NCBI RefSeq assembly: GCF_026011715.1
Contig: NZ_BRVM01000003.1
Span: forward strand, 127,297 to 191,296
From: Cytobacillus sp. NCCP-133
GTDB lineage: Bacteria > Bacillota > Bacilli > Bacillales > Cytobacillaceae
DNA: 64,000 nt
Direction of reading: 5' to 3'
A program made the translations under genes and the position numbers. How positions within the stretch are numbered: position 1 is the first letter of the stretch; every line of letters begins with the position of its first letter. A model generated the notes under the pieces. The model saw nothing but the letters and a program-made list of their open reading frames with translations. It did not search any database and was not told where the DNA came from. Shown here one piece after another: positions 1-64,000 of this stretch.

Positions 1-281
1 AAATAGTTGAAGAATTTTCATTTGTGCTCTTAATTAAAGATTTCGAGGAATGGACCAGTTTGTTGTCCGTTTTCAGTTGAAATATGGAGGTTTCCTCTTC
101 TTCGAAAAGAGCAGGTCGACTTGCCCAGGGACGACAGGCATAAGTCAAGCTCTGTAAGAAGGTGTTCCTTCCTTCTGTAAGGGATTGGCTTATCGGTAAA
201 AAACAATCTCTATTTTACCCCTTAATATGAAATTTAATCAATAATTAAATTTGAAATGGAAAATATGGCAGGAAGGAAATG
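1..281 (-). other. Leader region of the next minus-strand gene (probably rho)
   Basis: No gene is evident here. On the minus strand, after the glpX terminator, there is a promoter-like pair and then about 200 nt of leader running off the window edge. It includes an inverted repeat near 150-180 (AGAAGG...CCTTCT). In B. subtilis the gene after glpX on this strand is rho, which has a long autoregulated leader. That identity is inferred from gene order only, because no coding sequence of it is present. Confidence 0.4.
212..241 (-). promoter_or_regulatory. Candidate sigma-A promoter for gene left of window
   Basis: Minus strand: -35 TTGATT (236-241), 18-bp spacer, -10 TAAAAT (212-217). It lies just past the glpX terminator, so it would drive the next gene independently of glpX. 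Confidence 0.45.
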
Positions 282-319
282 AAAATGAGCAGGCTGGCAC
301 CCAGGCCAGCTCTCATTTT
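282..319 (-). terminator. Terminator after glpX
   Basis: The hairpin has arms AAAATGAG / CTCATTTT extended by GCTGG/CCAGC pairing, followed on the minus strand by a T-rich stretch. It lies 20 nt past the glpX stop. Confidence 0.75.
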
Positions 320-338
320 CAATCGATCTGTTTGTCTC

Positions 339-1301
339 TTATTTAATTACAAGATTAGGCTTTTTCTTAAAGCTGTGTCGGCCTTCGATAAAGCGGACAG
401 TTCCGGACTTAGCCCGCATGACTACCGAATGGGTCGATCCATAGGCCCCTTTAAACTGGACGCCTTTTAAAAGTTCTCCATCTGTTACGCCTGTTGCAGC
501 AAAAATGGCGTCATCCCCTTTTACTAGGTCTTCCATAAGCAGGACTTTATTAATATCAAGGCCCATCTTTATGCAGCGTTCTGCCTCTGCGTCATTTTGC
601 GGAAGCAGCTTGCCCTGGATTTCCCCGCCTAAGCTTTTTAGGGCAACTGCCGCCAAGACTCCTTCCGGAGCACCTCCTGAACCAAATAAAATATCAACAC
701 CGGTTTCATCGAAAGCAGTATTGATCGCGCCAGCGACATCTCCATCATTAATCAATTTGATTCTGGCACCCGCCTCGCGAAGCTGGCTGACGATATGCTC
801 GTGCCGTTCACGGTTGAGAACTGTCGCCACAACATCTTGTATATCTTTATTTTTTGCTCTTGCGACCGCTTTCAAATTATCTAAAACAGAAGCATTGATA
901 TCAATTTGTCCAACCGCTTCCGGACCGACCGCAATTTTATCCATGTACATATCCGGTGCATGAAGCAGGTTTCCATGGTCAGCAACAGCAAGAACAGCAA
1001 GAGCATTCCAGCCGCCTGATGCCACAATGCTTGTGCCTTCCAATGGATCGACCGCAACATCGACACGAGGGCCAAAGCCTGTTCCAAGTTTTTCCCCAAT
1101 GTAAAGCATTGGCGCTTCGTCCATTTCACCTTCTCCGATTACGACTGTTCCCTTCATTGGCACAGTATCGAAGACGTCCCTCATTGCAGAAGTAGCTGCA
1201 TCATCTGCTTCCTCCTTTAATCCACGTCCCATCCAGCGTGCAGATGCTAAAGCGGCACCTTCTGTTACACGGACTAGCTCCATTGACAAACTTCTTTCCA
1301 T
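339..1301 (-). CDS. glpX: Class II fructose-1,6-bisphosphatase GlpX
   Basis: This enzyme hydrolyses fructose-1,6-bisphosphate to fructose-6-phosphate in cytosolic gluconeogenesis. The 320 residues are full length for class II FBPases. Family motifs are visible: [10 protein letters not shown] at about residues 57-66 and VDPLEGT at 84-90 (metal and phosphate binding). The start is supported by a strong GGGGAGGAAAG ribosome site and by the conserved [15 protein letters not shown]-terminus. It follows murAB on the same strand, as in B. subtilis (where it is ywjI), and ends at a hairpin terminator. Identity is near certain. Confidence 0.96.
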
Positions 1302-1502
1302 CGATCTTTCCTCCCCAGGTTGTAAGGCAGATTACATGGCGATTGCAGACAGACTTTATCACCTGTAGCCGCATCGCCTGCCCTTGATTTAATGGTCATG
1401 TTTTCTCTATGCTATAAAATCAGAACACTGATCTGACACATGCAGGACCAAACCCGCTTCAGATGATCCGGAGGCAAAGCTCCTGTTATGTTCCGGCATC
1501 AT

Positions 1503-2789
1503 TTAAGCGTTTTTCATTTGTTCCAATTCTTCTTTTGTCATTTCTTCACGCCAGATTGTAGCACCAAGTCCATTCAGCTTTTCAACAAGATGGCTGTAGC
1601 CTCTGTCAATATGCTCAAGTCCTGTTACCTCTGTGACTCCTTCTGCCATTAGTCCTGCAACAACTAATGCAGCGCCTGCCCGCAAATCACTTGCTTTTAC
1701 CTTGGCGCCTTGAAGCTGGACAGAGCCATTAATGATTGCAGAACGCCCTTCTACCTTAATGTTGGCATTCATTCTGCGAAGCTCATCAATATGCTTAAAA
1801 CGGGCACTATAGATCGTATCGGTAACCATGCTGGTCCCTTCTGCCCCTGTCAGCAGCGAAGTCAGCGGCTGCTGAAGATCGGTAGGGAATCCAGGGTAAA
1901 CAAGCGTTTTGATATCAACGGCTTTCATTTTTTCAGCCGGCCCTACAAAAACTTGATCGTCATTCGTTTCAACTTGGACACCCATTTCTCGAAGCTTTGC
2001 AATCAAGGATTCAAGGTGATGGGGAATGACGTTATCAATAAGTACTCCTTCTCCCGCTGCAGCGCCTACAATCATATAGGTTCCGGCTTCAATCCGGTCT
2101 GGAATGATCGTATGCTCGCAGCCATGAAGATGATTCACTCCATCGATGCGGATGACATCTGTACCGGCACCTTTAATTTTTGCCCCCATATTGGTCAGCA
2201 ATGTGGCAACATCAATAATCTCAGGTTCCTTAGCGGCATTCTCGATAATCGTTCTGCCTTCTGCCCGCACTGCTGCAAGCATAATATTAATAGTTGCCCC
2301 AACGCTGACAACATCCAGGTAAATACGGGCCCCGCGAAGCTCAGCAGCACGCAGGTAAATGGCTCCCTGCTCATTCGTTACTCGTGCACCAAGCGCTTCA
2401 AACCCTTTAATATGCTGGTCAATAGGCCTTGGACCAAGGTGGCATCCGCCTGGCAAACCGATGACCGCTTTTTTAAATCGGCCAAGCATCGCTCCCATCA
2501 AGTAATAAGATGCTCTCAATTTTTTAACTTTTCCGTTCGGCAAAGGCATGGAAATCATGGAAGATGGATCAACAGTCATATTATTCTCTCTAAAATCAAC
2601 TGTTCCCCCTATTTCTTCAAGGAGATCTTTTAAAATTTGAACATCCGAAATATCCGGCAAACCTTCAATTGTTACAGGAGACTCCGCTAAAATAGTTGCC
2701 GGAATCAGAGCCACCGCACTATTCTTGGCACCGCTGATCCGGACTGTACCTTTTAAAGGATATCCGCCTGCAATCATAAGCTTTTCCAT
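1503..2789 (-). CDS. murAB: UDP-N-acetylglucosamine 1-carboxyvinyltransferase (MurAB/MurZ)
   Basis: This enzyme transfers enolpyruvate from phosphoenolpyruvate to UDP-GlcNAc, the first committed step of peptidoglycan synthesis, in the cytosol. The 428 residues match EPSP-synthase-fold MurA proteins. The catalytic, fosfomycin-target cysteine is C116 in [12 protein letters not shown], and KNSAV at about 22-26 belongs to the substrate pocket. Bacilli carry two MurA paralogues. The neighbours tal, fbaA and glpX mark this as the murAB (murZ) copy. The start has an AGAAGGGAG ribosome site. Confidence 0.95.
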
Positions 2790-3286
2790 TTGTAACTCCC
2801 TTCTAAGCCGTTGTTAATCGCGCATGCAGTAATCAGCTCCCGTTAGAAAACTTCCAGCCCCAGCGCCTCCGAACAAAGCACTTTCGCTAATCTTAAGAGA
2901 GCCCTTACAGCAAAAGCCATACACTACTTTTCTAACCAATTATGAAAGAAAATAGCCATAGCTACTATAAGAAACCAAATAGGCTTGTCCTATTATGAAA
3001 TATCGGAAAGAATCTTTGGGAAAATATGCACTTTCATATTATCACGTATCTGCCGTTTGCAACATCGTTAGTTCACAAGGAACAATTTTCCACCTGTTTT
3101 TTACAGATTCCGACATTATCTATATCATATAGTTTACACGAAAAATCAAATCTCATGTATCGATAGCCAAAAAAGTTAAAATTAAGAAAGAAGCACTAAA
3201 AGCCGAGGTTTAAGTTATGGGGCTGGCTTTGTTCCGAAATCAAGAAACAAAGCCAGATACCTAGAGTTATTTTGCCGGAGAAACCG
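2790..3286. other. Intergenic region between tal and murAB
   Basis: About 500 bp is AT-rich without a supported reading frame. The only clear structure is an 11-bp inverted repeat (CTGGCTTTGTT / AACAAAGCCAG, 3223-3256) just downstream of tal. It lacks a clear T-tract on either side, so it could be a weak terminator or RNA-processing hairpin. I could not settle on a convincing murAB promoter. Confidence 0.4.
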
Positions 3287-3931
3287 TTATCCTCTTGAAT
3301 GCCAGTCAGCCAGGAAGGCTTCGATTCCTTTATCTGTCAGCGGGTGGTTGAATAATTGGTTGATTACTTTAAATGGAACAGTCGCAATATGGGCGCCCCT
3401 TAACGCTGCATCGGTTACATGCTGAGGATGTCTGATGGAAGCTGCAATGATTTCTGTCTCAATGTCATGAATCGTAAAAATATCAGCGATCGTGGAAATT
3501 AAATCAAGTCCATTGTGGCCGATATCATCCAAACGTCCAAGGAAAGGCGACACATAGGTTGCACCAGCCCTAGCTGCGAGCAGCGCCTGGTTTGCACTGA
3601 AAATCAAGGTAACATTCGTTTTAATGCCTTCTTTTGAAAAAGCGCTAACCGCCTTTAAACCATCCGGAGTCATTGGAACTTTGATTGTTATGTTTGGCGC
3701 AATCGCTGCAAGCTCTTTTCCTTCCTTAATCATCCCTTCGGCATCAAGAGCAATTACTTCTGCACTGACTGAGCCTGGGACCAATTCCGTAATTTCGCGA
3801 AGGCGGTCAGGAAAGGATACATTTTTTTCTTTCGCCACCAATGATGGATTTGTTGTTACTCCTGCTACTATGCCAAGGGAATAAGCATCTTTGATTTCTT
3901 CCATATTTGCCGTATCGATAAAAAATTTCAT
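3287..3931 (-). CDS. tal: Transaldolase (fructose-6-phosphate aldolase-like family)
   Basis: This is a short-form transaldolase of 214 residues. It moves dihydroxyacetone units between sugar phosphates in the non-oxidative pentose phosphate pathway. It has the MipB/TalC layout: MKFFIDTAN start, TTNPSL at about 26-31, and the Schiff-base lysine K84 in ITIKVPMT. The nearest B. subtilis equivalent is YwjH/Tal, which sits in the same place between fbaA and murAB. An AAGGTGGG ribosome site precedes the ATG. Fructose-6-phosphate aldolase activity cannot be excluded from sequence, but Bacillus members act as transaldolases. Confidence 0.93.
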
Positions 3932-4036
3932 AATAATCCCACCTTGTTTAATATTTTGATAATTATCTATGTATTATTAAATAAAGTCTCTATTCTGTAA
4001 AGCCTTAAATAACCTTTACTAAACTTTTTATATAGG

Positions 4037-4067
4037 GAAACCGCCTCTATATCTAGAAGGCGGTTTC
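4037..4067 (-). terminator. Hairpin after fbaA
   Basis: A perfect 10-bp inverted repeat GAAACCGCCT / AGGCGGTTTC lies about 20 nt past the fbaA stop. The T-tract is weak on the minus strand, so termination efficiency is uncertain. Confidence 0.55.
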
Positions 4068-4085
4068 TCTAATCACTTGTTTTAA

Positions 4086-4943
4086 TTATGCTTTGTTTGA
4101 AGAACCAAACTCACGCATTTTGCCGATTACTGTTTCTTTAATCGCTTCACGTGCAGGTCCTAAGTATTTGCGAGGGTCATACACTTCTGTATCTGCTGCT
4201 AATACTTCGCGAACGCGCTTTGCAGAAGCAATTTGGTTCTCTGTGTTAACATTAATTTTAGCTGTTCCTAAAGAAACGGCTTTTTGGATATCTTTTGTTG
4301 GGATTCCTGTTCCGCCATGAAGAACTAAAGGAACACCAGTAAGGCTTCCGATTTCTTCCATTTCAACAAAACCAAGGTTAGGCTCGCCCTTGTATGGGCC
4401 ATGAACAGATCCTAGAGCTGGAGCAAGGCAGTCGATGCCTGTGCGCTTCACTAGCTCTTCACATTCTTTCGCATCAGCATAAATAACGCCATCAGCAACA
4501 ACGTCGTCTTCCTGTCCGCCGACAGTTCCTAATTCCGCTTCTACTGAAACGCCTTTTGAATGTGCATACTCAACTACTTTGCTGGTAGTTGCAACGTTTT
4601 CTTCGAATGGATCGTGAGAAGCATCAATCATAACAGAAGTAAATCCTGCATCGATTGCTTCTTTACATTTATCAAAACTTGAACCGTGGTCTAAGTGGAT
4701 AGCCACTGGAACTGTGATTTTGTAATCTTCCAGAAGTCCTTCAACCATTTTTACAACCGTTTTAAAGCCGCCCATATAGCGGCCTGCACCTTCGGAAACA
4801 CCTAGGATGACAGGTGATTTTTCTTCTTCTGCTGCTTGCAGGATAGCTTGAGTGAACTCAAGATTGTTCAAATTAAATTGACCTACTGCATAGCCTTCTG
4901 ATTTTGCTTTATTCAGCATTTCAGTCATAGAAACTAAAGGCAT
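4086..4943 (-). CDS. fbaA: Class II fructose-bisphosphate aldolase
   Basis: This zinc-dependent aldolase interconverts fructose-1,6-bisphosphate with glyceraldehyde-3-phosphate and dihydroxyacetone phosphate in glycolysis and gluconeogenesis. The 285 residues are typical. Zinc and active-site motifs are visible: HLDHG at 83-87, then [10 protein letters not shown] and INVNTE. A consensus AAGGAGGA ribosome site supports the start. The gene lies between spo0F and tal as in B. subtilis. A near-consensus cre lies about 200 bp upstream and may allow CcpA control. Confidence 0.96.
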
Positions 4944-5137
4944 TATTCTTCCTCCTTTTTGATGATCGTTTTAAGTTTCACAGGGCATGGACTATTAAAG
5001 TTTTCCCTTTAACATTACCGAATATGTACCCTATAAAATCCCTGATAAACGAAAGCGATCCTATGGAATTCATTTGTTATGATACCAAAAAGGATGTAGA
5101 AATGCCATTAATCCAGAGGGTTTTTTTAAATTGTCAT

Positions 5138-5154
5138 AAAGCAAACGCTATCAT
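5138..5154 (-). promoter_or_regulatory. Candidate cre (CcpA site) between spo0F and fbaA
   Basis: The minus strand reads ATGATAGCGTTTGCTTT, one mismatch from the classical cre WTGNAANCGNWNNCWWW. It lies just past the spo0F stop and upstream of fbaA. Function is inferred from the motif alone. Confidence 0.4.
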
Positions 5155-5199
5155 TTTATTAACGATGGAATTTCAGGGTAAAAATGGTTTCTTAAATTT

Positions 5200-5574
5200 T
5201 TAATTCGAATTGGGAACCGGCAAATATTTCTTCGCCGCAGCCCGAATGTCATCGATATCAAATGGTTTTGCAAAGTGGGTGAGAGCACCAAGGTCCTTAG
5301 CTTCCTGAATCATGTCCAGCTCACCATACGCAGTCATGATGATGACCCGGATATCCTGATCCACCACTCTCATCCTTTTTAAAATTTCAATGCCATCCAT
5401 TCCCGGAATTTTCATATCGAGAAGGACGAGGTCAGGCGAATGCTTGGAAACAATGTCGAGAGCCTGGACTCCATTGGCAGCCTGGTATGTGTCGTACCCT
5501 TCTTTCTGTAACACTTCATTAAGTAAGATACGGATTCCGAACTGATCATCTACGATTAAAATTTTCCCTTTCAT
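5200..5574 (-). CDS. spo0F: Sporulation phosphorelay response regulator Spo0F
   Basis: This is a single-domain receiver that takes phosphate from sporulation kinases (KinA/KinB type) and passes it to Spo0B, which then charges Spo0A. The 124 residues have no output domain. The acidic pocket follows KILIVDD, the phospho-acceptor is the Asp in [10 protein letters not shown] (about residue 53), and the conserved Thr and Lys are in IIMTAYGE and HFAKPFD. The ATG is preceded by TTG, so TTG one codon earlier is an alternative start. A sigma-H promoter lies about 90 bp upstream. It is divergent from ywjG as in B. subtilis. Confidence 0.97.
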
Positions 5575-5661
5575 CAAGCCACCTCTTCCTGTCGTATTAA
5601 AAGCACTTAGGTTACAAAATAATGACTGCAGGTCACTTAACTATACATTCTCCTACAGAAT

Positions 5662-5691
5662 TATTTCTCTCCCAGGCAACCTAATTCCTGC
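5662..5691 (-). promoter_or_regulatory. Sigma-H promoter of spo0F
   Basis: Minus strand: -35 GCAGGAATT (5683-5691) fits RNAGGAWWW exactly. After a 12-bp spacer, -10 AGAGAAATA (5662-5670) has one mismatch to RNNGAATWW. B. subtilis spo0F is also driven by sigma-H at the onset of sporulation. Confidence 0.65.
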
Positions 5692-5718
5692 CGGGAATTG
5701 CAATTTAACCATGAATAT

Positions 5719-5747
5719 TTTACCTTTCCCGTTTGTTTCACTATAAT
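5719..5747 (+). promoter_or_regulatory. Sigma-A promoter of ywjG
   Basis: -35 TTTACC (5719-5724), 17-bp spacer and -10 TATAAT (5742-5747), ending 38 bp before the ywjG start codon. Confidence 0.6.
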
Positions 5748-5785
5748 AGAATCGGGATATCAGTGTCCGAAGGAGTGAAATAATT

Positions 5786-6310
5786 TTGCTAAAGATGTTT
5801 TCTACCCAGCTGACAGGCTTGTTTAAAAGACTTCAGGAAAAAGAAGAGTTTTCCATCGAGGACAGCGCGCGCCTTCTGGCTCAAGCGGCTGCAGGAGAAG
5901 GAAAAATATATATATTTGGCACAAAGGAAATGTCAGGGATTGGCTATGAAGCGACCCAAAGCCAGGAACCGCTAAGAGATGCAGCCGTTTTAAAAAATGG
6001 CGATGAAGTCACTGAGACGGATCGTGTGATTATTTTTTCAAGAAATTCCAATGATGAAGATGCGATAGAACTGGCAGATATACTCACAGATAAAGGAATT
6101 CCATTTGTAGCGGTAAGCACCGGAATAATGAACGAAAACGGCGAAAGCCTTGCTGACTTGGCAGATGTCCATATCGATTTAACACTTACGAAAGGCCTTC
6201 TGCCCGATGAAGAAGGCAATCGCTTCGGCTACCCTGCGTCAATGGCTGCTTTGTTTGTTTATTATGGAATTAAATTTACGATTGAAGAGATTATGGCGGA
6301 GCATGAATAA
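5786..6310 (+). CDS. ywjG: DUF2529 family protein YwjG
   Basis: This 174-residue cytosolic protein of the DUF2529 family sits between spo0F and pyrG as in B. subtilis (YwjG). The family has a sugar-isomerase (SIS)-like fold of unknown role. KIYIFGTKEM and RVIIFSRNSND resemble the phospho-sugar-binding strand and loop elements of SIS domains. The TTG start is chosen because an AAGGAG site lies 10 nt before it, while the next ATG is too far away. It has its own sigma-A promoter, so it is not strictly tied to sporulation control. Function is unknown. Confidence 0.88.
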   Translation: MLKMFSTQLTGLFKRLQEKEEFSIEDSARLLAQAAAGEGKIYIFGTKEMSGIGYEATQSQEPLRDAAVLKNGDEVTETDRVIIFSRNSNDEDAIELADILTDKGIPFVAVSTGIMNENGESLADLADVHIDLTLTKGLLPDEEGNRFGYPASMAALFVYYGIKFTIEEIMAEHE

Positions 6311-6380
6311 AAATGTCTATTAATAGGCTATTTTCGACTAAGTAATATGAGATAACCACGAAGATATCATGTTTATTGGC

Positions 6381-6430
6381 CTAGACCCGAGAGCCGATGG
6401 CGCCTGGGGCTAGACAGTTATCTAAGTTCC
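6381..6430 (+). repeat. Dispersed repeat, short copy (CTAGACAGTTATCTAAGTT end)
   Basis: A short copy of a family found at least five times here. It has the shape GACC..CGAG...GGCGC..GGGCTAGACAGTTATCTAAGTT. It lies between the convergent ywjG and pyrG. Other copies are at 34165, 35588, 41602 and 55769. Confidence 0.6.
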
Positions 6431-6465
6431 AAAGGATATAAATTCTGATATTACGCTTTCAACGA

Positions 6466-6496
6466 CAAAAAAACCCTCCGCACCGGAGGGTTTTTT
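6466..6496 (-). terminator. Bidirectional terminator between pyrG and ywjG
   Basis: The hairpin CCCTCCG-CAC-CGGAGGG is flanked by A- and T-tracts on both sides. It can terminate pyrG on the minus strand and also ywjG read-through. Confidence 0.9.
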
Positions 6497-6502
6497 CATA
6501 TC

Positions 6503-8236
<1,734 letters not shown>

Positions 8237-8280
8237 TTATCCTAACACCCCGGAAAAGAACCATAAGGCTTTTCCATATA

Positions 8281-8324
8281 AAAAATAAAAAGCGCTCCGC
8301 TTACTTATAAAGTAAGGGAGCGCT
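8281..8324 (-). terminator. pyrG leader attenuator terminator
   Basis: Minus strand: a long hairpin with arms AGCGCTCCCTTACTT / AAGTAAGCGGAGCGCT (one unpaired base) is followed by TTTTTATTTTTT. Its 5-prime arm holds a pyrimidine-rich CTCCCTTACTTT tract, which in the known mechanism pairs with extra G residues added at the transcript 5-prime end. Confidence 0.85.
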
Positions 8325-8356
8325 ATTAGCGTCTAAACGAATCGTTCCTTTTTTAA

Positions 8357-8363
8357 GGAGCCC
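8357..8363 (-). promoter_or_regulatory. pyrG initially transcribed GGGCTCC (reiterative start site)
   Basis: GGGCTCC begins 7 nt after the -10 box. In B. subtilis pyrG the transcript also starts GGGC. When CTP is low the polymerase stalls before the C and adds extra Gs, which act as antiterminator. The predicted leader from here to the pyrG start is about 250 nt. Confidence 0.8.
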
Positions 8364-8370
8364 AAAAAGT

Positions 8371-8399
8371 ATTCTACAAGCCCTGAAACGAAAAGTCAA
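8371..8399 (-). promoter_or_regulatory. Sigma-A promoter of pyrG
   Basis: Minus strand: -35 TTGACT (8394-8399), exactly 17 bp, -10 TAGAAT (8371-8376). It starts 2 bp after the rpoE stop codon, so pyrG is transcribed separately from rpoE. Confidence 0.85.
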
Positions 8400-8401
8400 G
8401 A

Positions 8402-8971
8402 TTATAAATCTTCTTCGTCCTCATCCACGTCGAGGTCATCTTCCTCAAGCTCTTCATCATCATCACCAAGGTCGTACTCTTCCTCTTTATCGATAACGTC
8501 ATCATCATCCTCAAAATCATCATCGTCATCAAGAAGATCGTCATCCTCACCATCTTCTGTCAGATCGTCATCCTCGAATCCATCGATATCGTCATAATCG
8601 ATATCCTCTTCATCCAGCTCATCATAATCTTCAAGATCGAGATCATCATCGTCCGCTTTCTTCTTGCCTTTTTTCTTCTTAGGTTTGATAACGGTAACGA
8701 TTTCTTCTTCATACTGATCTACAGGATACCATGAACGAAGGCCCCAGCGATTGTCGCCCAATCCGATAAAATGTCCATCTATATTTAAGTCAGTGTAGAA
8801 CTGTGCAATTTTAGATTTGACTTGCTTTTCTGAAAGGTTCAGAATTTTAGCCACTTCACTCATAATATGATTAAAAGCCATTGGTTCTTTTTTACCTTTT
8901 AAAAGTTCGTAAGCCACTTCGATTAATGACATTTCTTGCAATTCTTCTTTTGAGAACTGTTCCAAACTCAA
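8402..8971 (-). CDS. rpoE: RNA polymerase delta subunit
   Basis: This accessory RNA polymerase subunit of Gram-positive bacteria aids polymerase recycling and displacement from nucleic acid. The 189 residues have a folded HARE-HTH domain (about 1-90, ending IDGHFIGLGDNRWGLRSWYP) and a disordered tail (about 105-189) made almost only of Asp and Glu. I start at TTG because an AAAGGA site sits 10 nt before it and the N-terminus MSLEQFSKEEL then aligns with B. subtilis RpoE. A GTG three codons upstream is too close to that site. It lies upstream of pyrG as in B. subtilis. Confidence 0.95.
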   Translation of the reverse strand: MSLEQFSKEELQEMSLIEVAYELLKGKKEPMAFNHIMSEVAKILNLSEKQVKSKIAQFYTDLNIDGHFIGLGDNRWGLRSWYPVDQYEEEIVTVIKPKKKKGKKKADDDDLDLEDYDELDEEDIDYDDIDGFEDDDLTEDGEDDDLLDDDDDFEDDDDVIDKEEEYDLGDDDEELEEDDLDVDEDEEDL

Positions 8972-9207
8972 TATCAGCACTTCCTTTCCCTATGTAACGC
9001 TATTCACAAGCGTAAATAACCATAACACGCACATACTTAAACGAAGCATGAAAGCTTCATTTCTTGAGAGCGCCCGAAAAATATGGACAGCCCGCAAGAA
9101 GGCATATTCTTCATTATAAACAAATTTTTACGGTTTATGCCAGCTATATCTGCTGTTATGGCATTTTTTCTGCAGATTCTTTCTACAGGTCAATTAAAAT
9201 AATAAAT

Positions 9208-9384
9208 TTAATCTGCTCTTTTCCTCGCCCGGCTTTTCATAGGCCGATCCATTTGTTTATAGGCCAGCCAGGTAAAATAAAAGGATAAAAAAAAGAATGG
9301 AATGGCTCCAAGCTGTCTTTCATATAGGAAGTATACGCCTGCAATTGCTCCCACTAAAGCTGCATACAGCAATATTTTCTTCAC
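9208..9384 (-). CDS. Small membrane protein (58 aa), unknown function
   Basis: A short gene with GTG start, a GAGG ribosome site 10 nt upstream, 58 codons and TAA stop. The predicted protein begins MKKILLYAALVGAIAGVYFL, a hydrophobic segment at about 4-20, and has a second one at about 27-42 (FFFLSFYFTWLAY). It ends in a strongly basic tail (KSRARKRAD). Two membrane helices with a positive cytosolic tail is the most likely topology. It lies between icmF and rpoE, oriented with them. I do not recognise the family. The support is the codon pattern, ribosome site and sensible membrane topology. Confidence 0.65.
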   Translation of the reverse strand: MKKILLYAALVGAIAGVYFLYERQLGAIPFFFLSFYFTWLAYKQMDRPMKSRARKRAD

Positions 9385-9500
9385 AATTTCACATCCTCAA
9401 ACCCTGAAGTGCACCGCTATGTATAGTGATTCCATTATATAGGATACGGATGTATTTTGTATTCATTCATTGTAAAAAAATCGTTCGTATCTTACAGATA

Positions 9501-9537
9501 AATGAGGGCCTGCAGCGAATGGCTGCAAGCCCTCATT
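9501..9537 (-). terminator. Terminator after icmF
   Basis: A strong hairpin (AATGAGGGC.TGCAGC / GCTGCA.GCCCTCATT) lies 25 nt past the icmF stop. Only a short T-run (TTTAT) follows on the minus strand. Confidence 0.65.
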
Positions 9538-9561
9538 TCAATTGTGGCATCCACTTGTTGT

Positions 9562-12500
9562 TTACATATTTCGGCGATACTGGCCTCCAACCTCATATAA
9601 TGCACGAGTGATTTGGCCGAGGCTAGCTACTTTGACAGTCTCCATCAGTTCAGCAAAAATGTTGCCGCCGCTGACAGCCGCATCCTTCAGGCGTTTCAGA
9701 GCCTCTTCCGCATTATCTTTATTTCGCTCCTGGAAGCTGCGCAGATTGCGGATTTGGGTTTCCTTTTCTTCCTTCGTCGCTCTTGCAAGCTCCATATTAT
9801 CCATCTCTTCTTCTGATGGAGGATTTGGATTCAAGTATGTGTTTACGCCAATAATTGGAAGATCGCCTGTATGCTTTTTCATTTCATAGTACATGGATTC
9901 ATCCTGGATTTTGCCGCGCTGATATTGCGTTTCCATGGCACCAAGCACGCCGCCGCGGTCATTGATACGTTCGAATTCTTTCAATACCTGGTCTTCAACG
10001 AGGTCTGTCAATTCATCCACGATAAACGCACCCTGCAGCGGATTTTCATTTTTGGATAAGCCATGCTCTTTTGTAATGATCATCTGGATGGCCATGGCAC
10101 GGCGGACAGATTCTTCCGTCGGAGTTGTAATGGCTTCATCATAAGCATTTGTATGCAGGGAGTTACAGTTATCCTGAAGAGCCATTAATGCCTGGAGCGT
10201 CGTACGGATATCGTTAAAATCGATTTCCTGTGCATGCAGGGAGCGGCCGGAAGTCTGGATATGGTACTTCAGCTTCTGGCTTCTTTCATTCGCGCCATAT
10301 TTATCTCTCATAACGGTAGACCAGATGCGGCGTGCCACACGGCCGAGCACCGTATATTCCGGATCCAGCCCGTTTGAGAAGAAGAATGAAAGATTGGGTG
10401 CAAAGTCATTGATGTTCATGCCCCTGCTCAAATAGTACTCGACATATGTGAAGCCATTTGCCAGTGTAAACGCCAGCTGCGAAATTGGATTCGCACCCGC
10501 TTCGGCAATATGGTAGCCGGAAATGGATACAGAGTAATAGTTCCGGACTTTATGGTCAATAAAGTACTGCTGGATATCCCCCATCATCCTTAAAGCAAAC
10601 TCTGTAGAGAAGATGCACGTATTTTGTCCCTGGTCTTCTTTTAATATGTCAGCCTGAACCGTTCCGCGTACAGTCTGCAGCGTTTTCGCCCTTACTTCAG
10701 TAAATTCTTCCGGCGACAGCACACGGCCCAGTTCCTGCTCTTTTGCTTCAATTTGCTGCTCAATGGCCGTATTCATAAACATAGCCAAAATAATCGGTGC
10801 CGGTCCATTAATTGTCATTGATACAGATGTAGATGGGTGGCATAGATCAAATCCGGCATACAATTTTTTCATATCATCCAGGGTACAAACGCTGACTCCG
10901 CTTTCCCCTACTTTTCCGTAGATGTCCGGACGGTAATCCGGATCTTCACCGTAAAGTGTAACAGAATCAAACGCAGTGCTCAGACGCTTTGCTGTATCAT
11001 CCTTAGATAGATAATGGAAGCGGCGATTCGTCCGTTCAGGCGTTCCTTCACCGGCAAACTGACGCTTCGGATCTTCTCCCTCGCGTTTGAACGGGAAAAC
11101 GCCTGCTGTATACGGGAATGAACCGGGTACATTTTCTCTGTACACCCAGCGGATAATTTCTCCGTAGTCCTTGTACTTAGGCAGTGCCACCTTCGGGATA
11201 GACAGGCCGGATAAGCTCTTTGTTTTTAATACCGTTACGATTTCCTTATCGCGGATTTTGATTACAAATTGGTCGCCAGAGTACTTTTCCTTCAGATCTT
11301 CCCAGCCTTCAAGAATTTTTTTTGTTTCAGCAGTCAGTTTATCTTCTGTTGCCGCTTTAATAGCTTCAAGGTAAGCAGCCACTCCGTCATTTGCTTCTTG
11401 CTCTTTTAATGCAAGCAAAGCTCCTTCAAGCTGGAACAGTTTGCGGGCAAGATCCGCCTGTTCTTCTGCTTTTTTATGATAACCTTTGACTGTTTCAGAA
11501 ACCTCGCGAAGATAATAGCGCTGCTCGTTTGGAATAATGACATTCTGCTTTTCAACTTTTGCGCTTTTTGTAAAACTTGTCTTCCAATCTGTGCCTGCTT
11601 TTTCATTAATCGTTTCAACAAGTGCAGCAAATACGGCATTTGTGCCCGGATCATTGAATTGGCTTGCAATCGTACCGTAAACCGGCATCTCTTCAAGCTC
11701 TTTTTCAAAGAGCATCCGGCTTCGCTGGTACTGCTTTTGCACCTGGCGCATTGCATCTTCTGAACCTTTGCGCTCAAATTTATTAATGACAATCAAGTCT
11801 GCATAATCGATCATATCAATTTTTTCAAGCTGGGAAGGTGCACCGAATTCACTCGTCATGACATACATAGAGGCATCGCAAATGTCGGTAATGCCGGCAT
11901 CCCCCTGCCCGATTCCGCTCGTTTCCACAATGATCAGGTCAAAGCCTGCTGCTTTTACAACCGAAATTGCATCCTGAATGGCAAGTGAAAGTTCGCTGCG
12001 GGAATTTCTTGTTGCCAAGCTTCGCATATAGACGCGCGGGTTAAAGATGGCATTCATGCGAATGCGGTCACCAAGCAATGCTCCGCCCGTTTTTTGCTTA
12101 GTCGGGTCAACAGACAGGATCGCCACTTTCTTTTCTGGAATTTCATTAATAAAACGGCGGATTAATTCATCCGTTAGTGAACTCTTTCCAGCACCGCCCG
12201 TTCCCGTAATCCCTACTACAGGAACCTGTTTTTCCAGAGATTTCACCTTCTCCATTACTGGCTCAAGTGCTGCAGCGGCTTCTTTGCCCCCGGTAACCTG
12301 GTGTTCAGCCAGCGTAATCAGCTTCGCAACCGCATTTATTTCCCCTTCCTGCAGCTTTTCAATCTGCTCGGAAGCTTCGGCTGTGAAAGTCGGGAAATCA
12401 CATTCTTCAATCATCTGATTGATCATGCCCTGGAGGCCATGCTTGCGGCCATCTTCAGGCGAGAAAATCCTTGCGATTCCATAGTCATGGAGCTCCTTAA

Positions 12501-12828
12501 TTTCCTTCGGGATGATTACACCGCCGCCGCCGCCATAAATACGGATATGGGATGCGCCTCTTTCTTTTAAAAGGTCATACATATACTTAAAGTATTCAAC
12601 ATGTCCTCCCTGATAAGAGGAAATGGCGATTCCCTGTACATCTTCCTGGATTGCCGCGTTCACGACTTCTTCAACAGAGCGGTTATGTCCCAGATGGATA
12701 ACTTCGGCACCGCTCGCCTGAATGATTCGGCGCATAATATTGATGGAAGCATCATGTCCGTCAAAAAGACTGGAAGCCGTTACAAAGCGAATATGATTTT
12801 TCGGTTTATACACTTCTGGATTACTCAT
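9562..12828 (-). CDS. icmF: Fused isobutyryl-CoA mutase IcmF
   Basis: This coenzyme-B12 enzyme interconverts isobutyryl-CoA and n-butyryl-CoA and carries its own G-protein chaperone. Domain order in the 1088 residues: B12-binding domain (about 10-145, with DGHDAS at 23-28), MeaI-type GTPase (P-loop [12 protein letters not shown] at about 207-218), a linker, then the mutase TIM barrel (TAGVFPFKR, later [16 protein letters not shown]). The start [12 protein letters not shown] has a GGGGGAG site. TAGVFPFKR replaces the Tyr-bearing segment of methylmalonyl-CoA mutases, which favours isobutyryl-CoA. It ends a minus-strand acyl-CoA oxidation cluster. It is absent from the matching B. subtilis locus, so it may be a lineage-specific insertion. 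Confidence 0.95.
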
Positions 12829-12894
12829 CCTTCTCCCCCTTGTCCGTAAACGCAGGCCCCAGGGCTGCTGATGCCTGCGCACATGAAATTTTTG

Positions 12895-13539
12895 TTAAGC
12901 TTTTTCAGATACCTTGCTTGAATGATTAATTCCCTGAAACAAAAGATCGGTCTGGAGCTTGATATAATCATCAATCGTGTACATTTTTTGCAGTGACCAG
13001 CGCCTGAATGCCCACATTTGCCCCTGGACAAAGATGTTATGGGCAATCATCTTGATTTTTTCTTCCGGCAAATCAAGTTCTCCATTTCCTACACAAAGAG
13101 TGATCACATATTCGAACATGCCGACCATTTCGATTTCCTTTTTCAAAACATAAGGAAGCGCGTCCTTGGTCAGGGCCTTCACCTCCTGATACATAACAAG
13201 CACTTCATCCTGCATCTCATCCACGACCTTGAAGTAATCGGCTATTCCCTGCTTCAGACTTTCAAGGGTGCCCTGCTCTGTATCAAGGCCTTTTTGAAGC
13301 CGTTCCGCAACCTGGTCATAGATGCTGTCACAAACCAGATATAGCACGTCTTCCTTTGTTCGAATGTACTCATAAAGCGTTCCGATACTAAAGCCAGATG
13401 CCTTGGCGATCTCTCTGGTTGTTGTACGATGGAACCCTTTTTGGATAAAAAGGGTGACGGCACCTTTAATCATCTGATCGCGTCTTTTTTTGACAAGACG
13501 CTCATCTTTAACAGAAGCCTGCACTTCCCGTTTTTTCAT
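12895..13539 (-). CDS. TetR/AcrR family regulator of the acyl-CoA cluster
   Basis: The 214 residues have an N-terminal TetR helix-turn-helix (about 20-68: GAVTLFIQKGFHRTTTREIA and SGFSIGTLYEYIRTKEDVL). The C-terminal ligand-binding domain is compatible with acyl-CoA binding. It lies between icmF and the acyl-CoA dehydrogenases, all on the same strand. By position it probably represses this cluster in response to acyl-CoA, as FadR (YsiA) does in B. subtilis. Whether it recognises the TGAATGA-type operator at 21164 is inference. Confidence 0.85.
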   Translation of the reverse strand: MKKREVQASVKDERLVKKRRDQMIKGAVTLFIQKGFHRTTTREIAKASGFSIGTLYEYIRTKEDVLYLVCDSIYDQVAERLQKGLDTEQGTLESLKQGIADYFKVVDEMQDEVLVMYQEVKALTKDALPYVLKKEIEMVGMFEYVITLCVGNGELDLPEEKIKMIAHNIFVQGQMWAFRRWSLQKMYTIDDYIKLQTDLLFQGINHSSKVSEKA

Positions 13540-13645
13540 TTTTTACCTACCGCCTCCCGCGAATTATCCCCCGTTTTGACGAATTATCTTTTCAGGGTTA
13601 AAAAAGTCCAAAGCACGGCCGTCTATTTTTTTGAAGCCAGCTATA

Positions 13646-14785
13646 TTATTTCGTCACCATTCGCGAGATTACGAGACGCTGGATTTCCTGCGTGCCTTCA
13701 TAAATCTGCGTAATTTTCGCGTCACGCATAAAGCGTTCTACAGGATAATCTTTTGTATATCCATATCCGCCGAAGATTTGAACGGCATCTGTTGTTACCT
13801 TCATGGCCGTGTCGCCTGCTAGAAGTTTCGACATTGCCGACTCTTTCCCATATGGAAGTCCTTCAGACTCAAGCCATGCTGCCTGATAAGTTAAGAGTCT
13901 TGAAGCTTCAATGCTTGTAGCCATGTCCGCAAGCTTGAATCCGATTCCCTGCTGGGCTGCAATCGGCTTGCCGAACTGTACTCGCTCTTTTGCATAATCG
14001 ACGGAGGCATCCAATGCACCCTGTGCAATTCCAACAGCTTGTGCAGCAATTCCGTTGCGGCCGCCATCCAAAGTCATCATCGCGATTTTGAAGCCTTCCC
14101 CTACCTCTCCCAGCACATTTTCAACTGGAACCTTGCATTCTTCGAAAATGATTTCAGTTGTAGGCGATGAACGGATTCCCAATTTCTTTTCCTTTTTGCC
14201 CACAGAGAAGCCTTCAAAGCCGGATTCCACGATAAAGGCCGTTGTTCCTTTATGTTTTGAAGCTGGATCTGTCAAGGCAAATACGACATAGATCTCTGCT
14301 TCTCCGCCATTTGTGATGAAAATTTTGCTGCCGTTTAATACGTAATGATCGCCTTCCAAACGTGCAGTCGTTCTCATTCCGCCGGCATCCGAACCGCTTC
14401 CTGGCTCAGTAAGGCCATATGCACCGATTTTTTCACCTTGTGCCATTGGCTTTAAGTACTTTTGCTTTTGCTCTTCACTTCCGAACTTGAAGATTGGCCA
14501 GCCTGCAAGGGATGTATGCGCTGATAGCATTACACCTGTAGAAGCACAAACTCTTGAAAGCTCTTCAACTGCGATGCAGTATGCAAGATAGTCACTGCCA
14601 ATGCCGCCATACTCCTCTGGCCAAGGAATCCCGGTTAGGCCAAGTTCAGCCATTTTGTCGAATATTTCACGGTCAAAGCGTTCTTCCTCATCACGCTCTG
14701 CAGCAGTTGGCGCCACTTCATTTTTGGCGAAATCGCGCACCATTTTTCTGATCATTTCATGCTCTTCACTCAATTGAAAGTTCAT
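13646..14785 (-). CDS. Acyl-CoA dehydrogenase (first of two)
   Basis: This FAD enzyme introduces the alpha-beta double bond into acyl-CoA, the first step of beta-oxidation, passing electrons to ETF. The 379 residues show the usual three domains: helical N-terminus, beta middle ([14 protein letters not shown], WxITNGG-like [10 protein letters not shown]) and helical C-terminus. The catalytic Glu is in [15 protein letters not shown]. It is close to the next gene upstream but clearly divergent, so this is an old duplication rather than a recent one. Chain-length or branched-chain preference cannot be told. Confidence 0.94.
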
Positions 14786-14842
14786 TGTCAGTCCCTCGCT
14801 TTGTATGAATTCGTTGATCTATTAGAAAGGCCTTTTAGTTCT

Positions 14843-15017
14843 GCCCGCTGATTTCCGCTGCAGGTACTTGCTTTCCGCGTGGAGGCCCTCAGCTTCGCCT
14901 GTTGGGTCTCACTCTCTCTCCTCCCGCAGGACATTGAATAATCTTCCTCCAATCAACACCGCACGACGAAAATGCTGATGCATTGATCAAGTACCCTCCG
15001 CTTCAATTAACTCAGCG
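14843..15017. repeat. Bacillaceae-type interspersed repeat between two acyl-CoA dehydrogenase genes
   Basis: About 175 bp of GC-richer non-coding sequence has the familiar shape of a repeat seen across many Bacillaceae genomes. Features include CTTTCCGCGTGGAGG, CTTCGCCTG.TGGGTCTCA, CTCCCGCAGGA and TCCAATCAACA. It contains no reading frame. It separates two genes of one operon. Assignment rests on remembered sequence style; a genome search would confirm it. Confidence 0.5.
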
Positions 15018-15064
15018 TTTATACGTAGTTAGGCAATAGAATGCAAACGTCTGAAAAATATATT

Positions 15065-16195
15065 TTACAGCTGTTTGCTGATGACAATCCGCTGAATTTC
15101 ACTTGTTCCTTCATAGATTTCTGTAATTTTCGCGTCACGGAAGTAGCGCTCAACCGGATAATCTTCTGTGTAGCCATATCCGCCAAATACCTGGATGGCT
15201 TCTGTTGTTACTTCGACCGCTGTTTTGGATGCAAAAAGCTTTGCCATTGAAGCTTCCAGTCTGCATTTCATGCCGCGCTGGCGGAGATTTGCAGCCCGAT
15301 AGATTAATAGCTTTGCAGCTTCAACGCTTGTTGCCATGTCTGCAAGCTTGAATCCTACACCCTGCTGAGCCGCGATTGGCTTGCCGAATTGAACACGTTC
15401 TTTCGCATAACCAGCCGCCTCCTCAAATGCAGCTTCTGCAATTCCCAGTGCCTGCGCAGCGATGCCGATCCGTCCTGCATCGAGATTAGCCATGGCAATA
15501 TTAAAGCCCTCTCCTTCATTGCCAAGAAGGTTTTCCGCCGGAACATGCATATCTTCAAATATCAGCTGCAGCGTTCTGGAACCGTGCAGGCCCATTTTGT
15601 GTTCATCTTTTCCGAACACAAGGCCTGGCGTGCCTTTCTCTACGATGAAAGCAGAGATGCCTTTGCTGCCAAGCTTCGGATTGGTTGAAGCAAATACAAT
15701 ATATACATCCGCTTCACCGCCATTCGTGATAAACACTTTTGATCCGTTAATCACGTAATGATCTCCGTCCTTAACGGCACGGGACTTTAAGCTTCCCGCA
15801 TCTGAGCCTGCGCTCGGTTCAGTGAGGCAAAAAGCGCCAAGATACTCGCCTGAAGCAAGCTTCGATACATATTTCTGCTTTTGCTCTTCTGTGCCGAAGT
15901 AAAGAATTGGATTCGTTCCCACAGATGTATGAACCGATAAAATGACACCCACCGTCGCGCTTACCCTGGACAGTTCATTAATGGCGATAATATAAGAAGT
16001 AAAATCCATTTCAGAACCGCCGTATTTTTCAGGAATCGGGATCCCCATAAGGCCCAACTCGCCCATCTTACGCAGAATAGCTTTTGGAAACTCCCCCGCC
16101 TCCATTTTCTCCACAAAAGGTGCAATTTCCGTCTGGGCAAAATCCCGCACCATTTTTCTCATCATTTCCTGTTCTTCTGTAAATCTCAGGTTCAT
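15065..16195 (-). CDS. acdA: Acyl-CoA dehydrogenase AcdA-like (second of two)
   Basis: A beta-oxidation flavoprotein of 376 residues, with [26 protein letters not shown] and the catalytic Glu in IYEGTSEIQRIVIS. The start MNLRFTEEQEMM follows GGGGGG; an in-frame 13-codon extension was rejected. In B. subtilis the single acdA lies next to fadF and rpoE, so this or its neighbour is the orthologue and the other a paralogue. The gene follows mmgB closely on the same strand, consistent with co-transcription. Confidence 0.93.
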   Translation of the reverse strand: MNLRFTEEQEMMRKMVRDFAQTEIAPFVEKMEAGEFPKAILRKMGELGLMGIPIPEKYGGSEMDFTSYIIAINELSRVSATVGVILSVHTSVGTNPILYFGTEEQKQKYVSKLASGEYLGAFCLTEPSAGSDAGSLKSRAVKDGDHYVINGSKVFITNGGEADVYIVFASTNPKLGSKGISAFIVEKGTPGLVFGKDEHKMGLHGSRTLQLIFEDMHVPAENLLGNEGEGFNIAMANLDAGRIGIAAQALGIAEAAFEEAAGYAKERVQFGKPIAAQQGVGFKLADMATSVEAAKLLIYRAANLRQRGMKCRLEASMAKLFASKTAVEVTTEAIQVFGGYGYTEDYPVERYFRDAKITEIYEGTSEIQRIVISKQL

Positions 16196-16253
16196 TTGTA
16201 TTCCCCCCGATGCTGATCTGGCCCGATTTGCCAAGCTCCTATTATGGTGAAAT

Positions 16254-17105
16254 TTATTCGTAAACGTAGAAGCCTCTTCCTGTCTTCTTGCCTAGCCAGC
16301 CTGCTTTTACATATTTCCTTAATAACGGGCATGGGCGGTACTTATCATCGCCAAAGCCTTCATGCAGCGTTTCCATTATATACAGGCAGGTATCAAGTCC
16401 AATGAAATCAGCCAATGTCAATGGGCCCATTGGGTGGTTCATGCCAAGCTTCATCACTTCATCAATGGCCTCTTTCGCTGCAACCCCTTCATAAAGTGTG
16501 TATACCGCTTCATTGATCATGGGCATCAAAATCCGGTTGGAAACAAAGCCGGGGAAGTCATTTACTTCGACAGGCACTTTTTTAAGCGTCTTTGTGATGT
16601 CTTCGATTGTTTGATATACTTCGTCTGTGGTTGCGAGTCCGCGGATAATTTCAACCAGCTTCATTACAGGCACTGGATTCATGAAGTGCATGCCAATAAC
16701 TTTTTCTGGTCGATTTGTCGTTGCTGCAATCTCTGTAATAGGAAGGGACGACGTATTGCTCGCTAATATTGCATGTTCAGGTGCAATTTCATCGAGCTGG
16801 CTGAAGATCTTTGTTTTAATCTCCATATTTTCAACAGCTGCTTCGATTACTAGGTCAATATTTTTGGCATCCTGCAGATTTGTTGAAGCGGTTACATTTC
16901 TGAGTACAGATTCCATCTCCTCCGCTGTTATGCGTTCTTTTTCCACCTGGCGGGAAAGATTCTTTTTAATCACACCTTGGCCACGTTCCACAAACTCAGG
17001 CTTTAGGTCATTTAAGATCACGCTGTATCCCGCCTGGGCACATACCTGTGCAATTCCTGAACCCATTTGTCCAGCACCGATTACCATAATGTTTTTTACG
17101 TTCAT
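16254..17105 (-). CDS. mmgB: 3-hydroxybutyryl-CoA dehydrogenase
   Basis: This NAD(P)-dependent enzyme oxidises 3-hydroxyacyl-CoA to 3-oxoacyl-CoA. The 283 residues have an N-terminal Rossmann fold (MVIGAGQMGSGIAQVCA) and a C-terminal helical dimer domain (GFVSNRILMPMINEA). The catalytic His is in IGMHFMNPVPVM. A GGAGG site precedes the ATG; a 22-codon upstream extension overlaps the repeat array and was rejected. It lies between the thiolase and acyl-CoA dehydrogenase genes, completing a beta-oxidation set. Confidence 0.95.
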   Translation of the reverse strand: MNVKNIMVIGAGQMGSGIAQVCAQAGYSVILNDLKPEFVERGQGVIKKNLSRQVEKERITAEEMESVLRNVTASTNLQDAKNIDLVIEAAVENMEIKTKIFSQLDEIAPEHAILASNTSSLPITEIAATTNRPEKVIGMHFMNPVPVMKLVEIIRGLATTDEVYQTIEDITKTLKKVPVEVNDFPGFVSNRILMPMINEAVYTLYEGVAAKEAIDEVMKLGMNHPMGPLTLADFIGLDTCLYIMETLHEGFGDDKYRPCPLLRKYVKAGWLGKKTGRGFYVYE

Positions 17106-17133
17106 TTTTGTACATCCTCCGTTCTTGAGCTTT

Positions 17134-17347
17134 GGCCGGTATTTCGATTGATTTAGCCGGTAAATCCTCATTTTGGGCCGGTATTTATTTAATATCGGCC
17201 GGTAAAAGCCGAAAATTGGCCGGTAAAAATGTTTCTATATAAGTCTGCTGATTGTTTAAGCTTCCGATTATTGGTTTGGCCGATAAAAGTTCGAGTTTGG
17301 CCGATAAATTGCTGCTTTCGGCCGTTAAATCTATAAAACTGGCCGAT
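17134..17347 (-). repeat. 21-bp-phased array, GGCCGGTAAA/GGCCGATAAA core
   Basis: The core GGCCGGT or GGCCGAT, usually followed by AAA or ATT, starts at 17134, 17155 (AGCCGGT), 17176, 17197, 17218, 17278, 17299, 17320 and 17341. Steps are exactly 21 bp within two blocks, which are separated by 60 bp. The roughly 11-bp spacers are not conserved. The array fills the gap between the thiolase and mmgB genes. Confidence 0.9.
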
Positions 17348-17421
17348 CAACTGTCGAGAGTGGCGTATTTTTTTGATATTTCCAGCAAAATGCTGCTGAT
17401 TTATGCCAATCCCCCTGCAAT

Positions 17422-18609
17422 TTATTGCTTCGGCACCTCAATCATCACGGCATCGCCCTGTCCGCCGCCGCTGCAGATGGCTGCAATGCCAATGCCGCCG
17501 CCACGGCGCTTTAATTCATGCATGAGTGTTAAAATAATTCTCGCTCCGCTGGCCCCGATTGGATGCCCAAGTGCGACTGCTCCACCGTTTACATTCACTT
17601 TTTCTTCATCCAGGCCTGCAATTTTCCCACTTGTTAAAGCAACAGCAGCGAATGCTTCGTTAATTTCAAATAGATCAACTTCTTCAAGCGTTCTTCCTGT
17701 CTTTTTCAAAAGTGCATTGATGACAAGCCCGGGTGTCTGCGGAAAGTCCTTCGCTTCCACCGCAAGCGCAGTATGGCCGAGAATATAAGCTTCCGGCTTC
17801 TTGCCTTCGCGTTCCGCGCGCTCTTCGCTCATCAATACCAGTGCTGCCGCTCCATCATTAACGCCCGGTGCATTTCCGGCAGTGATCGTTCCGTCTGAAT
17901 TAAATACAGAGCCAAGCTTAGCCAGCTTTTCTAAAGATGTATCTTTGCGAGGCGACTCATCCTGGGAAACAATGACTGGCTCCCCTTTTCGCTGCGGAAC
18001 TTCCACTGGCACGATTTCCTCTGCCAATTTGCCGGATTCAATTGCCGCCACCGCACGTTCATGGCTTCTTAGCGCCCATTTGTCCTGCTCTTCACGGCTG
18101 ATTTCAAATTCTTCTGCTGTTGAGTTTCCGTACGTTCCCATATGGACGCCTGTGAAGCTGCAGCTCAAACCATCATGAACCATTAAGTCCCTAACCGCTG
18201 AATCACCCATGCGCAAGCCCCAGCGTGCTTTCGGCAAAATGTAGGGCGCGTTGCTCATGGATTCCATGCCGCCAGCCACGATGACTTCCTCGTCACCTGC
18301 CCGGATGATCTGATCACCTAAAGTGATGCTTCGCATACCGGAAGCACAAACCTTATTGATCGTTTCCGTTTTGACTTCCCATGGCAATCCTGCCTTTTTC
18401 GCAGCCTGGCGTGAAGGGATTTGTCCCTGTCCGCCCTGTAGAACGGTTCCAAGAATCACTTCGTCTACAACTTCAGGATTGACGCCGGCACGGTTCAAAG
18501 CTTCCTTCACAGCAAATCCGCCTAGGTCAGACGCGGTAAAGCTGCTAAGCGTTCCTGCGAATTTTCCAAAAGGTGTTCTTACCCCGCTAAGAATTACGGT
18601 TTTCCCCAT
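17422..18609 (-). CDS. mmgA: Acetyl-CoA C-acyltransferase (thiolase)
   Basis: This thiolase performs the last step of beta-oxidation, cleaving 3-oxoacyl-CoA, or the reverse acetoacetyl-CoA condensation. The 395 residues show the nucleophilic Cys in [11 protein letters not shown] (about residue 89), the [10 protein letters not shown] His motif and the C-terminal acid/base Cys in [10 protein letters not shown]. An AAAGGAG ribosome site supports the start. It is upstream of mmgB on the same strand. The preceding region holds a cre-like site, so CcpA repression is plausible. Thiolases of biosynthetic and degradative type are hard to separate; context favours degradation. Confidence 0.94.
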
Positions 18610-18960
18610 AAAGAATCGCTCCTTTGTACGATTAATTTAAAATGTTCGAAAAATTTTTTAGAAAATAATTGAGTGTCTGCAGTCGTTCTTGTTGAAGTAA
18701 AATGTTTGCGGATGTGCATTTATTGACTGAACGCTCGCTCGAAAAGACAGCGAAATAAAAGGACTTCATCGTTTTTCAGCCAGCAAATAAAATTGTAAGC
18801 GCTTTATCATATTCTATATTACTAGAAAAATAGCAGAAATTGAAACACTTTACCCAAAATTCTGTTAAAACATTTACCGTCACATACATATATGCTTGAT
18901 CATGACTTAAAATACTTCAAGTGAATTTGGTTCTGTGTTTCAATCCCCACTTTCATTATT
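18610..18960 (-). promoter_or_regulatory. Upstream region of thiolase gene with cre-like site
   Basis: This 350-bp gap separates fadF from the thiolase gene. A cre-like TGTAAGCGCTTTAT lies at 18794-18807 (12 of 14 consensus positions). A half-conserved TetR-type palindrome (TGACTGAACGCTCGCTCG) lies near 18725. These suggest separate control of the thiolase-to-icmF genes. I found no convincing -35/-10 pair. Confidence 0.35.
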
Positions 18961-21072
18961 TTAGGAAGCTAAATTCTGACTCTCGCCCACTACGGACTTT
19001 TCAAGAATTTCAGCCACATCGTACGTATGAACTTGTTCTTCCACTTCTTTTGCCTTTGTACCATCAGATAGCATTGTTAAGCAGTATGGACATCCTGAGC
19101 TGATCACGGATGGATTAACCGACAGTGCCTGCTCTGTACGGGATACGTTGATGCGGTGTCCTGTTTCTTCTTCCATCCACATCAAGCCGCCGCCCGCTCC
19201 GCAGCACATGCCAGTTTCGCGGTTTCTTTCCATTTCCACAAGCTTGACGCCTGGGATGCTCTTAAGGATTTCACGCGGAGGATCATACACCTCGTTGTAG
19301 CGTCCAAGATAGCAGGAGTCATGGAATGTGATTGTTTCTTCGACAGCATATTGCGGCTTCAGCCTGCCTTCTTCCACAAGCTTGTGAAGAACCTCAGTAT
19401 GGTGATAGACCTCTGCCTGCAATCCAAAATCCGGATACTCATTTTTGAAAATATTGTAGGCGTGCGGGTCAATCGTAACAATCTTCTTCACTTCATTTTT
19501 CTCAAATTCCTCGATATTCTTTGTGGCAAGCTCCTGGAATAAAAACTCGTTTCCAAGACGCCTTGGCGTGTCACCAGAGTTCTTTTCTTTGTTTCCAAGG
19601 ATGGCGAACTTAACGCCTGCCTCATTTAATAATTTCGCAAAGGAAAGGGCAATCTTTTGGCTGCGGTTATCATAAGATCCCATTGAGCCAACCCAGAATA
19701 AGTATTCGAACTCTTCTCCTGCCTTCTTCATTTCCTTCACTGTCGGCACATGAACATCTTCGCGTGCCTCTCTCCAGTCTTCGCGCTCCTTGCGGTTAAG
19801 CCCCCAAGGATTGCCCTGGCGTTCAATATTCGTCATCGCGCGCTGCGCATCTGCATCCATTTTACCTTCTGTAAGAACAAGGTAACGGCGAAGGTCGATG
19901 ATTTTATCAACATGCTCATTCATAACCGGACATTGGTCTTCACAGTTGCGGCAAGTCGTACAAGCCCAGATTTCTTCTTCTGTGATAACTTCACCGATCA
20001 GGCTTGGGCTGTATGCAAGGCCAGCTGCAGCTTCTTCAGCACCCTGGCTGGCAGCTGCAAGCGCAATCTGATTGCCTTTCGTGTTTGAAAAAGCAAAAGT
20101 TGGCACCCACGGCTGCTTTGAAGTAACAGAAGCACCGTGATTGGTTAAATGGTCACGTAATTTGATAATCAAATCCATTGGCGACAGCATTTTACCTGTG
20201 CCTGTAGCCGGACACATATTTGTACAGCGCCCGCATTCTACACATGCATAGAAATCAATCATCTGGTGCTGTGTAAAGTCTTCTATTTTGCCAACACCGA
20301 AGCTTTCCTGGGTTTCATCTTCAAAGTCGATTGCCTTCAATTTCCCCGGGTTATCCATACGGTTGAAATAAACATTGACCGGTCCTGCGATTAAGTGAGC
20401 ATGCTTGGATTGCGGCACGTATACAAGGAATGCCAATAGGAATAGTAAATGAATCCACCAGGCGATATAGAAGACAACAATCGCGGCGGTTTCACCCATC
20501 CATGAGAATGCTCCTGCAAACAGTGATGCAACAGGCTCAGACCATGTTCCTTCATGGCCATGCCAGATCATGCTCATTCCATTTCCAAGAAGGACCGAGA
20601 GCATAAGTCCTCCGATGAAAATAAGTACGAGACCTGCTTTAAATCCTCTTTTTAAGCGTACAAGCTTTTCAACGTAACGGCGGTAAAAGGCCCAGATGAC
20701 CGCAACAAGGATCATCAGTGTCACAAGTTCCTGGAAAAACGTGAAACCAGGATATAAAGGGCCAAGCGGCAAATGGGCACCAGGCTTGATTCCCTTGATA
20801 ATAAAGTCAATGGCACCGAATTGGACGAGAAGGAATCCGTAGAAAAACATGACGTGCATCATCCCGCTCTTTTTATCCTTTAAAAGCTTTTTCTGGCCAA
20901 ACACATTAACCCAGATTTTTTCGAGGCGCTCTTTTACTTTGCCGTCAAATTCAACCTTTTTGCCAAGCTTGATATATTCAATCCTCGTCTTAACAACATA
21001 GACAAACAAGCTGACAGCGTAAGCGGTTACAAGAAGGAATGCAATTAAGTTGATCCATAATAAACCGTTCAT
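18961..21072 (-). CDS. fadF: FadF-like membrane iron-sulfur oxidoreductase
   Basis: The 703 residues begin with about five to six membrane helices (1-220, NarI-like). Two 4Fe-4S clusters of ferredoxin type follow (CVECGRCTNMCP at about 277-288, then CTTCRNCEDQCP), then two CCG domains (HDSCYLGRYN, MCCGAGGGLMW). By homology to B. subtilis FadF (YwjF) it is thought to pass electrons from acyl-CoA oxidation, via ETF, to the quinone pool. The start has a GAAAGGAG site. Its promoter is overlapped by a FadR-type operator. It is the first gene of the acyl-CoA cluster. Confidence 0.92.
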   Translation of the reverse strand: MNGLLWINLIAFLLVTAYAVSLFVYVVKTRIEYIKLGKKVEFDGKVKERLEKIWVNVFGQKKLLKDKKSGMMHVMFFYGFLLVQFGAIDFIIKGIKPGAHLPLGPLYPGFTFFQELVTLMILVAVIWAFYRRYVEKLVRLKRGFKAGLVLIFIGGLMLSVLLGNGMSMIWHGHEGTWSEPVASLFAGAFSWMGETAAIVVFYIAWWIHLLFLLAFLVYVPQSKHAHLIAGPVNVYFNRMDNPGKLKAIDFEDETQESFGVGKIEDFTQHQMIDFYACVECGRCTNMCPATGTGKMLSPMDLIIKLRDHLTNHGASVTSKQPWVPTFAFSNTKGNQIALAAASQGAEEAAAGLAYSPSLIGEVITEEEIWACTTCRNCEDQCPVMNEHVDKIIDLRRYLVLTEGKMDADAQRAMTNIERQGNPWGLNRKEREDWREAREDVHVPTVKEMKKAGEEFEYLFWVGSMGSYDNRSQKIALSFAKLLNEAGVKFAILGNKEKNSGDTPRRLGNEFLFQELATKNIEEFEKNEVKKIVTIDPHAYNIFKNEYPDFGLQAEVYHHTEVLHKLVEEGRLKPQYAVEETITFHDSCYLGRYNEVYDPPREILKSIPGVKLVEMERNRETGMCCGAGGGLMWMEEETGHRINVSRTEQALSVNPSVISSGCPYCLTMLSDGTKAKEVEEQVHTYDVAEILEKSVVGESQNLAS

Positions 21073-21154
21073 GGGCAGAACTCCTTTCAGTATGGTTCCT
21101 TTCCTTAGAAAATTTTAAATACAATAAAATTTTCTGAATTTATCTCTTACTCCC

Positions 21155-21182
21155 ATTATATTATGAATGAGCATTCAGTCAA
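21155..21182 (-). promoter_or_regulatory. Sigma-A promoter of fadF
   Basis: Minus strand: -35 TTGACT (21177-21182), 16 bp, -10 TATAAT (21155-21160). The FadR-type operator fills the spacer and part of the -35. Confidence 0.75.
21164..21181 (-). promoter_or_regulatory. FadR-type operator over fadF promoter
   Basis: The plus strand reads TGAATGAGCATTCAGTCA, fitting the Bacillus FadR operator TGAATGA-N4-TCATTCA with one mismatch in the arms. Occupation would block polymerase at the fadF promoter. Candidate binders are the TetR protein encoded at 12895-13539 or a FadR encoded elsewhere. Confidence 0.7.
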
Positions 21183-21348
21183 CCATTTTTTGAATAAACT
21201 TGTTCAAAAAGTTAAGTTGTCTTTGTAATTCACATTGTTAGAACCTTCTCTTTGCATGGGAAAAAGTCCTGCATGAATGGATGATTCCATTATAGAAATA
21301 GCAGCACTGGAAATACTAACAGGAAATCTTGTCGAGAGGAAGATGGCA

Positions 21349-22551
21349 TTGACAGTCTGGAATATCTTCATGATCATTTTGCTCGTAATCTTTTTATGGC
21401 TGTATATCGATTTTACATTGGGCAGGAAAAGCCATATGAAAAAGCTTGAGCGGACGACCCTTCCTATGCGAAAATCCGACATGGACATGTTTACAGATGG
21501 TCCTGCTTTATTTAAAGATCTTTTTTCTGAATTAAGGAACGCGCAAAAGCATATCCATATTTTATTTTATATTGTGAAGGATGATAAAATCAGCGAGGAG
21601 TTTTTATCCATTCTAAAGGGTAAAGCAAAAGAAGGAGTCGAAGTTCGCCTCCTTCTGGATTGGGCCGGCAGTTTTCCTGTTAAAAGCAAAACAATAAAGG
21701 AGCTCAAAAGCAGCGGCATTAAGTTCTCCTTTGCACATGTGCCAAAGCCGCCTTTCCTTTTCTATTCTTTCCAAGCCCGGAACCATCGAAAAATTACTGT
21801 CATTGATGGAACAATCGGGTTTAGCGGCGGTTTTAATATTGGAAAAGAGTACATTAATCAAGATAAAAAGCTGACCCCCTGGCGGGATTACCATTTGAAA
21901 TTCCAGGGTGAAGGCGTCCACGATCTGCAAAGAGAGTTTTTAGCAGATTGGTACAAAGCAACGAAGACTGACCTGCTGGCAAACTGCATCTATTTTCCTG
22001 AACTTCGTGCCGGGAAGTATCGGCACCAGTTTTCCGCTTATAAAGGAGCTTATTTGGAAGAAAATTTTTCCTCTTTAATCCGTAAGGCAAAGCAATCCAT
22101 TACAATTGGCACGCCTTACTTTATTCCGAGCAAAAGGCTTTTCAAAGATTTAAGCCATGCCTTGGAGCGGGGAATCACTGTAAGACTCCTGATCCCCTGT
22201 GTTACAGACCATATCCTTGTAAAAGAGGCCTCTTATCTTTATTTGAGAAAGCTGCTGAAGCAAGGTGCATATGTATACCAATACTTAAATGGGTTTTATC
22301 ATGCCAAAGCGATTATGATTGATAATGAAATTGCAGATGTCGGCACAGCCAACTTTGATAAACGCAGCCTGTTTTTAAACTATGAAATCAATTGCTTTAT
22401 TTATGACAAGGATTTTATCCAAAAAGTTCAAACTATTGTAGATACCGACATTCGAAACTCAAAGAGATTAACCTTAAAAGAATTAAACCGCCTGGATCCT
22501 TTTCGGACATTTAAGGAAATGCTTGCCCGGACGGTGGCCAGCTTCCTTTAA
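21349..22551 (+). CDS. cls: Cardiolipin synthase-like phospholipase D protein
   Basis: This membrane enzyme of the phospholipase D superfamily probably condenses phosphatidylglycerol into cardiolipin. The 400 residues have one N-terminal membrane helix (about 3-22) and two HKD motifs: HRKITVID near residue 146 and HAKAIMID near residue 318. It corresponds in position and domain layout to B. subtilis YwjE, next to fadF and uvsE. I start at TTG because the AGAGGA site is 8 nt upstream of it; the ATG two codons earlier has only 2 nt spacing. Having one helix rather than two sets it apart from housekeeping ClsA. Confidence 0.87.
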   Translation: MTVWNIFMIILLVIFLWLYIDFTLGRKSHMKKLERTTLPMRKSDMDMFTDGPALFKDLFSELRNAQKHIHILFYIVKDDKISEEFLSILKGKAKEGVEVRLLLDWAGSFPVKSKTIKELKSSGIKFSFAHVPKPPFLFYSFQARNHRKITVIDGTIGFSGGFNIGKEYINQDKKLTPWRDYHLKFQGEGVHDLQREFLADWYKATKTDLLANCIYFPELRAGKYRHQFSAYKGAYLEENFSSLIRKAKQSITIGTPYFIPSKRLFKDLSHALERGITVRLLIPCVTDHILVKEASYLYLRKLLKQGAYVYQYLNGFYHAKAIMIDNEIADVGTANFDKRSLFLNYEINCFIYDKDFIQKVQTIVDTDIRNSKRLTLKELNRLDPFRTFKEMLARTVASFL

Positions 22552-22581
22552 GAGTATCCGGGGAAAAGTAGGTGCAGCAAA

Positions 22582-23538
22582 ATGAAGATCCGCTTTGGTT
22601 ATGTTTCCCACGCGATCAGTCTTTGGGAAGCTTCTCCTGCGAGGACATTAACTTTTACACGCTATGAACAAATGCCTTCTGAAGAAAGGCTTGAGAAACT
22701 GAAAGCCGTTACGACTCAAAACCTGCAGAACACGTTAAGGATGCTGCATTATAATATTGCTCATGAAATTCAGCTGTACAGGCTCTCCAGCTCCATTGTT
22801 CCTCTCGCCACCCATCCGGAGGTATTATGGGACTTCGTCTCACCATTTAAGGAAAAATGGCTGGAAATTGGAGAGCTGATTAGAAAACATAACCTCCGGG
22901 TCAGCTTCCATCCCAATCAGTTTACACTGTTTACTTCTCCAAGGGAGGAAGTAACCATGAACGCCGTTAAAGATATGGAATACCATTACCGGATGTTTGA
23001 AGCCATGGGTGCCGAAAAGAAGAGCGTCACCAATATCCATATCGGCGGAGCTTACGGTGACAAGTTCACAACCATTGAACGGTTCCACGAAAACCTGAAA
23101 ATGCTTCCTTCCCACATAAAGGAACAAATGACGCTCGAGAATGACGACAAAACGTACAATACCGATGAAACGCTCCTGGCCTGCCAGCAGGAAAACATAC
23201 CGCTTGTGTTCGATTATCATCACCATATGGCAAATCTCGGCACGCGGCCACTGGAAGAATTGCTTCCTGAAATTTTTCAGACATGGGAGAAAACCAGCAT
23301 GAAGCCAAAAATCCATATTTCTTCGCCTAAATCGGAAAAAGCATTCAGGTCCCACGCTGACTATGTCGATCCAGAATTTATCAGGCCGCTTCTTGATTTG
23401 CTGAAATTCTTTAACAGAGACATCGATTTTATGATCGAGGCAAAAGCAAAGGACAAGGCAGCACTAAAACTGACAGAAGAGATCAGCAGCATTCGCGGCG
23501 TAAAAAGGATTGGCGGGGCTGAAATAGAGTGGAAATAA
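22582..23538 (+). CDS. uvsE: UV damage endonuclease UvsE
   Basis: This TIM-barrel, metal-dependent endonuclease nicks 5-prime to UV photoproducts, giving a repair route independent of UvrABC. The 318 residues match the family, with GYVSHA near the start, [17 protein letters not shown] and FDYHHHMAN (metal ligands His, Glu and Asp). It lies 30 bp after the cardiolipin synthase gene, likely in the same transcript. The B. subtilis equivalent is YwjD, expressed for spores. It ends at a hairpin terminator. Confidence 0.94.
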
Positions 23539-23540
23539 CG

Positions 23541-23574
23541 AAGGCGTCCCTCCCCTAAAGAGGAACGCCTTTTG
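23541..23574 (+). terminator. Terminator after uvsE
   Basis: The hairpin AAGGCGT.CCTC / GAGG..ACGCCTT is followed by TTGTT, directly after the uvsE stop. Confidence 0.75.
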
Positions 23575-23586
23575 TTCGATTTGCTC

Positions 23587-23652
23587 GCTAGTTTTTAAAT
23601 TTATTGGCTAATTTTCATCGTTACTTCGATAAAATCCGCGATTTATTTGCTA
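23587..23652 (+). repeat. Phased array with TTATTNGCTAA core
   Basis: GCTA-type cores lie at 23587, 23607, 23627 (degenerate, CGAT) and 23649, i.e. steps of 20, 20 and 22 bp, each preceded by TT or TTAT. The layout is the same as the other arrays in this window. It lies between uvsE and the XapX gene. Confidence 0.55.
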
Positions 23653-23711
23653 AGTTCACAATTAGACGCAAAAAAAGGACGCCCAGTCATTTGTGGGCAC
23701 CCCCTTTCTCG

Positions 23712-23891
23712 TCATCCTACGATATTCCGCAGCCAAGGCAAAAGTACTTCATACGCTTTAAACCCAAGGTAAATGCCGACGATGCCCATGATTCCAGGCA
23801 GTGCTGGCGGTGCAGGAATCGGGAGTTTCATAAAAGCAAATATAAATCCAACCAGAAATCCTGTAAGTATGGATAAGAGAACGATTTTCAT
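23712..23891 (-). CDS. XapX domain small membrane protein (59 aa)
   Basis: A short gene with a perfect AAGGAGG site 5 nt before its ATG. The 59-residue product has two hydrophobic segments (about 4-20 and 33-44) separated by the conserved KLPIPAPPALPGI turn, which is the hallmark of the XapX (DUF1427) family. Function is unknown. It stands alone between uvsE and argS. The match of this motif, together with the ribosome site, makes the gene convincing despite its size. Confidence 0.85.
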   Translation of the reverse strand: MKIVLLSILTGFLVGFIFAFMKLPIPAPPALPGIMGIVGIYLGFKAYEVLLPWLRNIVG

Positions 23892-23951
23892 GATATCCTC
23901 CTTAATCTTGAATCTTGTTTACTTTGTTTTGCCCGTACAGCCCGCAGCCTA

Positions 23952-23996
23952 ACGGGCAGTAGTCCCTTTAAATTAAAGGACTGGATAACTGCCCGT
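23952..23996. repeat. Long near-perfect palindrome (45 bp)
   Basis: Outer arms ACGGGCAGT (23952-23960) and ACTGCCCGT (23988-23996) enclose inner arms AGTCCCTTTAA and TTAAAGGACT, with GGATA unpaired on one side. No T-tract follows, so it is not an ordinary terminator. It lies upstream of the XapX gene. The rest of the gap (23997-24243) shows nothing I can name. Confidence 0.7.
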
Positions 23997-24243
23997 ATGT
24001 GCCCATTTGTTCGACTAACACTCAGAAGATCACTGAGTGATGTTTCACTCTACTTTAAACGTAAACATATGCTCATAGCTTCCCCTTTTTCGGCAAAAAC
24101 ATTAGCGTTTCCCCAGTTTTTCGGCGAATGCCCAGGTTTCTATATTTTATTTACACCGGAACAAGGGTGTATAACCCTCCCTCAATATACTTTAAATATC
24201 TCCCGAATACTCAAGTATTCTTAAAATTTCATAGCTCTTAGCT

Positions 24244-24274
24244 GAAAAAAGCCAGCACTTTTTATGTGCCAGCT
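24244..24274 (-). terminator. Terminator after argS
   Basis: Minus strand: hairpin AGCTGGCAC / GTGCTGGCT, with two G-T pairs, is followed by TTTTTT. It lies 14 nt past the argS stop. Confidence 0.85.
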
Positions 24275-24287
24275 TTGTCTTTTTGTA

Positions 24288-25958
24288 TTACATTTTCTCC
24301 GGAGCAGATACCCCAATCAATGCAAGTGCGTTTTTCAATGTTGTTTGGACCGCTTGGATCAATGCCAAACGTGCTTTTGTTCTTTCTTCATTTTCCGCAT
24401 CCAATACTTTTTCAGCATTATAGAAGCTATGGAAAGCAGAAGCCAGTTCAAAGATATAGTTTGTGATTCTGTGCGGCATGCGCTTTTGTGCTGCTTCAGC
24501 CACAGCCTGCGGGAATTCGCCGATTTTCTTCAGAACGTCCATTTCCTTCTCCGCCTGGATAAGAGAGAAGTCTGCGCTATTATCTGCAGTCATGCCCTGC
24601 TCTTCGCCCTGGCGCAGGATGCTGGAAATGCGTGCATGTGCATATTGTGCATAGTACACAGGGTTTTCGTTAGATTGGGATACTGCAAGATCAAGGTCGA
24701 AATCAAGATGCGTATCCGCGCTTCTCATGGCGAAGAAATAGCGTGTTGCGTCCAAGCCTACCTCTTCAACAAGATCGCGCATCGTTACCGCTTTCCCGGT
24801 ACGTTTGCTCATCTTCATTTTTTCGCCGTCTTTATACAAATGAACAAGCTGGATGATTTCCACTTCAAGTGCTTCACGGTCATAGCCAAGTGCCTGAATC
24901 GCTGCTTTCATTCGAGGAATGTAGCCATGATGGTCAGCGCCCCAAATGTTGATCAGCTTTTCAAAGCCTCTTTCAAGCTTATCCTTATGGTAAGCGATAT
25001 CCGGAGTCAAATACGTATAAGAGCCGTCATTTTTAATTAGAACTCGATCTTTATCATCTCCGAAAGCCGTGGAGCGGAACCATGTGGCCCCATCTTCTTC
25101 GTATATGTGCCCGTTATCATTTAACGCCTTTAGAGCCGTATCGATTTTCCCATTGTTATAAAGAGATGTCTCAGAATACCACACATCAAATGGCACACGG
25201 AAATCTTCAAGATCCTGCTTAAGCTTCGCCATTTCATACTTCAGGCCATACTCGCGGAAAAAGTCAAAGCGCTCTTTTTCATCCACATTCACATATTGAT
25301 CACCGTATTCTAAAGCAAGCTTCTTTCCAATCCCAATGATATCTTCACCATGATAGCCGTCTGCCGGCATTTCTTTCTCCATGCCAAGCGCCTGGAAATA
25401 ACGCGCTTCAACAGATAGAGCCAAGTTGTTAATCTGGTTTCCTGCATCGTTAATATAGTACTCCCGGGATACATCATAGCCAGCTTTATCTAAAATATTG
25501 CATAGGGAATCACCAACTGCCGCACCGCGGGCATGGCCCAGGTGGAGGTCGCCAGTCGGGTTCGCGGAAACAAACTCGACCTGGATTTTTTGATTGTTTC
25601 CAACAGCTGTTTCACCGTACTTATCCCCGGCTTCAAGTACCGCCGGGATCAGGTCAGTCAAATAAGAATTATTCATATAAAAATTGATAAAGCCGGGACC
25701 TGCTATTTCAATTTTTTCAATAGAAGCCTTTGAGCTGTCAAAATTCGCGATCAGTTCCTCGGCAATCATTCTTGGCGCCTTTTTAGCCACACGCGCCAAT
25801 TGCATCGCCATATTCGTAGAATAATCGCCATGCGCCTTTTCCTTCGGGATTTCTAAAACTACATCCGGGATTTGCTCTTCAGATGCCAGGCCGGCTTTTA
25901 CAACCGCATCATTAATTTCCTGCTTTAACTTGCTTTGCACCTGCTCAACTATGTTCAT
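24288..25958 (-). CDS. argS: Arginyl-tRNA synthetase
   Basis: This class I aminoacyl-tRNA synthetase charges tRNA-Arg. The 556 residues include the N-terminal Add-1 domain, the HIGH-type motif HLGH at about 139-142, [11 protein letters not shown] as the KMSKS loop and a C-terminal DALR anticodon-binding domain. A GAGGAGG site precedes the ATG. Its first codons overlap the end of ywiB by 14 nt, showing translational coupling. No T-box leader was seen. Confidence 0.98.
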
Positions 25959-26397
25959 TGTTCTCCTCCTCAAACGTAATCGCCAAATGATATGTACCTG
26001 CCTGCGACCCCTGCATTTTTAAATCGTATAAAATATCGATGGAACCTTCACCTGATTGATCATTATATTGATGTTCCATCCTTTTCGTCACGGTGCCCAT
26101 CTCAAACACTCCATATGGAGTTTGGTAGCTGCCCCGGAGCTTTTTATTCATCTTGAACGGCAGCCTCATCTTCACGGCCCCGCTGCGTAAAATCAGCCCA
26201 TCTGTGCCGGACATCTTTATAATTGTTTTTACTTTTCCCTCTTCCATCTTTTCATCATACTGAAGGAAACGGGAAGCATCTTTTCTATAGTATCGGCCAA
26301 AAGCAGTCAATTCAAATGTCTCTTTGCTGCCAAGCTTGCGAATATCCGTCTTCACTTTAATCTTCACAGGCATTTGTTCCGCTGAGTGACTGGACAA
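25945..26397 (-). CDS. ywiB: DUF1934 beta-barrel protein YwiB
   Basis: About 150 residues of the DUF1934 (YwiB) family, a lipocalin-like small beta-barrel of unknown function found just upstream of argS across Bacilli. Alternating strands such as [21 protein letters not shown] fit this. The start is uncertain: I use a TTG 10 nt after AAGGA, but GTG three codons earlier or ATG at 26373 are possible. It overlaps argS by 14 nt. Confidence 0.82.
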
Positions 26398-26469
26398 CGG
26401 CAACACATCCTTTTCATCTTGTCTATAACTATATAAGTATAAATACTCCCAAGGGAAAGTGCAAGGGTA

Positions 26470-26491
26470 CAGGGACGGTGCCAGACACTAG
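26470..26491. repeat. Short relic repeat (GACGGTGCCAGACAC)
   Basis: An intergenic GGGACGGTGCCAGACAC stretch resembles two others at about 39590-39615 and 60373-60396 (GGAGCCTGACAC, GGTGCCTGTTAC). Such GTGCCTGACAC-type relics recur in Bacillaceae intergenic DNA; origin unknown. Confidence 0.35.
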
Positions 26492-26504
26492 CCGGATTTT
26501 TGTC

Positions 26505-26539
26505 AAAAAAAGGATGAAGCCTTATGTTTCATCCTTTTT
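26505..26539 (-). terminator. Terminator overlapping end of 59-aa gene
   Basis: Minus strand: AAAAAGGATGAA / TTCATCCTTTTTTT. The 5-prime arm is inside the last codons of the small gene at 26522-26701. Confidence 0.85.
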
Positions 26540-26701
26540 AAAATGTTCAAGCTGACGGGAAATGTCCCTCAGTATTTGATTTTTTTCCTTCAGTATTTTA
26601 ATCAGGCTTACCGCAAACCAAATTCCGAAAACCAGAACGGCCATATAAAATAAAAAAGGAATCATTGCGAATAGCGGAAAGAATGATCCTGCTTCCATCA
26701 T
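26522..26701 (-). CDS. Small membrane protein with cytosolic coil (59 aa)
   Basis: The ATG is preceded by AAGGGAG at a good distance. The 59-residue product has one hydrophobic segment (about 7-34, FPLFAMIPFLFYMAVLVFGI) followed by a charged helical tail (LIKILKEKNQILRDISRQLEHF). The tail heptad pattern suggests a short coiled coil. The gene's end forms its own terminator, which supports it being real. I recognise no family. It lies between the DUF4177 gene and ywiB on the same strand. Confidence 0.65.
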   Translation of the reverse strand: MMEAGSFFPLFAMIPFLFYMAVLVFGIWFAVSLIKILKEKNQILRDISRQLEHFKKDET

Positions 26702-26718
26702 TTTAAGAATCTCCCTTC

Positions 26719-26907
26719 TTAATCAACCTTTTGTTTAAAAATCTGCTCATAAAAAGCAGGTGTGCCATAGCCCCTAATCCCTGGAGCGAAAGTTTGCACG
26801 AGCTCCCAGCCGTCTTTTTCGTGCTCCCGGACAATTTCGTGATAATCCTCTGTTGGCTTAAGCTTAAATGAAGATAATTCAACTTTAACAAATTTATGCT
26901 CGTACAT
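26719..26907 (-). CDS. DUF4177 domain protein (62 aa)
   Basis: A small cytosolic protein of 62 residues that fits DUF4177: MYEHKFVKVEL, then DYHEIVREHEKDGWELVQTFAPG and a final YEQIFKQ strand. Function is unknown. The ATG is chosen for its AAGGGGGA site; a longer frame reaching 26994 lacks one. It follows speB by about 90 bp on the same strand. Confidence 0.8.
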   Translation of the reverse strand: MYEHKFVKVELSSFKLKPTEDYHEIVREHEKDGWELVQTFAPGIRGYGTPAFYEQIFKQKVD

Positions 26908-26996
26908 TGGAAATCCCCCTTTTTCCATATCTACGGAAATTAGAGGAAAAGGTTTCAGGCATAGAAAAACGGAGACACAAGGTCCCCGTTCCACTA

Positions 26997-27875
26997 TTAT
27001 TTTTTAACCCATCCAAGAATCATCTCACGGATCATCTTGCTCGCCGTATTGGCTGTTTGCTCAGAAGGGTCATAGATTGGCGCAACCTCCACAAGGTCTG
27101 CTCCGACAACTTGTACATCTGAATGCGCAATTTCATGAATCGAAGCAAGAAGCTCTCTTGATGTAATGCCGCCTGCATCTACTGTGCCTGTTCCCGGCGC
27201 ATTTGAAGGATCTAAAACATCAATATCGATGGTTACATAAACAGGACGTCCTGCAAGCTTAGGAAGAATATCCTTTAGCGGCTTATGCACTTCAAATTTT
27301 GACATGTGCAAACCCACTTCTTTTGCCCACTCGAACTCCTCTTTCATACCGGAACGGATTCCAAAAGAATACACATTGCCTGGCCCGATTAGGTCAGCTG
27401 CTTTACGGATCGGCGTAGAGTGGGATAAAGGCTCCCCTTCATAATGCTCACGCAGGTCCGCATGGGCATCGATATGAACAATCGCCAAATCCGGATATTT
27501 TTTGTACATTGCTTTTATGACAGGCCAGGAAACCAAATGCTCTCCGCCCATGCCAAGCGGGAACTTATCTTCAGCCAGAAGCTGATCGATAAACTCTTCA
27601 ATTATATCAATGCTTTTTTGCGGATTTCCAAATGGTAGCGGAATATCCCCCGCATCATAATACTTTACCTCTTCCAGCTCGCGGTCCAGATAAGGGCTGT
27701 ATTCTTCCAGTCCGATGGACACTTCACGAATGCGAGCAGGGCCGAAACGCGAGCCTGGACGATAGCTGACTGTCCAGTCCATCGGCATGCCATAAATAAC
27801 CGCTTCACTTTCTTCATAGCTAGGATGGCTTTTAATAAAAACATTGCCTGAGTAGGCTTCATCGAAACGGATCAC
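26997..27875 (-). CDS. speB: Agmatinase
   Basis: This manganese ureohydrolase converts agmatine to putrescine and urea in polyamine synthesis. The 292 residues have metal-binding motifs GGEHLVSWP, DAHADLR and DIDVLDPSNAPG, all intact. I start at GTG, which has GAGGGGG six nucleotides upstream; the ATG two codons earlier would sit directly on that site. It lies directly downstream of speE, as in B. subtilis, forming a speE-speB pair. Confidence 0.96.
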   Translation of the reverse strand: MIRFDEAYSGNVFIKSHPSYEESEAVIYGMPMDWTVSYRPGSRFGPARIREVSIGLEEYSPYLDRELEEVKYYDAGDIPLPFGNPQKSIDIIEEFIDQLLAEDKFPLGMGGEHLVSWPVIKAMYKKYPDLAIVHIDAHADLREHYEGEPLSHSTPIRKAADLIGPGNVYSFGIRSGMKEEFEWAKEVGLHMSKFEVHKPLKDILPKLAGRPVYVTIDIDVLDPSNAPGTGTVDAGGITSRELLASIHEIAHSDVQVVGADLVEVAPIYDPSEQTANTASKMIREMILGWVKK

Positions 27876-27936
27876 GGTCATCCCCCTCTTCTTATTATTA
27901 GATAAGGCTGCTTCTAATAAACAGCCTGAAATGAAA

Positions 27937-28764
27937 TTACTTCACTAAATCCTGAACAAACTTAGGCAATACAAATGCCGCTTTATGCAATTCTTTTGTA
28001 TAGTACTTTGTTTCAATGTCATGGAAACGGTCTTCACTCACTTCCAGCGGATCATATTTCTTCGATCCGATTGTGAATGCCCACATTCCGCTTGGGTACG
28101 TTGGAATATTCGCTGTGTATAAGCGAGTGATTGGGAAAATCTCTTTTACATCGCGCTGAACGTTGCGGATTAGGTCCGCTTTGAACCAAGGATTGTCAGA
28201 CTGCGCAACGAAGATGCCGTCTTCTTTAAGCGCTTTGGAGATTCCAGCATAGAATCCTTTTGTGAAAAGATTCACCGCAGGCCCAACCGGCTCAGTCGAG
28301 TCAACCATGATGACGTCATATTCATTCTCGCTTTCTGCAATGTGCAAGAAGCCATCGCCCACCTTCACGTCAACGCGAGGGTCATCAAGCTTGCCTGCAA
28401 TCTCAGGAAGATACTTTTTAGAGTACTCGATTACCTTTCCGTCAATATCAACAAGAGTCGCTTTTTTCACGCTCGGGTGCTTAAGCACTTCGCGAATTAC
28501 GCCGCCGTCACCACCGCCAACGACAAGAACGTTTTCAGGGTTTGGATGCGTGAATAAAGGAATATGTGCAACCATCTCATGATAAACAAACTCATCCTTG
28601 ATTGAAGTCATAACCATATCGTCAAGAAGAAGCATATTGCCCCATTCTTCTGTTTCCACCATATCAAGCTTTTGGAAGTCTGTCTGTTCTGTATGTAAAC
28701 TACGCTTCACCTTCATCGTAATGCCAAAGTTCTCCGTTTGTTTCTCTGTAAACCAAAGTCCCAT
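27937..28764 (-). CDS. speE: Spermidine synthase
   Basis: This enzyme transfers aminopropyl from decarboxylated S-adenosylmethionine to putrescine. The 275 residues show [18 protein letters not shown] (cofactor binding), the catalytic Asp region [14 protein letters not shown] and SDNPW. A GATTGAGGA site precedes the ATG. With speB it makes spermidine via agmatine. The speD gene is not in this window. Confidence 0.96.
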
Positions 28765-29014
28765 TCCTCAATCATTCCTTCCATAAAAAAAATGAATTAT
28801 CACAAAAGAGCAGCAAAAAGCATTTTCATCTTTTATACTTCCCTAACATGCAAATAACAAACACAGAAAAAGTATAGTTGAATCTAGCAAAATTGCAAGA
28901 AAAACTTCGCTAATTAGTAGAGAAAGATGTTTAAAATAGCCCTGTTTTTTCAATACTGAATATATAAAGCACTTATTAAAGATTTTATTTGGAAAAATCA
29001 TTACGTCGCCCTGC

Positions 29015-29127
29015 TTATTGGTCAGTTTTGCGTTTTATCGGTCACTTTGAACCTTTTACCGGTCAGTTTTGCATTTTATCGGTCACTTTTGCATTTTATC
29101 GGTCACTTTGAACCTTTTATCGGTCAC
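29015..29127 (+). repeat. Phased array with TTATCGGTCA core, six units
   Basis: GGTCA occurs at 29020, 29040, 29061, 29081, 29101 and 29122 (steps 20, 21, 20, 20, 21), nearly always inside TTATCGGTCA. Spacers alternate between TTTTGCATT-like and TTTGAACCT-like forms. It lies between the divergent speE and pbpG. The rest of the gap (28765-29014) is AT-rich without recognisable features. Confidence 0.9.
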
Positions 29128-29202
29128 TTGGCGTTGTATCAACTTTTCACTATATAAAAATGATAAAAGCCTTCGAAAACAGAAGAATTGGGGGTGCTTG
29201 AT

Positions 29203-31272
29203 ATGGAATTAATGACAGATCAGCGTTTTAGAAAAACGATGAAATATTTACGTGCTATACTCATTATTAGCTTCATAGGAATGGCTCTTACAGTCATTAT
29301 GATCGGAGGCATTTTGGTTTATGCAAAAATATTAGGTCCGCCGCCGCTCGCCGTTCCGCAATCAACTTTATTTTTCTCAGAAGATGGTACAGTGATTGGC
29401 GAGAGCCATAACGGACAAAAGCGCTATTGGGCACCTCTTGAAGATATCAGTCCCCATCTCATTGATGCGACTATTTCAATTGAGGACAAAAACTTTTTCG
29501 AACACAGCGGATTTGATTATAAGCGGATCGCTGGAGCCGCTATGGCCGATATTAAAGCAATGGCCAAGGTTCAGGGCGCCAGCACCATCAGCCAGCAGTA
29601 CGCCAGGAATCTTTTCCTTGAACATGAAAAAACATGGAAGCGGAAAATACTTGAGGCTTTATATACAATCAGGCTTGAGATGAATTACACAAAAAAAGAA
29701 ATCCTTGAAGGCTATTTAAATACGATTTATTACGGAAATGGTGCCTACGGTGCTCAGGCAGCCAGCCACTTTTATTTTGGAAAAAATGCAAGTGACCTGA
29801 CTTTATCTGAAGCCGCCATTCTATCCGGAATCCCAAAGGGGCCTGGCATATACTCGCCCTTTGCATCAGCAAAAAAAGCTAACCAGCGGCAAAAGGTGAT
29901 TCTGCAGACAATGGTGAAGAACGGGATGATCACTCAAAAGGAAGCGGACCTGGCTGCTTCAGAAGATCTTGAGCTGGTTGGCGAGCACATGCATACCAGT
30001 GTTAAAATAGCCCCTTATTTTCAGGACGCTGTCCGCAATGCCCTTAAAACACAGCTGAAATTGGATGACCGAACCATTGAATTAGGCGGATTGAAGGTTT
30101 ACACGACTTTAAATCTCAAGGAACAGGAAATCGCAGAAGAAACAGTAGATAAGCTTATTTCTAAAGACTCTGAGATTCAAGTCGGGGTCGTTGCCATGAA
30201 TCCGAAAAACGGATACGTCAAAGCGATGATTGGTGGACGAAACTATGAAGAAAGCCCATTCAACAGGGCAGTCCAGGCTGTCAGGCAGCCTGGTTCGACA
30301 ATCAAGCCGCTCTTGTATTATGCGGCATTGGAGCAAGGGTTTACCCCTTCCACTCCGATTCGAAGCGAACAGACTACGTTCCGCTTTGAAGACGGGACAC
30401 CAGATTATACGCCGCATAACTTTAACAGCAAATATGCGGATGATGATATTACAATGGCACAGGCGCTTGCCTTATCCGACAACGTTTATGCCGTAAAGAC
30501 CCATTTGTTTTTGGGAGAGGAGACCCTCGTCAATACAGCCAAGAAATTTGGCATTCATTCAAAAATGGCAAAGGTTCCTTCCCTGGCACTTGGTACATCG
30601 GGAATGAGAGTCATCGAGCTCGCGAATGCCTACAGCATGTTTGCCAATGGCGGAAAAAAGGTATCACCTGTATTGATTAAGCGAATAGAAAACCATAAAG
30701 GCGAAGTCATCTACCAGCAGGAACCATTCGAAATGAAAGTCCTGCGGCCCGATCTTGCCTTTGTGATGGCCCATATGATGACTGGAATTTTCGATCCAAA
30801 ACTGAATGGATATGCCCGTGTAACAGGAAGCACAGTAATCAATGATATGACACGCCCTTACGCCGGAAAATCTGGATCAACCGAAACAGACAGCTGGATG
30901 GCCGGCTTTACCCCGCAGCTCGTAACGGCCGTATGGACGGGGTATGACAAAGGAATTATGATTACAAACACCGCCGAAAAAACATATGCCAAAAATATAT
31001 GGATTCGTTTTATGGAGGAAGCCCATAAAGGAAAGCCCGCAAAAGCATTCAAAGCGCCAAAGGGCACAGTTGGCGTCTATGTTGATCCAGCCAACGGCCA
31101 AATTGCAGCTGAGAACTGTCCTGTCAAACGCCTCACCTATTTTGCGGAAGGAACTGAACCCACAGCATACTGCACAGACCATCTGAGCCGCGAAAAAGAG
31201 ATAACACCGGAACAACCAGAACAAAAGCCGAAGACACCTTGGTATAAGAAATTGTTTCAGTGGGCTTCTTGA
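29203..31272 (+). CDS. pbpG: Class A penicillin-binding protein (PbpG-like)
   Basis: This bifunctional peptidoglycan transglycosylase/transpeptidase is anchored by one N-terminal helix (about 17-42). The 689 residues include glycosyltransferase family 51 (catalytic Glu at about 94 in SIEDKNFFEH, plus STISQQYARN) and a transpeptidase domain with the SxxK nucleophile in PGSTIKPL (about 365) and KSGSTE. Position next to speE-speB matches B. subtilis pbpG (ywhE), a forespore gene. The ATG follows GGGGG by 8 nt. I could not identify a sigma-F promoter. Confidence 0.93.
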   Translation: MELMTDQRFRKTMKYLRAILIISFIGMALTVIMIGGILVYAKILGPPPLAVPQSTLFFSEDGTVIGESHNGQKRYWAPLEDISPHLIDATISIEDKNFFEHSGFDYKRIAGAAMADIKAMAKVQGASTISQQYARNLFLEHEKTWKRKILEALYTIRLEMNYTKKEILEGYLNTIYYGNGAYGAQAASHFYFGKNASDLTLSEAAILSGIPKGPGIYSPFASAKKANQRQKVILQTMVKNGMITQKEADLAASEDLELVGEHMHTSVKIAPYFQDAVRNALKTQLKLDDRTIELGGLKVYTTLNLKEQEIAEETVDKLISKDSEIQVGVVAMNPKNGYVKAMIGGRNYEESPFNRAVQAVRQPGSTIKPLLYYAALEQGFTPSTPIRSEQTTFRFEDGTPDYTPHNFNSKYADDDITMAQALALSDNVYAVKTHLFLGEETLVNTAKKFGIHSKMAKVPSLALGTSGMRVIELANAYSMFANGGKKVSPVLIKRIENHKGEVIYQQEPFEMKVLRPDLAFVMAHMMTGIFDPKLNGYARVTGSTVINDMTRPYAGKSGSTETDSWMAGFTPQLVTAVWTGYDKGIMITNTAEKTYAKNIWIRFMEEAHKGKPAKAFKAPKGTVGVYVDPANGQIAAENCPVKRLTYFAEGTEPTAYCTDHLSREKEITPEQPEQKPKTPWYKKLFQWAS

Positions 31273-31288
31273 TATTAAATATTCTTGC

Positions 31289-31327
31289 TGCCTGATCTTG
31301 GGAAAAAGATCAGGCACTTTATTTTTC
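31289..31327 (+). terminator. Terminator after pbpG
   Basis: A perfect 11-bp hairpin TGCCTGATCTT / AAGATCAGGCA is followed by CTTTATTTTT. Confidence 0.9.
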
Positions 31328-31365
31328 AGGAGACCTCGCTGGCCTTTCCTTTCCGGTTATTAATC

Positions 31366-31538
31366 GCTCTTGTTCCGTTCTACGTCATTATTAACCCCGG
31401 TTAGTTCCTTTTCTCCTGTTCCTAAGGAAAGGCACTCGATTATTTCCCTTCAGCCGGCGCTCTCATTTCTTTCAAAGGCACTATTTACCCGGATTATTTC
31501 CTTTTAGCCGTCTCCCGTTCCTAAGAAAGTCACTATTG
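31366..31538. repeat. Degenerate 46-52-bp tandem repeat after pbpG
   Basis: About four units carry GKCACT or GTCATT followed by TATTNACCCCGG-like and TTCCTTTNAGCCG-like segments. Markers lie at 31384, 31431, 31477 and 31529. The units are too diverged for a recent duplication and hold no reading frame. Confidence 0.55.
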
Positions 31539-31589
31539 ACCTCTGCCAACTTCTTCCCCAGATCCACACCCTAGTCCCTCATAAAATGG

Positions 31590-31622
31590 AAAAAACCCCG
31601 GGGTCCGAATCCCGGGGTTTTT
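31590..31622. terminator. Strong bidirectional terminator
   Basis: AAAAAACCCCGGG / CCCGGGGTTTTT with an 8-nt loop. It lies between pbpG and the convergent ywhD and can serve both. Confidence 0.85.
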
Positions 31623-31749
31623 CGTGTCCTAGTTTTTATCGTGCCTTCACACTGTTAAATAGTTTACTTTTTTTATGTGAATTGTACAAGTGGTTAGAAA
31701 ACTACGTCAACAAAATGTCACAAATTCGCCACAAATTCAGACTTATTTT

Positions 31750-32262
31750 CTAATTTACTTGTAAATCTGATTTTAGTTGGTCTCCAGAACGTTCCCACAT
31801 GCCCGCGTCATGATTTTTCAAAAATTCTGTAAGCACTGCTTTTGACTTTTCATCCATATGGCCAACGATTATATGTCTTTTAATGGATTTATCCATCCGG
31901 TTCACATGCTCAGGCAGTGACTTATATCCTCTGCGGATTTCCCGGTCTACCGTCATTTCACATGCTGTCACACCAGCATAGTAAGGCCCGCCTTCTGTGC
32001 GGTCGATTGTAATCCATATCAGCCAGTATGGCTTTCCGTTTGGAACTTCATCTTTGTTTGGCAGAAACTTGATTCCTTTTTCCACCGGGCTTCTGGCGTG
32101 CATGGCACCCACTTCAATTGAAGCCTCGCCGGCATCTACATCAATAATGACAGGCGTCACATGATCGAGGCTGAGGGTCCCTGCTCCAAAGCCTCCATGG
32201 CCGTCAGTCGGATCACTTTTGATAATATTAAAGTCAACCTTCTTTTTCTTTTTTTCTTCCAT
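31750..32262 (-). CDS. ywhD: YwhD family protein
   Basis: A 170-residue cytosolic protein of the YwhD family, in its usual place between pbpG and ywhC. Family text such as DPTDGHGGFGAGTLSLD and GKPYWLIWITIDRTEGGPYY is visible. No catalytic motif is evident; function unknown. The second ATG is used as start because AGGAGG lies 8 nt before it. Confidence 0.85.
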   Translation of the reverse strand: MEEKKKKKVDFNIIKSDPTDGHGGFGAGTLSLDHVTPVIIDVDAGEASIEVGAMHARSPVEKGIKFLPNKDEVPNGKPYWLIWITIDRTEGGPYYAGVTACEMTVDREIRRGYKSLPEHVNRMDKSIKRHIIVGHMDEKSKAVLTEFLKNHDAGMWERSGDQLKSDLQVN

Positions 32263-32298
32263 GTTCATGTCCTCCTAAGCAATCTTCGTTTTCACTTA

Positions 32299-32958
32299 TT
32301 ATTTCATAAATAGTTCGTAGAAAAAATCATTTAGGCCGCTCGCCAGCACCGGCAAGACGATGTTGAAAATCGGCTGAATCGTGTATTGGTCCAGCGGCGT
32401 AATAACAAGAATGAGAAATATGACAGAGCCGTACGCTTCAAATTGGGTCATCTTAGGACGAATATGGGCTGGTGCCAGATCCTCAATAATCCTGTACCCA
32501 TCAAGCGGCGGAAACGGCAGCAGATTAAACACGAAGAGCACCAGGTTTAACTGGATAAAAATATCTAAAAAATCCGCTATAAAAGGCGGAAACGATGCCG
32601 CTAATCCTGTTCCGGCCAGCGCATACCAGATAAAAAAACCCAGAACCGCCATCACCAGGTTGGACAAAGGGCCTGCAATCGAAACAGATATGCCTGCCAG
32701 CTTCGGTTTCTTAAAAAAGAACCGATTAACCGGAACAGGCCTTGCCCATCCGAAACCTGCTATAAAAATCAGAATGGTCCCAATCGGGTCCAAATGCTGC
32801 ATGGGATTCAGCGTCAATCTGCCCTGTTTCTGTGCAGTCGAATCTCCAAATTTGTAAGCAACGTACGCATGGGCAAATTCATGAACCGTAAAGGCAATCA
32901 TCAACGTTACAGCAACATAAGGAATCTCCCTGAGAGAAAACGCTAAAAATTGTTCCAA
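32299..32958 (-). CDS. ywhC: Site-2 protease family (M50) membrane metalloprotease YwhC
   Basis: This 219-residue integral membrane protein belongs to the M50 group of intramembrane zinc proteases. The zinc motif HEFAH lies in the first helix region (about 27-31 from this start) and the third ligand in NLLPFPPLDG. About five to six helices are predicted. I use TTG because AGGAGAGGGAG lies 9 nt upstream; longer in-frame starts lack a site. Substrate unknown. Confidence 0.88.
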   Translation of the reverse strand: MEQFLAFSLREIPYVAVTLMIAFTVHEFAHAYVAYKFGDSTAQKQGRLTLNPMQHLDPIGTILIFIAGFGWARPVPVNRFFFKKPKLAGISVSIAGPLSNLVMAVLGFFIWYALAGTGLAASFPPFIADFLDIFIQLNLVLFVFNLLPFPPLDGYRIIEDLAPAHIRPKMTQFEAYGSVIFLILVITPLDQYTIQPIFNIVLPVLASGLNDFFYELFMK

Positions 32959-33188
32959 ATGCCAAAACTCCCTCTCCTGCCGGCAAAGAACGAGTACCAT
33001 CTGCCAGGCCGATTATACTTTTTCATCTTTTGCCAGGTTTTCATACATCCTATGTACGAAAATCCTCCACTATTTACCTAAAAGTATACATGAACACCAT
33101 ATGAAAGGGAAAGAACGGGCCGCTCAGGCTTGCACATTGTAAAAATTTATGGAAAACTACAATCAGTAAAATAAGAGGAGGAAAACAA

Positions 33189-33374
33189 ATGCCATACATA
33201 ACAGTCAAAATGCTGGAGGGCCGTACAGAAGAGCAGAAAAAAGCTCTTGTAGAAAAAGTAACCGATGCCGTAAACGAAACAACTGGGGCATCAAAAGATA
33301 AAATTGTTGTATTTATCGAAGAAATGTCTAAAAATCACTATGCAACGGGCGGTAAGCGTTTAAGCGACGAGTAA
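33189..33374 (+). CDS. ywhB: 4-oxalocrotonate tautomerase family protein
   Basis: A 61-residue tautomerase superfamily protein with Pro directly after the initiator Met (MPYITVKML), the catalytic N-terminal proline once Met is removed. Arg and Lys residues at the usual places (LEGRTEEQKKALVEKV) are present. It would act as a small hexamer; the physiological substrate is unknown, as for B. subtilis YwhB. A GAGGAGGA site precedes it. Confidence 0.92.
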   Translation: MPYITVKMLEGRTEEQKKALVEKVTDAVNETTGASKDKIVVFIEEMSKNHYATGGKRLSDE

Positions 33375-33382
33375 TACCATGT

Positions 33383-33417
33383 AAAAGGGGCAGATTTTCA
33401 GTTGAGTCTGCCCTTTT
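33383..33417 (+). terminator. Terminator after ywhB
   Basis: AAAAGGGGCAGA / TCTGCCCTTTT hairpin beginning 8 nt past the stop. Confidence 0.85.
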
Positions 33418-33465
33418 CTATTGGATTTTTTTATCAGAAAAGGATTCTCTGAGTTTTGCACCTTT

Positions 33466-33556
33466 TTAATTACGGATAGAATTTTTTATTTGCACGCAGC
33501 ACTGATTTATTGCAGATAGAATTTTTTATGTACGATACCGATTTATGTGCGGATTG
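33466..33556 (+). repeat. Degenerate phased array, TTATNTGCGGATAG core
   Basis: TTAT/TTAAT units start at 33466, 33486, 33507, 33526 and 33543 (steps 20, 21, 19, 17), several followed by GCGGAT, GCAGATAG or ACGGATAG. It is the most degraded of the arrays and lies between convergent ywhB and ywgA. Confidence 0.5.
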
Positions 33557-33585
33557 AAAGTTCGATCACTTTTTCAGCAGCAATT

Positions 33586-33623
33586 AGAAAAGCCGGGCAT
33601 CTTAATGCAGCCCGGCTTTTTCT
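33586..33623 (-). terminator. Terminator at end of ywgA
   Basis: AGAAAAGCCGGGC / GCCCGGCTTTTTCT, symmetrical, with the ywgA stop codon in its loop. Confidence 0.85.
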
Positions 33624-34111
33624 CTTAAGCTTTCAATATATTGATAGGCCAGTTCCACTTCTTCATCCGTGTAGCGCTGCTTGCTTTTCAATGTAAAGAC
33701 CTTTTCCTTCACACCTTCTTTCGAAAGGTCATTAAAATAAAGAACCGTAGACACAAGTTCAAGGAATCTTGCATTTTGGCTGTTCATATCCATTAAACAA
33801 TCCTGCAGGCTTGGCATCTCCACTGCATTTACGTCTAAAAATTCCTTACCGGTTTCTGTAAGTGTATAGCGGTACTGATGGTAACCGCCCTTCTTCTCTT
33901 TCACTTCGTTCAAAAATCCCATATTGCTAAGCTCTTCGACTCTTAAAGTCAATTCTTCCGAATAAGGCCCGTAAAAGTGAAATTGAAATCTTTCCTGAAA
34001 AGGAAATGCAATATTTTTGGCGATGTAAATCATCTTCTGCAGCTTTTTCCGTCCCACGATTTCTTCAGAGACTGCAATGGCGTGCATTAATTTGGCGTGA
34101 TCCTTTAACAA
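33602..34111 (-). CDS. ywgA: YwgA family protein
   Basis: A 169-residue cytosolic protein of the YwgA family. The N-terminal half (HAKLMHAIAVSEEIVGRKKLQKMIYIAK) and the middle (GPYSEELTLRVEELSNMGFLNE) look like a winged-helix arrangement, also seen in Panacea-type proteins. The start is TTG with GGAG ten nucleotides upstream. Function unknown; it precedes the ywh genes and follows ywfO as in related genomes. Confidence 0.8.
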   Translation of the reverse strand: MLKDHAKLMHAIAVSEEIVGRKKLQKMIYIAKNIAFPFQERFQFHFYGPYSEELTLRVEELSNMGFLNEVKEKKGGYHQYRYTLTETGKEFLDVNAVEMPSLQDCLMDMNSQNARFLELVSTVLYFNDLSKEGVKEKVFTLKSKQRYTDEEVELAYQYIESLREKAGLH

Positions 34112-34164
34112 AGCTTTTCATCTCCTACTCCGTTTTTTCCCGTATCTATAAGAACTTGCTCACC

Positions 34165-34220
34165 CCCGTCTTGTGACCTCGAGAGGGCAGGCTGCTTGCG
34201 CTAGACAGTTATCTAGGTTC
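34165..34220 (+). repeat. Dispersed repeat, short copy
   Basis: GTGACCTCGAG.GGGCAGGCTGCTTGCG then CTAGACAGTTATCTAGGTT; same family as 6381, 35588, 41602 and 55769. It lies between ywgA and ywfO. Confidence 0.6.
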
Positions 34221-34265
34221 AAAATTTATATTTTCTTATCTTTTAAGAAGACCAATTATGCAGAC

Positions 34266-35567
34266 TTAGTCGATTTCCAGCAGTGTTCTGATTTGTTTTT
34301 TTATGTTCGGCTTTTTGCTGTCGTCTGAAAGAAAATCATCCGGAAAGTACAGCTTATGATCTGTCCTGCGTTTTCCTGAAATGGCATCCACGATTTCTGA
34401 TTCACGCGACAGCTCGCGGATATCCCCGTTTTTCAGCAGCAGGTGAATCGGCAATCGTTCTTCTTCCTCACCAGGGCGGTAAAAATCATAAGGCAAGTCG
34501 GAAGAGGAGTCGACTACCAGGTAATATTCCGGGTCTATGCCTGCTTTTTTAAATAAAGCGGACAGCTCTGCCAGCTTTTTGTATTCCCCGGCAGGGTCAA
34601 ATTCAACATATTTATATAAATTCCGGTCCATAAAACGGCAGCAAAGATCACTTAAAACCGGATCTTCTTCCTCCTGCCACATTTGGAAATAATAAAGAAT
34701 AATTGCTTCATCAAGTTTAATATAATCTTCAAGTGTAATTTTGCCGCTGAATAGCGAATAAAAGTGGATGGGATCATATTTGAACGTATAATTTTGCTTA
34801 TGCAATTCCTTCGCCCGATGCAGGATTTTTGTCAGGATGACCTCTGCACTTCGGGTAACTGGGTGAAAATACACCTGCCAATACATCTGGTACCGGCTCA
34901 TAATATAGTCTTCTACTGCATGCATCCCGCTCTGCTTGATCACCACCTGATCTTCCCGCGGCCTCATGACACGCAGAATTCTTTCCATATCAAAATGGCC
35001 GTAGCTGACACCCGTAAAATAAGCATCTCTCTGCAGATAATCCATGCGGTCGGCATCAATCTGGCTTGAGATCAAACTGACTACAAGCTTATTTTGGGAG
35101 GTTTTTGCAATGACCTCTGCTACCTTTTCAGGGAACCCATCACATACTCTTGTAAGCACCTTATTTACCTCTGTAGCCCCTAGAATGATCGCTCTTGTAA
35201 AATGTTCATGGTCGAGGTCGAACACTTTTTCGAAGGAATGTGAAAACGGGCCGTGCCCCAAATCGTGGAGAAGTGCCGCACATAATGAGAGGAGGCGTTC
35301 TTCTTCATTCCATTCCGGCCTGCCGATAAATACATCATCAGCAATCCGGCGGACAATCTCGTAAACTCCAAGCGAGTGGTTAAAGCGGCTATGCTCAGCA
35401 CCATGAAAGGTTAAGTAGGTAGTTCCGAGCTGTTTAATTCTTCTAAGGCGCTGAAACTCTTTTGTCCCTATTAAATCCCAGATCACTCTGTCCCTGACGT
35501 GTATATAACGATGGACCGGATCCTTAAATACCTTTTCCTCACTTAACTTTTCCTCCGAATATGCCAT
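34266..35567 (-). CDS. ywfO: HD-domain phosphohydrolase YwfO
   Basis: A 433-residue HD-superfamily protein resembling dGTP triphosphohydrolases. Metal ligands are seen in order: FNHSLGVYE, LLHDLGHGPFSHSFE and IDADRMDYLQRD. Relatives such as the Enterococcus and B. subtilis YwfO proteins act on (d)NTPs or related phosphates. The ATG has a CGGAGG site; 51 additional upstream codons run through a dispersed repeat and were rejected. Confidence 0.9.
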   Translation of the reverse strand: MAYSEEKLSEEKVFKDPVHRYIHVRDRVIWDLIGTKEFQRLRRIKQLGTTYLTFHGAEHSRFNHSLGVYEIVRRIADDVFIGRPEWNEEERLLSLCAALLHDLGHGPFSHSFEKVFDLDHEHFTRAIILGATEVNKVLTRVCDGFPEKVAEVIAKTSQNKLVVSLISSQIDADRMDYLQRDAYFTGVSYGHFDMERILRVMRPREDQVVIKQSGMHAVEDYIMSRYQMYWQVYFHPVTRSAEVILTKILHRAKELHKQNYTFKYDPIHFYSLFSGKITLEDYIKLDEAIILYYFQMWQEEEDPVLSDLCCRFMDRNLYKYVEFDPAGEYKKLAELSALFKKAGIDPEYYLVVDSSSDLPYDFYRPGEEEERLPIHLLLKNGDIRELSRESEIVDAISGKRRTDHKLYFPDDFLSDDSKKPNIKKQIRTLLEID

Positions 35568-35587
35568 CTTACAACCTCCGCTTTTCT

Positions 35588-35630
35588 CTGTCTGTCCAGC
35601 TCCGAGCGCCATCGGCTCGAGGTCTTTCTT
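35588..35630 (-). repeat. Dispersed repeat, inverted short copy
   Basis: Read on the minus strand: GACCTCGAGCCGATGGCGC.CGGAGCTGGACAG, matching the copy at 6381 almost base for base in the GAGCCGATGGCGC part. It lies just upstream of ywfO. Confidence 0.55.
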
Positions 35631-35867
35631 CGTACACCTATTATATCCCGATTTCCAGCCTGATTCACCATAATATTCCCAATTTATCATGGCAATTCGA
35701 CAGGAACCGCAGTGCAGCAATCATCTGTCCCTATAAATATTTTTCGACTTTTCTATAAATAATTCTCCAAAGCTTTGATTGCCCATTCTGTCTATTTACC
35801 AAGTCGGAGAGAATACTCAACTTAGGAGAAAAATAAAAATCACCTCAGGACAAAAGTCAAAAGGCGA

Positions 35868-36092
35868 TTATTTTTTCACTTTCTTATTAATCTTCTCCAT
35901 CAATTCCTCTTCTGTTAATGCGGCAAGGGGACGGTTATTGACGAATGCAAATGTCTTTTTTCGGCCTGGTCCGCAGTAGGACTGGCAGCCGACCTCAATT
36001 TTAGCGTCCGGATCGATCTCTTTCAGACGCGGTATTAGTGTTTTTAAGTTTACAGCCTGACAATCGTCGCAAACACGGAATTCGTTTGCCAT
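35868..36092 (-). CDS. DUF1450 family protein
   Basis: A 74-residue protein of the DUF1450 (YuzB-like) family, with a thioredoxin-fold-like Cys pattern (CDDCQAVN, then [12 protein letters not shown]). The paired cysteines suggest a metal or redox role, but none is established. An AAAGGATT site precedes the ATG. It stands alone between ywfO and rsfA. Confidence 0.85.
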
Positions 36093-36436
36093 TTTATTTA
36101 CAATCCTTTCTGCGGTCTAACATTTATTTAAAATAAAGAATAGAAAAGTTTCTTATTAAGCATGTCTCGTGCACGGCATTCCAATTCAGAACAGGATTTG
36201 CCCTGCCTGACTGCTACACGCTATTTTAAAACTTATCCGGCTTCATTGCAAGCTGTAAACTTTGGTGGCGGATCTTACTAATCTCCATAAAACCGCCATA
36301 CCTATCTAGCGAAAAAAAAATACTTTAAAAAATCTACTATCCTTTTAAACACTTTTGTATAAAATCTCCCAAGTTTGTCCATCCTTTAACTAACGCAACA
36401 GCAAAACAGTTAATGAAAATAGGGAGTTGAGGATGT
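36093..36436. other. Intergenic region upstream of rsfA and the DUF1450 gene
   Basis: About 340 bp between divergent genes. A GGTGGCGG / CCGCCATACC inverted repeat (36261-36301) is the only clear structure. A forespore (sigma-F) promoter is expected before rsfA but I could not place one. Confidence 0.35.
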
Positions 36437-37216
36437 ATGAAAGTAAGACAGGATGCATGGACAGATGAAAATGATTTACTGCTTGCTGAAACTGTATTAA
36501 GGCATGTAAGGGAAGGAAGCACTCAATTAAATGCTTTTGAAGAAGTTGGGGATAAGCTGAACCGCACTTCTGCAGCATGTGGATTCCGCTGGAACGCAGT
36601 AGTAAGGCACCGCTATGAAAAAGCCCTGCAGCTTGCGAAAAAGCAGCGCAAACAGAGACAAAGAATGCTAGGAAAAGACCAGGGAGGCAAGAAGAAACTC
36701 TTATACTCTCCGCCGGTTCCGACTATGCAGGAAGTGGAAGCAGTACCTGTTTCGGCTAAACCATCTGCACCGCCATCACCGGCAGACTTCTATGAAGAGC
36801 GTATGGAGAAGGATTCGGACGATCAGAAAGAAGCTGTCTCAGCTTACACCTCCAATTATTCGGAAAAAACCTCCAGTTATTCGGAAACGGCTTACACAGC
36901 GCCTGCACAATTGGATTTGGATAGCGTCATTTCTTACTTGCAAACATTGAATCACTCAGGCATTCAGCTTGATATACTAAAAATTGAGAATGAAAGATTG
37001 AAACGCGAAAATGCTGATCTTAGAGGCCGAAATGAAGAACTTGAAAGCAGAATCAGCGAGCTCGAGGAAAATACGGTAACCATTCAGGAAGATTACGAGA
37101 CATTGATGAAAATCATGAACAGAGCACGCAATTTTGTCCTATTCGATGAAGAAGACAGACCGGCATCCAAATTCAAAATGGATCGCAACGGCAATTTGGA
37201 GCGAGTTGCCGAGTAA
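36437..37216 (+). CDS. rsfA: RsfA family prespore transcription regulator
   Basis: The 259 residues have an N-terminal Myb/SANT-like DNA-binding domain (about 3-55, [20 protein letters not shown] and [13 protein letters not shown]). A basic and then Pro/Ser-rich linker follows, then a C-terminal coiled coil (about 175-225, [20 protein letters not shown]). In B. subtilis RsfA is made in the forespore under sigma-F and tunes sigma-F genes. Position between ywfO and lipL agrees. GAGGATGT precedes the ATG. Confidence 0.9.
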
Positions 37217-37273
37217 TAGAAAAAACACTTCCGGAAGCGGGAGCAGGAGAAAATGGCAGCAATATCTTATTAG

Positions 37274-37306
37274 AAAAGCCGCAAACCACAAAGGTTTACG
37301 GCTTTT
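37274..37306. terminator. Bidirectional terminator between rsfA and lipL
   Basis: AAAAGCCG.AAACC / GGTTT.CGGCTTTT hairpin between the two convergent genes. Confidence 0.85.
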
Positions 37307-37311
37307 CTTCA

Positions 37312-38151
37312 TTACCTGCCGAGCACCTTCTCATTGCGCTCTGTAACCCGGTGATAATAGGCTTCAAACAAACCTGCCTCTTCTTCTGTCAGCTGACCAG
37401 CGTAAAGGCGCCCAGCCTTCTTGTTTAGTGTCTGCAAGAAGCGGAGCATCACATCCTGAACAGTCAATTCTGCATTAAAAAGCTCAGATAGAGATGCCAT
37501 TACGTCTGGCTGTATCTCCGGGTACTCAAATTTGGTTTGTTCCCCTTTTCTTGAAAGGGAGTAGAAGTTCCCAATCAAGTCTGCCCGCTCACCTCCGCTG
37601 CCATTTATACAAAGGTAGATCTGCACGGCCACACCATTTCGGAGACGCCTTTGCGATATACCTGCAAACTTTTGCCCGCCTATGCTCAGATCATAGCTGC
37701 CAGGACAATAGGACCCAATAATTTCTCTCGCTTCTATTTTTTTATTAAAATCAGAAAACATCTCTTTAATAATCATCCACATGGCATCATACCCGCGGTT
37801 TATATCAATGCCTTTTTCACTTTCCGGGAAAATCAGCGATATATTCAGGACTCCTTCATCAAGGACAACTGCCAGGCCGCCTGAATTTCGGACGATTACT
37901 TTATAACTTTTGCTTTTTAAATAATCGATGCCTTCTTTTAAGAAAGGAAGCTTGGTATCCTGAATCCCGAGCACAATCGTGTTATGGTGGACCCATGTTC
38001 GTGCAGTAGCGGGTGCTGCACCCGACCCGACAGAAGCACAAAGCGTATCGTCCATACCAAATGAATGCAGGGCATTTAGATGAATGCCTCCTGCCGATTG
38101 ATCGATGACTCTCCATTCCTCCTGCAGCAGTAAATCTTGCGCCAAACTCAT
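37312..38151 (-). CDS. lipL: Octanoyl-[GcvH]:protein N-octanoyltransferase LipL
   Basis: This amidotransferase moves octanoyl (or lipoyl) groups from GcvH to the E2 subunits of 2-oxoacid dehydrogenases, the Gram-positive lipoate relay. The 279 residues have the BPL/LipB fold with the nucleophile Cys at 149 in [12 protein letters not shown], and the conserved Lys in [12 protein letters not shown]. It lies between rsfA and pta as in B. subtilis (ywfL). An AAAGGGGAT site precedes the ATG. Confidence 0.94.
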
Positions 38152-38195
38152 CTTTTTGATCCCCTTTTGCCGATATCCCGAGTCAAACTGCGTTA

Positions 38196-38287
38196 ATCGG
38201 CTAAAATTATCTATTGCCAGGCCGGCCTTTTATCATTGACGGCCTATTTTTTTATTTTAACGGCCATTTCAGCCATATTAACGGCAT
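38196..38287 (+). repeat. 21-bp-phased array, TTAACGGCC core, five units
   Basis: Unit marks lie at 38198 (CGGCTA), 38219 (AGGCC), 38240 (CGGCCTA), 38261 (CGGCCAT) and 38282 (CGGCATA), all exactly 21 bp apart and mostly preceded by TTAA or TTGA. It lies between pta and lipL, oriented opposite to their transcription. Confidence 0.8.
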
Positions 38288-38351
38288 ATGGCTATAGCAA
38301 ATTTATTATAGCAAAAAAGCCAGTCACAAGGGACCGGCTTCTAGTTCACAA

Positions 38352-39329
38352 TTATTGGTTTAAAGCCTGAGCTGCAGTAATTAATGCAAGTTTATACACA
38401 TCTTCCTCGTTGCAGCCGCGGGATAGGTCATTGACCGGACGGTTTAAGCCCTGCAGGATTGGTCCAACCGCTTCGAAGTTTCCAAGCCGCTGGGCAATTT
38501 TGTAGCCAATGTTTCCAGCTTCCAGGCTAGGGAAGATAAATACATTTGCATCTCCCTGGATTGGTGAATCCGGAGCTTTTTTCTCTGCTACAGATGGAAC
38601 AAATGCTGCATCAAATTGGAACTCCCCATCAATGATCAATAATGGGTCACGAACTTTTGCTGCTTCAAGTGCTGCAGAAACTTTTTCTGTTTCCGAAGAC
38701 TTGGCAGATCCTTTTGTTGAAAAGCTTAGCATTGCAACACGAGGTTCAATGTCAAACATTCTGGCTGTCTTTGCACTTTCAATTGCAATTTCAGCCAAGT
38801 CCTGGCTATCAGGCAATATGTTAATCGCGCAATCTGCGAAAACATATTTCTCCCCCTCACGCACCATGATGAACACACCAGATGTTTTGCTGACGCCTTC
38901 TTTTGTTTTGATAATTTGAAGAGCCGGTCGCACAGTGTCTGCCGTAGAATGTGCAGCACCGCTCACAAGCCCGTCTGCTTTGTTGGCATAAACAAGCATT
39001 GTACCGAAATAGTTTTCATCCAGAAGAATTTGGCGGGCATCCTCTTCAGTCGCTTTCCCTTTGCGTCTTTCCACAAATGCTGCCACTAGCTCATCCATCA
39101 TCACAAAGTTGTTGGGATCATAAATCTCAGCTGATTCAAGGGAAACATCCATATCCTTGGCTTTCGCTTCGATTTCTGCAATGTTTCCGACAAGGATCGG
39201 TGTGATAATCTTTTCAGCAGCCAATCTTCCAGCTGCTGCTAAAATGCGCTCGTCCTGTCCTTCCGGAAAAACAATTCGCAAATTTTGCCCTGATACTTTT
39301 TCTTTTAAAACCGAGAATAAATCACTCAT
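38352..39329 (-). CDS. pta: Phosphate acetyltransferase
   Basis: This enzyme converts acetyl-CoA and phosphate to acetyl phosphate in overflow metabolism, paired with acetate kinase encoded elsewhere. The 325 residues are the short Pta form without regulatory N-terminal domains, with RIVFPEGQDERIL, LVSGAAHSTADTVRPAL and NRPVNDLSRGC. The CTAGGAGGA site supports the start. A consensus promoter and a perfect cre at about -54 indicate CcpA activation, as known for B. subtilis pta. Confidence 0.97.
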   Translation of the reverse strand: MSDLFSVLKEKVSGQNLRIVFPEGQDERILAAAGRLAAEKIITPILVGNIAEIEAKAKDMDVSLESAEIYDPNNFVMMDELVAAFVERRKGKATEEDARQILLDENYFGTMLVYANKADGLVSGAAHSTADTVRPALQIIKTKEGVSKTSGVFIMVREGEKYVFADCAINILPDSQDLAEIAIESAKTARMFDIEPRVAMLSFSTKGSAKSSETEKVSAALEAAKVRDPLLIIDGEFQFDAAFVPSVAEKKAPDSPIQGDANVFIFPSLEAGNIGYKIAQRLGNFEAVGPILQGLNRPVNDLSRGCNEEDVYKLALITAAQALNQ

Positions 39330-39392
39330 GCAAATTCCTCCTAGGCCTCTGATTTCCGTTCAATTAATAGAACTTACCCTATATACTTCCTT

Positions 39393-39420
39393 AGAATACT
39401 CTTCATACCCAGAATTTCAA
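39393..39420 (-). promoter_or_regulatory. Sigma-A promoter of pta
   Basis: Minus strand: -35 TTGAAA (39415-39420), 16 bp, -10 TATTCT (39393-39398). The inferred start is near 39386. Confidence 0.6.
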
Positions 39421-39433
39421 GAAGTTCGGCTGC

Positions 39434-39447
39434 TGTTAACGCTTTCA
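39434..39447 (-). promoter_or_regulatory. cre site upstream of pta (CcpA activation)
   Basis: The minus strand reads TGAAAGCGTTAACA, an exact fit to TGWAANCGNTNWCA. Its centre is about 54 bp upstream of the predicted transcript start, the position from which CcpA activates ackA and pta in B. subtilis. Confidence 0.75.
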
Positions 39448-39584
39448 GCTAAAATGTTTTTGTTTTCGGTAAATTACCAATAATTAAGTAACCTTTTGAT
39501 GCGGTTTATGGATATCTTGTTTTAAGATAACCATAATGGCCTTTTTGTAAACGGCTTTTTAAAGTACAAAGCACCTATACCCGT

Positions 39585-39615
39585 TCACCCAAGTGGCATA
39601 GGAGCCTGACACTCG
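39585..39615. repeat. Short relic repeat (GGAGCCTGACAC)
   Basis: AAGTGGCATAGGAGCCTGACAC matches AAGTGGTATAGGTGCCTGTTAC at about 60375-60396 in all but a few bases. Non-coding; origin unknown. Confidence 0.4.
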
Positions 39616-39664
39616 ATTAATTCTAACATTTCAAGTTTTGTACACATGTTAATTGGAGAAACTA

Positions 39665-39673
39665 TGTTATAGT
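39665..39673 (+). promoter_or_regulatory. Extended -10 promoter of hemQ
   Basis: TGTTATAGT fits the extended -10 motif TGNTATAAT with one mismatch. The -35 is weak. It ends 40 bp before the hemQ start. Confidence 0.45.
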
Positions 39674-39712
39674 AGTGATGAGAATTTTTAGTACATATTA
39701 GGAGTGATTGCA

Positions 39713-40459
39713 ATGAGTGAAGCAGCAGTAACGCTCGACGGCTGGTATTGTTTACATGATTTCCGTACAGTTGATTGGACAACGTGGAAAATGCTTCCCA
39801 ATGAAGAGCGCCAGACAGCCATCCAGGAATTTACGGCTCTTGTAGACAAGTGGAATACTACACAAAGCGAGAAAAACGGCAGCCATGCCCTTTATACAAT
39901 TGTCGGCCAAAAAGCTGATTTTATGATGATGATCTTAAGGCCTACAATGGAAGAGCTAAATGAAATTGAAAACGAATTCAATAAATCAAAACTAGCTGAA
40001 TATACAATTCCGGCTCATTCTTATGTTTCTGTAGTTGAATTGAGCAATTACCTGCCGGCAGGTGAAGATCCTTACCAGAATCCGCAAATATTGGCACGGC
40101 TTTACCCTGAACTGCCTAATGCCAAGCACGTTTGCTTCTATCCGATGGACAAGCGCCGCCAGGGTAATGACAACTGGTACATGCTTCCGATGGAAGAGCG
40201 CCGCAACATGATGCGCAGCCACGGCATGATTGGCCGCCAATATGCCGGCAAGGTAAAACAAATCATCACCGGCTCTGTCGGCTTTGATGATTACGAATGG
40301 GGCGTTACTCTATTCTCCGATGATGTTCTTCAATTCAAAAAGCTTGTTTATGAAATGCGTTTTGATGAAGTAAGTGCCCGCTACGGCGAATTTGGCTCTT
40401 TTTTCGTTGGGAACATCCTTGAAGAAGACAAGGTAGAAAAATTCCTGCACGTAAATTAA
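39713..40459 (+). CDS. hemQ: Coproheme decarboxylase HemQ
   Basis: This enzyme oxidatively decarboxylates coproheme to heme b, the last step of the Gram-positive coproporphyrin-dependent heme pathway. The 248 residues have the chlorite-dismutase-like double ferredoxin fold. The catalytic Tyr is about residue 143 (CFYPMDKRR) and the proximal His is 170 (MRSHGMIGR). The ATG has GGAG nine nucleotides upstream. It is divergent from pta as in B. subtilis (ywfI). Confidence 0.96.
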
Positions 40460-40470
40460 TTTTATTTTTA

Positions 40471-40500
40471 AACTCCCAGGCCATCTGGGAGTTTTTTCTT
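40471..40500 (+). terminator. Terminator after hemQ
   Basis: AACTCCCAG-GCCAT-CTGGGAGTT with TTTTTCTT following, 12 nt past the stop. Confidence 0.9.
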
Positions 40501-40508
40501 TTTCCGAG

Positions 40509-40537
40509 GCATAAAAAAACATGCCTATACATACTAA
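40509..40537 (+). promoter_or_regulatory. Sigma-E-like promoter before cwlJ
   Basis: -35 GCATAAA (40509-40515), 14 bp, -10 CATACTAA (40530-40537), close to the mother-cell sigma-E consensus (GHATATT-N14-CATACAMT). cwlJ and gerQ are mother-cell genes in B. subtilis. Confidence 0.55.
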
Positions 40538-40620
40538 TGGAATAGTGAGTTTCTATTATAAATTCATATGCAGTTCTCTTTCCCGCAGCAGCAAGGCTCA
40601 GCATAAAGAGAGGTGAAGAG

Positions 40621-41044
40621 ATGGGAGTGATCCCTTACACCGAAGAAGATGTTAAGCTTCTGGCCCGGCTTATGCGCGCTGAAGCTGAGGAAGACGGAAA
40701 ACAAGGCATGCTGATGGTCGGGAATGTGGGGGTTAACCGTGTGCGGGGTAATTGTATAGACTTCAAGGATATCCGATCGATTAGAAGGATAGTCTTTCAA
40801 AGCCCAGGCGGGTTTGAAGCCACGCAGAAAGGCTACTTCTATCAAGGTGCACGGCAAAGTGAATTGGATTTGGCCCGCCAAGTCATAAAGGGACAGCCGC
40901 ATCATCCTGCAAGCAATGCGCATTATGGGTTTTCCGGCCACAGGGAAACTGCCCTGCACAGTGTTTAACCAATGGAACTCCGGCCGGTTCAAGGCTCATT
41001 GCTTTTATAAGCCCACCCCGGAGGACTGTCCGACTGTTTACTAA
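40621..41044 (+). pseudogene. cwlJ: Cell wall hydrolase CwlJ, broken by two frameshifts
   Basis: CwlJ is a spore cortex-lytic enzyme active in germination. The first about 99 codons (RLMRAEAEEDGKQGMLMVGN, GYFYQGARQSELDLARQVI) match CwlJ, which is about 142 residues in B. subtilis. An apparent extra GC at 40918-40919 shifts the frame, so translation stops at 40968. The expected continuation LWVFRPQGNCPAQ is in another frame up to about 40962. There a missing G shifts again to FNQWNSGRFKAHCFYKPTPE, ending at TAA 41042-41044. A good AGAGGTGAAGAG site precedes the ATG. Either a recent pseudogene or sequencing errors. Confidence 0.85.
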
Positions 41045-41115
41045 CTGCGATCGTCTCTTTTTTGCTTCAATACTTAGCTTAAGATGGCTGATAATATTTA
41101 TTAGGAGGGAAAAAA

Positions 41116-41595
41116 TTGAGTCAATCAAATTATGGTCAATACCCTTATTATGGTTACCAGCATCCCTACACAGGAACAGCAGGTCAAAAGGCACCAGGCT
41201 ATCAGGCCCAGCCGGGAATGGCGGGAATGGCGGGAATGGGAACAATGCCGCCCGCTGGAACAGTCGCAGGTGTGAGCGCATCTGCACCAGGCCAGCAAAT
41301 CCCTGGCATGCTGCCGCTGGAACAGTCCTACATTGAAAATATTCTGCGTTTAAACAGAGGAAAGCTTGCTACAGTCTATGCAACCTTTGAAAACAACACG
41401 GAGTGGAATGCAAAGGTTTTTAAAGGCATCATTGAAGCAGCCGGCCGCGACCATTTAATTCTAAGTGATCCGCAAACCGGCATGCGCTTTCTGATCCCGA
41501 TGATTTATCTCGATTATGTAACCTTTGAGGAAGAGATTGAATATGAATATCCTTTCAACGGAGGGCCAGGTATGACCCAGTACTCTCCACGTTAG
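41116..41595 (+). CDS. gerQ: Spore coat protein GerQ
   Basis: An inner coat protein required for CwlJ localisation and crosslinked by transglutaminase Tgl in B. subtilis. The 159 residues have a Tyr/Gln/Gly/Pro-rich N-terminus with short GMAGMAGMG repeats (about 34-43), then a conserved C-terminal domain (QSYIENILRLNRGKLATVYA, WNAKVFKGIIEAAGRDHLIL). The start is TTG with AGGAGGGA upstream. It lies just after cwlJ, as in Bacilli generally. It stays intact although its partner gene is broken. Confidence 0.95.
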   Translation: MSQSNYGQYPYYGYQHPYTGTAGQKAPGYQAQPGMAGMAGMGTMPPAGTVAGVSASAPGQQIPGMLPLEQSYIENILRLNRGKLATVYATFENNTEWNAKVFKGIIEAAGRDHLILSDPQTGMRFLIPMIYLDYVTFEEEIEYEYPFNGGPGMTQYSPR

Positions 41596-41601
41596 ATAAA
41601 A

Positions 41602-41812
41602 AAAGCGCAAGGCCCTTGCCCACGAAGGAAAGCAGACTAAGAACGCCAGGTCCTGTGGCAACGTCTGCATGACCCACATCCTGTGGGCCTCGAGCACAAG
41701 CCGGACCTCGTTGAAAGGCATTCTTTGCCTTTTTGGGAGGCTTTCCTGAAATGTGGAGGGACTGTCCAGGGACTCGAGGGGCAGGCTGCTGGCGCTAGAC
41801 CGTTATCTAAGT
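41602..41812 (+). repeat. Dispersed repeat, long copy (~210 bp)
   Basis: The fullest direct copy. It starts AAAGCGCAAGGCCCTTGCCCAC, has GAACGCCAGGTCCTGTGGCAACGTC, two CCTCGAG/ACTCGAG marks, and ends GCTAGACCGTTATCTAAGTT. Its internal GTCCTGTGGC..ACCCACATCCTGTGGGC can form stem-loops. The copy at 55769-55915 is its inverted partner. Confidence 0.7.
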
Positions 41813-41836
41813 TAAAAGTTACTTTCTTACTCTATG

Positions 41837-41874
41837 AAAAAGGAGCTTTGACTTCCATGTCAAAGCTCCTTTTT
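41837..41874 (-). terminator. Terminator after ywdK (bidirectional)
   Basis: A perfect 16-bp hairpin AAAAAGGAGCTTTGAC / GTCAAAGCTCCTTTTT between convergent gerQ and ywdK. Confidence 0.92.
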
Positions 41875-41876
41875 CT

Positions 41877-42248
41877 TTATAGATATTTAACTGTTGCAAT
41901 AATCAGCAAAACCCAAGCCGCTAAAAATGACAATCCGCCAAGCGGTGTAATGGCCCCGAGCACACTGATTTTTGTCAGCGTTAATACATATAAGCTTCCT
42001 GAGAATAGAATAATCCCAATTAGCATCAGCCAACCCGACCACGAGAGCAAAGAAGTGGCAGGCAGTTTCCCAAGCAGGACACCAATGATCAATAACCCGG
42101 CTGCATGGAACATTTGATAGGTAACGCCTGTTTTCCATGTTTCCAAATACTTGGGCTCCACTCTTCCTTCCAGTCCATGGGCTCCAAATGCCCCTAAAGC
42201 GACAGATAAAAAAGCATTGATTGCTCCGATGATAATAAATAGCTTCAT
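41877..42248 (-). CDS. ywdK: DUF423 membrane protein YwdK
   Basis: A 123-residue inner membrane protein of the DUF423 family with four predicted helices and the family N-terminus GAINAFLSVALGAFGAHGLEG. Function unknown. A GTAGGAGA site precedes the ATG. It follows ywdI on the same strand with a 27-bp gap. Confidence 0.9.
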   Translation of the reverse strand: MKLFIIIGAINAFLSVALGAFGAHGLEGRVEPKYLETWKTGVTYQMFHAAGLLIIGVLLGKLPATSLLSWSGWLMLIGIILFSGSLYVLTLTKISVLGAITPLGGLSFLAAWVLLIIATVKYL

Positions 42249-42275
42249 ATTCTCCTACACCTCTTATTCCGTTTT

Positions 42276-42551
42276 TTAAAAGTCGAATAATGAATCACCG
42301 TTTGCTTCATCATCCATTTTCATTTTCTTTGGCTGCAAATTCGCAGGCTCTGCAGCCGGTGCGCTGTATGTACGGCTACTAGAGGCTGCAGCAGGAGTGC
42401 TAATAACGGTATCTGATTCTTCCAAAACCAGCTCGCACAACGCTTTAATCGCCTGTACCCTTTCCCTGATCCGGGCTTCTGACTGACCAGTTTTTGCCTC
42501 CAGCAGTTCTTTTTCCATTTTTCCCAACAGTTTTTGAACAGAGATATTCAA
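42276..42551 (-). CDS. ywdI: YwdI family protein (DUF5327)
   Basis: A 91-residue protein with a helical N-terminal half (VQKLLGKMEKELLEAKTG, ARIRERVQAIKALCELVLEE) and a low-complexity Ala/Ser/Pro C-terminus. It is placed as YwdI/DUF5327 by position between ung and ywdK and by helix pattern. I use TTG, which has AGAGG eight nucleotides upstream; the GTG three codons earlier overlaps that site. Function unknown. Confidence 0.75.
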   Translation of the reverse strand: MNISVQKLLGKMEKELLEAKTGQSEARIRERVQAIKALCELVLEESDTVISTPAAASSSRTYSAPAAEPANLQPKKMKMDDEANGDSLFDF

Positions 42552-42623
42552 ACGCTTCACCTCTTTCTATGAAAAGCGACATCATTTTTTAGACTTGAAA
42601 CCTTTAGACCAACTTAAAGTTTA

Positions 42624-42794
42624 TCAGGTTTTCTTTTCGAAACGCAAACAGGGATGGCCAGATGCCCGAAAAACTTCCATGGAAGGCATGCGTCTCGTTT
42701 TAAATTGAAAAGCTTTGCATCCCTTGGGATAATTACGGTCCCAAGTCACATAGAAATACTTGCATTTGAAACAATCAATCCGCTGTAAACTCAT
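42624..42794 (-). CDS. Small Cys-rich protein next to ung (56 aa)
   Basis: The 56 residues have a CxxC near the start (IDCFKCKYFYVTWDRNYPKG) and two later cysteines (GCKAF, HPCLRF), a likely four-Cys zinc site. Similar short proteins beside ung in Bacilli are sometimes labelled uracil-DNA glycosylase, apparently from neighbourhood only. They lack the glycosylase fold. A GGGAGAAAG site supports the ATG; a 19-codon extension was rejected. Function unknown. Confidence 0.75.
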   Translation of the reverse strand: MSLQRIDCFKCKYFYVTWDRNYPKGCKAFQFKTRRMPSMEVFRASGHPCLRFEKKT

Positions 42795-42843
42795 CTTTCT
42801 CCCGTTCCTCTGCTCTGAACAGCCCTGATCCCCACGGGGAGGC

Positions 42844-42855
42844 TGAAACATGTTT
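42844..42855. other. Everted parS half-site palindrome GAAACATGTTTC
   Basis: A perfect 12-bp palindrome made of the parS half motifs GAAACA and TGTTTC in reversed order, 36 bp from the true parS site. May be chance. Confidence 0.3.
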
Positions 42856-42890
42856 CGAGTCCTTTCTCGTAATCCAAAGCATTTCCTGTA

Positions 42891-42906
42891 TGTTTCACGT
42901 GAAACA
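42891..42906. promoter_or_regulatory. parS chromosome segregation site
   Basis: TGTTTCACGTGAAACA is an exact match to the bacterial parS consensus TGTTNCACGTGAAACA bound by Spo0J/ParB. It lies between ung and the small Cys gene. This places the window in the origin-proximal part of the chromosome, where parS sites cluster. Confidence 0.95.
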
Positions 42907-42918
42907 TGACGAAAGGTT

Positions 42919-43599
42919 TCATCGGTCTGGAATCTTCCAGTCGATGGGTGCTTGTTCCTGCTCCTCTAGCCTATCATTCACCATTGAAAATGGCCTGCTG
43001 CCAAAAAAACCTTTTCGGGCGGAAAACGGGCTAGGATGTGGGGCAAGGAGGATGGAATGTTTAGACGGATCAATGAGCTTTCCCTTTTCTTGTGCAGGTC
43101 TTCCCCATAGGATAAAAATAATGGGCTTTTTCCTTTCATTGAGTTTTTTGATTATGGTATCCGTAAAGGTTTCCCACCCTTTCCCTTTATGGGAATGCGC
43201 CTGTCCTTTGCGGACGGTCAAAACAGTATTTAAGAGAAGGACCCCTTCTTTCGCCCATTTTACAAGGCAGCCATTATTGGGAATCTCATAGCCCAGATCC
43301 GCCTGCATTTCTTTCAATATATTTTTCAAAGATGGCGGGATTTTGACCTCTGGTTTCACGGAGAAGCTTAGCCCATGGGCCTGTCCTGGACCATGGTAGG
43401 GATCCTGCCCGAGTATGACCACTTTTACATCCTTATAGGGTGTATAATGCAGCGCATTAAAAATATCCTCCTGCTTGGGAAAAACCGTATGCTCCTCATA
43501 TTCTTTCTTTAAAAACTCCCGCAGCTCCAAATAATAGGGCTTTTGAAACTCCGCTCCCAGTATCTCCTGCCAATCATTTCTTACAATCATTTTTCCCAT
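42919..43599 (-). CDS. ung: Uracil-DNA glycosylase family 1
   Basis: This enzyme removes uracil from DNA in base excision repair. The 226 residues show the water-activating motif GQDPYHGP (Asp at 66), then [10 protein letters not shown] and the DNA-intercalation loop [23 protein letters not shown] lies before the ATG; a long upstream extension (56 codons) is not credible. A second Met at codon 4 is an alternative. Confidence 0.97.
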
Positions 43600-43718
43600 G
43601 AGGAACTCCTTTCCTTTCCTTTTGAAGGGCCCGTGCCTTACCTTTGTTATATACCCGTTCTTATCCCCCTTCAATAGCAACCTATCAATTTTACAAAATC
43701 TATCATTCTTTTGCACAT

Positions 43719-43743
43719 GTTTAAAAAATGGCGGAGCGGATAA
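43719..43743 (+). promoter_or_regulatory. Sigma-B-like promoter
   Basis: -35 GTTTAA (43719-43724), 13 bp, -10 GGATAA (43738-43743), near the general stress consensus GTTTAA-N12-15-GGGTAW. It serves the general stress protein gene at 43819. Confidence 0.6.
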
Positions 43744-43818
43744 ATATAAACATATAACGGGCAGCAAACATTGCCCTTTAGCTTTATAAACAAAAATCTT
43801 TCAAGGAGGCTGTTATAA

Positions 43819-44148
43819 ATGTATAAAATTGAAATCGCAGAAAACGGTGTACAAGCAACAGACACAATCAGAATGCTTCAAAGCCAAGGTTTTAATAAAG
43901 AGGCTATTTACATTTTCGCGCATGATAAGGATCGTTCCGAGCACCTTTCTGATGCTACTGATACGGGTGATGTCGGCATGAAGGAACAAGGCTTCTTTGA
44001 TTCCGTCGGCAACGTATTCAAAAAACGAGGAGACGAGCTTCGTTCTAAGTTTGAGTCTGTCGGTTTAACCAAAACAGAAGCTGAACAATATGAAAAGGTA
44101 TTGGACGAAGGGAAACTAGTGATTGTTGGTACAGACGAAGTAAAATAA
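43819..44148 (+). CDS. yflT: General stress protein (YflT/GSP17M family)
   Basis: A 109-residue protein with the YflT (heat-induced stress protein) fold: N-terminal MYKIEIAENGVQATDTIRMLQSQG-like beta-alpha unit and IYIFAHDKDRSEHL. B. subtilis YflT is induced by sigma-B, and a sigma-B-like promoter lies 75 bp upstream here. AAGGAGG precedes the ATG. Biochemical role unknown. Confidence 0.88.
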   Translation: MYKIEIAENGVQATDTIRMLQSQGFNKEAIYIFAHDKDRSEHLSDATDTGDVGMKEQGFFDSVGNVFKKRGDELRSKFESVGLTKTEAEQYEKVLDEGKLVIVGTDEVK

Positions 44149-44180
44149 TAAGCAGATAGCTAGGCCGCTTTTAATATAAA

Positions 44181-44224
44181 ACGAGCCCGGATGATCCTTC
44201 GATCGTCCGGGCTCGTTCTTTTTG
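44181..44224 (+). terminator. Terminator after yflT
   Basis: Arms ACGAGCCCGG / CCGGGCTCGT followed by TCTTTTT. Confidence 0.9.
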
Positions 44225-44276
44225 CATCAAAATGAAGCATTACAGGAAGGAGGGGTTTTACTTGGTTTTCCATGGA

Positions 44277-45296
44277 TTAACCCATCAATCGCTGATAAAT
44301 CGATTTTGCCTGCATTAAATCTTTTGTTCCGTGGATAAGGGCCCGGCCGTCTTTAAAGATAACCAGACGCTGCTCTCCCATATCGACTGACAGCAAATAG
44401 GGATTGCCTTTCACCTGATAGCCAAGCGATTTCAGCTGCTGCGCAAGCTCTCCAAATTCGATTTCCCGCTCTTTAGGGGGCCGAATTTGTACCGTATCCC
44501 TTCCGCAAAGAATGGTGGACTTCATCATGTTTTCTGTCTGCAGGTATGGGTAGGTTCTTTTCTCCCCGCATGATAAGCAGCCTTCATCCTTCGCTTTCGA
44601 TACCTTCATGCTTGAATACTGATTTTGCCACAAATCAAAGCTCACCATGGCGGTCCGGACCGCATCCCAATCTTCTGCCAAAATCTTCAGTGCCTCTGCA
44701 GCTTGATGAGCAATCACCATTTGGACTGCTGGTGCGATAATCCCGCCTGTATCGCAAGTCATCCCTTGAATCGGTATTTTTTTCAATAGGCAATTCAGGC
44801 ATGGGGTTCTGCCTGGAATAATTGTCAGGCTCATTCCAAAGCTGCCTACACAGGCTCCATATATCCAGGGAATCTCATATTTTTGCGAGATATCATTAAT
44901 GGCCATCCTGGTTTCAAAGTTATCAGTGGAATCGAGGATAAGATCGGCTCCCTCGATAAGCTCCTCCAGTTTTTCCGGCGTAGCATCCCCAATCACTGAG
45001 TGTATCTCCACATCGGAGTTAATCTGTTTTAACCGTTTTTCTGCTGCTGCCGCTTTTGGGAGCTTTTCAGCCACATCACTTTCTGTGTAAAGCTGCTGCC
45101 TCTGCAGGTTGCTCGCTTCCACATAATCCCGGTCAATGATCGTTAGTTTGCCGACACCTGCCCGTATCATTACTTCCGCATTTCCCGACCCAAGGGCCCC
45201 TGCTCCAACGACTAATACTTGTTTGGAGCTGATTTTCCCCTGTCCTTCGTTTCCGATTGGCGGAAACAATGTCTGCCGTGAATACCTTTCAGACAT
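44277..45296 (-). CDS. moeB: MoeB/ThiF family adenylyltransferase
   Basis: An E1-like enzyme that adenylates the C-terminal Gly-Gly of MoaD for sulfur loading. The 339 residues have the ATP loop VLVVGAGALGSGNAEV, RQ(Q)LY motifs, and zinc cysteines CLNC and CLSC. About 95 extra C-terminal residues lack the full rhodanese pattern. ATG follows AGGAGGTG. Proximity to moaD, moaE and mobA favours MoeB over ThiF, though one protein may serve both in Bacilli. Confidence 0.9.
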   Translation of the reverse strand: MSERYSRQTLFPPIGNEGQGKISSKQVLVVGAGALGSGNAEVMIRAGVGKLTIIDRDYVEASNLQRQQLYTESDVAEKLPKAAAAEKRLKQINSDVEIHSVIGDATPEKLEELIEGADLILDSTDNFETRMAINDISQKYEIPWIYGACVGSFGMSLTIIPGRTPCLNCLLKKIPIQGMTCDTGGIIAPAVQMVIAHQAAEALKILAEDWDAVRTAMVSFDLWQNQYSSMKVSKAKDEGCLSCGEKRTYPYLQTENMMKSTILCGRDTVQIRPPKEREIEFGELAQQLKSLGYQVKGNPYLLSVDMGEQRLVIFKDGRALIHGTKDLMQAKSIYQRLMG

Positions 45297-45458
45297 AGGT
45301 AACACCTCCTAATTAAAAGGTTTGGCCCGGCTTATAATGAAAGCTGATTATAAACGCACCTCTTTGGCTATAAACCCTGCGAGCCTCCAGCTTAGTACAA
45401 ACTAAATTGGACTGAAGCAACGTGAAGCTTAACCGCTGTCCTCTTCAAACTGGGGATC

Positions 45459-45689
45459 TCACCCTCCGCTTACTGGCGGTATAAAAGCAACTGTGTCTCC
45501 GTCCTTAATCACTTCATCATCTGAAGCAAACTCTTCATTCAAAGCCGCCATGACACTGTCCAGCTTTAATGCGTATTCTTCTGATAGCAGTTGCTTCAGC
45601 TCGGCAATGGTCTTGCCGCCCGCATCCTTTGTCACTGACTCTTCACCAACACGGTCCCTTAAATGGGCAAAAAATATAATTTTATTCAT
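45459..45689 (-). CDS. moaD: Molybdopterin synthase sulfur carrier subunit MoaD
   Basis: A 76-residue ubiquitin-fold protein ending in the required Gly-Gly (FIPPVSGG), which carries thiocarboxylate sulfur for dithiolene formation. It overlaps the moaE 3-prime end by 8 nt, so translation is coupled. It lies upstream of moeB on the same strand. Confidence 0.95.
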   Translation of the reverse strand: MNKIIFFAHLRDRVGEESVTKDAGGKTIAELKQLLSEEYALKLDSVMAALNEEFASDDEVIKDGDTVAFIPPVSGG

Positions 45690-46146
45690 TTAACTCCTTC
45701 GCCTCCGGTTTCCCTTTTGGATAAGCCACTGTCTCAAGCTGGTTGCCGATCCATTCTTCACCGTCTTCCCAATGTTCCTTTTTCCAAATCGGCACAATCT
45801 CTTTAATTCTCTCAATGGCATATCGGTTTGCTTCATAAGCATCTGCACGATGCGGGGTAGAAACCGCTATTACCACTGCAACGTCTGTAATGTCCAGCTT
45901 GCCTGTACGATGTGTAATCGCCACTTCTGCACCGTCCCAGCGCTCCTTTATTTCTTTTCCGATTTGCTCAAGTTTTTTGACAGCCATCGACTCATACGCC
46001 TCGTAAATTAAGTAAAGCGTTTTTTTGCCCTGCGTGAGCTCACGGACAGTTCCAATAAAGGTTGTGATGGCTCCCGCTTCCCGCTGCACCACTTTATCTA
46101 TAACACTTTGAATATCAATTGGATCTTTTGAAATCTCAAAATTCAT
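45682..46146 (-). CDS. moaE: Molybdopterin synthase catalytic subunit MoaE
   Basis: This subunit pairs with MoaD to convert cyclic pyranopterin monophosphate to molybdopterin. The 154 residues include FIGTVRELTQGKK, HRTGKLDITD and the catalytic Lys region PIWKKEHWEDGEEWI. GAGGTGAT precedes the ATG. A run of 15 As (T on the coding strand) lies 18 nt upstream of the start. Confidence 0.96.
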   Translation of the reverse strand: MNFEISKDPIDIQSVIDKVVQREAGAITTFIGTVRELTQGKKTLYLIYEAYESMAVKKLEQIGKEIKERWDGAEVAITHRTGKLDITDVAVVIAVSTPHRADAYEANRYAIERIKEIVPIWKKEHWEDGEEWIGNQLETVAYPKGKPEAKELNE

Positions 46147-46163
46147 GGGATCACCTCATTTAT

Positions 46164-46178
46164 AAAAAAAAAAAAAAA
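46164..46178 (-). other. 15-nt homopolymer upstream of moaE
   Basis: Fifteen consecutive A on the plus strand (T in the moaE transcript). It lies between mobA and moaE. Possible sources of length variation, transcript slippage or weak termination. Confidence 0.5.
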
Positions 46179-46241
46179 CTCTTCTAGCCTTATTTGTTTC
46201 ATTTTGACATAACCTGTGCCGAAAGTGAAATGGCTGATTGC

Positions 46242-46853
46242 TTAATTTGATTTTCCTTCCTCTTCAGCTGCCATTTTTAGTGCCTGCTGGTACTCATCCG
46301 GATAATTCATATTAAAAAAATAGGCATCATCGGCTATAAAACCTCTTTTCTTCAGCTCTTCATCCCTTAATATGGCGGTGTCTATTTTATTTAAAAACTC
46401 ACGGATTCTTAATTGATTATTCCTCAAAGCATGTTCAGCCGCTCCTTTCGCATCCTTTCGGTATGCTGCAAAAAGGGGGTGAAGACGGCCTTGCATTTCG
46501 GGTACCGCAGCCTGATGGCTATTCAGAGCTTCAAGAAGGATTTCCCCTAATTCCACAGATATGAAAGGCATATCACAGGCAACAATCAGATTTTTTTTGG
46601 TTGATGATGCTGACAGCCCTGATTGGATTCCTGCAAGCGGGCCTTTTTCTTTCCATTGATCGCTGACTACTGGAAGCCCAAGAAACCGGTATTCTTCCTG
46701 CTTATTTGCAACAACTATCACCTGTGCTGTATAAGAAGCCAATGAATCTGCAATGCGTTCAATCACCGTTTTGCCGTCAATTTTTAGAAGGGCCTTATTC
46801 CTGCCCATTCGGCTGGAATGCCCTCCTGCCAAAATAATGCCTGTTGTACCCAT
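46242..46853 (-). CDS. mobA: Molybdenum cofactor guanylyltransferase MobA
   Basis: This enzyme attaches GMP to molybdopterin to give the guanine dinucleotide cofactor. The 203 residues have the nucleotidyl-transferase signature GIILAGGHSSRMGRNKALL, then VACDMPFIS with the metal-binding Asp. AGGTGAAG precedes the ATG; a 13-codon extension was rejected. It is the first gene of the mobA-moaE-moaD-moeB run. moaA, moaC, moeA and mobB are not in this window. Confidence 0.94.
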   Translation of the reverse strand: MGTTGIILAGGHSSRMGRNKALLKIDGKTVIERIADSLASYTAQVIVVANKQEEYRFLGLPVVSDQWKEKGPLAGIQSGLSASSTKKNLIVACDMPFISVELGEILLEALNSHQAAVPEMQGRLHPLFAAYRKDAKGAAEHALRNNQLRIREFLNKIDTAILRDEELKKRGFIADDAYFFNMNYPDEYQQALKMAAEEEGKSN

Positions 46854-47224
46854 ATTCTTCACCTGACTTTGTGTGATGTGGAACAGCGACATTCTATCCT
46901 GATCGTTTTATTTTACCATCTAATCCATTGTGTTTCTTTGATAAAGACTTGCCGGCTTCAACGGGTATGGCAGAATTGTGTCGAGACAAATTGTCCAAAC
47001 TGCCAGAGGTAGCACTCAAATTACCCCTTCATCCAAACAGTCAGGGGAATCGGGTATAAATTTGCCGTTTCCTGAAGAAACTTTACATATGCCTTTGCAG
47101 ATTGTCTGCAGAAAGCCGGCTCAGCCCTTTTTTGAGCCGGCTTTTCTGTTTTTCTGCTTAGAATAAAGCTTAATTGAGCGTGTTTCTCTCATTTTAGACT
47201 GTATTTTTCCGGCCAGAAATTTTT
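46854..47224. other. Gap between mobA and pdxK with orphan terminator
   Basis: No supported gene. A TGGCAG...CTGCCA inverted repeat surrounds a short palindrome (GACAAATTGTC) near 46982, and a strong terminator follows at 47110. This could be a leader or small RNA on the plus strand, but no convincing promoter was found. Confidence 0.35.
47110..47146 (+). terminator. Orphan terminator upstream of pdxK
   Basis: AAAGCCGGCTCA / TGAGCCGGCTTTT with TTTTCTGTTTTTC following on the plus strand. It lies 280 bp before pdxK, and no plus-strand gene ends here. Confidence 0.75.
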
Positions 47225-47315
47225 TTATGTGCGTTCACATGCATTTATGTGCGGATTGCCCTAATATGTGTGCCGATAACATTTTTTCTGAGGATAGCCA
47301 TTATTTATATGCGGA
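47225..47315 (+). repeat. Phased array, TTATGTGCGGAT core, five units
   Basis: Units start at 47225 (TTATGTGCG), 47245 (TTATGTGCGGAT), 47264 (ATATGTGTGCCGAT), 47285 (TTTCTGAGGAT) and 47305 (TTATATGCGGA), with steps 20, 19, 21, 20. It lies just upstream of pdxK. Confidence 0.75.
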
Positions 47316-47425
47316 CAACTTAATGCCAGAAATCATCTAATCGGTCCGTTTTAGTTTTTACCTTTTGCCATTATTGATATAATTAGAAAAACATATCCAG
47401 CAGAACTTCAAGGAGGAATTTGGAC

Positions 47426-48253
47426 ATGACTATGAAAAAAGTTCTAACAATCGCAGGTTCAGATACGAGCGGCGGCGCCGGGATTCAGGCTGACCTTAAG
47501 ACATTCCAGGAGCTTGGCGTTTATGGAATGACTGCTTTGACAACGATTGTTACAATGGATCCTAAAAATAACTGGAGCCACAATGTTTTTCCGATTGCCA
47601 ATGAAACATTGGAGACACAGCTTGAGACCATCCTATCAGTCGGCATTGATGCCATGAAAACAGGAATGCTCGGTTCAGAAGAAGTAATCAAGATTGCGGC
47701 TAATACAATCAAAGAAAATAACCTGGACCGTGTAGTTATTGACCCGGTAATGGTATGCAAAGGCGAAGACGAACCGATCCATCCTGAACTGAATGAAGCA
47801 TTGAGAGACCTGCTTGTACCTCTTGCCACTGTGGTAACACCTAACCTGTTTGAAGCATGGCAGCTGGCTAAAACAGGTCCAATCCGAACCGTTGAGGACA
47901 TGAAGGAAGCAGCGGTTAAAATCCATGAACTTGGTGCGAAGTACGTCCTAATCAAAGGCGGAAGCAAACTAAACCACGAAAAAGCAGTTGACCTGCTTTA
48001 TGATGGACAAGAGTTCACTTTATACGAAAGCGAGCGCGTTGAAACTACTTATACACATGGCGCAGGCTGCACATACTCTTCAGCCATTACTGCAGAACTC
48101 GCAAAAGGCAAGCCTGTAAAAGAAGCTGTTCAAACAGCCAAGTATTTCATCACAGCAGCCATTAACCATGGCTTCCAATTAAACGAGTATGTCGGCCCTA
48201 CAATGCCAGGTGCATACCGCAAATACGGAGCCGGACGTTTGGAATCAGAATAA
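47426..48253 (+). CDS. pdxK: Pyridoxal/pyridoxine/HMP kinase PdxK
   Basis: A ribokinase-family kinase of the ThiD-like pyridoxal kinase type, phosphorylating vitamin B6 vitamers. The 275 residues show TIAGSDTSGGAGIQADLKTFQ, VIDPVMVCKGE (with the lid Cys) and the anion-hole THGAGCTYSSA. The MVCKG form matches B. subtilis PdxK (YwdB) more than ThiD. The second in-frame start (ATG, GGAGG nine nucleotides upstream) is used. Confidence 0.9.
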   Translation: MTMKKVLTIAGSDTSGGAGIQADLKTFQELGVYGMTALTTIVTMDPKNNWSHNVFPIANETLETQLETILSVGIDAMKTGMLGSEEVIKIAANTIKENNLDRVVIDPVMVCKGEDEPIHPELNEALRDLLVPLATVVTPNLFEAWQLAKTGPIRTVEDMKEAAVKIHELGAKYVLIKGGSKLNHEKAVDLLYDGQEFTLYESERVETTYTHGAGCTYSSAITAELAKGKPVKEAVQTAKYFITAAINHGFQLNEYVGPTMPGAYRKYGAGRLESE

Positions 48254-48260
48254 GATTTGA

Positions 48261-48287
48261 AACAGAGTCCATGGGCTCTGTTTTTTT
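48261..48287 (+). terminator. Terminator after pdxK
   Basis: AACAGAG-TCCATGG-CTCTGTT with seven Ts following. Confidence 0.88.
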
Positions 48288-48459
48288 GCATAGATTGGTA
48301 TAAGTTTTATTCATCCACTTCCATTTTCTTTAAGCTCCTTTTTCGCTTTTCAATCTCTTTTTTAGTAAGATAAAATTACTATCTGCCACTTTCAGGCTGA
48401 GAAGATTTTAAACATGAAAAGAACTATATATGAACATACGGTGAAAGGGGGATTATGGA

Positions 48460-48807
48460 GTGGAACCAGCAGTGAAAGAAACCGTACAAAAAGAAATTGA
48501 CCGTTTGGCCAATAAAGAGGTCTATATTCATTTGGAAACAACCAATGGGGCATATGCATCCCATTTTGATGAAAGCTTCTTTTCTTCAGGAGCCTATATC
48601 CGCAATGCAAAATTGATCTATGAACATGGCAAATTCACAGGAAAAGGTCCTTATCGGGTCGGACTAAAAATGAACTTTGGCTGGGTTTATGCTGAAGGAA
48701 TTACACATTTTGAAGTGGATGAAACAGGAAGGCTCCTTTTAGCTGGACATGATTTTAGCGGGAAGCTTGCCGTTGCACTGCAGATCAGTGAAACGCCTTT
48801 TGAATAG
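48460..48807 (+). CDS. yojF: YojF family protein (DUF1806)
   Basis: A 115-residue cytosolic protein of the YojF/DUF1806 family, always paired with the bacillithiol deacetylase gene. Typical strands: VYIHLETTNGAYAS, GAYIRNAKLIYEHGKFTGKGPYRVGLK split across a beta sandwich, and GWVYAEGITH. The GTG start has GGGGG upstream. Role in bacillithiol metabolism is inferred from the conserved pairing only. Confidence 0.9.
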   Translation: MEPAVKETVQKEIDRLANKEVYIHLETTNGAYASHFDESFFSSGAYIRNAKLIYEHGKFTGKGPYRVGLKMNFGWVYAEGITHFEVDETGRLLLAGHDFSGKLAVALQISETPFE

Positions 48808-48894
48808 AGAAGCGGCAGGAACCTTATCAGGAACAGCTGCGGCTTAATAGCAAGAACAAGAATGCTTGAACAATTTGAAAGGAGCAAAACCAAA

Positions 48895-49560
48895 ATGGAA
48901 AAGGAAAGACATGTACTCGTGATCTTCCCCCACCCGGATGATGAAGCATTTGGGGTTTCAGGAACGATTTCCTTACATATTGATAACGGAACACCTGTCA
49001 CCTATGCTTGCCTGACACTCGGTGAAATGGGACGGAATATGGGCAATCCTCCTTTTGCGAACAGGGAAACATTGCCGAAGATTCGCAGAAAAGAACTGGA
49101 AGCTGCAGCGAAAGTGCTGGGCATCCAGGATTTAAGAATGCTTGGTTACCGTGATAAAACGGTTGAATTTGAAGATGAAGAACTGCTGGCCAACAGGCTG
49201 GGGACCACTATAGGCGAAGTGAACCCGTCGCTGATCATCACATTTTATCCGGGATATGCCGTTCACCCCGACCATGATGCAACTGGCGCAGCAGTTACCA
49301 GAGCTGTCAAAGAGCTTCCTGCAGACAAAAGACCTAAGGTACATTGCGTGGCATTCTCGAATAACTGCGAAGAGGAAATTGGCCAGGCCGATATAGTCAA
49401 TGATGTCAGTACGGTCGCTGACCGGAAAATAGCTGCTATTAAGGCACATACTTCCCAGACCCAGCTAATGGCTGCCAATATGGAAGAAAGCCTTAAAAAT
49501 CAAGAACCTGAGGTGATGGCAAGGATTTACAATGAACGTTTTTGGACATATAAATTCTAG
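48895..49560 (+). CDS. bshB2: Bacillithiol biosynthesis deacetylase BshB2
   Basis: This zinc LmbE/PIG-L deacetylase removes acetyl from GlcNAc-malate in bacillithiol synthesis. The 221 residues have FPHPDDEAFGVSG (metal ligands HPDDE) and the distal His in YAVHPDHDATG. AAAGGAGC precedes the ATG. It follows yojF by 87 bp, as in B. subtilis yojF-yojG. Confidence 0.94.
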   Translation: MEKERHVLVIFPHPDDEAFGVSGTISLHIDNGTPVTYACLTLGEMGRNMGNPPFANRETLPKIRRKELEAAAKVLGIQDLRMLGYRDKTVEFEDEELLANRLGTTIGEVNPSLIITFYPGYAVHPDHDATGAAVTRAVKELPADKRPKVHCVAFSNNCEEEIGQADIVNDVSTVADRKIAAIKAHTSQTQLMAANMEESLKNQEPEVMARIYNERFWTYKF

Positions 49561-49591
49561 CAAATATCGTTATATAAGATTGCAAAAAACA

Positions 49592-49635
49592 AATAGAAAA
49601 GGGGGCCTTTCAACTGAAAGTCTCCCTTTTCTATT
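49592..49635. terminator. Bidirectional terminator after bshB2
   Basis: AATAGAAAAGGG.G / C.CCCTTTTCTATT between convergent bshB2 and the SRPBCC gene; it includes the latter's stop. Confidence 0.85.
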
Positions 49636-50068
49636 ATTTCTCCATCATTTCCTTCAAATACTGAAGCTGGCCTCCATCTTCCTGCTTCACAATATTTACG
49701 ATAAAGCGCTTCGTTAATCTTGCGACTAGACCGCTTGTTTGGACATTTGCTTGCATCTCCACCTGCGTTCCCTCTTCTATTTGGTGAAAATCATATTTAT
49801 ATTCCGTTATCAGTCCATTGGCATTGCTGCGGGTTGTATACGTTCTATCTTTTTCAAAATCAATGATTTCAATATCAGCGTTAATTTTTTTGCCCCTAAT
49901 CATCCGGGTTTCCAAAAATCTGGTCCCTTTCCCGATTTCACCTTTAGTCTGCTTCTCTACTTTTAGGACATAGGGCATGAGTTCAGGAACATTTTCCATC
50001 TTAACCATATAGTCAAATACTTCATGTACAGGTTTATTGATGATCTCACTGGAACGAAAATCAGCCAT
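49634..50068 (-). CDS. SRPBCC (START-like) family protein
   Basis: A 144-residue protein with the SRPBCC/polyketide-cyclase-like ligand-binding fold: INKPVHEVFDYMVKMENVPEL at the start and a C-terminal helix (LVARLTKRFIVNIVKQ). Such proteins bind hydrophobic ligands; no specific partner can be named. GAGGTG precedes the ATG. Single gene, with a bidirectional terminator at its 3-prime end. Confidence 0.82.
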   Translation of the reverse strand: MADFRSSEIINKPVHEVFDYMVKMENVPELMPYVLKVEKQTKGEIGKGTRFLETRMIRGKKINADIEIIDFEKDRTYTTRSNANGLITEYKYDFHQIEEGTQVEMQANVQTSGLVARLTKRFIVNIVKQEDGGQLQYLKEMMEK

Positions 50069-50167
50069 GCTTTACACCTCAGAATAATAGAGTCTATAAA
50101 TTCATTATATAACAAAGACTCTGAACTGACTAACGCCCGAGTGGTCAATGTCCTGATAAATCCCCTG

Positions 50168-50908
50168 CTATAATCTCTGATGGAAATGAGAACAAAATCT
50201 GCACCAATCCACGATCACAATTTTTCTATTGGTGATTTCAATGATTCCTTCTTTCTTTAGCCTCGAAAAAACACGGCTTACACTTTCTCGGGATGTTCCT
50301 ACTAAAGTGGAAAACTCCTGTACGGTGATTGGAAGCTCGATATGCATTCGATTACAATGATTCGCTCCGAATTTTTCAGCAAGCCGCTCCAAAGTTTTAA
50401 TCGTTTTGGTATAAACATCTAAAAGAGCAATGTCTCTTAAAATCGAAGTCATATCCCTCAGGGATTCACTCATATAGCGGATAATCTGAACGGCCATCTC
50501 TGGGGAATACATTAACTCCTTTTCCAGGTCATCGGTGTTTAAGAAATAAATTTGCCCATTTTGGACCATTGTGCCTGTTGCCGGATAGGTGTGGCCCGTT
50601 TGATTAAAAAGGTTGGCTTCTGCGAAAATTTCTCCCTTTTTCTTAATGCAGACAATAATTTCATTGCCTTGTTCATCTTGCTTGGTCAGCTTTACAATGC
50701 CCGAGTGTACAAAATAAACGCCTTTGGCTACCTCATATTCAGACATGATTCGATCGCCTTTATCGTACGTCTTTTTAATGATGCGCTGATCGATTAGCTG
50801 TATCGATTCACTGGGAAGGTCCTTAAAGATTTCAATTTTGCTTAAAAACTCATCAATAAGCGGCTGCTTGGAAGGCATCCCCAGATTGTCCCTCATTTCA
50901 AAATCCAT
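50168..50908 (-). CDS. Crp/Fnr family transcription regulator
   Basis: The 246 residues have an N-terminal cyclic-nucleotide-type sensor domain (about 25-140) and a C-terminal winged HTH (about 194-223) with the Fnr-like recognition helix TSRESVSRVFSRL. Cysteines occur at about 87, 185, 236 and 239. The C-terminal pair CRFC followed by HFH recalls the C-terminal cluster ligands of Bacillus Fnr but with fewer Cys. An Fnr-box-like palindrome lies 66 bp upstream, suggesting autoregulation. I start at the ATG six nucleotides after GGGGG; two ATGs nearby are possible. Confidence 0.85.
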   Translation of the reverse strand: MDFEMRDNLGMPSKQPLIDEFLSKIEIFKDLPSESIQLIDQRIIKKTYDKGDRIMSEYEVAKGVYFVHSGIVKLTKQDEQGNEIIVCIKKKGEIFAEANLFNQTGHTYPATGTMVQNGQIYFLNTDDLEKELMYSPEMAVQIIRYMSESLRDMTSILRDIALLDVYTKTIKTLERLAEKFGANHCNRMHIELPITVQEFSTLVGTSRESVSRVFSRLKKEGIIEITNRKIVIVDWCRFCSHFHQRL

Positions 50909-50973
50909 CCTCATCCCCCGCTTCCATATTGCCATACTTAAAGATTATTTTAGCGAAGCAGCCTTTGACGGAA

Positions 50974-50989
50974 AGTGATATATCTCACA
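50974..50989. promoter_or_regulatory. Fnr/Crp-type box upstream of the regulator gene
   Basis: AGTGATATATCTCACA fits TGTGA-N6-TCACA with one mismatch, the site recognised by Bacillus Fnr and by Crp relatives. Confidence 0.55.
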
Positions 50990-51058
50990 AAAAAAGGAAA
51001 GGACACCCTCTAATTTTCCATTTTCTTCTCATAATACGTCGAGAATGTAAGTGATTAC

Positions 51059-51073
51059 TCACTTTATAAGTGA
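51059..51073. promoter_or_regulatory. Second palindrome TCACTT-TAT-AAGTGA
   Basis: A perfect 15-bp palindrome in the same gap. Several GTGA/TCAC half-sites follow to 51110. The gap between the regulator and sugar dehydrogenase genes (50909-51221) holds no gene. Confidence 0.45.
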
Positions 51074-51221
51074 AAGTGTATATTTCACGATTACTTGTGA
51101 GTGAATTAAGTTCAGCTAATATAGAAGATGCATCTGAGGCACTGAGGAATTTAAATGGGATATATTTTATAAAGACCTGCTGATATTACTGGGCTTTTGC
51201 ATGGTCTTTCACCTAAAGACT

Positions 51222-51248
51222 AAAGCCTGGCATGCAGCCAGGCTTTTT
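51222..51248 (-). terminator. Terminator after the sugar dehydrogenase gene
   Basis: AAAGCCTGG / CCAGGCTTT hairpin at the 3-prime end of the gene on the minus strand. Confidence 0.75.
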
Positions 51249-52332
51249 AACTATCAGTTAATGAAATTTTATAAAGCTTGTCATCCTTATCCAGCGGATT
51301 TCCGCGGCCATCTGTATTATTGCTGATAAAATAAAGGTTTTCTCCTTCAATAAAGATATCCCGGATTCTGCCTAAATTCGAAACAAGCTTCCTCATTTTT
51401 TTCGCTTCCAAGTCAAACTCCAACACAGCATTTCCTCTTAAGGCAGCGGTGTATAGCTTGCCGTCATGGTAAGCCATTCCAGAAGGTGCCCAAGTTTCGT
51501 TTTCTCCTGAAATAAACAAGGGGGATTGCATGTTATCTTCCGTTTCGGTGCCCTTTATAACAGGCCAGCCATAATTCTTTCCCGCCATAATCTTATTGAT
51601 TTCGTCATTTGCCGAAGGACCATGTTCACTTTCATATAAAATCCCATCATCTGACCAGGCAAGCCCCTGAGGATTGCGGTGGCCATAACTATAGACCAAT
51701 GAATCAGGGAAAGGATTATCTGAAGGTATGGTCCCATCGAGATTCATTCTTAGTATTTTTCCTCCCAGGGAATGGAGGTCCTGGGCAATTTCAGGGTTCG
51801 CGGCAGCATCGCCTGTGGTGGCATAAAGCTTGCCATCCGGGCCAATTTCCAGCCTGCCACCATGATGGTATTGGCCGCTCGGAATATTATCCAGCAAGAC
51901 GCTCTCTTCTCTCCATACTCGATCCTGAAGCTGGAGGATGACAATGCGGTTAAACTGGCCTGTACTGTTTTCATAGGTGTAATAAGCATATGCCTTATTT
52001 GATTTGGAAAAATCAGGTGTGAGCACAAATCCAAGCAAACCGGCTTCAGCGGCGGTTGAAAGCTTTTTTTCCAGCTTAGCCTTTTGGCGTTCCTTCTGTC
52101 CATCTTGAACCTTTACAATGCTTCCCTGTCTTTCCGCCATATAAAAGGTATCTCCCGTTTTGGCAATAGACCAGGGAATATCCAGCTCATCAGCAAGGAT
52201 TTCCGGTTCTGTACCGGAAGGAAGACTTGCCTCCAGTTCCTCACCTTGCTCCTCACTACTCTTTTCCCCGGCATTTGAGCATCCGGAAATCAAAATAAAA
52301 GCAAGCAGCCATACACCCAACAGCTTTTTCAT
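51247..52332 (-). CDS. PQQ-type glucose/sorbosone dehydrogenase lipoprotein
   Basis: A 361-residue secreted lipoprotein: signal peptide MKKLLGVWLLAFILISGC with a lipobox LISGC (Cys 18), then an acidic linker and a six-bladed soluble-GDH-type beta-propeller (about 40-360). Conserved pieces include HHGGRLEIGPDG, YSYGHRNPQGLAW, YESEHGPSANDEIN and NYGWPVIKG. It would oxidise sugars on the outer face of the membrane if PQQ is available. Many Gram-positive homologues have no proven substrate. Confidence 0.9.
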   Translation of the reverse strand: MKKLLGVWLLAFILISGCSNAGEKSSEEQGEELEASLPSGTEPEILADELDIPWSIAKTGDTFYMAERQGSIVKVQDGQKERQKAKLEKKLSTAAEAGLLGFVLTPDFSKSNKAYAYYTYENSTGQFNRIVILQLQDRVWREESVLLDNIPSGQYHHGGRLEIGPDGKLYATTGDAAANPEIAQDLHSLGGKILRMNLDGTIPSDNPFPDSLVYSYGHRNPQGLAWSDDGILYESEHGPSANDEINKIMAGKNYGWPVIKGTETEDNMQSPLFISGENETWAPSGMAYHDGKLYTAALRGNAVLEFDLEAKKMRKLVSNLGRIRDIFIEGENLYFISNNTDGRGNPLDKDDKLYKISLTDS

Positions 52333-52356
52333 CCAGCTCTCATCCTCCTCTAGGAT

Positions 52357-53214
52357 CTACTTCAATACTTCCCAAATCGCCTTGCCTACACCGCTTTCTT
52401 CATTTGCGGACGTTACGGCATCACATTGTGCCTTGATGATTTCATCGGCATTTCCCATGGCGACTGATCTTCCAGCCCTTTTAAACATGGACAAATCATT
52501 ATAATTGTCGCCAATTGCCATTGTTTCTAGAAGTGATATTCCTTTTTCTTTTACAAAAGCCTCAAGAGCAATTCCCTTTTGGGCATTTATACTAGTCAGC
52601 TCCAGGTTCTCATCGCCTGATGAACTCACCGCCATGCCTTCGAGCTTTAGCAAGTCGTCTTTTGCGGCAGCAAGAAAGTCAGGTTCAAACGAGAAAGCCA
52701 GCAGCTTATAAATTTGGTGCTCTTCGCTGTTAAATAGCTCATCATAGCTGTTCACTTTATGGACCAGCCCTTTCTTAAAACGTTCTTCTGCGGCTTTTGT
52801 AACCTCATCAATATCTGCTTCAGGATTTCCGCTTAAAAAGATATCAACAATGATGGAGACGCCACGGTCTTCATCGACTGTATAGGTGCCCTGGTTTGTG
52901 TATACTTCAAAATAAACATTATTATCCACAAGGATTAAGGCGGCTTTTATAGCCAACTCCTTTTCGAGCGGATTCGAAGATACGACTTTGCCATCCTCAG
53001 CCCTTATCTCCGCACCATTCGCACATATGATAGGGCATGAAATGCCGGCTTCCTCCAGGACAAAACTTGCTTCAAAGTAGGAGCGTCCGGTTGCAATCAC
53101 AACTTCTACCCCTTTTTCCTGCGCTGCTTTGATCGCTTTAATATTCTCAGCCGTAATTTTCTGCGTCGCTGTTAAAAGTGTTCCATCCATATCGCTGGCA
53201 ATGCATCTAATCAT
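52357..53214 (-). CDS. Cof-type HAD-IIB hydrolase
   Basis: A cytosolic haloacid-dehalogenase-superfamily phosphatase of 285 residues. HAD motifs: DMDGTLL at about 8-14, VIATGR, and GDNYNDLSMF near residue 240; the large cap between them is type IIB. Cof-type enzymes dephosphorylate sugar phosphates, flavin or PLP; this one's substrate cannot be assigned. AAGGTGAGAG precedes the ATG. Confidence 0.9.
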   Translation of the reverse strand: MIRCIASDMDGTLLTATQKITAENIKAIKAAQEKGVEVVIATGRSYFEASFVLEEAGISCPIICANGAEIRAEDGKVVSSNPLEKELAIKAALILVDNNVYFEVYTNQGTYTVDEDRGVSIIVDIFLSGNPEADIDEVTKAAEERFKKGLVHKVNSYDELFNSEEHQIYKLLAFSFEPDFLAAAKDDLLKLEGMAVSSSGDENLELTSINAQKGIALEAFVKEKGISLLETMAIGDNYNDLSMFKRAGRSVAMGNADEIIKAQCDAVTSANEESGVGKAIWEVLK

Positions 53215-53283
53215 GTTCTCTCACCTTCCGGCCCAGTATTTTTTCTGAATAATTTATTTTGCCATTTTAACATGTTCTTTGTG

Positions 53284-53947
53284 TTAATTTAAATATTTGC
53301 TCCCTTCCCTGATGCTTAATTTGGCGAGCGGATTAGAATTAATGAACTCCTTAACCGAATCAGGGTTCGTTTTTGGAATATTCTCTGAGAGCCCAGCCAA
53401 TGGCTTTTTGAATGAAAAACTCTTTGCTTTCGTTATTTTCGAGAATGTATCGGTACAGTAAGTCTTCATCTGTTCGATCCTTATACTTTAACTGAAACAA
53501 GATTGAGGTCCGGCGGAGCCACATATCGTCACTCGTAACCCATTCATCGATTTTTTCTCCGATTATCTCTGGATGTTTTGCAGCAATCGCACCCACAGCA
53601 TGGGAAGCAAGCATATCAACTGTATCCCACCATGACTTTGTAACGATCAGCTTCTTCACTAAAGGCAAATGCCCCTTGTCCAATTTCTTAACGAACTTTC
53701 CAATATAATCGAGGGCCGCATTTTGATATTCCCGCTCGTCCTTTTCCCATAATACTTCAACAAACTCTGAATTAAATTCATACTTTAACAGACCTGACCG
53801 ATTAAACAATTCTTTTCATAAACTTCTCCTCTCAGGTGTCTTAATTCCAAGAAATTGGAACTTATTTTTCATGTAGTTTTGCATGGGAATAGCATTCTCT
53901 TCACTTCGATTTTCCTCAAAAAGCTTTATTAATAAACAAATATCCAT
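53284..53947 (-). pseudogene. DNA alkylation repair protein (AlkD family), broken
   Basis: HEAT-repeat DNA glycosylases of this family (about 220-235 residues) excise alkylated bases. A strong AAAGGAG site precedes ATG 53947. The frame then reads through MKNKFQFLGIKTPERRSL to an in-frame TGA at 53816-53818 (codon 44) where a Leu is expected. It resumes with KELFNRSGLLKYEF, then SWWDTVDMLASHAVG to WALREYSK. There a run of five A (53370-53374) appears to have one base too many. The remaining TNPDSVKEFINSNPL tail is in another frame and stops at 53284. One nonsense and one frameshift indicate a pseudogene; a 149-residue fragment could still be made. Confidence 0.85.
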
Positions 53948-54246
53948 ATAAGCACTCCTTTTTACACTAAAACAGATTTATGTCATCCTGATAAGGGTAA
54001 GGGATTCTAGGGGTTTGTCACTTTCTCCGTTTTTGGACAGCTTTACTCTTCCAATCAAATTCCATTTTACAGAGTCAAACCCAAATACTCCAATTCCCAT
54101 GAATGAATTGTCTCCTTTTCGATAGCACCACTATTTTACTCGTAAATCCCTCAAGATAAATATCATTTCAAAAAAGAAGGAATATATCGAATTTTATAGA
54201 AAATATAATAAGTTTAGGGGAGTTATTTTTTTAAGGGGGTTACACC
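53948..54246. other. Upstream region of the SCFA transporter gene
   Basis: About 300 bp without a gene. A good -10 (TATAAT, 54204-54209) lies 38 bp before the transporter start, but the -35 is poor, which hints at activator dependence. No sigma-54 element was seen. Confidence 0.4.
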
Positions 54247-55566
54247 ATGAAAGTACTTGTTTCTTTCTTTAACCGCATTATGCAGCGGTATCTGCCTGAT
54301 CCATTTTTATTTGTTATTATCTTAACCTTCACCGTTTTTGGATTGGGTTTAATTTTCACTGATAATGGTCCATATCAGATGGTTCAGCATTGGGGCAATG
54401 GCTTTTGGGGCCTGCTAGTCTTCTCCATGCAAATGGTGCTTGTCCTTGTAACCGGACATGTGCTGGCCAGCAGCCAAATTTTTAAGAAGGGGCTGGGAGC
54501 TCTTGCCTCAACAGCCAAGTCACCCGGGCAGGCAATCATGATTGTGACGGTTGTTTCCATGATTGCCAGCTTAATTAACTGGGGCTTTGGGCTTGTCATT
54601 GGTGCTTTGTTTGCCAAAGAGCTTGCTAAAAAGGTGAAAAATGTTGATTACCGGCTGTTAATTGCAAGCGCTTACTCAGGATTTATCGTATGGCATGGCG
54701 GAATATCCGGTTCCATTCCGCTGACAATTGCTACTCCGGGCCATTTTTCAGAAGGAATAATCGGTGTGATACCGACGGATCAAACTATTTTTGCTGGGTT
54801 CAATCTCATTATTGTTCTGGCTATCTTCTTGATTTTACCTTTTGTTAATCGCTTTATGATGCCTTCAAAAAAAGAGACAGTCGTTGTGGATCCTGCTCTT
54901 CTTCAGGATAACGTCCAGGCTGCTACTCTTGAAAGAGCAGCCATGACACCTGCAGAGCGGTTGGAAAACAGCCGCATTGTTTCCCTGCTGATTGGAATCT
55001 TCGGTCTTGTTTTCCTGTTTTACTATTTTGCCGCGAATGGCTTTAAGCTAAATCTTGATATCGTTAACTTTTTATTCCTTTTCCTCGGTATCCTTTTCCA
55101 TGGAACGCCAAGACACTTCCTGGAAGCTGTCGTGAATGCCGTTAAAGGAGCTAGCGGCATTATTGTTCAATTTCCTTTTTATGCAGGAATTATGGGTATG
55201 ATGACAGCCTCGGGATTAGCAGCTGTTATGTCTGAAGGGTTTGTCTCCATTTCGAATGAATTCACCTTCCACTTCTTTGCCTTCCTAAGTGCAGGGCTTG
55301 TGAACTTCTTTGTTCCTTCAGGAGGGGGACAGTGGGCAGTACAGGCACCGGTTATGCTTGAAGCTGCCAAGGCATTGGACGTTTCCATTCCTAAAACTGC
55401 AATGGCTGTTGCCTGGGGAGACGCCTGGACGAACCTAATCCAGCCGTTCTGGGCACTGCCAGCACTAGCGATTGCCGGTTTAAAAGCAAAAGACATCATG
55501 GGATACTGTGTGCTTACTCTGCTTGTGAGCGGAGCCGTTATCTCCCTTGGTTTGCTATTTTTCTAG
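54247..55566 (+). CDS. atoE: Short-chain fatty acid transporter (AtoE family)
   Basis: A 439-residue membrane protein with about 11-12 helices, of the AtoE/short-chain fatty acid transporter family. Family segments: NRIMQRYLPDPFLFVIILT at the start, INWGFGLVIGALFAKE, VWHGGISGSIPLTIATPGH and FFVPSGGGQWAVQ. It likely imports butyrate or acetoacetate, which would feed the acyl-CoA genes at 13-21 kb, though they are far away. AAGGGGG lies before the ATG. Confidence 0.92.
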   Translation: MKVLVSFFNRIMQRYLPDPFLFVIILTFTVFGLGLIFTDNGPYQMVQHWGNGFWGLLVFSMQMVLVLVTGHVLASSQIFKKGLGALASTAKSPGQAIMIVTVVSMIASLINWGFGLVIGALFAKELAKKVKNVDYRLLIASAYSGFIVWHGGISGSIPLTIATPGHFSEGIIGVIPTDQTIFAGFNLIIVLAIFLILPFVNRFMMPSKKETVVVDPALLQDNVQAATLERAAMTPAERLENSRIVSLLIGIFGLVFLFYYFAANGFKLNLDIVNFLFLFLGILFHGTPRHFLEAVVNAVKGASGIIVQFPFYAGIMGMMTASGLAAVMSEGFVSISNEFTFHFFAFLSAGLVNFFVPSGGGQWAVQAPVMLEAAKALDVSIPKTAMAVAWGDAWTNLIQPFWALPALAIAGLKAKDIMGYCVLTLLVSGAVISLGLLFF

Positions 55567-55576
55567 AGGTGCATGA

Positions 55577-55600
55577 GGATGGCGCAATGCCATCCTTTTT
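55577..55600 (+). terminator. Terminator after the SCFA transporter
   Basis: GGATGGC-GCAAT-GCCATCC then TTTTT, 10 nt past the stop. A second hairpin (AGCATGA...TCATGCT, about 55707-55738) follows. Confidence 0.88.
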
Positions 55601-55768
55601 AATGGATCAGTTAATTGATATTTTTATTTTTTCCTTGGTATACAGTCCTTTTTGATTCGGAAATCCCGTTGATGAAATCAGAGGCAGACCGGAAACATGA
55701 AAAAAAGAGCATGACAGCCATTGATGGCCATCATGCTTCTTTATTATGAGTTCATATAATCATTCTGA

Positions 55769-55915
55769 AGTTAGATAACTGTCTAGTGCAAGCTGCCTGC
55801 CGCCTCGAGGTCAAAAGCTTGTCTTGTTGCGGTTCCTAGGGACGAAAGACGTCGCCACAGGACGTGGCGCTTTTAATCTGCGTTCCTTTTGTGAGCAAGG
55901 CGCTTCCGCTTTCCT
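55769..55915 (-). repeat. Dispersed repeat, inverted long copy (~147 bp)
   Basis: On the minus strand it reads GGAAGCGCCTTGCTCAC, AACGCAGATTAAAAGCGCCAC, GTCCTGTGGCGACGTC, GACCTCGAGGCGGCAGGC and finally CTAGACAGTTATCTAACTT. That order matches 41602-41812. Its outer end abuts the stop codon of the small gene at 55914. Confidence 0.7.
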
Positions 55916-56108
55916 ATGACATTCCATTATGATGATCATTCTTCATGTTATGCATATAGGACTCAATGTAAGCCCTCTCTGACTCAGACACATGCTTCTC
56001 ATTTTCCCCAGGATCAAAATCGTCCAATCCATGCTTCTTATGCCACCAGTCTACAAACATTCCTGCTCCCAGCAATACTGCGCAAAAGCCAAGAAGATAA
56101 AGAATCAA
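55914..56108 (-). CDS. Small membrane-anchored acidic protein (64 aa)
   Basis: A 64-residue protein with an N-terminal helix (MILYLLGFCAVLLGAGMFVD) followed by WWHKKHG and a soluble acidic tail (DDFDPGENEKHVSESERAY). A TTG start is used since GAGGTGG lies just upstream; GTG three codons earlier is the alternative. No family recognised. The stop codon touches the end of a dispersed repeat, so its C-terminus could have been altered by that element. Confidence 0.6.
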   Translation of the reverse strand: MILYLLGFCAVLLGAGMFVDWWHKKHGLDDFDPGENEKHVSESERAYIESYMHNMKNDHHNGMS

Positions 56109-56375
56109 TTTGACCACCTCTATATATTATATTACTTTTCAGAAAATAACGACAAATTGAGCGAGCCTATTTTTCACGGAGGGTTTAATTTTGCTTTTAA
56201 TAATTATTAAATATTTTAACATGATATGGGAGGCGGAAATATGCCCGTTAAAATAATCTCTTTTACGTTTAAAAGTAAGGAAAACGGTGGAATTTAAGAG
56301 AAAGGAGTTGGCTTTTTAGAGATTATGAATTAAAATAACTTTTGTCTTATAAATATAAAGAAAAGGTGAATTGTA
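56109..56375. other. Intergenic region upstream of yjiH
   Basis: AT-rich, about 265 bp between divergent genes; no repeat, hairpin or promoter that I can support. Confidence 0.3.
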
Positions 56376-57734
56376 TTGATTGATGCATCCAGAAAGAAAT
56401 ACACATCTTCTGAAATCTTAAAATTTGTTATACCATCACTAATCGGAATCGGCTTCTTTATGGTTCCGCTGAAATATAACGGTGAAATTACCATTCCCAT
56501 CGCCATTTTCTCAGGCTGGGTACAGGAGTGGCTTTCTGCTTATCTTCCTGAAATCATGACGATTATCATTGTGTTGACTCTTCTCGGTACGATTATTGCT
56601 AAGTTTTTCAAACCCCCTTTCATCGAAAAGAGTCCTTTCTTGAGAAACCTATTCGATGTTCCTGCTATTTGGTTTGCGTCGAGAATACTGGGAAGCATTT
56701 TTGCAGTCATAACTCTTTTCCAAATTGGGCCTGAACCAGTCTGGTCTGAAACTACAGGCGGATTGCTGCTGAATGATTTGCTGCCGATCCTGTTCTCTGT
56801 TTTTTTATTTGCTGGTCTGTTTTTGCCGTTGTTATTGAACTTTGGCCTGCTTGAGTTTTTCGGTTCTTTGTTAACAAAGATTATGCGCCCTGTTTTCAGA
56901 CTTCCAGGACGGTCCTCCATTGACTGTGTCGCTTCCTGGCTCGGTGATGGAACGATTGGTGTCCTTTTAACAAGCAAGCAATACGAGGAAGGCTATTACA
57001 CAAAAAGAGAAGCAGCCATCATCGGAACAACTTTCTCAGTCGTTTCCATTACCTTCAGCCTGGTTGTCATTTCTCAGGTTAATCTTGGCCATTTATTTGT
57101 GCCATTTTACTTAACAATAACTGCAGCAGGCTTTGTTGCTGCGATTATCAGCCCAAGAATCCCGCCGTTATCCAGGAAGCCTGATACGTATTATAATGGC
57201 CGGGATGGAGGCTTGGATGAAACGATTCCAAAAGGCCATACCCCGCTCAGCTGGGGAATTTTCCAAGCTGTTGAAAAAGCAAAAGGCAATCAAAGTGTGA
57301 AGACTTTCTTTGAGCAAGGCGCCAAAAATATTCTAGATATGTGGATGGGCGTTGCACCCATTGTTATGGCACTTGGTACACTCGCACTGATTCTTGCAGA
57401 ATATACACCAGTATTCAAATATCTGGGCATGCCTTTTATTCCGCTGCTTGAGTTCATGCAGGTTCCTGAAGCAGCGGTTGCTTCTGAAACAATGATTGTC
57501 GGCTTTGCAGACATGTTCCTGCCGTCTGTTATTGGAGCAGGAATTGAGAGCGAGATGACCCGCTTTGTCGTAGCCGCTGTATCCGTTACGCAGCTGATTT
57601 ACATGTCTGAAGTGGGCGGGCTGCTGCTCGGCTCTAAAATACCTGTATCATTAGGGGATCTGATTCTTATCTTTTTGCAAAGAACGCTTATTACCCTGCC
57701 AGTGATTGTATTGGCAGCACATATTATTTTTTAA
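56376..57734 (+). CDS. YjiH family membrane protein (nucleoside-recognition/gate domain)
   Basis: A 452-residue polytopic protein of the YjiH family with about 10-11 helices and two gate-like halves, related to spore maturation proteins SpmA/SpmB and nucleoside transporters. Typical segments: LRNLFDVPAIWFASRILGSI, RPVFRLPGRSSIDCVASWLGDG and VGFADMFLPSVIGAG. The TTG start has AAAGGTG seven nucleotides upstream. Substrate unknown; it may be an amino-acid or carboxylate carrier. Confidence 0.85.
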   Translation: MIDASRKKYTSSEILKFVIPSLIGIGFFMVPLKYNGEITIPIAIFSGWVQEWLSAYLPEIMTIIIVLTLLGTIIAKFFKPPFIEKSPFLRNLFDVPAIWFASRILGSIFAVITLFQIGPEPVWSETTGGLLLNDLLPILFSVFLFAGLFLPLLLNFGLLEFFGSLLTKIMRPVFRLPGRSSIDCVASWLGDGTIGVLLTSKQYEEGYYTKREAAIIGTTFSVVSITFSLVVISQVNLGHLFVPFYLTITAAGFVAAIISPRIPPLSRKPDTYYNGRDGGLDETIPKGHTPLSWGIFQAVEKAKGNQSVKTFFEQGAKNILDMWMGVAPIVMALGTLALILAEYTPVFKYLGMPFIPLLEFMQVPEAAVASETMIVGFADMFLPSVIGAGIESEMTRFVVAAVSVTQLIYMSEVGGLLLGSKIPVSLGDLILIFLQRTLITLPVIVLAAHIIF

Positions 57735-57792
57735 TGGAATGGATATCAACTTTTCATTACGTCAATGCTGATAAGCTGATATGACGCGAAGT

Positions 57793-57839
57793 GACCGATA
57801 TATTGAACATCTGACCGATAAACATGTGTTACTGACCGA
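57793..57839 (-). repeat. Short phased array, TGACCGATA core, three units
   Basis: GACCGAT at 57793, 57813 and 57834 (steps 20 and 21). It lies between convergent yjiH and the Gly/Pro-rich gene, in the reverse orientation to the TTATCGGTCA array at 29 kb. Confidence 0.7.
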
Positions 57840-57921
57840 TATATTAAAAATATGGAAAATACCATACTGCAGCATCTACTAAATCGTTGCAATTTTGATA
57901 AAAACAGCGCTGTCCCCATGT

Positions 57922-57957
57922 AAAAGAGGTATCCTGAAGCGGGATACCTCTTTTATT
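57922..57957. terminator. Bidirectional terminator after yjiH
   Basis: AAAAGAGGTATCC / GGGATACCTCTTTT between convergent genes. Confidence 0.9.
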
Positions 57958-57968
57958 AGCTCTTTATT

Positions 57969-58451
57969 TTAAAAACATTGGAAAGAACGAATTCTTCTTA
58001 AGTCAGTTCCATAATAAGTCCAGCGCCAATTTCTCCAGCGCCAGCCTGCTACAGATGTCCTGCCGACAAAGGTCGGGTAGAACCAGAAGCTGTTTCCGTT
58101 TTCCAGCCATACAAACGTGTAGCGGAACAAACAGCCCCGGATGGCACCAGGATCAACCGCAAATGCTGTGGCTTGCTGCATTTGCGGAGTAAAGCTTGGA
58201 GGAGGACTTGATGGCGGTCCACCTTGCTGCTGTCCTCCGCCGCCTGGCGGTCCCGGTGGCGGCCCTGGAGGTCCAAATCCCCCACCCGGCCCTCCTGGTG
58301 GCGGTCCCGGTGGTCCGAATCCGCCGCCTGGCCCTCCCGGAGGAAATCCCGGAATGCCAAATCCGCCGCCTGATCCTCCTCCTGGAAAGATCCGATCGTC
58401 ATAATAATAGTCTGCCATATAAGGGTAAAACGGATAGTTTGGATAATCCAT
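57969..58451 (-). CDS. Gly/Pro-rich putative spore surface protein
   Basis: The 160 residues comprise a Tyr/Pro-rich start (MDYPNYPFYPYMADYYYDDR), a collagen-like but irregular Gly-Pro tract (about 24-78, GGFGPPGPPPGGP repeated), a Gln/Pro/Ser linker and a C-terminal aromatic domain (about 104-160) with RYTFVWLENGNSFWFYPTF, VAGWRWRNWRWTYYG and a Cys at each end. No signal peptide. A sigma-K-type promoter lies 34 bp upstream, so a late mother-cell coat or exosporium component is likely. AAAGGAG precedes the ATG. I cannot name an orthologue. Confidence 0.75.
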   Translation of the reverse strand: MDYPNYPFYPYMADYYYDDRIFPGGGSGGGFGIPGFPPGGPGGGFGPPGPPPGGPGGGFGPPGPPPGPPGGGGQQQGGPPSSPPPSFTPQMQQATAFAVDPGAIRGCLFRYTFVWLENGNSFWFYPTFVGRTSVAGWRWRNWRWTYYGTDLRRIRSFQCF

Positions 58452-58484
58452 CAATTTAAATCTCCTTTCCGATTCCTTTCGGTC

Positions 58485-58513
58485 TAATGTATGCCCAGAG
58501 CCCTGATATGTGA
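58485..58513 (-). promoter_or_regulatory. Sigma-K-like promoter of the Gly/Pro-rich gene
   Basis: Minus strand: TCAC (58510-58513), 16 bp, CATACATTA (58485-58493), matching AC-N16-CATANNNTA. It lies at the end of the ATPase gene upstream. Confidence 0.65.
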
Positions 58514-58520
58514 TGATGGG

Positions 58521-59618
58521 CTAGGCCTTTTCGGAAATCAACAGTAATTCAGAGCGGATTTTATCCTTGATGCGGTTGACCACTTCAAAATTCATGGCCT
58601 CAATATAAATTTTTTCAAGAGCATCTCTTTGCGCTTTTGCTTGAGCCAGGTAAGAAATTGCTTCACTCATTTTATTTTTATAACGGGTACTGATATCTTT
58701 TATCTGTTCGGCATAAATTTCGTCTGTGCCTGAATTGATGGTGATATCATACATATCAACAATTTCATCGCCGTCTCTGTCTGGAAAGTATTCATGGGGC
58801 GCCGTGCTATCAAAAATGGCCAGTCCAAGTTCCCGTACAATAATCATATCGAGGCTATGCGGGTCAAAGCCGCAATGATAAATTTCAATATCAAACCCGC
58901 GTTTTTCAGCCTCTGCAGCCAGCTTTTTCAGCATGGTTGATTTGCCGGAACCCGGACGCCCTTTGATAAAGTAGCGCTTTTGGATATCTTCTGTTAGGTT
59001 TGGCACGAAGTCCACCGCACCTGTTGGAGTAGCTGCCCCTAAATAGCGATGCTTTACAGAAGGTGTTTTATTTAATTGCATATTTCCATAAAAAGTTTGA
59101 ATCAGCTTCTTGGTTAATTCATCTGCTTTTTGGAAATTCATATTTTCGATGTAGATGTTTTCCCACTCATCATGGATTTTCAGCGCAATAGCGAAGGTTT
59201 CGTAAGCGGTTGTGAATGAGCTGCTAATCTGGTTTGCCAATGTAGTAATTTCTTCTTTTTTCCCTGCCAATTTTCTCGAATCCCAAGCTTCTCCTAGATT
59301 GATATATTCATCAACCGCACCCGGGGCCTTCGGTTCAATCACGTGGGGTGCCGTGCCATCGACTATGCCTGCTTTTAATGCCGGAATGATGACTCCGTCA
59401 ATTGAATTGTTATCAGAAGAGCAGTGAATGTATTCAAGATCATAGCCTTTTTCGGATAGTTCCGCTCCAATTGCTTTCATCAGAGAAGATTTCCCCGTCC
59501 CCGGCCCGCCTTTTAAAATAAATAGGCGATCAAGCCCTTGCAGATTGGAATCAAATAAACTGTGGAAGCCGCGGGCTGTATTTCCGCCGGCAAAGTAATT
59601 TAATGTCTTCCCAGCCAC
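58521..59618 (-). CDS. Tandem P-loop ATPase (PRK06851-like)
   Basis: A 365-residue cytosolic protein made of two similar ATPase halves. Walker A motifs: GGPGTGKSS at 37-45 and GRPGSGKST at 220-228. Each half continues with a matching set (YIHCSSDNNSIDGVIIPAL versus IYHCGFDPHSLDMIIV, then GTAPH versus STAPH) and a helical hairpin ending IYIENMNF versus IYIEAMNF. The family has no known function. GTG start with AAAGGA upstream. A sigma-K-like promoter precedes it, and it lies directly upstream of the Gly/Pro-rich gene. Confidence 0.85.
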   Translation of the reverse strand: MAGKTLNYFAGGNTARGFHSLFDSNLQGLDRLFILKGGPGTGKSSLMKAIGAELSEKGYDLEYIHCSSDNNSIDGVIIPALKAGIVDGTAPHVIEPKAPGAVDEYINLGEAWDSRKLAGKKEEITTLANQISSSFTTAYETFAIALKIHDEWENIYIENMNFQKADELTKKLIQTFYGNMQLNKTPSVKHRYLGAATPTGAVDFVPNLTEDIQKRYFIKGRPGSGKSTMLKKLAAEAEKRGFDIEIYHCGFDPHSLDMIIVRELGLAIFDSTAPHEYFPDRDGDEIVDMYDITINSGTDEIYAEQIKDISTRYKNKMSEAISYLAQAKAQRDALEKIYIEAMNFEVVNRIKDKIRSELLLISEKA

Positions 59619-59651
59619 TCTTACACTTCCTTTCGAAATGCATTTTCATCT

Positions 59652-59681
59652 TAACGTATGCAAAGGAGGGGCGATGGGTGA
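59652..59681 (-). promoter_or_regulatory. Sigma-K-like promoter of the tandem P-loop gene
   Basis: Minus strand: TCAC (59678-59681), 17 bp, CATACGTTA (59652-59660), fitting AC-N16/17-CATANNNTA. It ends 33 bp before the GTG start. Confidence 0.55.
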
Positions 59682-59773
59682 GTGCCCATGAAAAAAAGTG
59701 ATGCGAGAGCCGAGTTTGTAAGTAGATGATATGTTGGGCGAAGCTGCAGATAAAGTTCAACTATCATGAGAAA

Positions 59774-59812
59774 GGGTGCTCAATCATAGCGATTCAGCAC
59801 CCTTACAGTCTT
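59774..59812 (-). terminator. Terminator after ybaK
   Basis: GGGTGCT / AGCACCC with a loop of about 20 nt, directly past the ybaK stop; short T-run (TTTCT) on the minus strand. Confidence 0.7.
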
Positions 59813-59815
59813 TTC

Positions 59816-60298
59816 TTATTCATATTTCACTAAATCCTCCAGTTTTGCCCCAATAACTTGCTGCAAACCGCCAACTTTCAGTTCTATTTGCATGCCAATC
59901 TTCCCGCCGCTAACAATGATCTTCTCGAGTTCCGAAGCCTGGGCATCCACAAAGGAAGGATACTGCTTTTTCATTCCAACTGGAGAACAGCCGCCGCGTA
60001 TATAGCCGGTAAGCTTCTGTATATCTTTAACCGGAATCATCTCTACCTTTTTTTCGCCAGCAGCTCTTGCAGCCTTTTTCAAATCAAGTTCACCTTCAAC
60101 CGGAATGATAAACACAAATAGCTGCTTGCTGTGCCCCTGCGCAACAAGTGTTTTATAGACCTCATTAGGATCTTTTCCAATCTTCCCAGCAACTGAAACG
60201 CCATCAATCTTTCCATCCTGGCTCTCATAGGTGATCAATTCATAGTCTACCTTCTGTGCATCTAAAAGGCGCATCGCATTCGTTTTCCCTTTTGCCAT
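59816..60298 (-). CDS. ybaK: Cys-tRNA(Pro)/Cys-tRNA(Cys) deacylase YbaK
   Basis: A trans-editing enzyme that hydrolyses Cys-tRNA-Pro. The 160 residues of the YbaK/ProX fold have the catalytic Lys in EVYKTLVAQG, the substrate-loop GGCSPVGMKKQYPS and a final GG-QxIGA element. The ATG is used with GGGGG eight nucleotides upstream. An in-frame ATG five codons earlier is less likely. Single gene. Confidence 0.93.
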   Translation of the reverse strand: MAKGKTNAMRLLDAQKVDYELITYESQDGKIDGVSVAGKIGKDPNEVYKTLVAQGHSKQLFVFIIPVEGELDLKKAARAAGEKKVEMIPVKDIQKLTGYIRGGCSPVGMKKQYPSFVDAQASELEKIIVSGGKIGMQIELKVGGLQQVIGAKLEDLVKYE

Positions 60299-60372
60299 AG
60301 CCAAAGCCCCCATTACCTATTTTCCCCATTTTAGCACTTCCCGCCATTTTCAAAAAGCATCGGGTGGAATAG

Positions 60373-60396
60373 AAGTGGTATAGGTGCCTGTTACCT
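60373..60396. repeat. Short relic repeat (GGTGCCTGTTAC)
   Basis: AAGTGGTATAGGTGCCTGTTAC, close to the relic near 39590-39615. Confidence 0.4.
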
Positions 60397-60405
60397 TAAT
60401 AAATT

Positions 60406-60436
60406 AAAAACAGGATTCTCATAGGAGGCTCCTGTT
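60406..60436 (-). terminator. Terminator after the alpha-glucosidase gene
   Basis: Minus strand: AACAGGA...TCCTGTTTTTAATTT, 10 nt past the stop. Confidence 0.75.
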
Positions 60437-60445
60437 ATCATATTA

Positions 60446-62110
60446 CTATTTTATACGATATACGCGCGCTTCATATGGCATAAGAGTGAATGAATCAACA
60501 TCTGCATGCTGTTCAACAGCGTAATTATTCAATAAAAGCTTGTCATATGATAGCTTGAATTCTGATTTGAAGTCAGCGTCCCTGGATGACAAGTTTGCAA
60601 TGACCACGACCTGATCATCATCTGACATGCGGGTGTAGGCGTAAATCTGCTTATCTTCTTCAAGCATTAAATCATATTGCCCGTATGTGAAGACTTCGTT
60701 TTCTTTTTTTAGACGAATCATTTTCTTGTAGAAAGAAAGAATGGAGCTTTCATCCTGTGACTGAATTTCAACATTAATGTCCGTGTAATTTGGATTTACT
60801 TTCATCCACGGATGTGCAGTTGTAAAGCCAGCGTTTTCTTTTGTTGACCACTGCATTGGCGTTCGGCTGTTGTCACGGGAAGAAGCCCAAATGATTTCCA
60901 TGATTTTCTTATGGGACATGCCTTCCTCATTTTTGATGCGGTACAGGTTTTTAACTGCCACATCATCATAATCTTCAATGGAAGGAAAATGAACATTTGT
61001 CATGCCAATTTCCTGGCCCTGATAAATAAATGGAGTTCCCTGCATCAGAAAATACATTGCACCCATTGAAGTTGCACTTTGGTGCCAATAATCCTCATCA
61101 TTTCCCCATGTTGAAACAACACGCGGCTTATCATGATTCTCGATGAACAATGCATTCCATCCATCAGCTTCAAGCCCTTTTTGCCAGCGGGTCAAAACCT
61201 TTTTCAGCTCAACGATATCCAGCTCCGGGTTTGTTTCTGCATCCCATAAACCAAGGTGTTCAAATTGGAAAATCATATCCATTTTCCCTTTTTCCTCGCC
61301 AACCCAGAGATCGGCTTCATCCACTGTAACACCGTTAGCTTCACCGACTGTCATTACATCATAGTTTGCATATGTGCGTTCTTTAAATTCTTTTAAGAAT
61401 TCATGAATGCCCTCCTGGTTCATATGCATGTCGAAGGAAGAAACATACTTTTTCTTCTTCGGATTTGGCATATCAGGGAAGCCTGGTCGCTTTTTGATAT
61501 GGCTGATGGCATCAATTCTGAAACCATCGATTCCCTTGTCAAGCCACCAGTTAACCGTCTCATAAAGAGTATCGCGTACCTCTTTTTTCTCCCAGTTCAA
61601 ATCAGGCTGTCTCCTTGAGAATACATGAAGGAAATATTGATCCGTTTTCTTATGATATTCCCATGCGGATCCGCCAAAAATACTTTCCCAGTTGTTTGGC
61701 TCCTTGCCATTCTTTCCGTCTCTCCAAATATACCAATCCCTTTTCGGGTGTTGTTTGGATGAACGGGATTCTATGAACCACGGATGCTCGTCACTTGTAT
61801 GGTTTAATACCAGATCCAGTATCAGCTTCATATCACGCTTGTGGACCTCATCAAGCAGCTGGCTGAAATCCTCCATTGTACCGAAGTCTTCCATGATATC
61901 CTGATAATCTGAGATATCGTAGCCATTATCATCGTTAGGTGATTTGTACATCGGGCAAATCCAAATAACATCTATACCTAAACCTTTAATATAATCAAGT
62001 CTTTGAATAATTCCTTGTAGATCGCCAATTCCATCGCCATTTGAATCCTGGAAACTGCGCGGGTAAATTTGATATCCAACAGCTTCCTTCCACCAAATCT
62101 TTATCATCAT
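60446..62110 (-). CDS. malL: Alpha-glucosidase / oligo-1,6-glucosidase (GH13)
   Basis: A cytosolic GH13 enzyme of 554 residues that cleaves maltose/isomaltose-type oligosaccharides. Motifs in order: LVLNHTSDEHPWF, catalytic Asp in GFRIDAISH, Glu in VGEANG, and Asp in FIENHDKPR. The QxxPDLNW and isomaltase-type VGEANG context fit the oligo-1,6-glucosidase/MalL group. No signal peptide. A cre-like element in the promoter and a LacI-type operator downstream of it indicate sugar control. The start has AAGGTG; the second ATG is equally possible. Confidence 0.9.
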   Translation of the reverse strand: MMIKIWWKEAVGYQIYPRSFQDSNGDGIGDLQGIIQRLDYIKGLGIDVIWICPMYKSPNDDNGYDISDYQDIMEDFGTMEDFSQLLDEVHKRDMKLILDLVLNHTSDEHPWFIESRSSKQHPKRDWYIWRDGKNGKEPNNWESIFGGSAWEYHKKTDQYFLHVFSRRQPDLNWEKKEVRDTLYETVNWWLDKGIDGFRIDAISHIKKRPGFPDMPNPKKKKYVSSFDMHMNQEGIHEFLKEFKERTYANYDVMTVGEANGVTVDEADLWVGEEKGKMDMIFQFEHLGLWDAETNPELDIVELKKVLTRWQKGLEADGWNALFIENHDKPRVVSTWGNDEDYWHQSATSMGAMYFLMQGTPFIYQGQEIGMTNVHFPSIEDYDDVAVKNLYRIKNEEGMSHKKIMEIIWASSRDNSRTPMQWSTKENAGFTTAHPWMKVNPNYTDINVEIQSQDESSILSFYKKMIRLKKENEVFTYGQYDLMLEEDKQIYAYTRMSDDDQVVVIANLSSRDADFKSEFKLSYDKLLLNNYAVEQHADVDSFTLMPYEARVYRIK

Positions 62111-62145
62111 AACACCTTCAATTTATTTAAAATTTCTATCAGCGC

Positions 62146-62157
62146 GCAAACGTTTGC
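62146..62157. promoter_or_regulatory. LacI-family (MalR-type) operator GCAAACGTTTGC
   Basis: A perfect 12-bp palindrome with central CG, the typical shape of LacI-family operators and very like the GCAAACGTTTGC used by MalR in streptococci. It lies about 50 bp downstream of the predicted transcript start and 36 bp before the gene. Confidence 0.7.
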
Positions 62158-62212
62158 ATTCAACAGTATAAAAAAAGCTGCTTGCTTTGGGCATTTGCAT
62201 ACTTTTACAGTA

Positions 62213-62241
62213 AGTGTAGCGCTTACAATTGGTTTTTTCAA
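62213..62241 (-). promoter_or_regulatory. Alpha-glucosidase promoter with overlapping cre-like site
   Basis: Minus strand: -35 TTGAAA (62236-62241), 17 bp, -10 TACACT (62213-62218). A cre-like TGTAAGCGCTACA (62215-62227, one base short of a perfect cre palindrome) overlaps the -10, where CcpA binding would repress. Confidence 0.6.
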
Positions 62242-62294
62242 TACCCTTTCCGAAACAAAATCAGGTTGAATTCCGGGGGAATTGTGCCTTTAAA

Positions 62295-62329
62295 CAAAAA
62301 AAGCCGCTGCCGCTTCTGCACAGCGGCTT
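62295..62329 (-). terminator. Terminator after the HExxH gene
   Basis: Minus strand: AGCCGCTG / CAGCGGCT hairpin followed by seven Ts. Confidence 0.88.
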
Positions 62330-62341
62330 CCTCATTAGTTC

Positions 62342-62794
62342 TTAGGCTAGCTCCAATTGAAGCTGGTCCCAATAGGGCTTTAATGAGTGGTAAATAATCT
62401 TTTGCATAAAGTCATGATCCATTTGCGGAAGAAGCTTTTCAGCAAATGACCAAGCATTTTCTTCAATTCTGAGTGCAATTTGATACCGTTCTTGCTCTGT
62501 CTTACAGAGGTCAAGTTTTTCGGCCAAATCTACGAGTTCTCTGTCTTCAGCATGACCTAATTCATGGGCAAACACCACTGTAAAATAGTCCAAAAATCGT
62601 TCAGTCGAAGAAAATAATTGATAACATTGGTTTTTAATCTCTTCCATGTATAGTGTGATGGAATGCGATCCCATGCTGTACTTGCCGCCAGCTAAACGAT
62701 TTCCCGGAAAATGACCTTCCAGTATAATATCCACAAGACTCCCTGATCTTTTTATCAGCTCCTGAACAACTAGATCCAACTTCTCTTTTTCCAA
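62342..62794 (-). CDS. Putative zinc metallopeptidase-like protein (HELGH)
   Basis: A 150-residue cytosolic protein with a zincin signature: TVVFAHELGHAEDRELVDLAE, where HELGH supplies two His ligands and the Glu, and the downstream acidic residues (AEDRE, about 6 residues on) may give the third ligand. No signal peptide or membrane segment. I do not recognise the family. The TTG start has AAAGGTG seven nucleotides upstream; a longer frame from 62827 lacks a site. Single gene ending at a strong terminator. Confidence 0.7.
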   Translation of the reverse strand: MEKEKLDLVVQELIKRSGSLVDIILEGHFPGNRLAGGKYSMGSHSITLYMEEIKNQCYQLFSSTERFLDYFTVVFAHELGHAEDRELVDLAEKLDLCKTEQERYQIALRIEENAWSFAEKLLPQMDHDFMQKIIYHSLKPYWDQLQLELA

Positions 62795-62932
62795 CGGGTA
62801 ACACCTTTCTCTATTTTGAGTATTCAAATACTTGAACAGCCCCCTAGTAGTTTATAGGCTATTATATGAGAAAAGTGATAAAAAATAAACCAAGTTAATT
62901 ACCCAATGAATAAGAAAATAAAACCTTTTTGA

Positions 62933-63835
62933 CTAGTTTTTTTCTTGCAAAAGCGACTTATGAATCCATATGGCTGCCTGTGAGCCTTCTCCCATTGCAA
63001 TTGTCACTTGTTCAGAGTGGGCAGCAACATCGCCTGCTGCCCAAACGTTTTTTACATTGGTCATTTTTGTACGGGCATCCGTCACCACATGTTTATTTTC
63101 AAGACGTTCGACTCCCAGCTGTTTGGCTAGATCCGATTTTACCTCGTTGCCTCCAAAGGCAATAAAGCCTCTATCTCCAGTAATTTCTTTTCCACTTTCC
63201 AGCCTCACACCGTTAAATGCATCACCATCAGCAAGTACCTTTTGAATGGCTTCTTCGATATATTCAATATCCTTATTTTTCATTTCCTCCATTAATTTCT
63301 CATCTAATGGTGCCTTTTCATGGCTAATGAAAACTAGATCATTCGTCCAATAGGATAAAGTTAAGGCCATATTGGCACCAGCGTTTCCTGAGCCCAGCAC
63401 AATCGTGCGTTTGTCCTTAATTTCATATCCGTCACAATCCGGGCAAACATAAACGGATATGCCCAGGCATGGCATTAATTCAGGGAAAGGAGGGAGGCGG
63501 TCCATTACCCCTGTCGCAAGCAATATTCGCTTGCCTTTGTACTTATTGCCTGTATCAGCTGTGACCTCAAATCCCACACTTGTTTTTTGAGCCTGCTTAA
63601 CTTTCTCCACAGCAAACTTTACCCCAAGGCTCTCCGCATGCTTCTTCCCAATTTCCCGCAGTTCCTGACCGCTCACTCCATCAGGATAGCCTAAAATATT
63701 ATGATAGCTTCTGCAAATGGCGGAACGGCCATCATTTGCATCAAGCACCAAAACTTTATGTTTATATCGGCCCAGCTGAATAGCAGCCTGCAGGCCAGCA
63801 ATTCCGCCGCCAACAATCAAGCAGTCATATGCCAA
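62933..63835 (-). CDS. Thioredoxin-reductase-like NAD(P)/FAD oxidoreductase
   Basis: A 300-residue flavoprotein: FAD Rossmann motif IVGGGIAGLQAAIQL at about 7-21, redox CPDCDG at about 134-139, NAD(P) motif VLGSGNAGANMAL, and the C-terminal FAD motif VWAAGDVA. Compared with true TrxB, the redox motif is CPDC rather than CATC, and no linked thioredoxin partner is present. The substrate is unknown. The TTG start has AGGAGG eight nucleotides upstream. Confidence 0.87.
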   Translation of the reverse strand: MAYDCLIVGGGIAGLQAAIQLGRYKHKVLVLDANDGRSAICRSYHNILGYPDGVSGQELREIGKKHAESLGVKFAVEKVKQAQKTSVGFEVTADTGNKYKGKRILLATGVMDRLPPFPELMPCLGISVYVCPDCDGYEIKDKRTIVLGSGNAGANMALTLSYWTNDLVFISHEKAPLDEKLMEEMKNKDIEYIEEAIQKVLADGDAFNGVRLESGKEITGDRGFIAFGGNEVKSDLAKQLGVERLENKHVVTDARTKMTNVKNVWAAGDVAAHSEQVTIAMGEGSQAAIWIHKSLLQEKN

Positions 63836-63910
63836 CTTGCATTCCTCCTTTTTGTGCCAAAAATAGCTTTACATGTAATCTACCCGAAAAAATTTGATCT
63901 AAATACAAAA

Positions 63911-63951
63911 AAGGAGAGTTTCAGCTGCTTCCGAAAAACTCTCCCTTTTCC
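63911..63951 (-). terminator. Terminator of the gene entering from the right edge
   Basis: AAGGAGAGTTT / AAACTCTCCCTT hairpin with A and T tracts, just past the TAA at 63953-63955. Confidence 0.8.
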
Positions 63952-63952
63952 T

Positions 63953-64000
63953 TTACTTATTCATCTTTGAAAGAAATCCGCCAAGAAGTGTATCCAAATC
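63953..64000 (-). CDS. C-terminal end of a truncated gene
   Basis: The last 15 codons of a minus-strand gene (ending DLDTLLGGFLSKMNK, then TAA), cut by the window edge. The following terminator supports a real gene end. Too little remains to identify it. Confidence 0.6.
   Translation of the reverse strand, partial: DLDTLLGGFLSKMNK

Follow-up and report, generated by a model that had tools for sequence, protein, structure and literature searches.

The gap between the thiolase gene and mmgB in Cytobacillus sp. NCCP-133 contains an array of short, similar motifs at a step of two helical turns, and arrays of this kind form a dispersed intergenic class with many loci in this genome and its congeners. 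We think it probable (roughly 60%) that a putative sequence-reading, DNA-bending protein binds the array as a row of DNA sites and that selection has kept the array. We favor this reading because the arrays have constrained cores within neutral spacers, helical phasing, apparent constraint on the letters of the core, mixed orientation, and an intergenic position.

The array between thiolase and mmgB

We call the whole 64,000-nucleotide stretch that was analyzed the window, and positions are given within it. The array (17134-17350) lies entirely in the gap between the thiolase gene and the mmgB-type gene, which are co-directional. Each unit consists of a core of about 10 bp and a spacer of 10-11 bp. 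The genes, the two blocks of the array, and the other arrays in the window are as follows.

16254-17105, - strand: 3-hydroxybutyryl-CoA dehydrogenase gene (mmgB-type, NF004474), downstream of the array
17134-17227, + strand: block 1, five units of [GA]GCCGGTA[AT][AT] starting at 17134, 17155, 17176, 17197, and 17218, in exact 21-bp steps
17228-17277, no strand: break between the blocks (60 bp core to core)
17278-17350, + strand: block 2, four units of GGCCG[AT]T[AC]AA starting at 17278, 17299, 17320, and 17341, in exact 21-bp steps
17422-18609, - strand: acetyl-CoA C-acetyltransferase gene (thiolase, NF006086), upstream of the array on the transcribed strand
29015-29129, - strand: second array, core TGACCGATAAA, steps of 20 or 21 bp, including a 41-bp dimer repeat
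38190-38290, - strand: decayed array; the orthologous gap of genomes G005, G012, and G009 also has arrays
47224-47315, - strand: weak array with a different core (CGCACATAAA on the - strand)
57793-57843, + strand: third array, core TGACCGATA, steps of 20 and 21 bp, in a convergent gap

All nine core starts, the step of exactly 21 bp inside both blocks, and the 60 bp between blocks had been described in an earlier note on this DNA, and all were confirmed. The letters of three units needed correction: the unit at 17155 reads AGCCGGT, the unit at 17320 reads GGCCGTT, and the unit at 17341 reads GGCCGATCAA. By eye, one end of the array is near an apparent Shine-Dalgarno sequence of the mmgB-type gene.

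We searched the non-coding DNA of the window for three-unit matches. If at least 8 of 10 columns had to be identical, then there were 4 places at steps of 20-21 bp and 0 places at each of the control steps (15-16, 17-18, 23-24, and 26-27 bp). At 7 of 10 columns, there were 6 places at steps of 20-21 bp (blocks at 17130, 17273, 29014, 38234, 47223, and 57789), versus 0, 0, 1, and 0 at the control steps. Because the matches concentrate at steps of 20-21 bp, with almost none at the control steps, the thiolase-mmgB array is beyond chance. The earlier note had counted seven arrays of one architecture in the window. Our scans gave four blocks in three gaps (8 of 10) or six blocks in five gaps (7 of 10), which falls short of seven; the arrays do share steps of 20-21 bp, but not all of them keep to exactly 21.

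The mmgA-mmgB gap could be extracted from 22 congeners. An array of the thiolase-mmgB family is present in 10 of them, several with recognizably orthologous units, and in the remaining 12 the gap is short or has other inserts. (By eye, block 2 looks degenerate in G002.) Among four genomes from other genera, none has an array in this gap. The earlier note had named absence from close relatives as a sign against its reading; arrays are found in relatives, but not in all of them. Also, the gap of G021 (L049) includes 645 bp in which an array is built on another core (TTTGTTTGCGA), and that of G006 (L041) has, by eye, a repeat of longer period, as though arrays settle easily at this place.

The window contains several other elements. 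Two Bacillaceae-1 RNAs (RF01690; gathering score 35) are at 41621-41687 (+ strand, score 71.1) and 55835-55892 (- strand, score 36.9). A G+C-rich tandem repeat of 42 bp (58236-58379) is within a predicted gene (57969-58451, - strand). By eye, there are two more families of dispersed intergenic repeats, of up to about 400 bp, which are inserted into otherwise short gaps and whose presence or absence varies by species; their sites are the orthologous gaps at 13540-13645, 22552-22581, 37217-37311, 53191-53359, and 55567-55913. One of these families starts with GAAAAGCGGAAGCGCC and ends near CTAGACA.

A dispersed intergenic class in the Bacillales

The strongest control for the class is a scan by step that assumes no motif. 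In 2.364 Mb from the genus, 49 non-coding loci have three or more occurrences of one 7-mer at steps of 19-22 bp, where orthologous stretches of several species were counted separately and so the loci are not independent. Elsewhere there were 0 loci at steps of 11-14, 15-18, 23-26, and 27-30 bp and 1 at 31-34 bp; the doubled step of 40-43 bp gave 33 loci. Our array model, unlike the motif-free scan, was seeded on CCG[AGT]TAA, so its counts for that family are ascertained. A profile scan found 28 arrays of at least three units in 764 kb of the source genome plus five 80-kb stretches of congeners, versus 3 in the reversed sequence, and 27 of the 28 are in gaps, with the remaining one overlapping a called gene at its start. 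In 1.36 Mb of the congeners G005 and G012, the scan found 31 arrays versus 3 in the reversed sequence, and all 31 are in gaps. The stretches at 1.0-1.2 Mb of G005 and 0.88-1.08 Mb of G012 had been picked because of earlier matches there, and five stretches of the source genome that had been picked around earlier matches (C6, C20, C21) were excluded from every count. Genes were called by our own codon-usage method. The earlier note had named equal periodicity in shuffled controls as a sign against its reading; in our controls, other steps and reversed sequence, the counts are far lower.

A strict pattern of three CCGATAAA cores matches 14 of 61 genomes, all from the source's own genus (1 of 26 genera), and its reverse has no match in the 61 genomes. 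For a cross-genus set, we selected at least 109 loci by the CCGATAAA pattern and sorted the 80 that had names into Bacillales or other. The genera among the matches listed include Bacillus, Neobacillus, Cytobacillus, Lysinibacillus, Oceanobacillus, Rossellomorea, Robertmurraya, and Sporolactobacillus, among others. Among the 80 named loci listed, 54 are from Bacillales; using the first match of each, none of these is coding, and 4 have spacers that are at least 80% alike. Of the 26 others, 10 are coding and 19 have spacers with a likeness of 80% or more; most of them are ordinary repeats.

Besides CCGATAA and CCGGTAA, cores at the same step include GCGGATA, GTGCACATA, TCGTTGATA, GCAAATA, GCAAACA, and GCGCGTAAA. 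Judging only by eye, many cores seem to consist of a loose G/C block with ATAAA after it. Whether 20 or 21 bp prevails depends on the core family: GACCG arrays have 28 steps of 20 and 8 of 21, and the GGCCG families together have 5 of 20 and 52 of 21 (p = 8e-12, with steps within one array and in orthologues not being independent). Terminators are found in 14 of 23 array gaps versus 99 of 237 others (p = 0.08; about half of the others were sampled), which we do not take as an association.

In four congeners, arrays are more common near the origin of replication. With dnaA as the marker of the origin, the origin-near half of the chromosome contains 12 of 12 array loci in G001, 17 of 22 in G009, 23 of 27 in G005, and, among the matches listed, 11 of 13 in G012. 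These loci are array-like matches that were kept by eye, with near ones merged and 12 dropped. If the 12 are restored, then the bias persists: the near half contains 13 of 16 (Kolmogorov-Smirnov p = 0.0078), 19 of 24 (p = 0.0006), and 23 of 30 (p = 0.0003) in G001, G009, and G005, respectively, and, among the matches listed, 12 of 16 (p = 0.039) in G012, for which 9 of the 17 matches to the pattern were listed. A reversed pattern gave 3, 3, 1, and 3 matches, versus 17, 47, 77, and 17 for the pattern itself (G001, G009, G005, and G012); with 3 versus 17, chance matches matter for G001 and G012. Also, the four genomes share ancestry and are not four independent tests. The bias may be due to function or to better survival in conserved backbone. 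In a separate observation, a second, divergent RemA-like gene is within a few kb of dnaA in G005 (C1:251320), G012 (C1:4655), and G001 (C1:4598).

Several familiar kinds of element do not account for the arrays. Coding origin is rejected: no Bacillales locus of the 54 is coding (by its first match), and mixed steps of 20 and 21 bp would break any reading frame. There is no DnaA box (TTATNCACA) in 5,709 bp of arrays, which rules out DnaA titration sites or a DnaA-box cluster. CRISPR arrays have identical repeats of over 20 bp and unique spacers of about 30 bp; a core of about 10 bp with a spacer of 10-11 bp is too short for that geometry. As for mobile elements, no stretch similar to the thiolase-mmgB array was found in the plasmid collection or in phages, and four viral contigs carry the array pattern. 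A signal oriented by replication is rejected as well, as the ratio of leading to lagging strand is about 13:7 in G005 and 9:8 in G009, with no clear bias by eye. Plasmid iterons are also direct repeats about two helical turns apart, where the replication initiator binds along one face, but iterons occur only at replication origins. The arrays, by contrast, are scattered over chromosomes, and the one studied here is flanked by thiolase and mmgB rather than by a rep gene or an origin.

Divergence and composition of the units

To compare cores with spacers, we used the units shared by G005 and G012, which are about 93-94% identical. Cores differ at 25 of 351 positions (7.1%) or 15 of 279 (5.4%), and spacers differ at 50 of 351 (14.2%) or 41 of 279 (14.7%), depending on which of the two genomes is used to call the units (Fisher p = 0.003 and 0.0004). 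By comparison, four-fold degenerate sites differ at 15.8% (51,122 sites in 414 genes), and the rest of the non-coding DNA in array gaps differs at 7.0% (184 of 2,619). Because the spacer rate is close to the four-fold rate and the other gap DNA changes more slowly, spacers change like unconstrained sites. Thus, from these alignments, the spacers look neutral and the cores look constrained, if only partially. The earlier note had proposed short phased sites, and not a long repeat unit, as the target of selection, and it had named spacers as conserved as the cores as a sign to the contrary; in this pair, the spacers are the less conserved part, and the divergence supports the proposal. Not every locus conforms. 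Among the 14 loci with shared units, 4 lack the core advantage: two are reversed (in G005b, at 66633, core 9/27 and spacer 6/27; at 102937, core 1/9 and spacer 0/9) and two are equal (G005b 80780, 0/18 and 0/18; G005c 20790, 3/18 and 3/18).

The constraint appears to be on the letters and not on G+C class alone, albeit from small numbers of changes. Changes between A/T and G/C make up 18 of 25 changes in cores, 38 of 50 in spacers, and 5,997 of 8,076 at four-fold sites, and changes that keep the class are also fewer in cores (7 versus 12, at equal numbers of sites). Core letters in G005 are more alike within an array (5.84 of 7) than between arrays (5.37).

Beyond the core, the unit has A/T-rich shoulders and, one turn away, a G+C hump (46.5% versus 39.6% in the background), which falls in the freely varying spacer. 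The result is a wave of A/T content at 10.25-10.5 bp, and this wave exceeds the component at 20.5 bp. At 10.5 bp, the wave averages 0.146 over 47 arrays, versus 0.053 over 3,000 other windows of non-coding DNA, and the arrays are on average at the 96th percentile. Fifteen loci with other cores average 0.108, or about twice the control mean, and 14 of the 15 are above that mean. Predicted curvature, from wedge parameters, is also higher in arrays than in length-matched non-coding windows.

What may read the arrays

The main rival to protein binding is that the arrays are a neutral or selfish minisatellite without function, created by tandem duplication at a length of two turns and by slippage. 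This is unlikely in our view, but turnover argues for it. Between G005 and G012, arrays gain or lose whole units: of the indels of at least 15 bp, 11 of 16 in array zones are near multiples of 20.5 bp, versus 15 of 76 in other gaps (of up to 900 bp and differing in length by at least 6 bp). Length changed by at least 18 bp in 12 of 16 orthologous array gaps; among other gaps, 25% of 293 changed this much, as did 32% of the 171 that were matched for size. (An array was called only in G005 for 5 of the 16 gaps and only in G012 for 1.) Clear dimer duplications of 41-42 bp are present at 29015-29129 of the window and at G001 25324, and neighboring spacers of the source genome are somewhat alike (3.58 of 9 at lag 1, n = 19, and 4.20 at lag 2, n = 10, versus 3.20 between arrays). 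The variable presence among congeners and the four loci without a core advantage fit a minisatellite too. Against it, the pooled core rate is about 0.4-0.5 of the spacer rate, and the spacers match synonymous sites. Adjacent spacers in G005 resemble each other no more than spacers from different arrays do (2.88 versus 3.02 of 9; 3.47 at lag 2), and none of 65 adjacent pairs agrees at 7 or more of 9, so recent tandem copying is rare there. The whole unit with its spacer is not common to neighboring copies in G005, and the likeness in the source genome is weak. Neutral slippage would also leave the absence of other periods unexplained. Slippage, suggested in the earlier note, can account for the turnover (whole-unit indels and some dimer duplications), but it leaves unexplained why cores are conserved next to neighboring spacers that are unrelated.

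The A/T wave, the higher predicted curvature, the G+C hump in the spacer, and the single geometry shared by many cores would also suit an intrinsic DNA-shape element, in which the phasing of A/T and G/C blocks is enough to bend the DNA and the core has no specific protein as its reader. We consider this improbable, as class-keeping changes are fewer in cores (in small numbers) and core letters are more alike within arrays. An element that acts at the level of RNA, such as repeated protein sites in intercistronic mRNA, seems very improbable. The mmgA-mmgB array does lie between co-directional genes and beside the apparent Shine-Dalgarno sequence, and, in co-directional gaps across genera, arrays on the same strand as the genes predominate by 33:10 among the matches listed (from the set of at least 109 loci, with non-Bacillales and several arrays per locus included). 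In the cross-genus set, this would leave room for a role at the level of RNA or one linked to transcription. In the genus itself, both orientations are found in co-directional gaps (13 same versus 10 opposite, where an orthologue present in G005 and G012 counts once for each). On the transcribed strand, the fold z-score of the thiolase-mmgB array is -1.3, with 21 of 200 shuffles as stable; on the other strand it is -2.0 (10 of 200), and no Rfam family matches this array at the gathering threshold. The structured RNA within an operon that the earlier note had listed is not supported by the folds or by the orientations but keeps a small probability. With low probability, RemA or another LytTR-type protein targets the arrays; about four units of 21 bp could be wrapped around one RemA ring. 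The literature reports an operator step of 21 bp for LytTR sites (PMC6193735) and, for RemA, a ring with a LytTR-related domain, proposed wrapping of DNA, and poorly conserved repeats (PMC8481266). Of 61 genomes, 58 have RemA-like genes and 58 have LytTR genes, but so do genomes in which the array pattern was not found, and gene presence therefore does not discriminate. The letters do not favor LytTR: across 11 core families, 26 to 215 of 300 column-permuted cores score as well as the real one (98, 79, and 113 of 300 for the three main families). The account of RemA gives protections of 7 bp with 3-bp gaps in AT-rich DNA (PMC8481266). We take LytTR and RemA as a lead, suggested by geometry only.

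Other comparisons with known systems are also partial. As described in PMC6193735, sites in LytTR operons are 9-bp direct repeats that are mostly 12 bp apart, with minorities at 11 or 13, and AgrA likewise binds two direct repeats (PMC4227749). Operators of the HdrR/BrsR type and of AgrA, with direct repeats of about 9 bp and spacers of 11-13 bp, therefore resemble the arrays, whose step is mostly 20-21 bp. As these accounts present them, they differ in being one pair near one promoter, whereas the arrays have 3 to about 20 units and are dispersed, and array letters fit the LytTR site profile no better than chance. RemA targets such as epsA of B. subtilis are repetitive as well, and PMC8481266 has them read with a periodicity of about one turn; they are AT-rich and weakly conserved, in contrast to strong G+C-rich cores every two turns. 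BldC of Streptomyces binds head-to-tail and cooperatively to variable numbers of direct repeats and distorts the DNA, but PMC5859096 describes successive 9-bp repeats at regulated promoters in another phylum, and we saw no 20-21 bp step reported. The TAACTGA repeats of Beggiatoaceae are similar to the arrays in forming many dispersed intergenic sets of direct repeats, whose function was not known there; they are 7-mers mostly beside start codons (PMC4679880), and we saw no helical phasing described.

Returning to binding by a protein, same-face binding was among the options in the earlier note and is the best fit to the sequences, with the binding itself inferred. A putative protein would dock on one face of the helix, at one site for every two turns, perhaps head-to-tail or with the DNA wrapped, and it probably bends the DNA; purifying selection for this binding would be the cause of core conservation. 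Because core families differ and geometry is constant, it would take one reader of degenerate specificity or several related readers. Two observations fit less well: the breaks of 40 and 60 bp are off exact multiples of 10.5 bp, and a single specific protein would not easily explain several quite different cores at one step. The role may be to organize the chromosome or to insulate locally, as suggested by arrays crowding near the origin and by their mixed orientation in the genus.

More tentatively, and with considerable doubt, the arrays may be an undescribed chromosomal element of Bacillales that is dispersed and biased towards the origin. Its defining trait would be the two-turn step with the one-turn A/T wave, each array having its own core under selection, and its reader would be a nucleoid protein that wraps DNA and recognizes phased direct repetition. 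If so, bacteria would have a counterpart to positioned, wrapped DNA. Repeats without a known use in bacteria are usually palindromes or plain tandem copies. Dispersed repeats in bacteria are already known; what may be new is an intergenic class with a two-turn step and array-specific cores, of which we found no description in the open-access literature. The spacers serve as a built-in neutral control, which indicates constraint on short phased cores, and the origin bias is a second hint of chromosome organization. A hidden DNA-binding system in a large group of bacteria thereby becomes directly testable.
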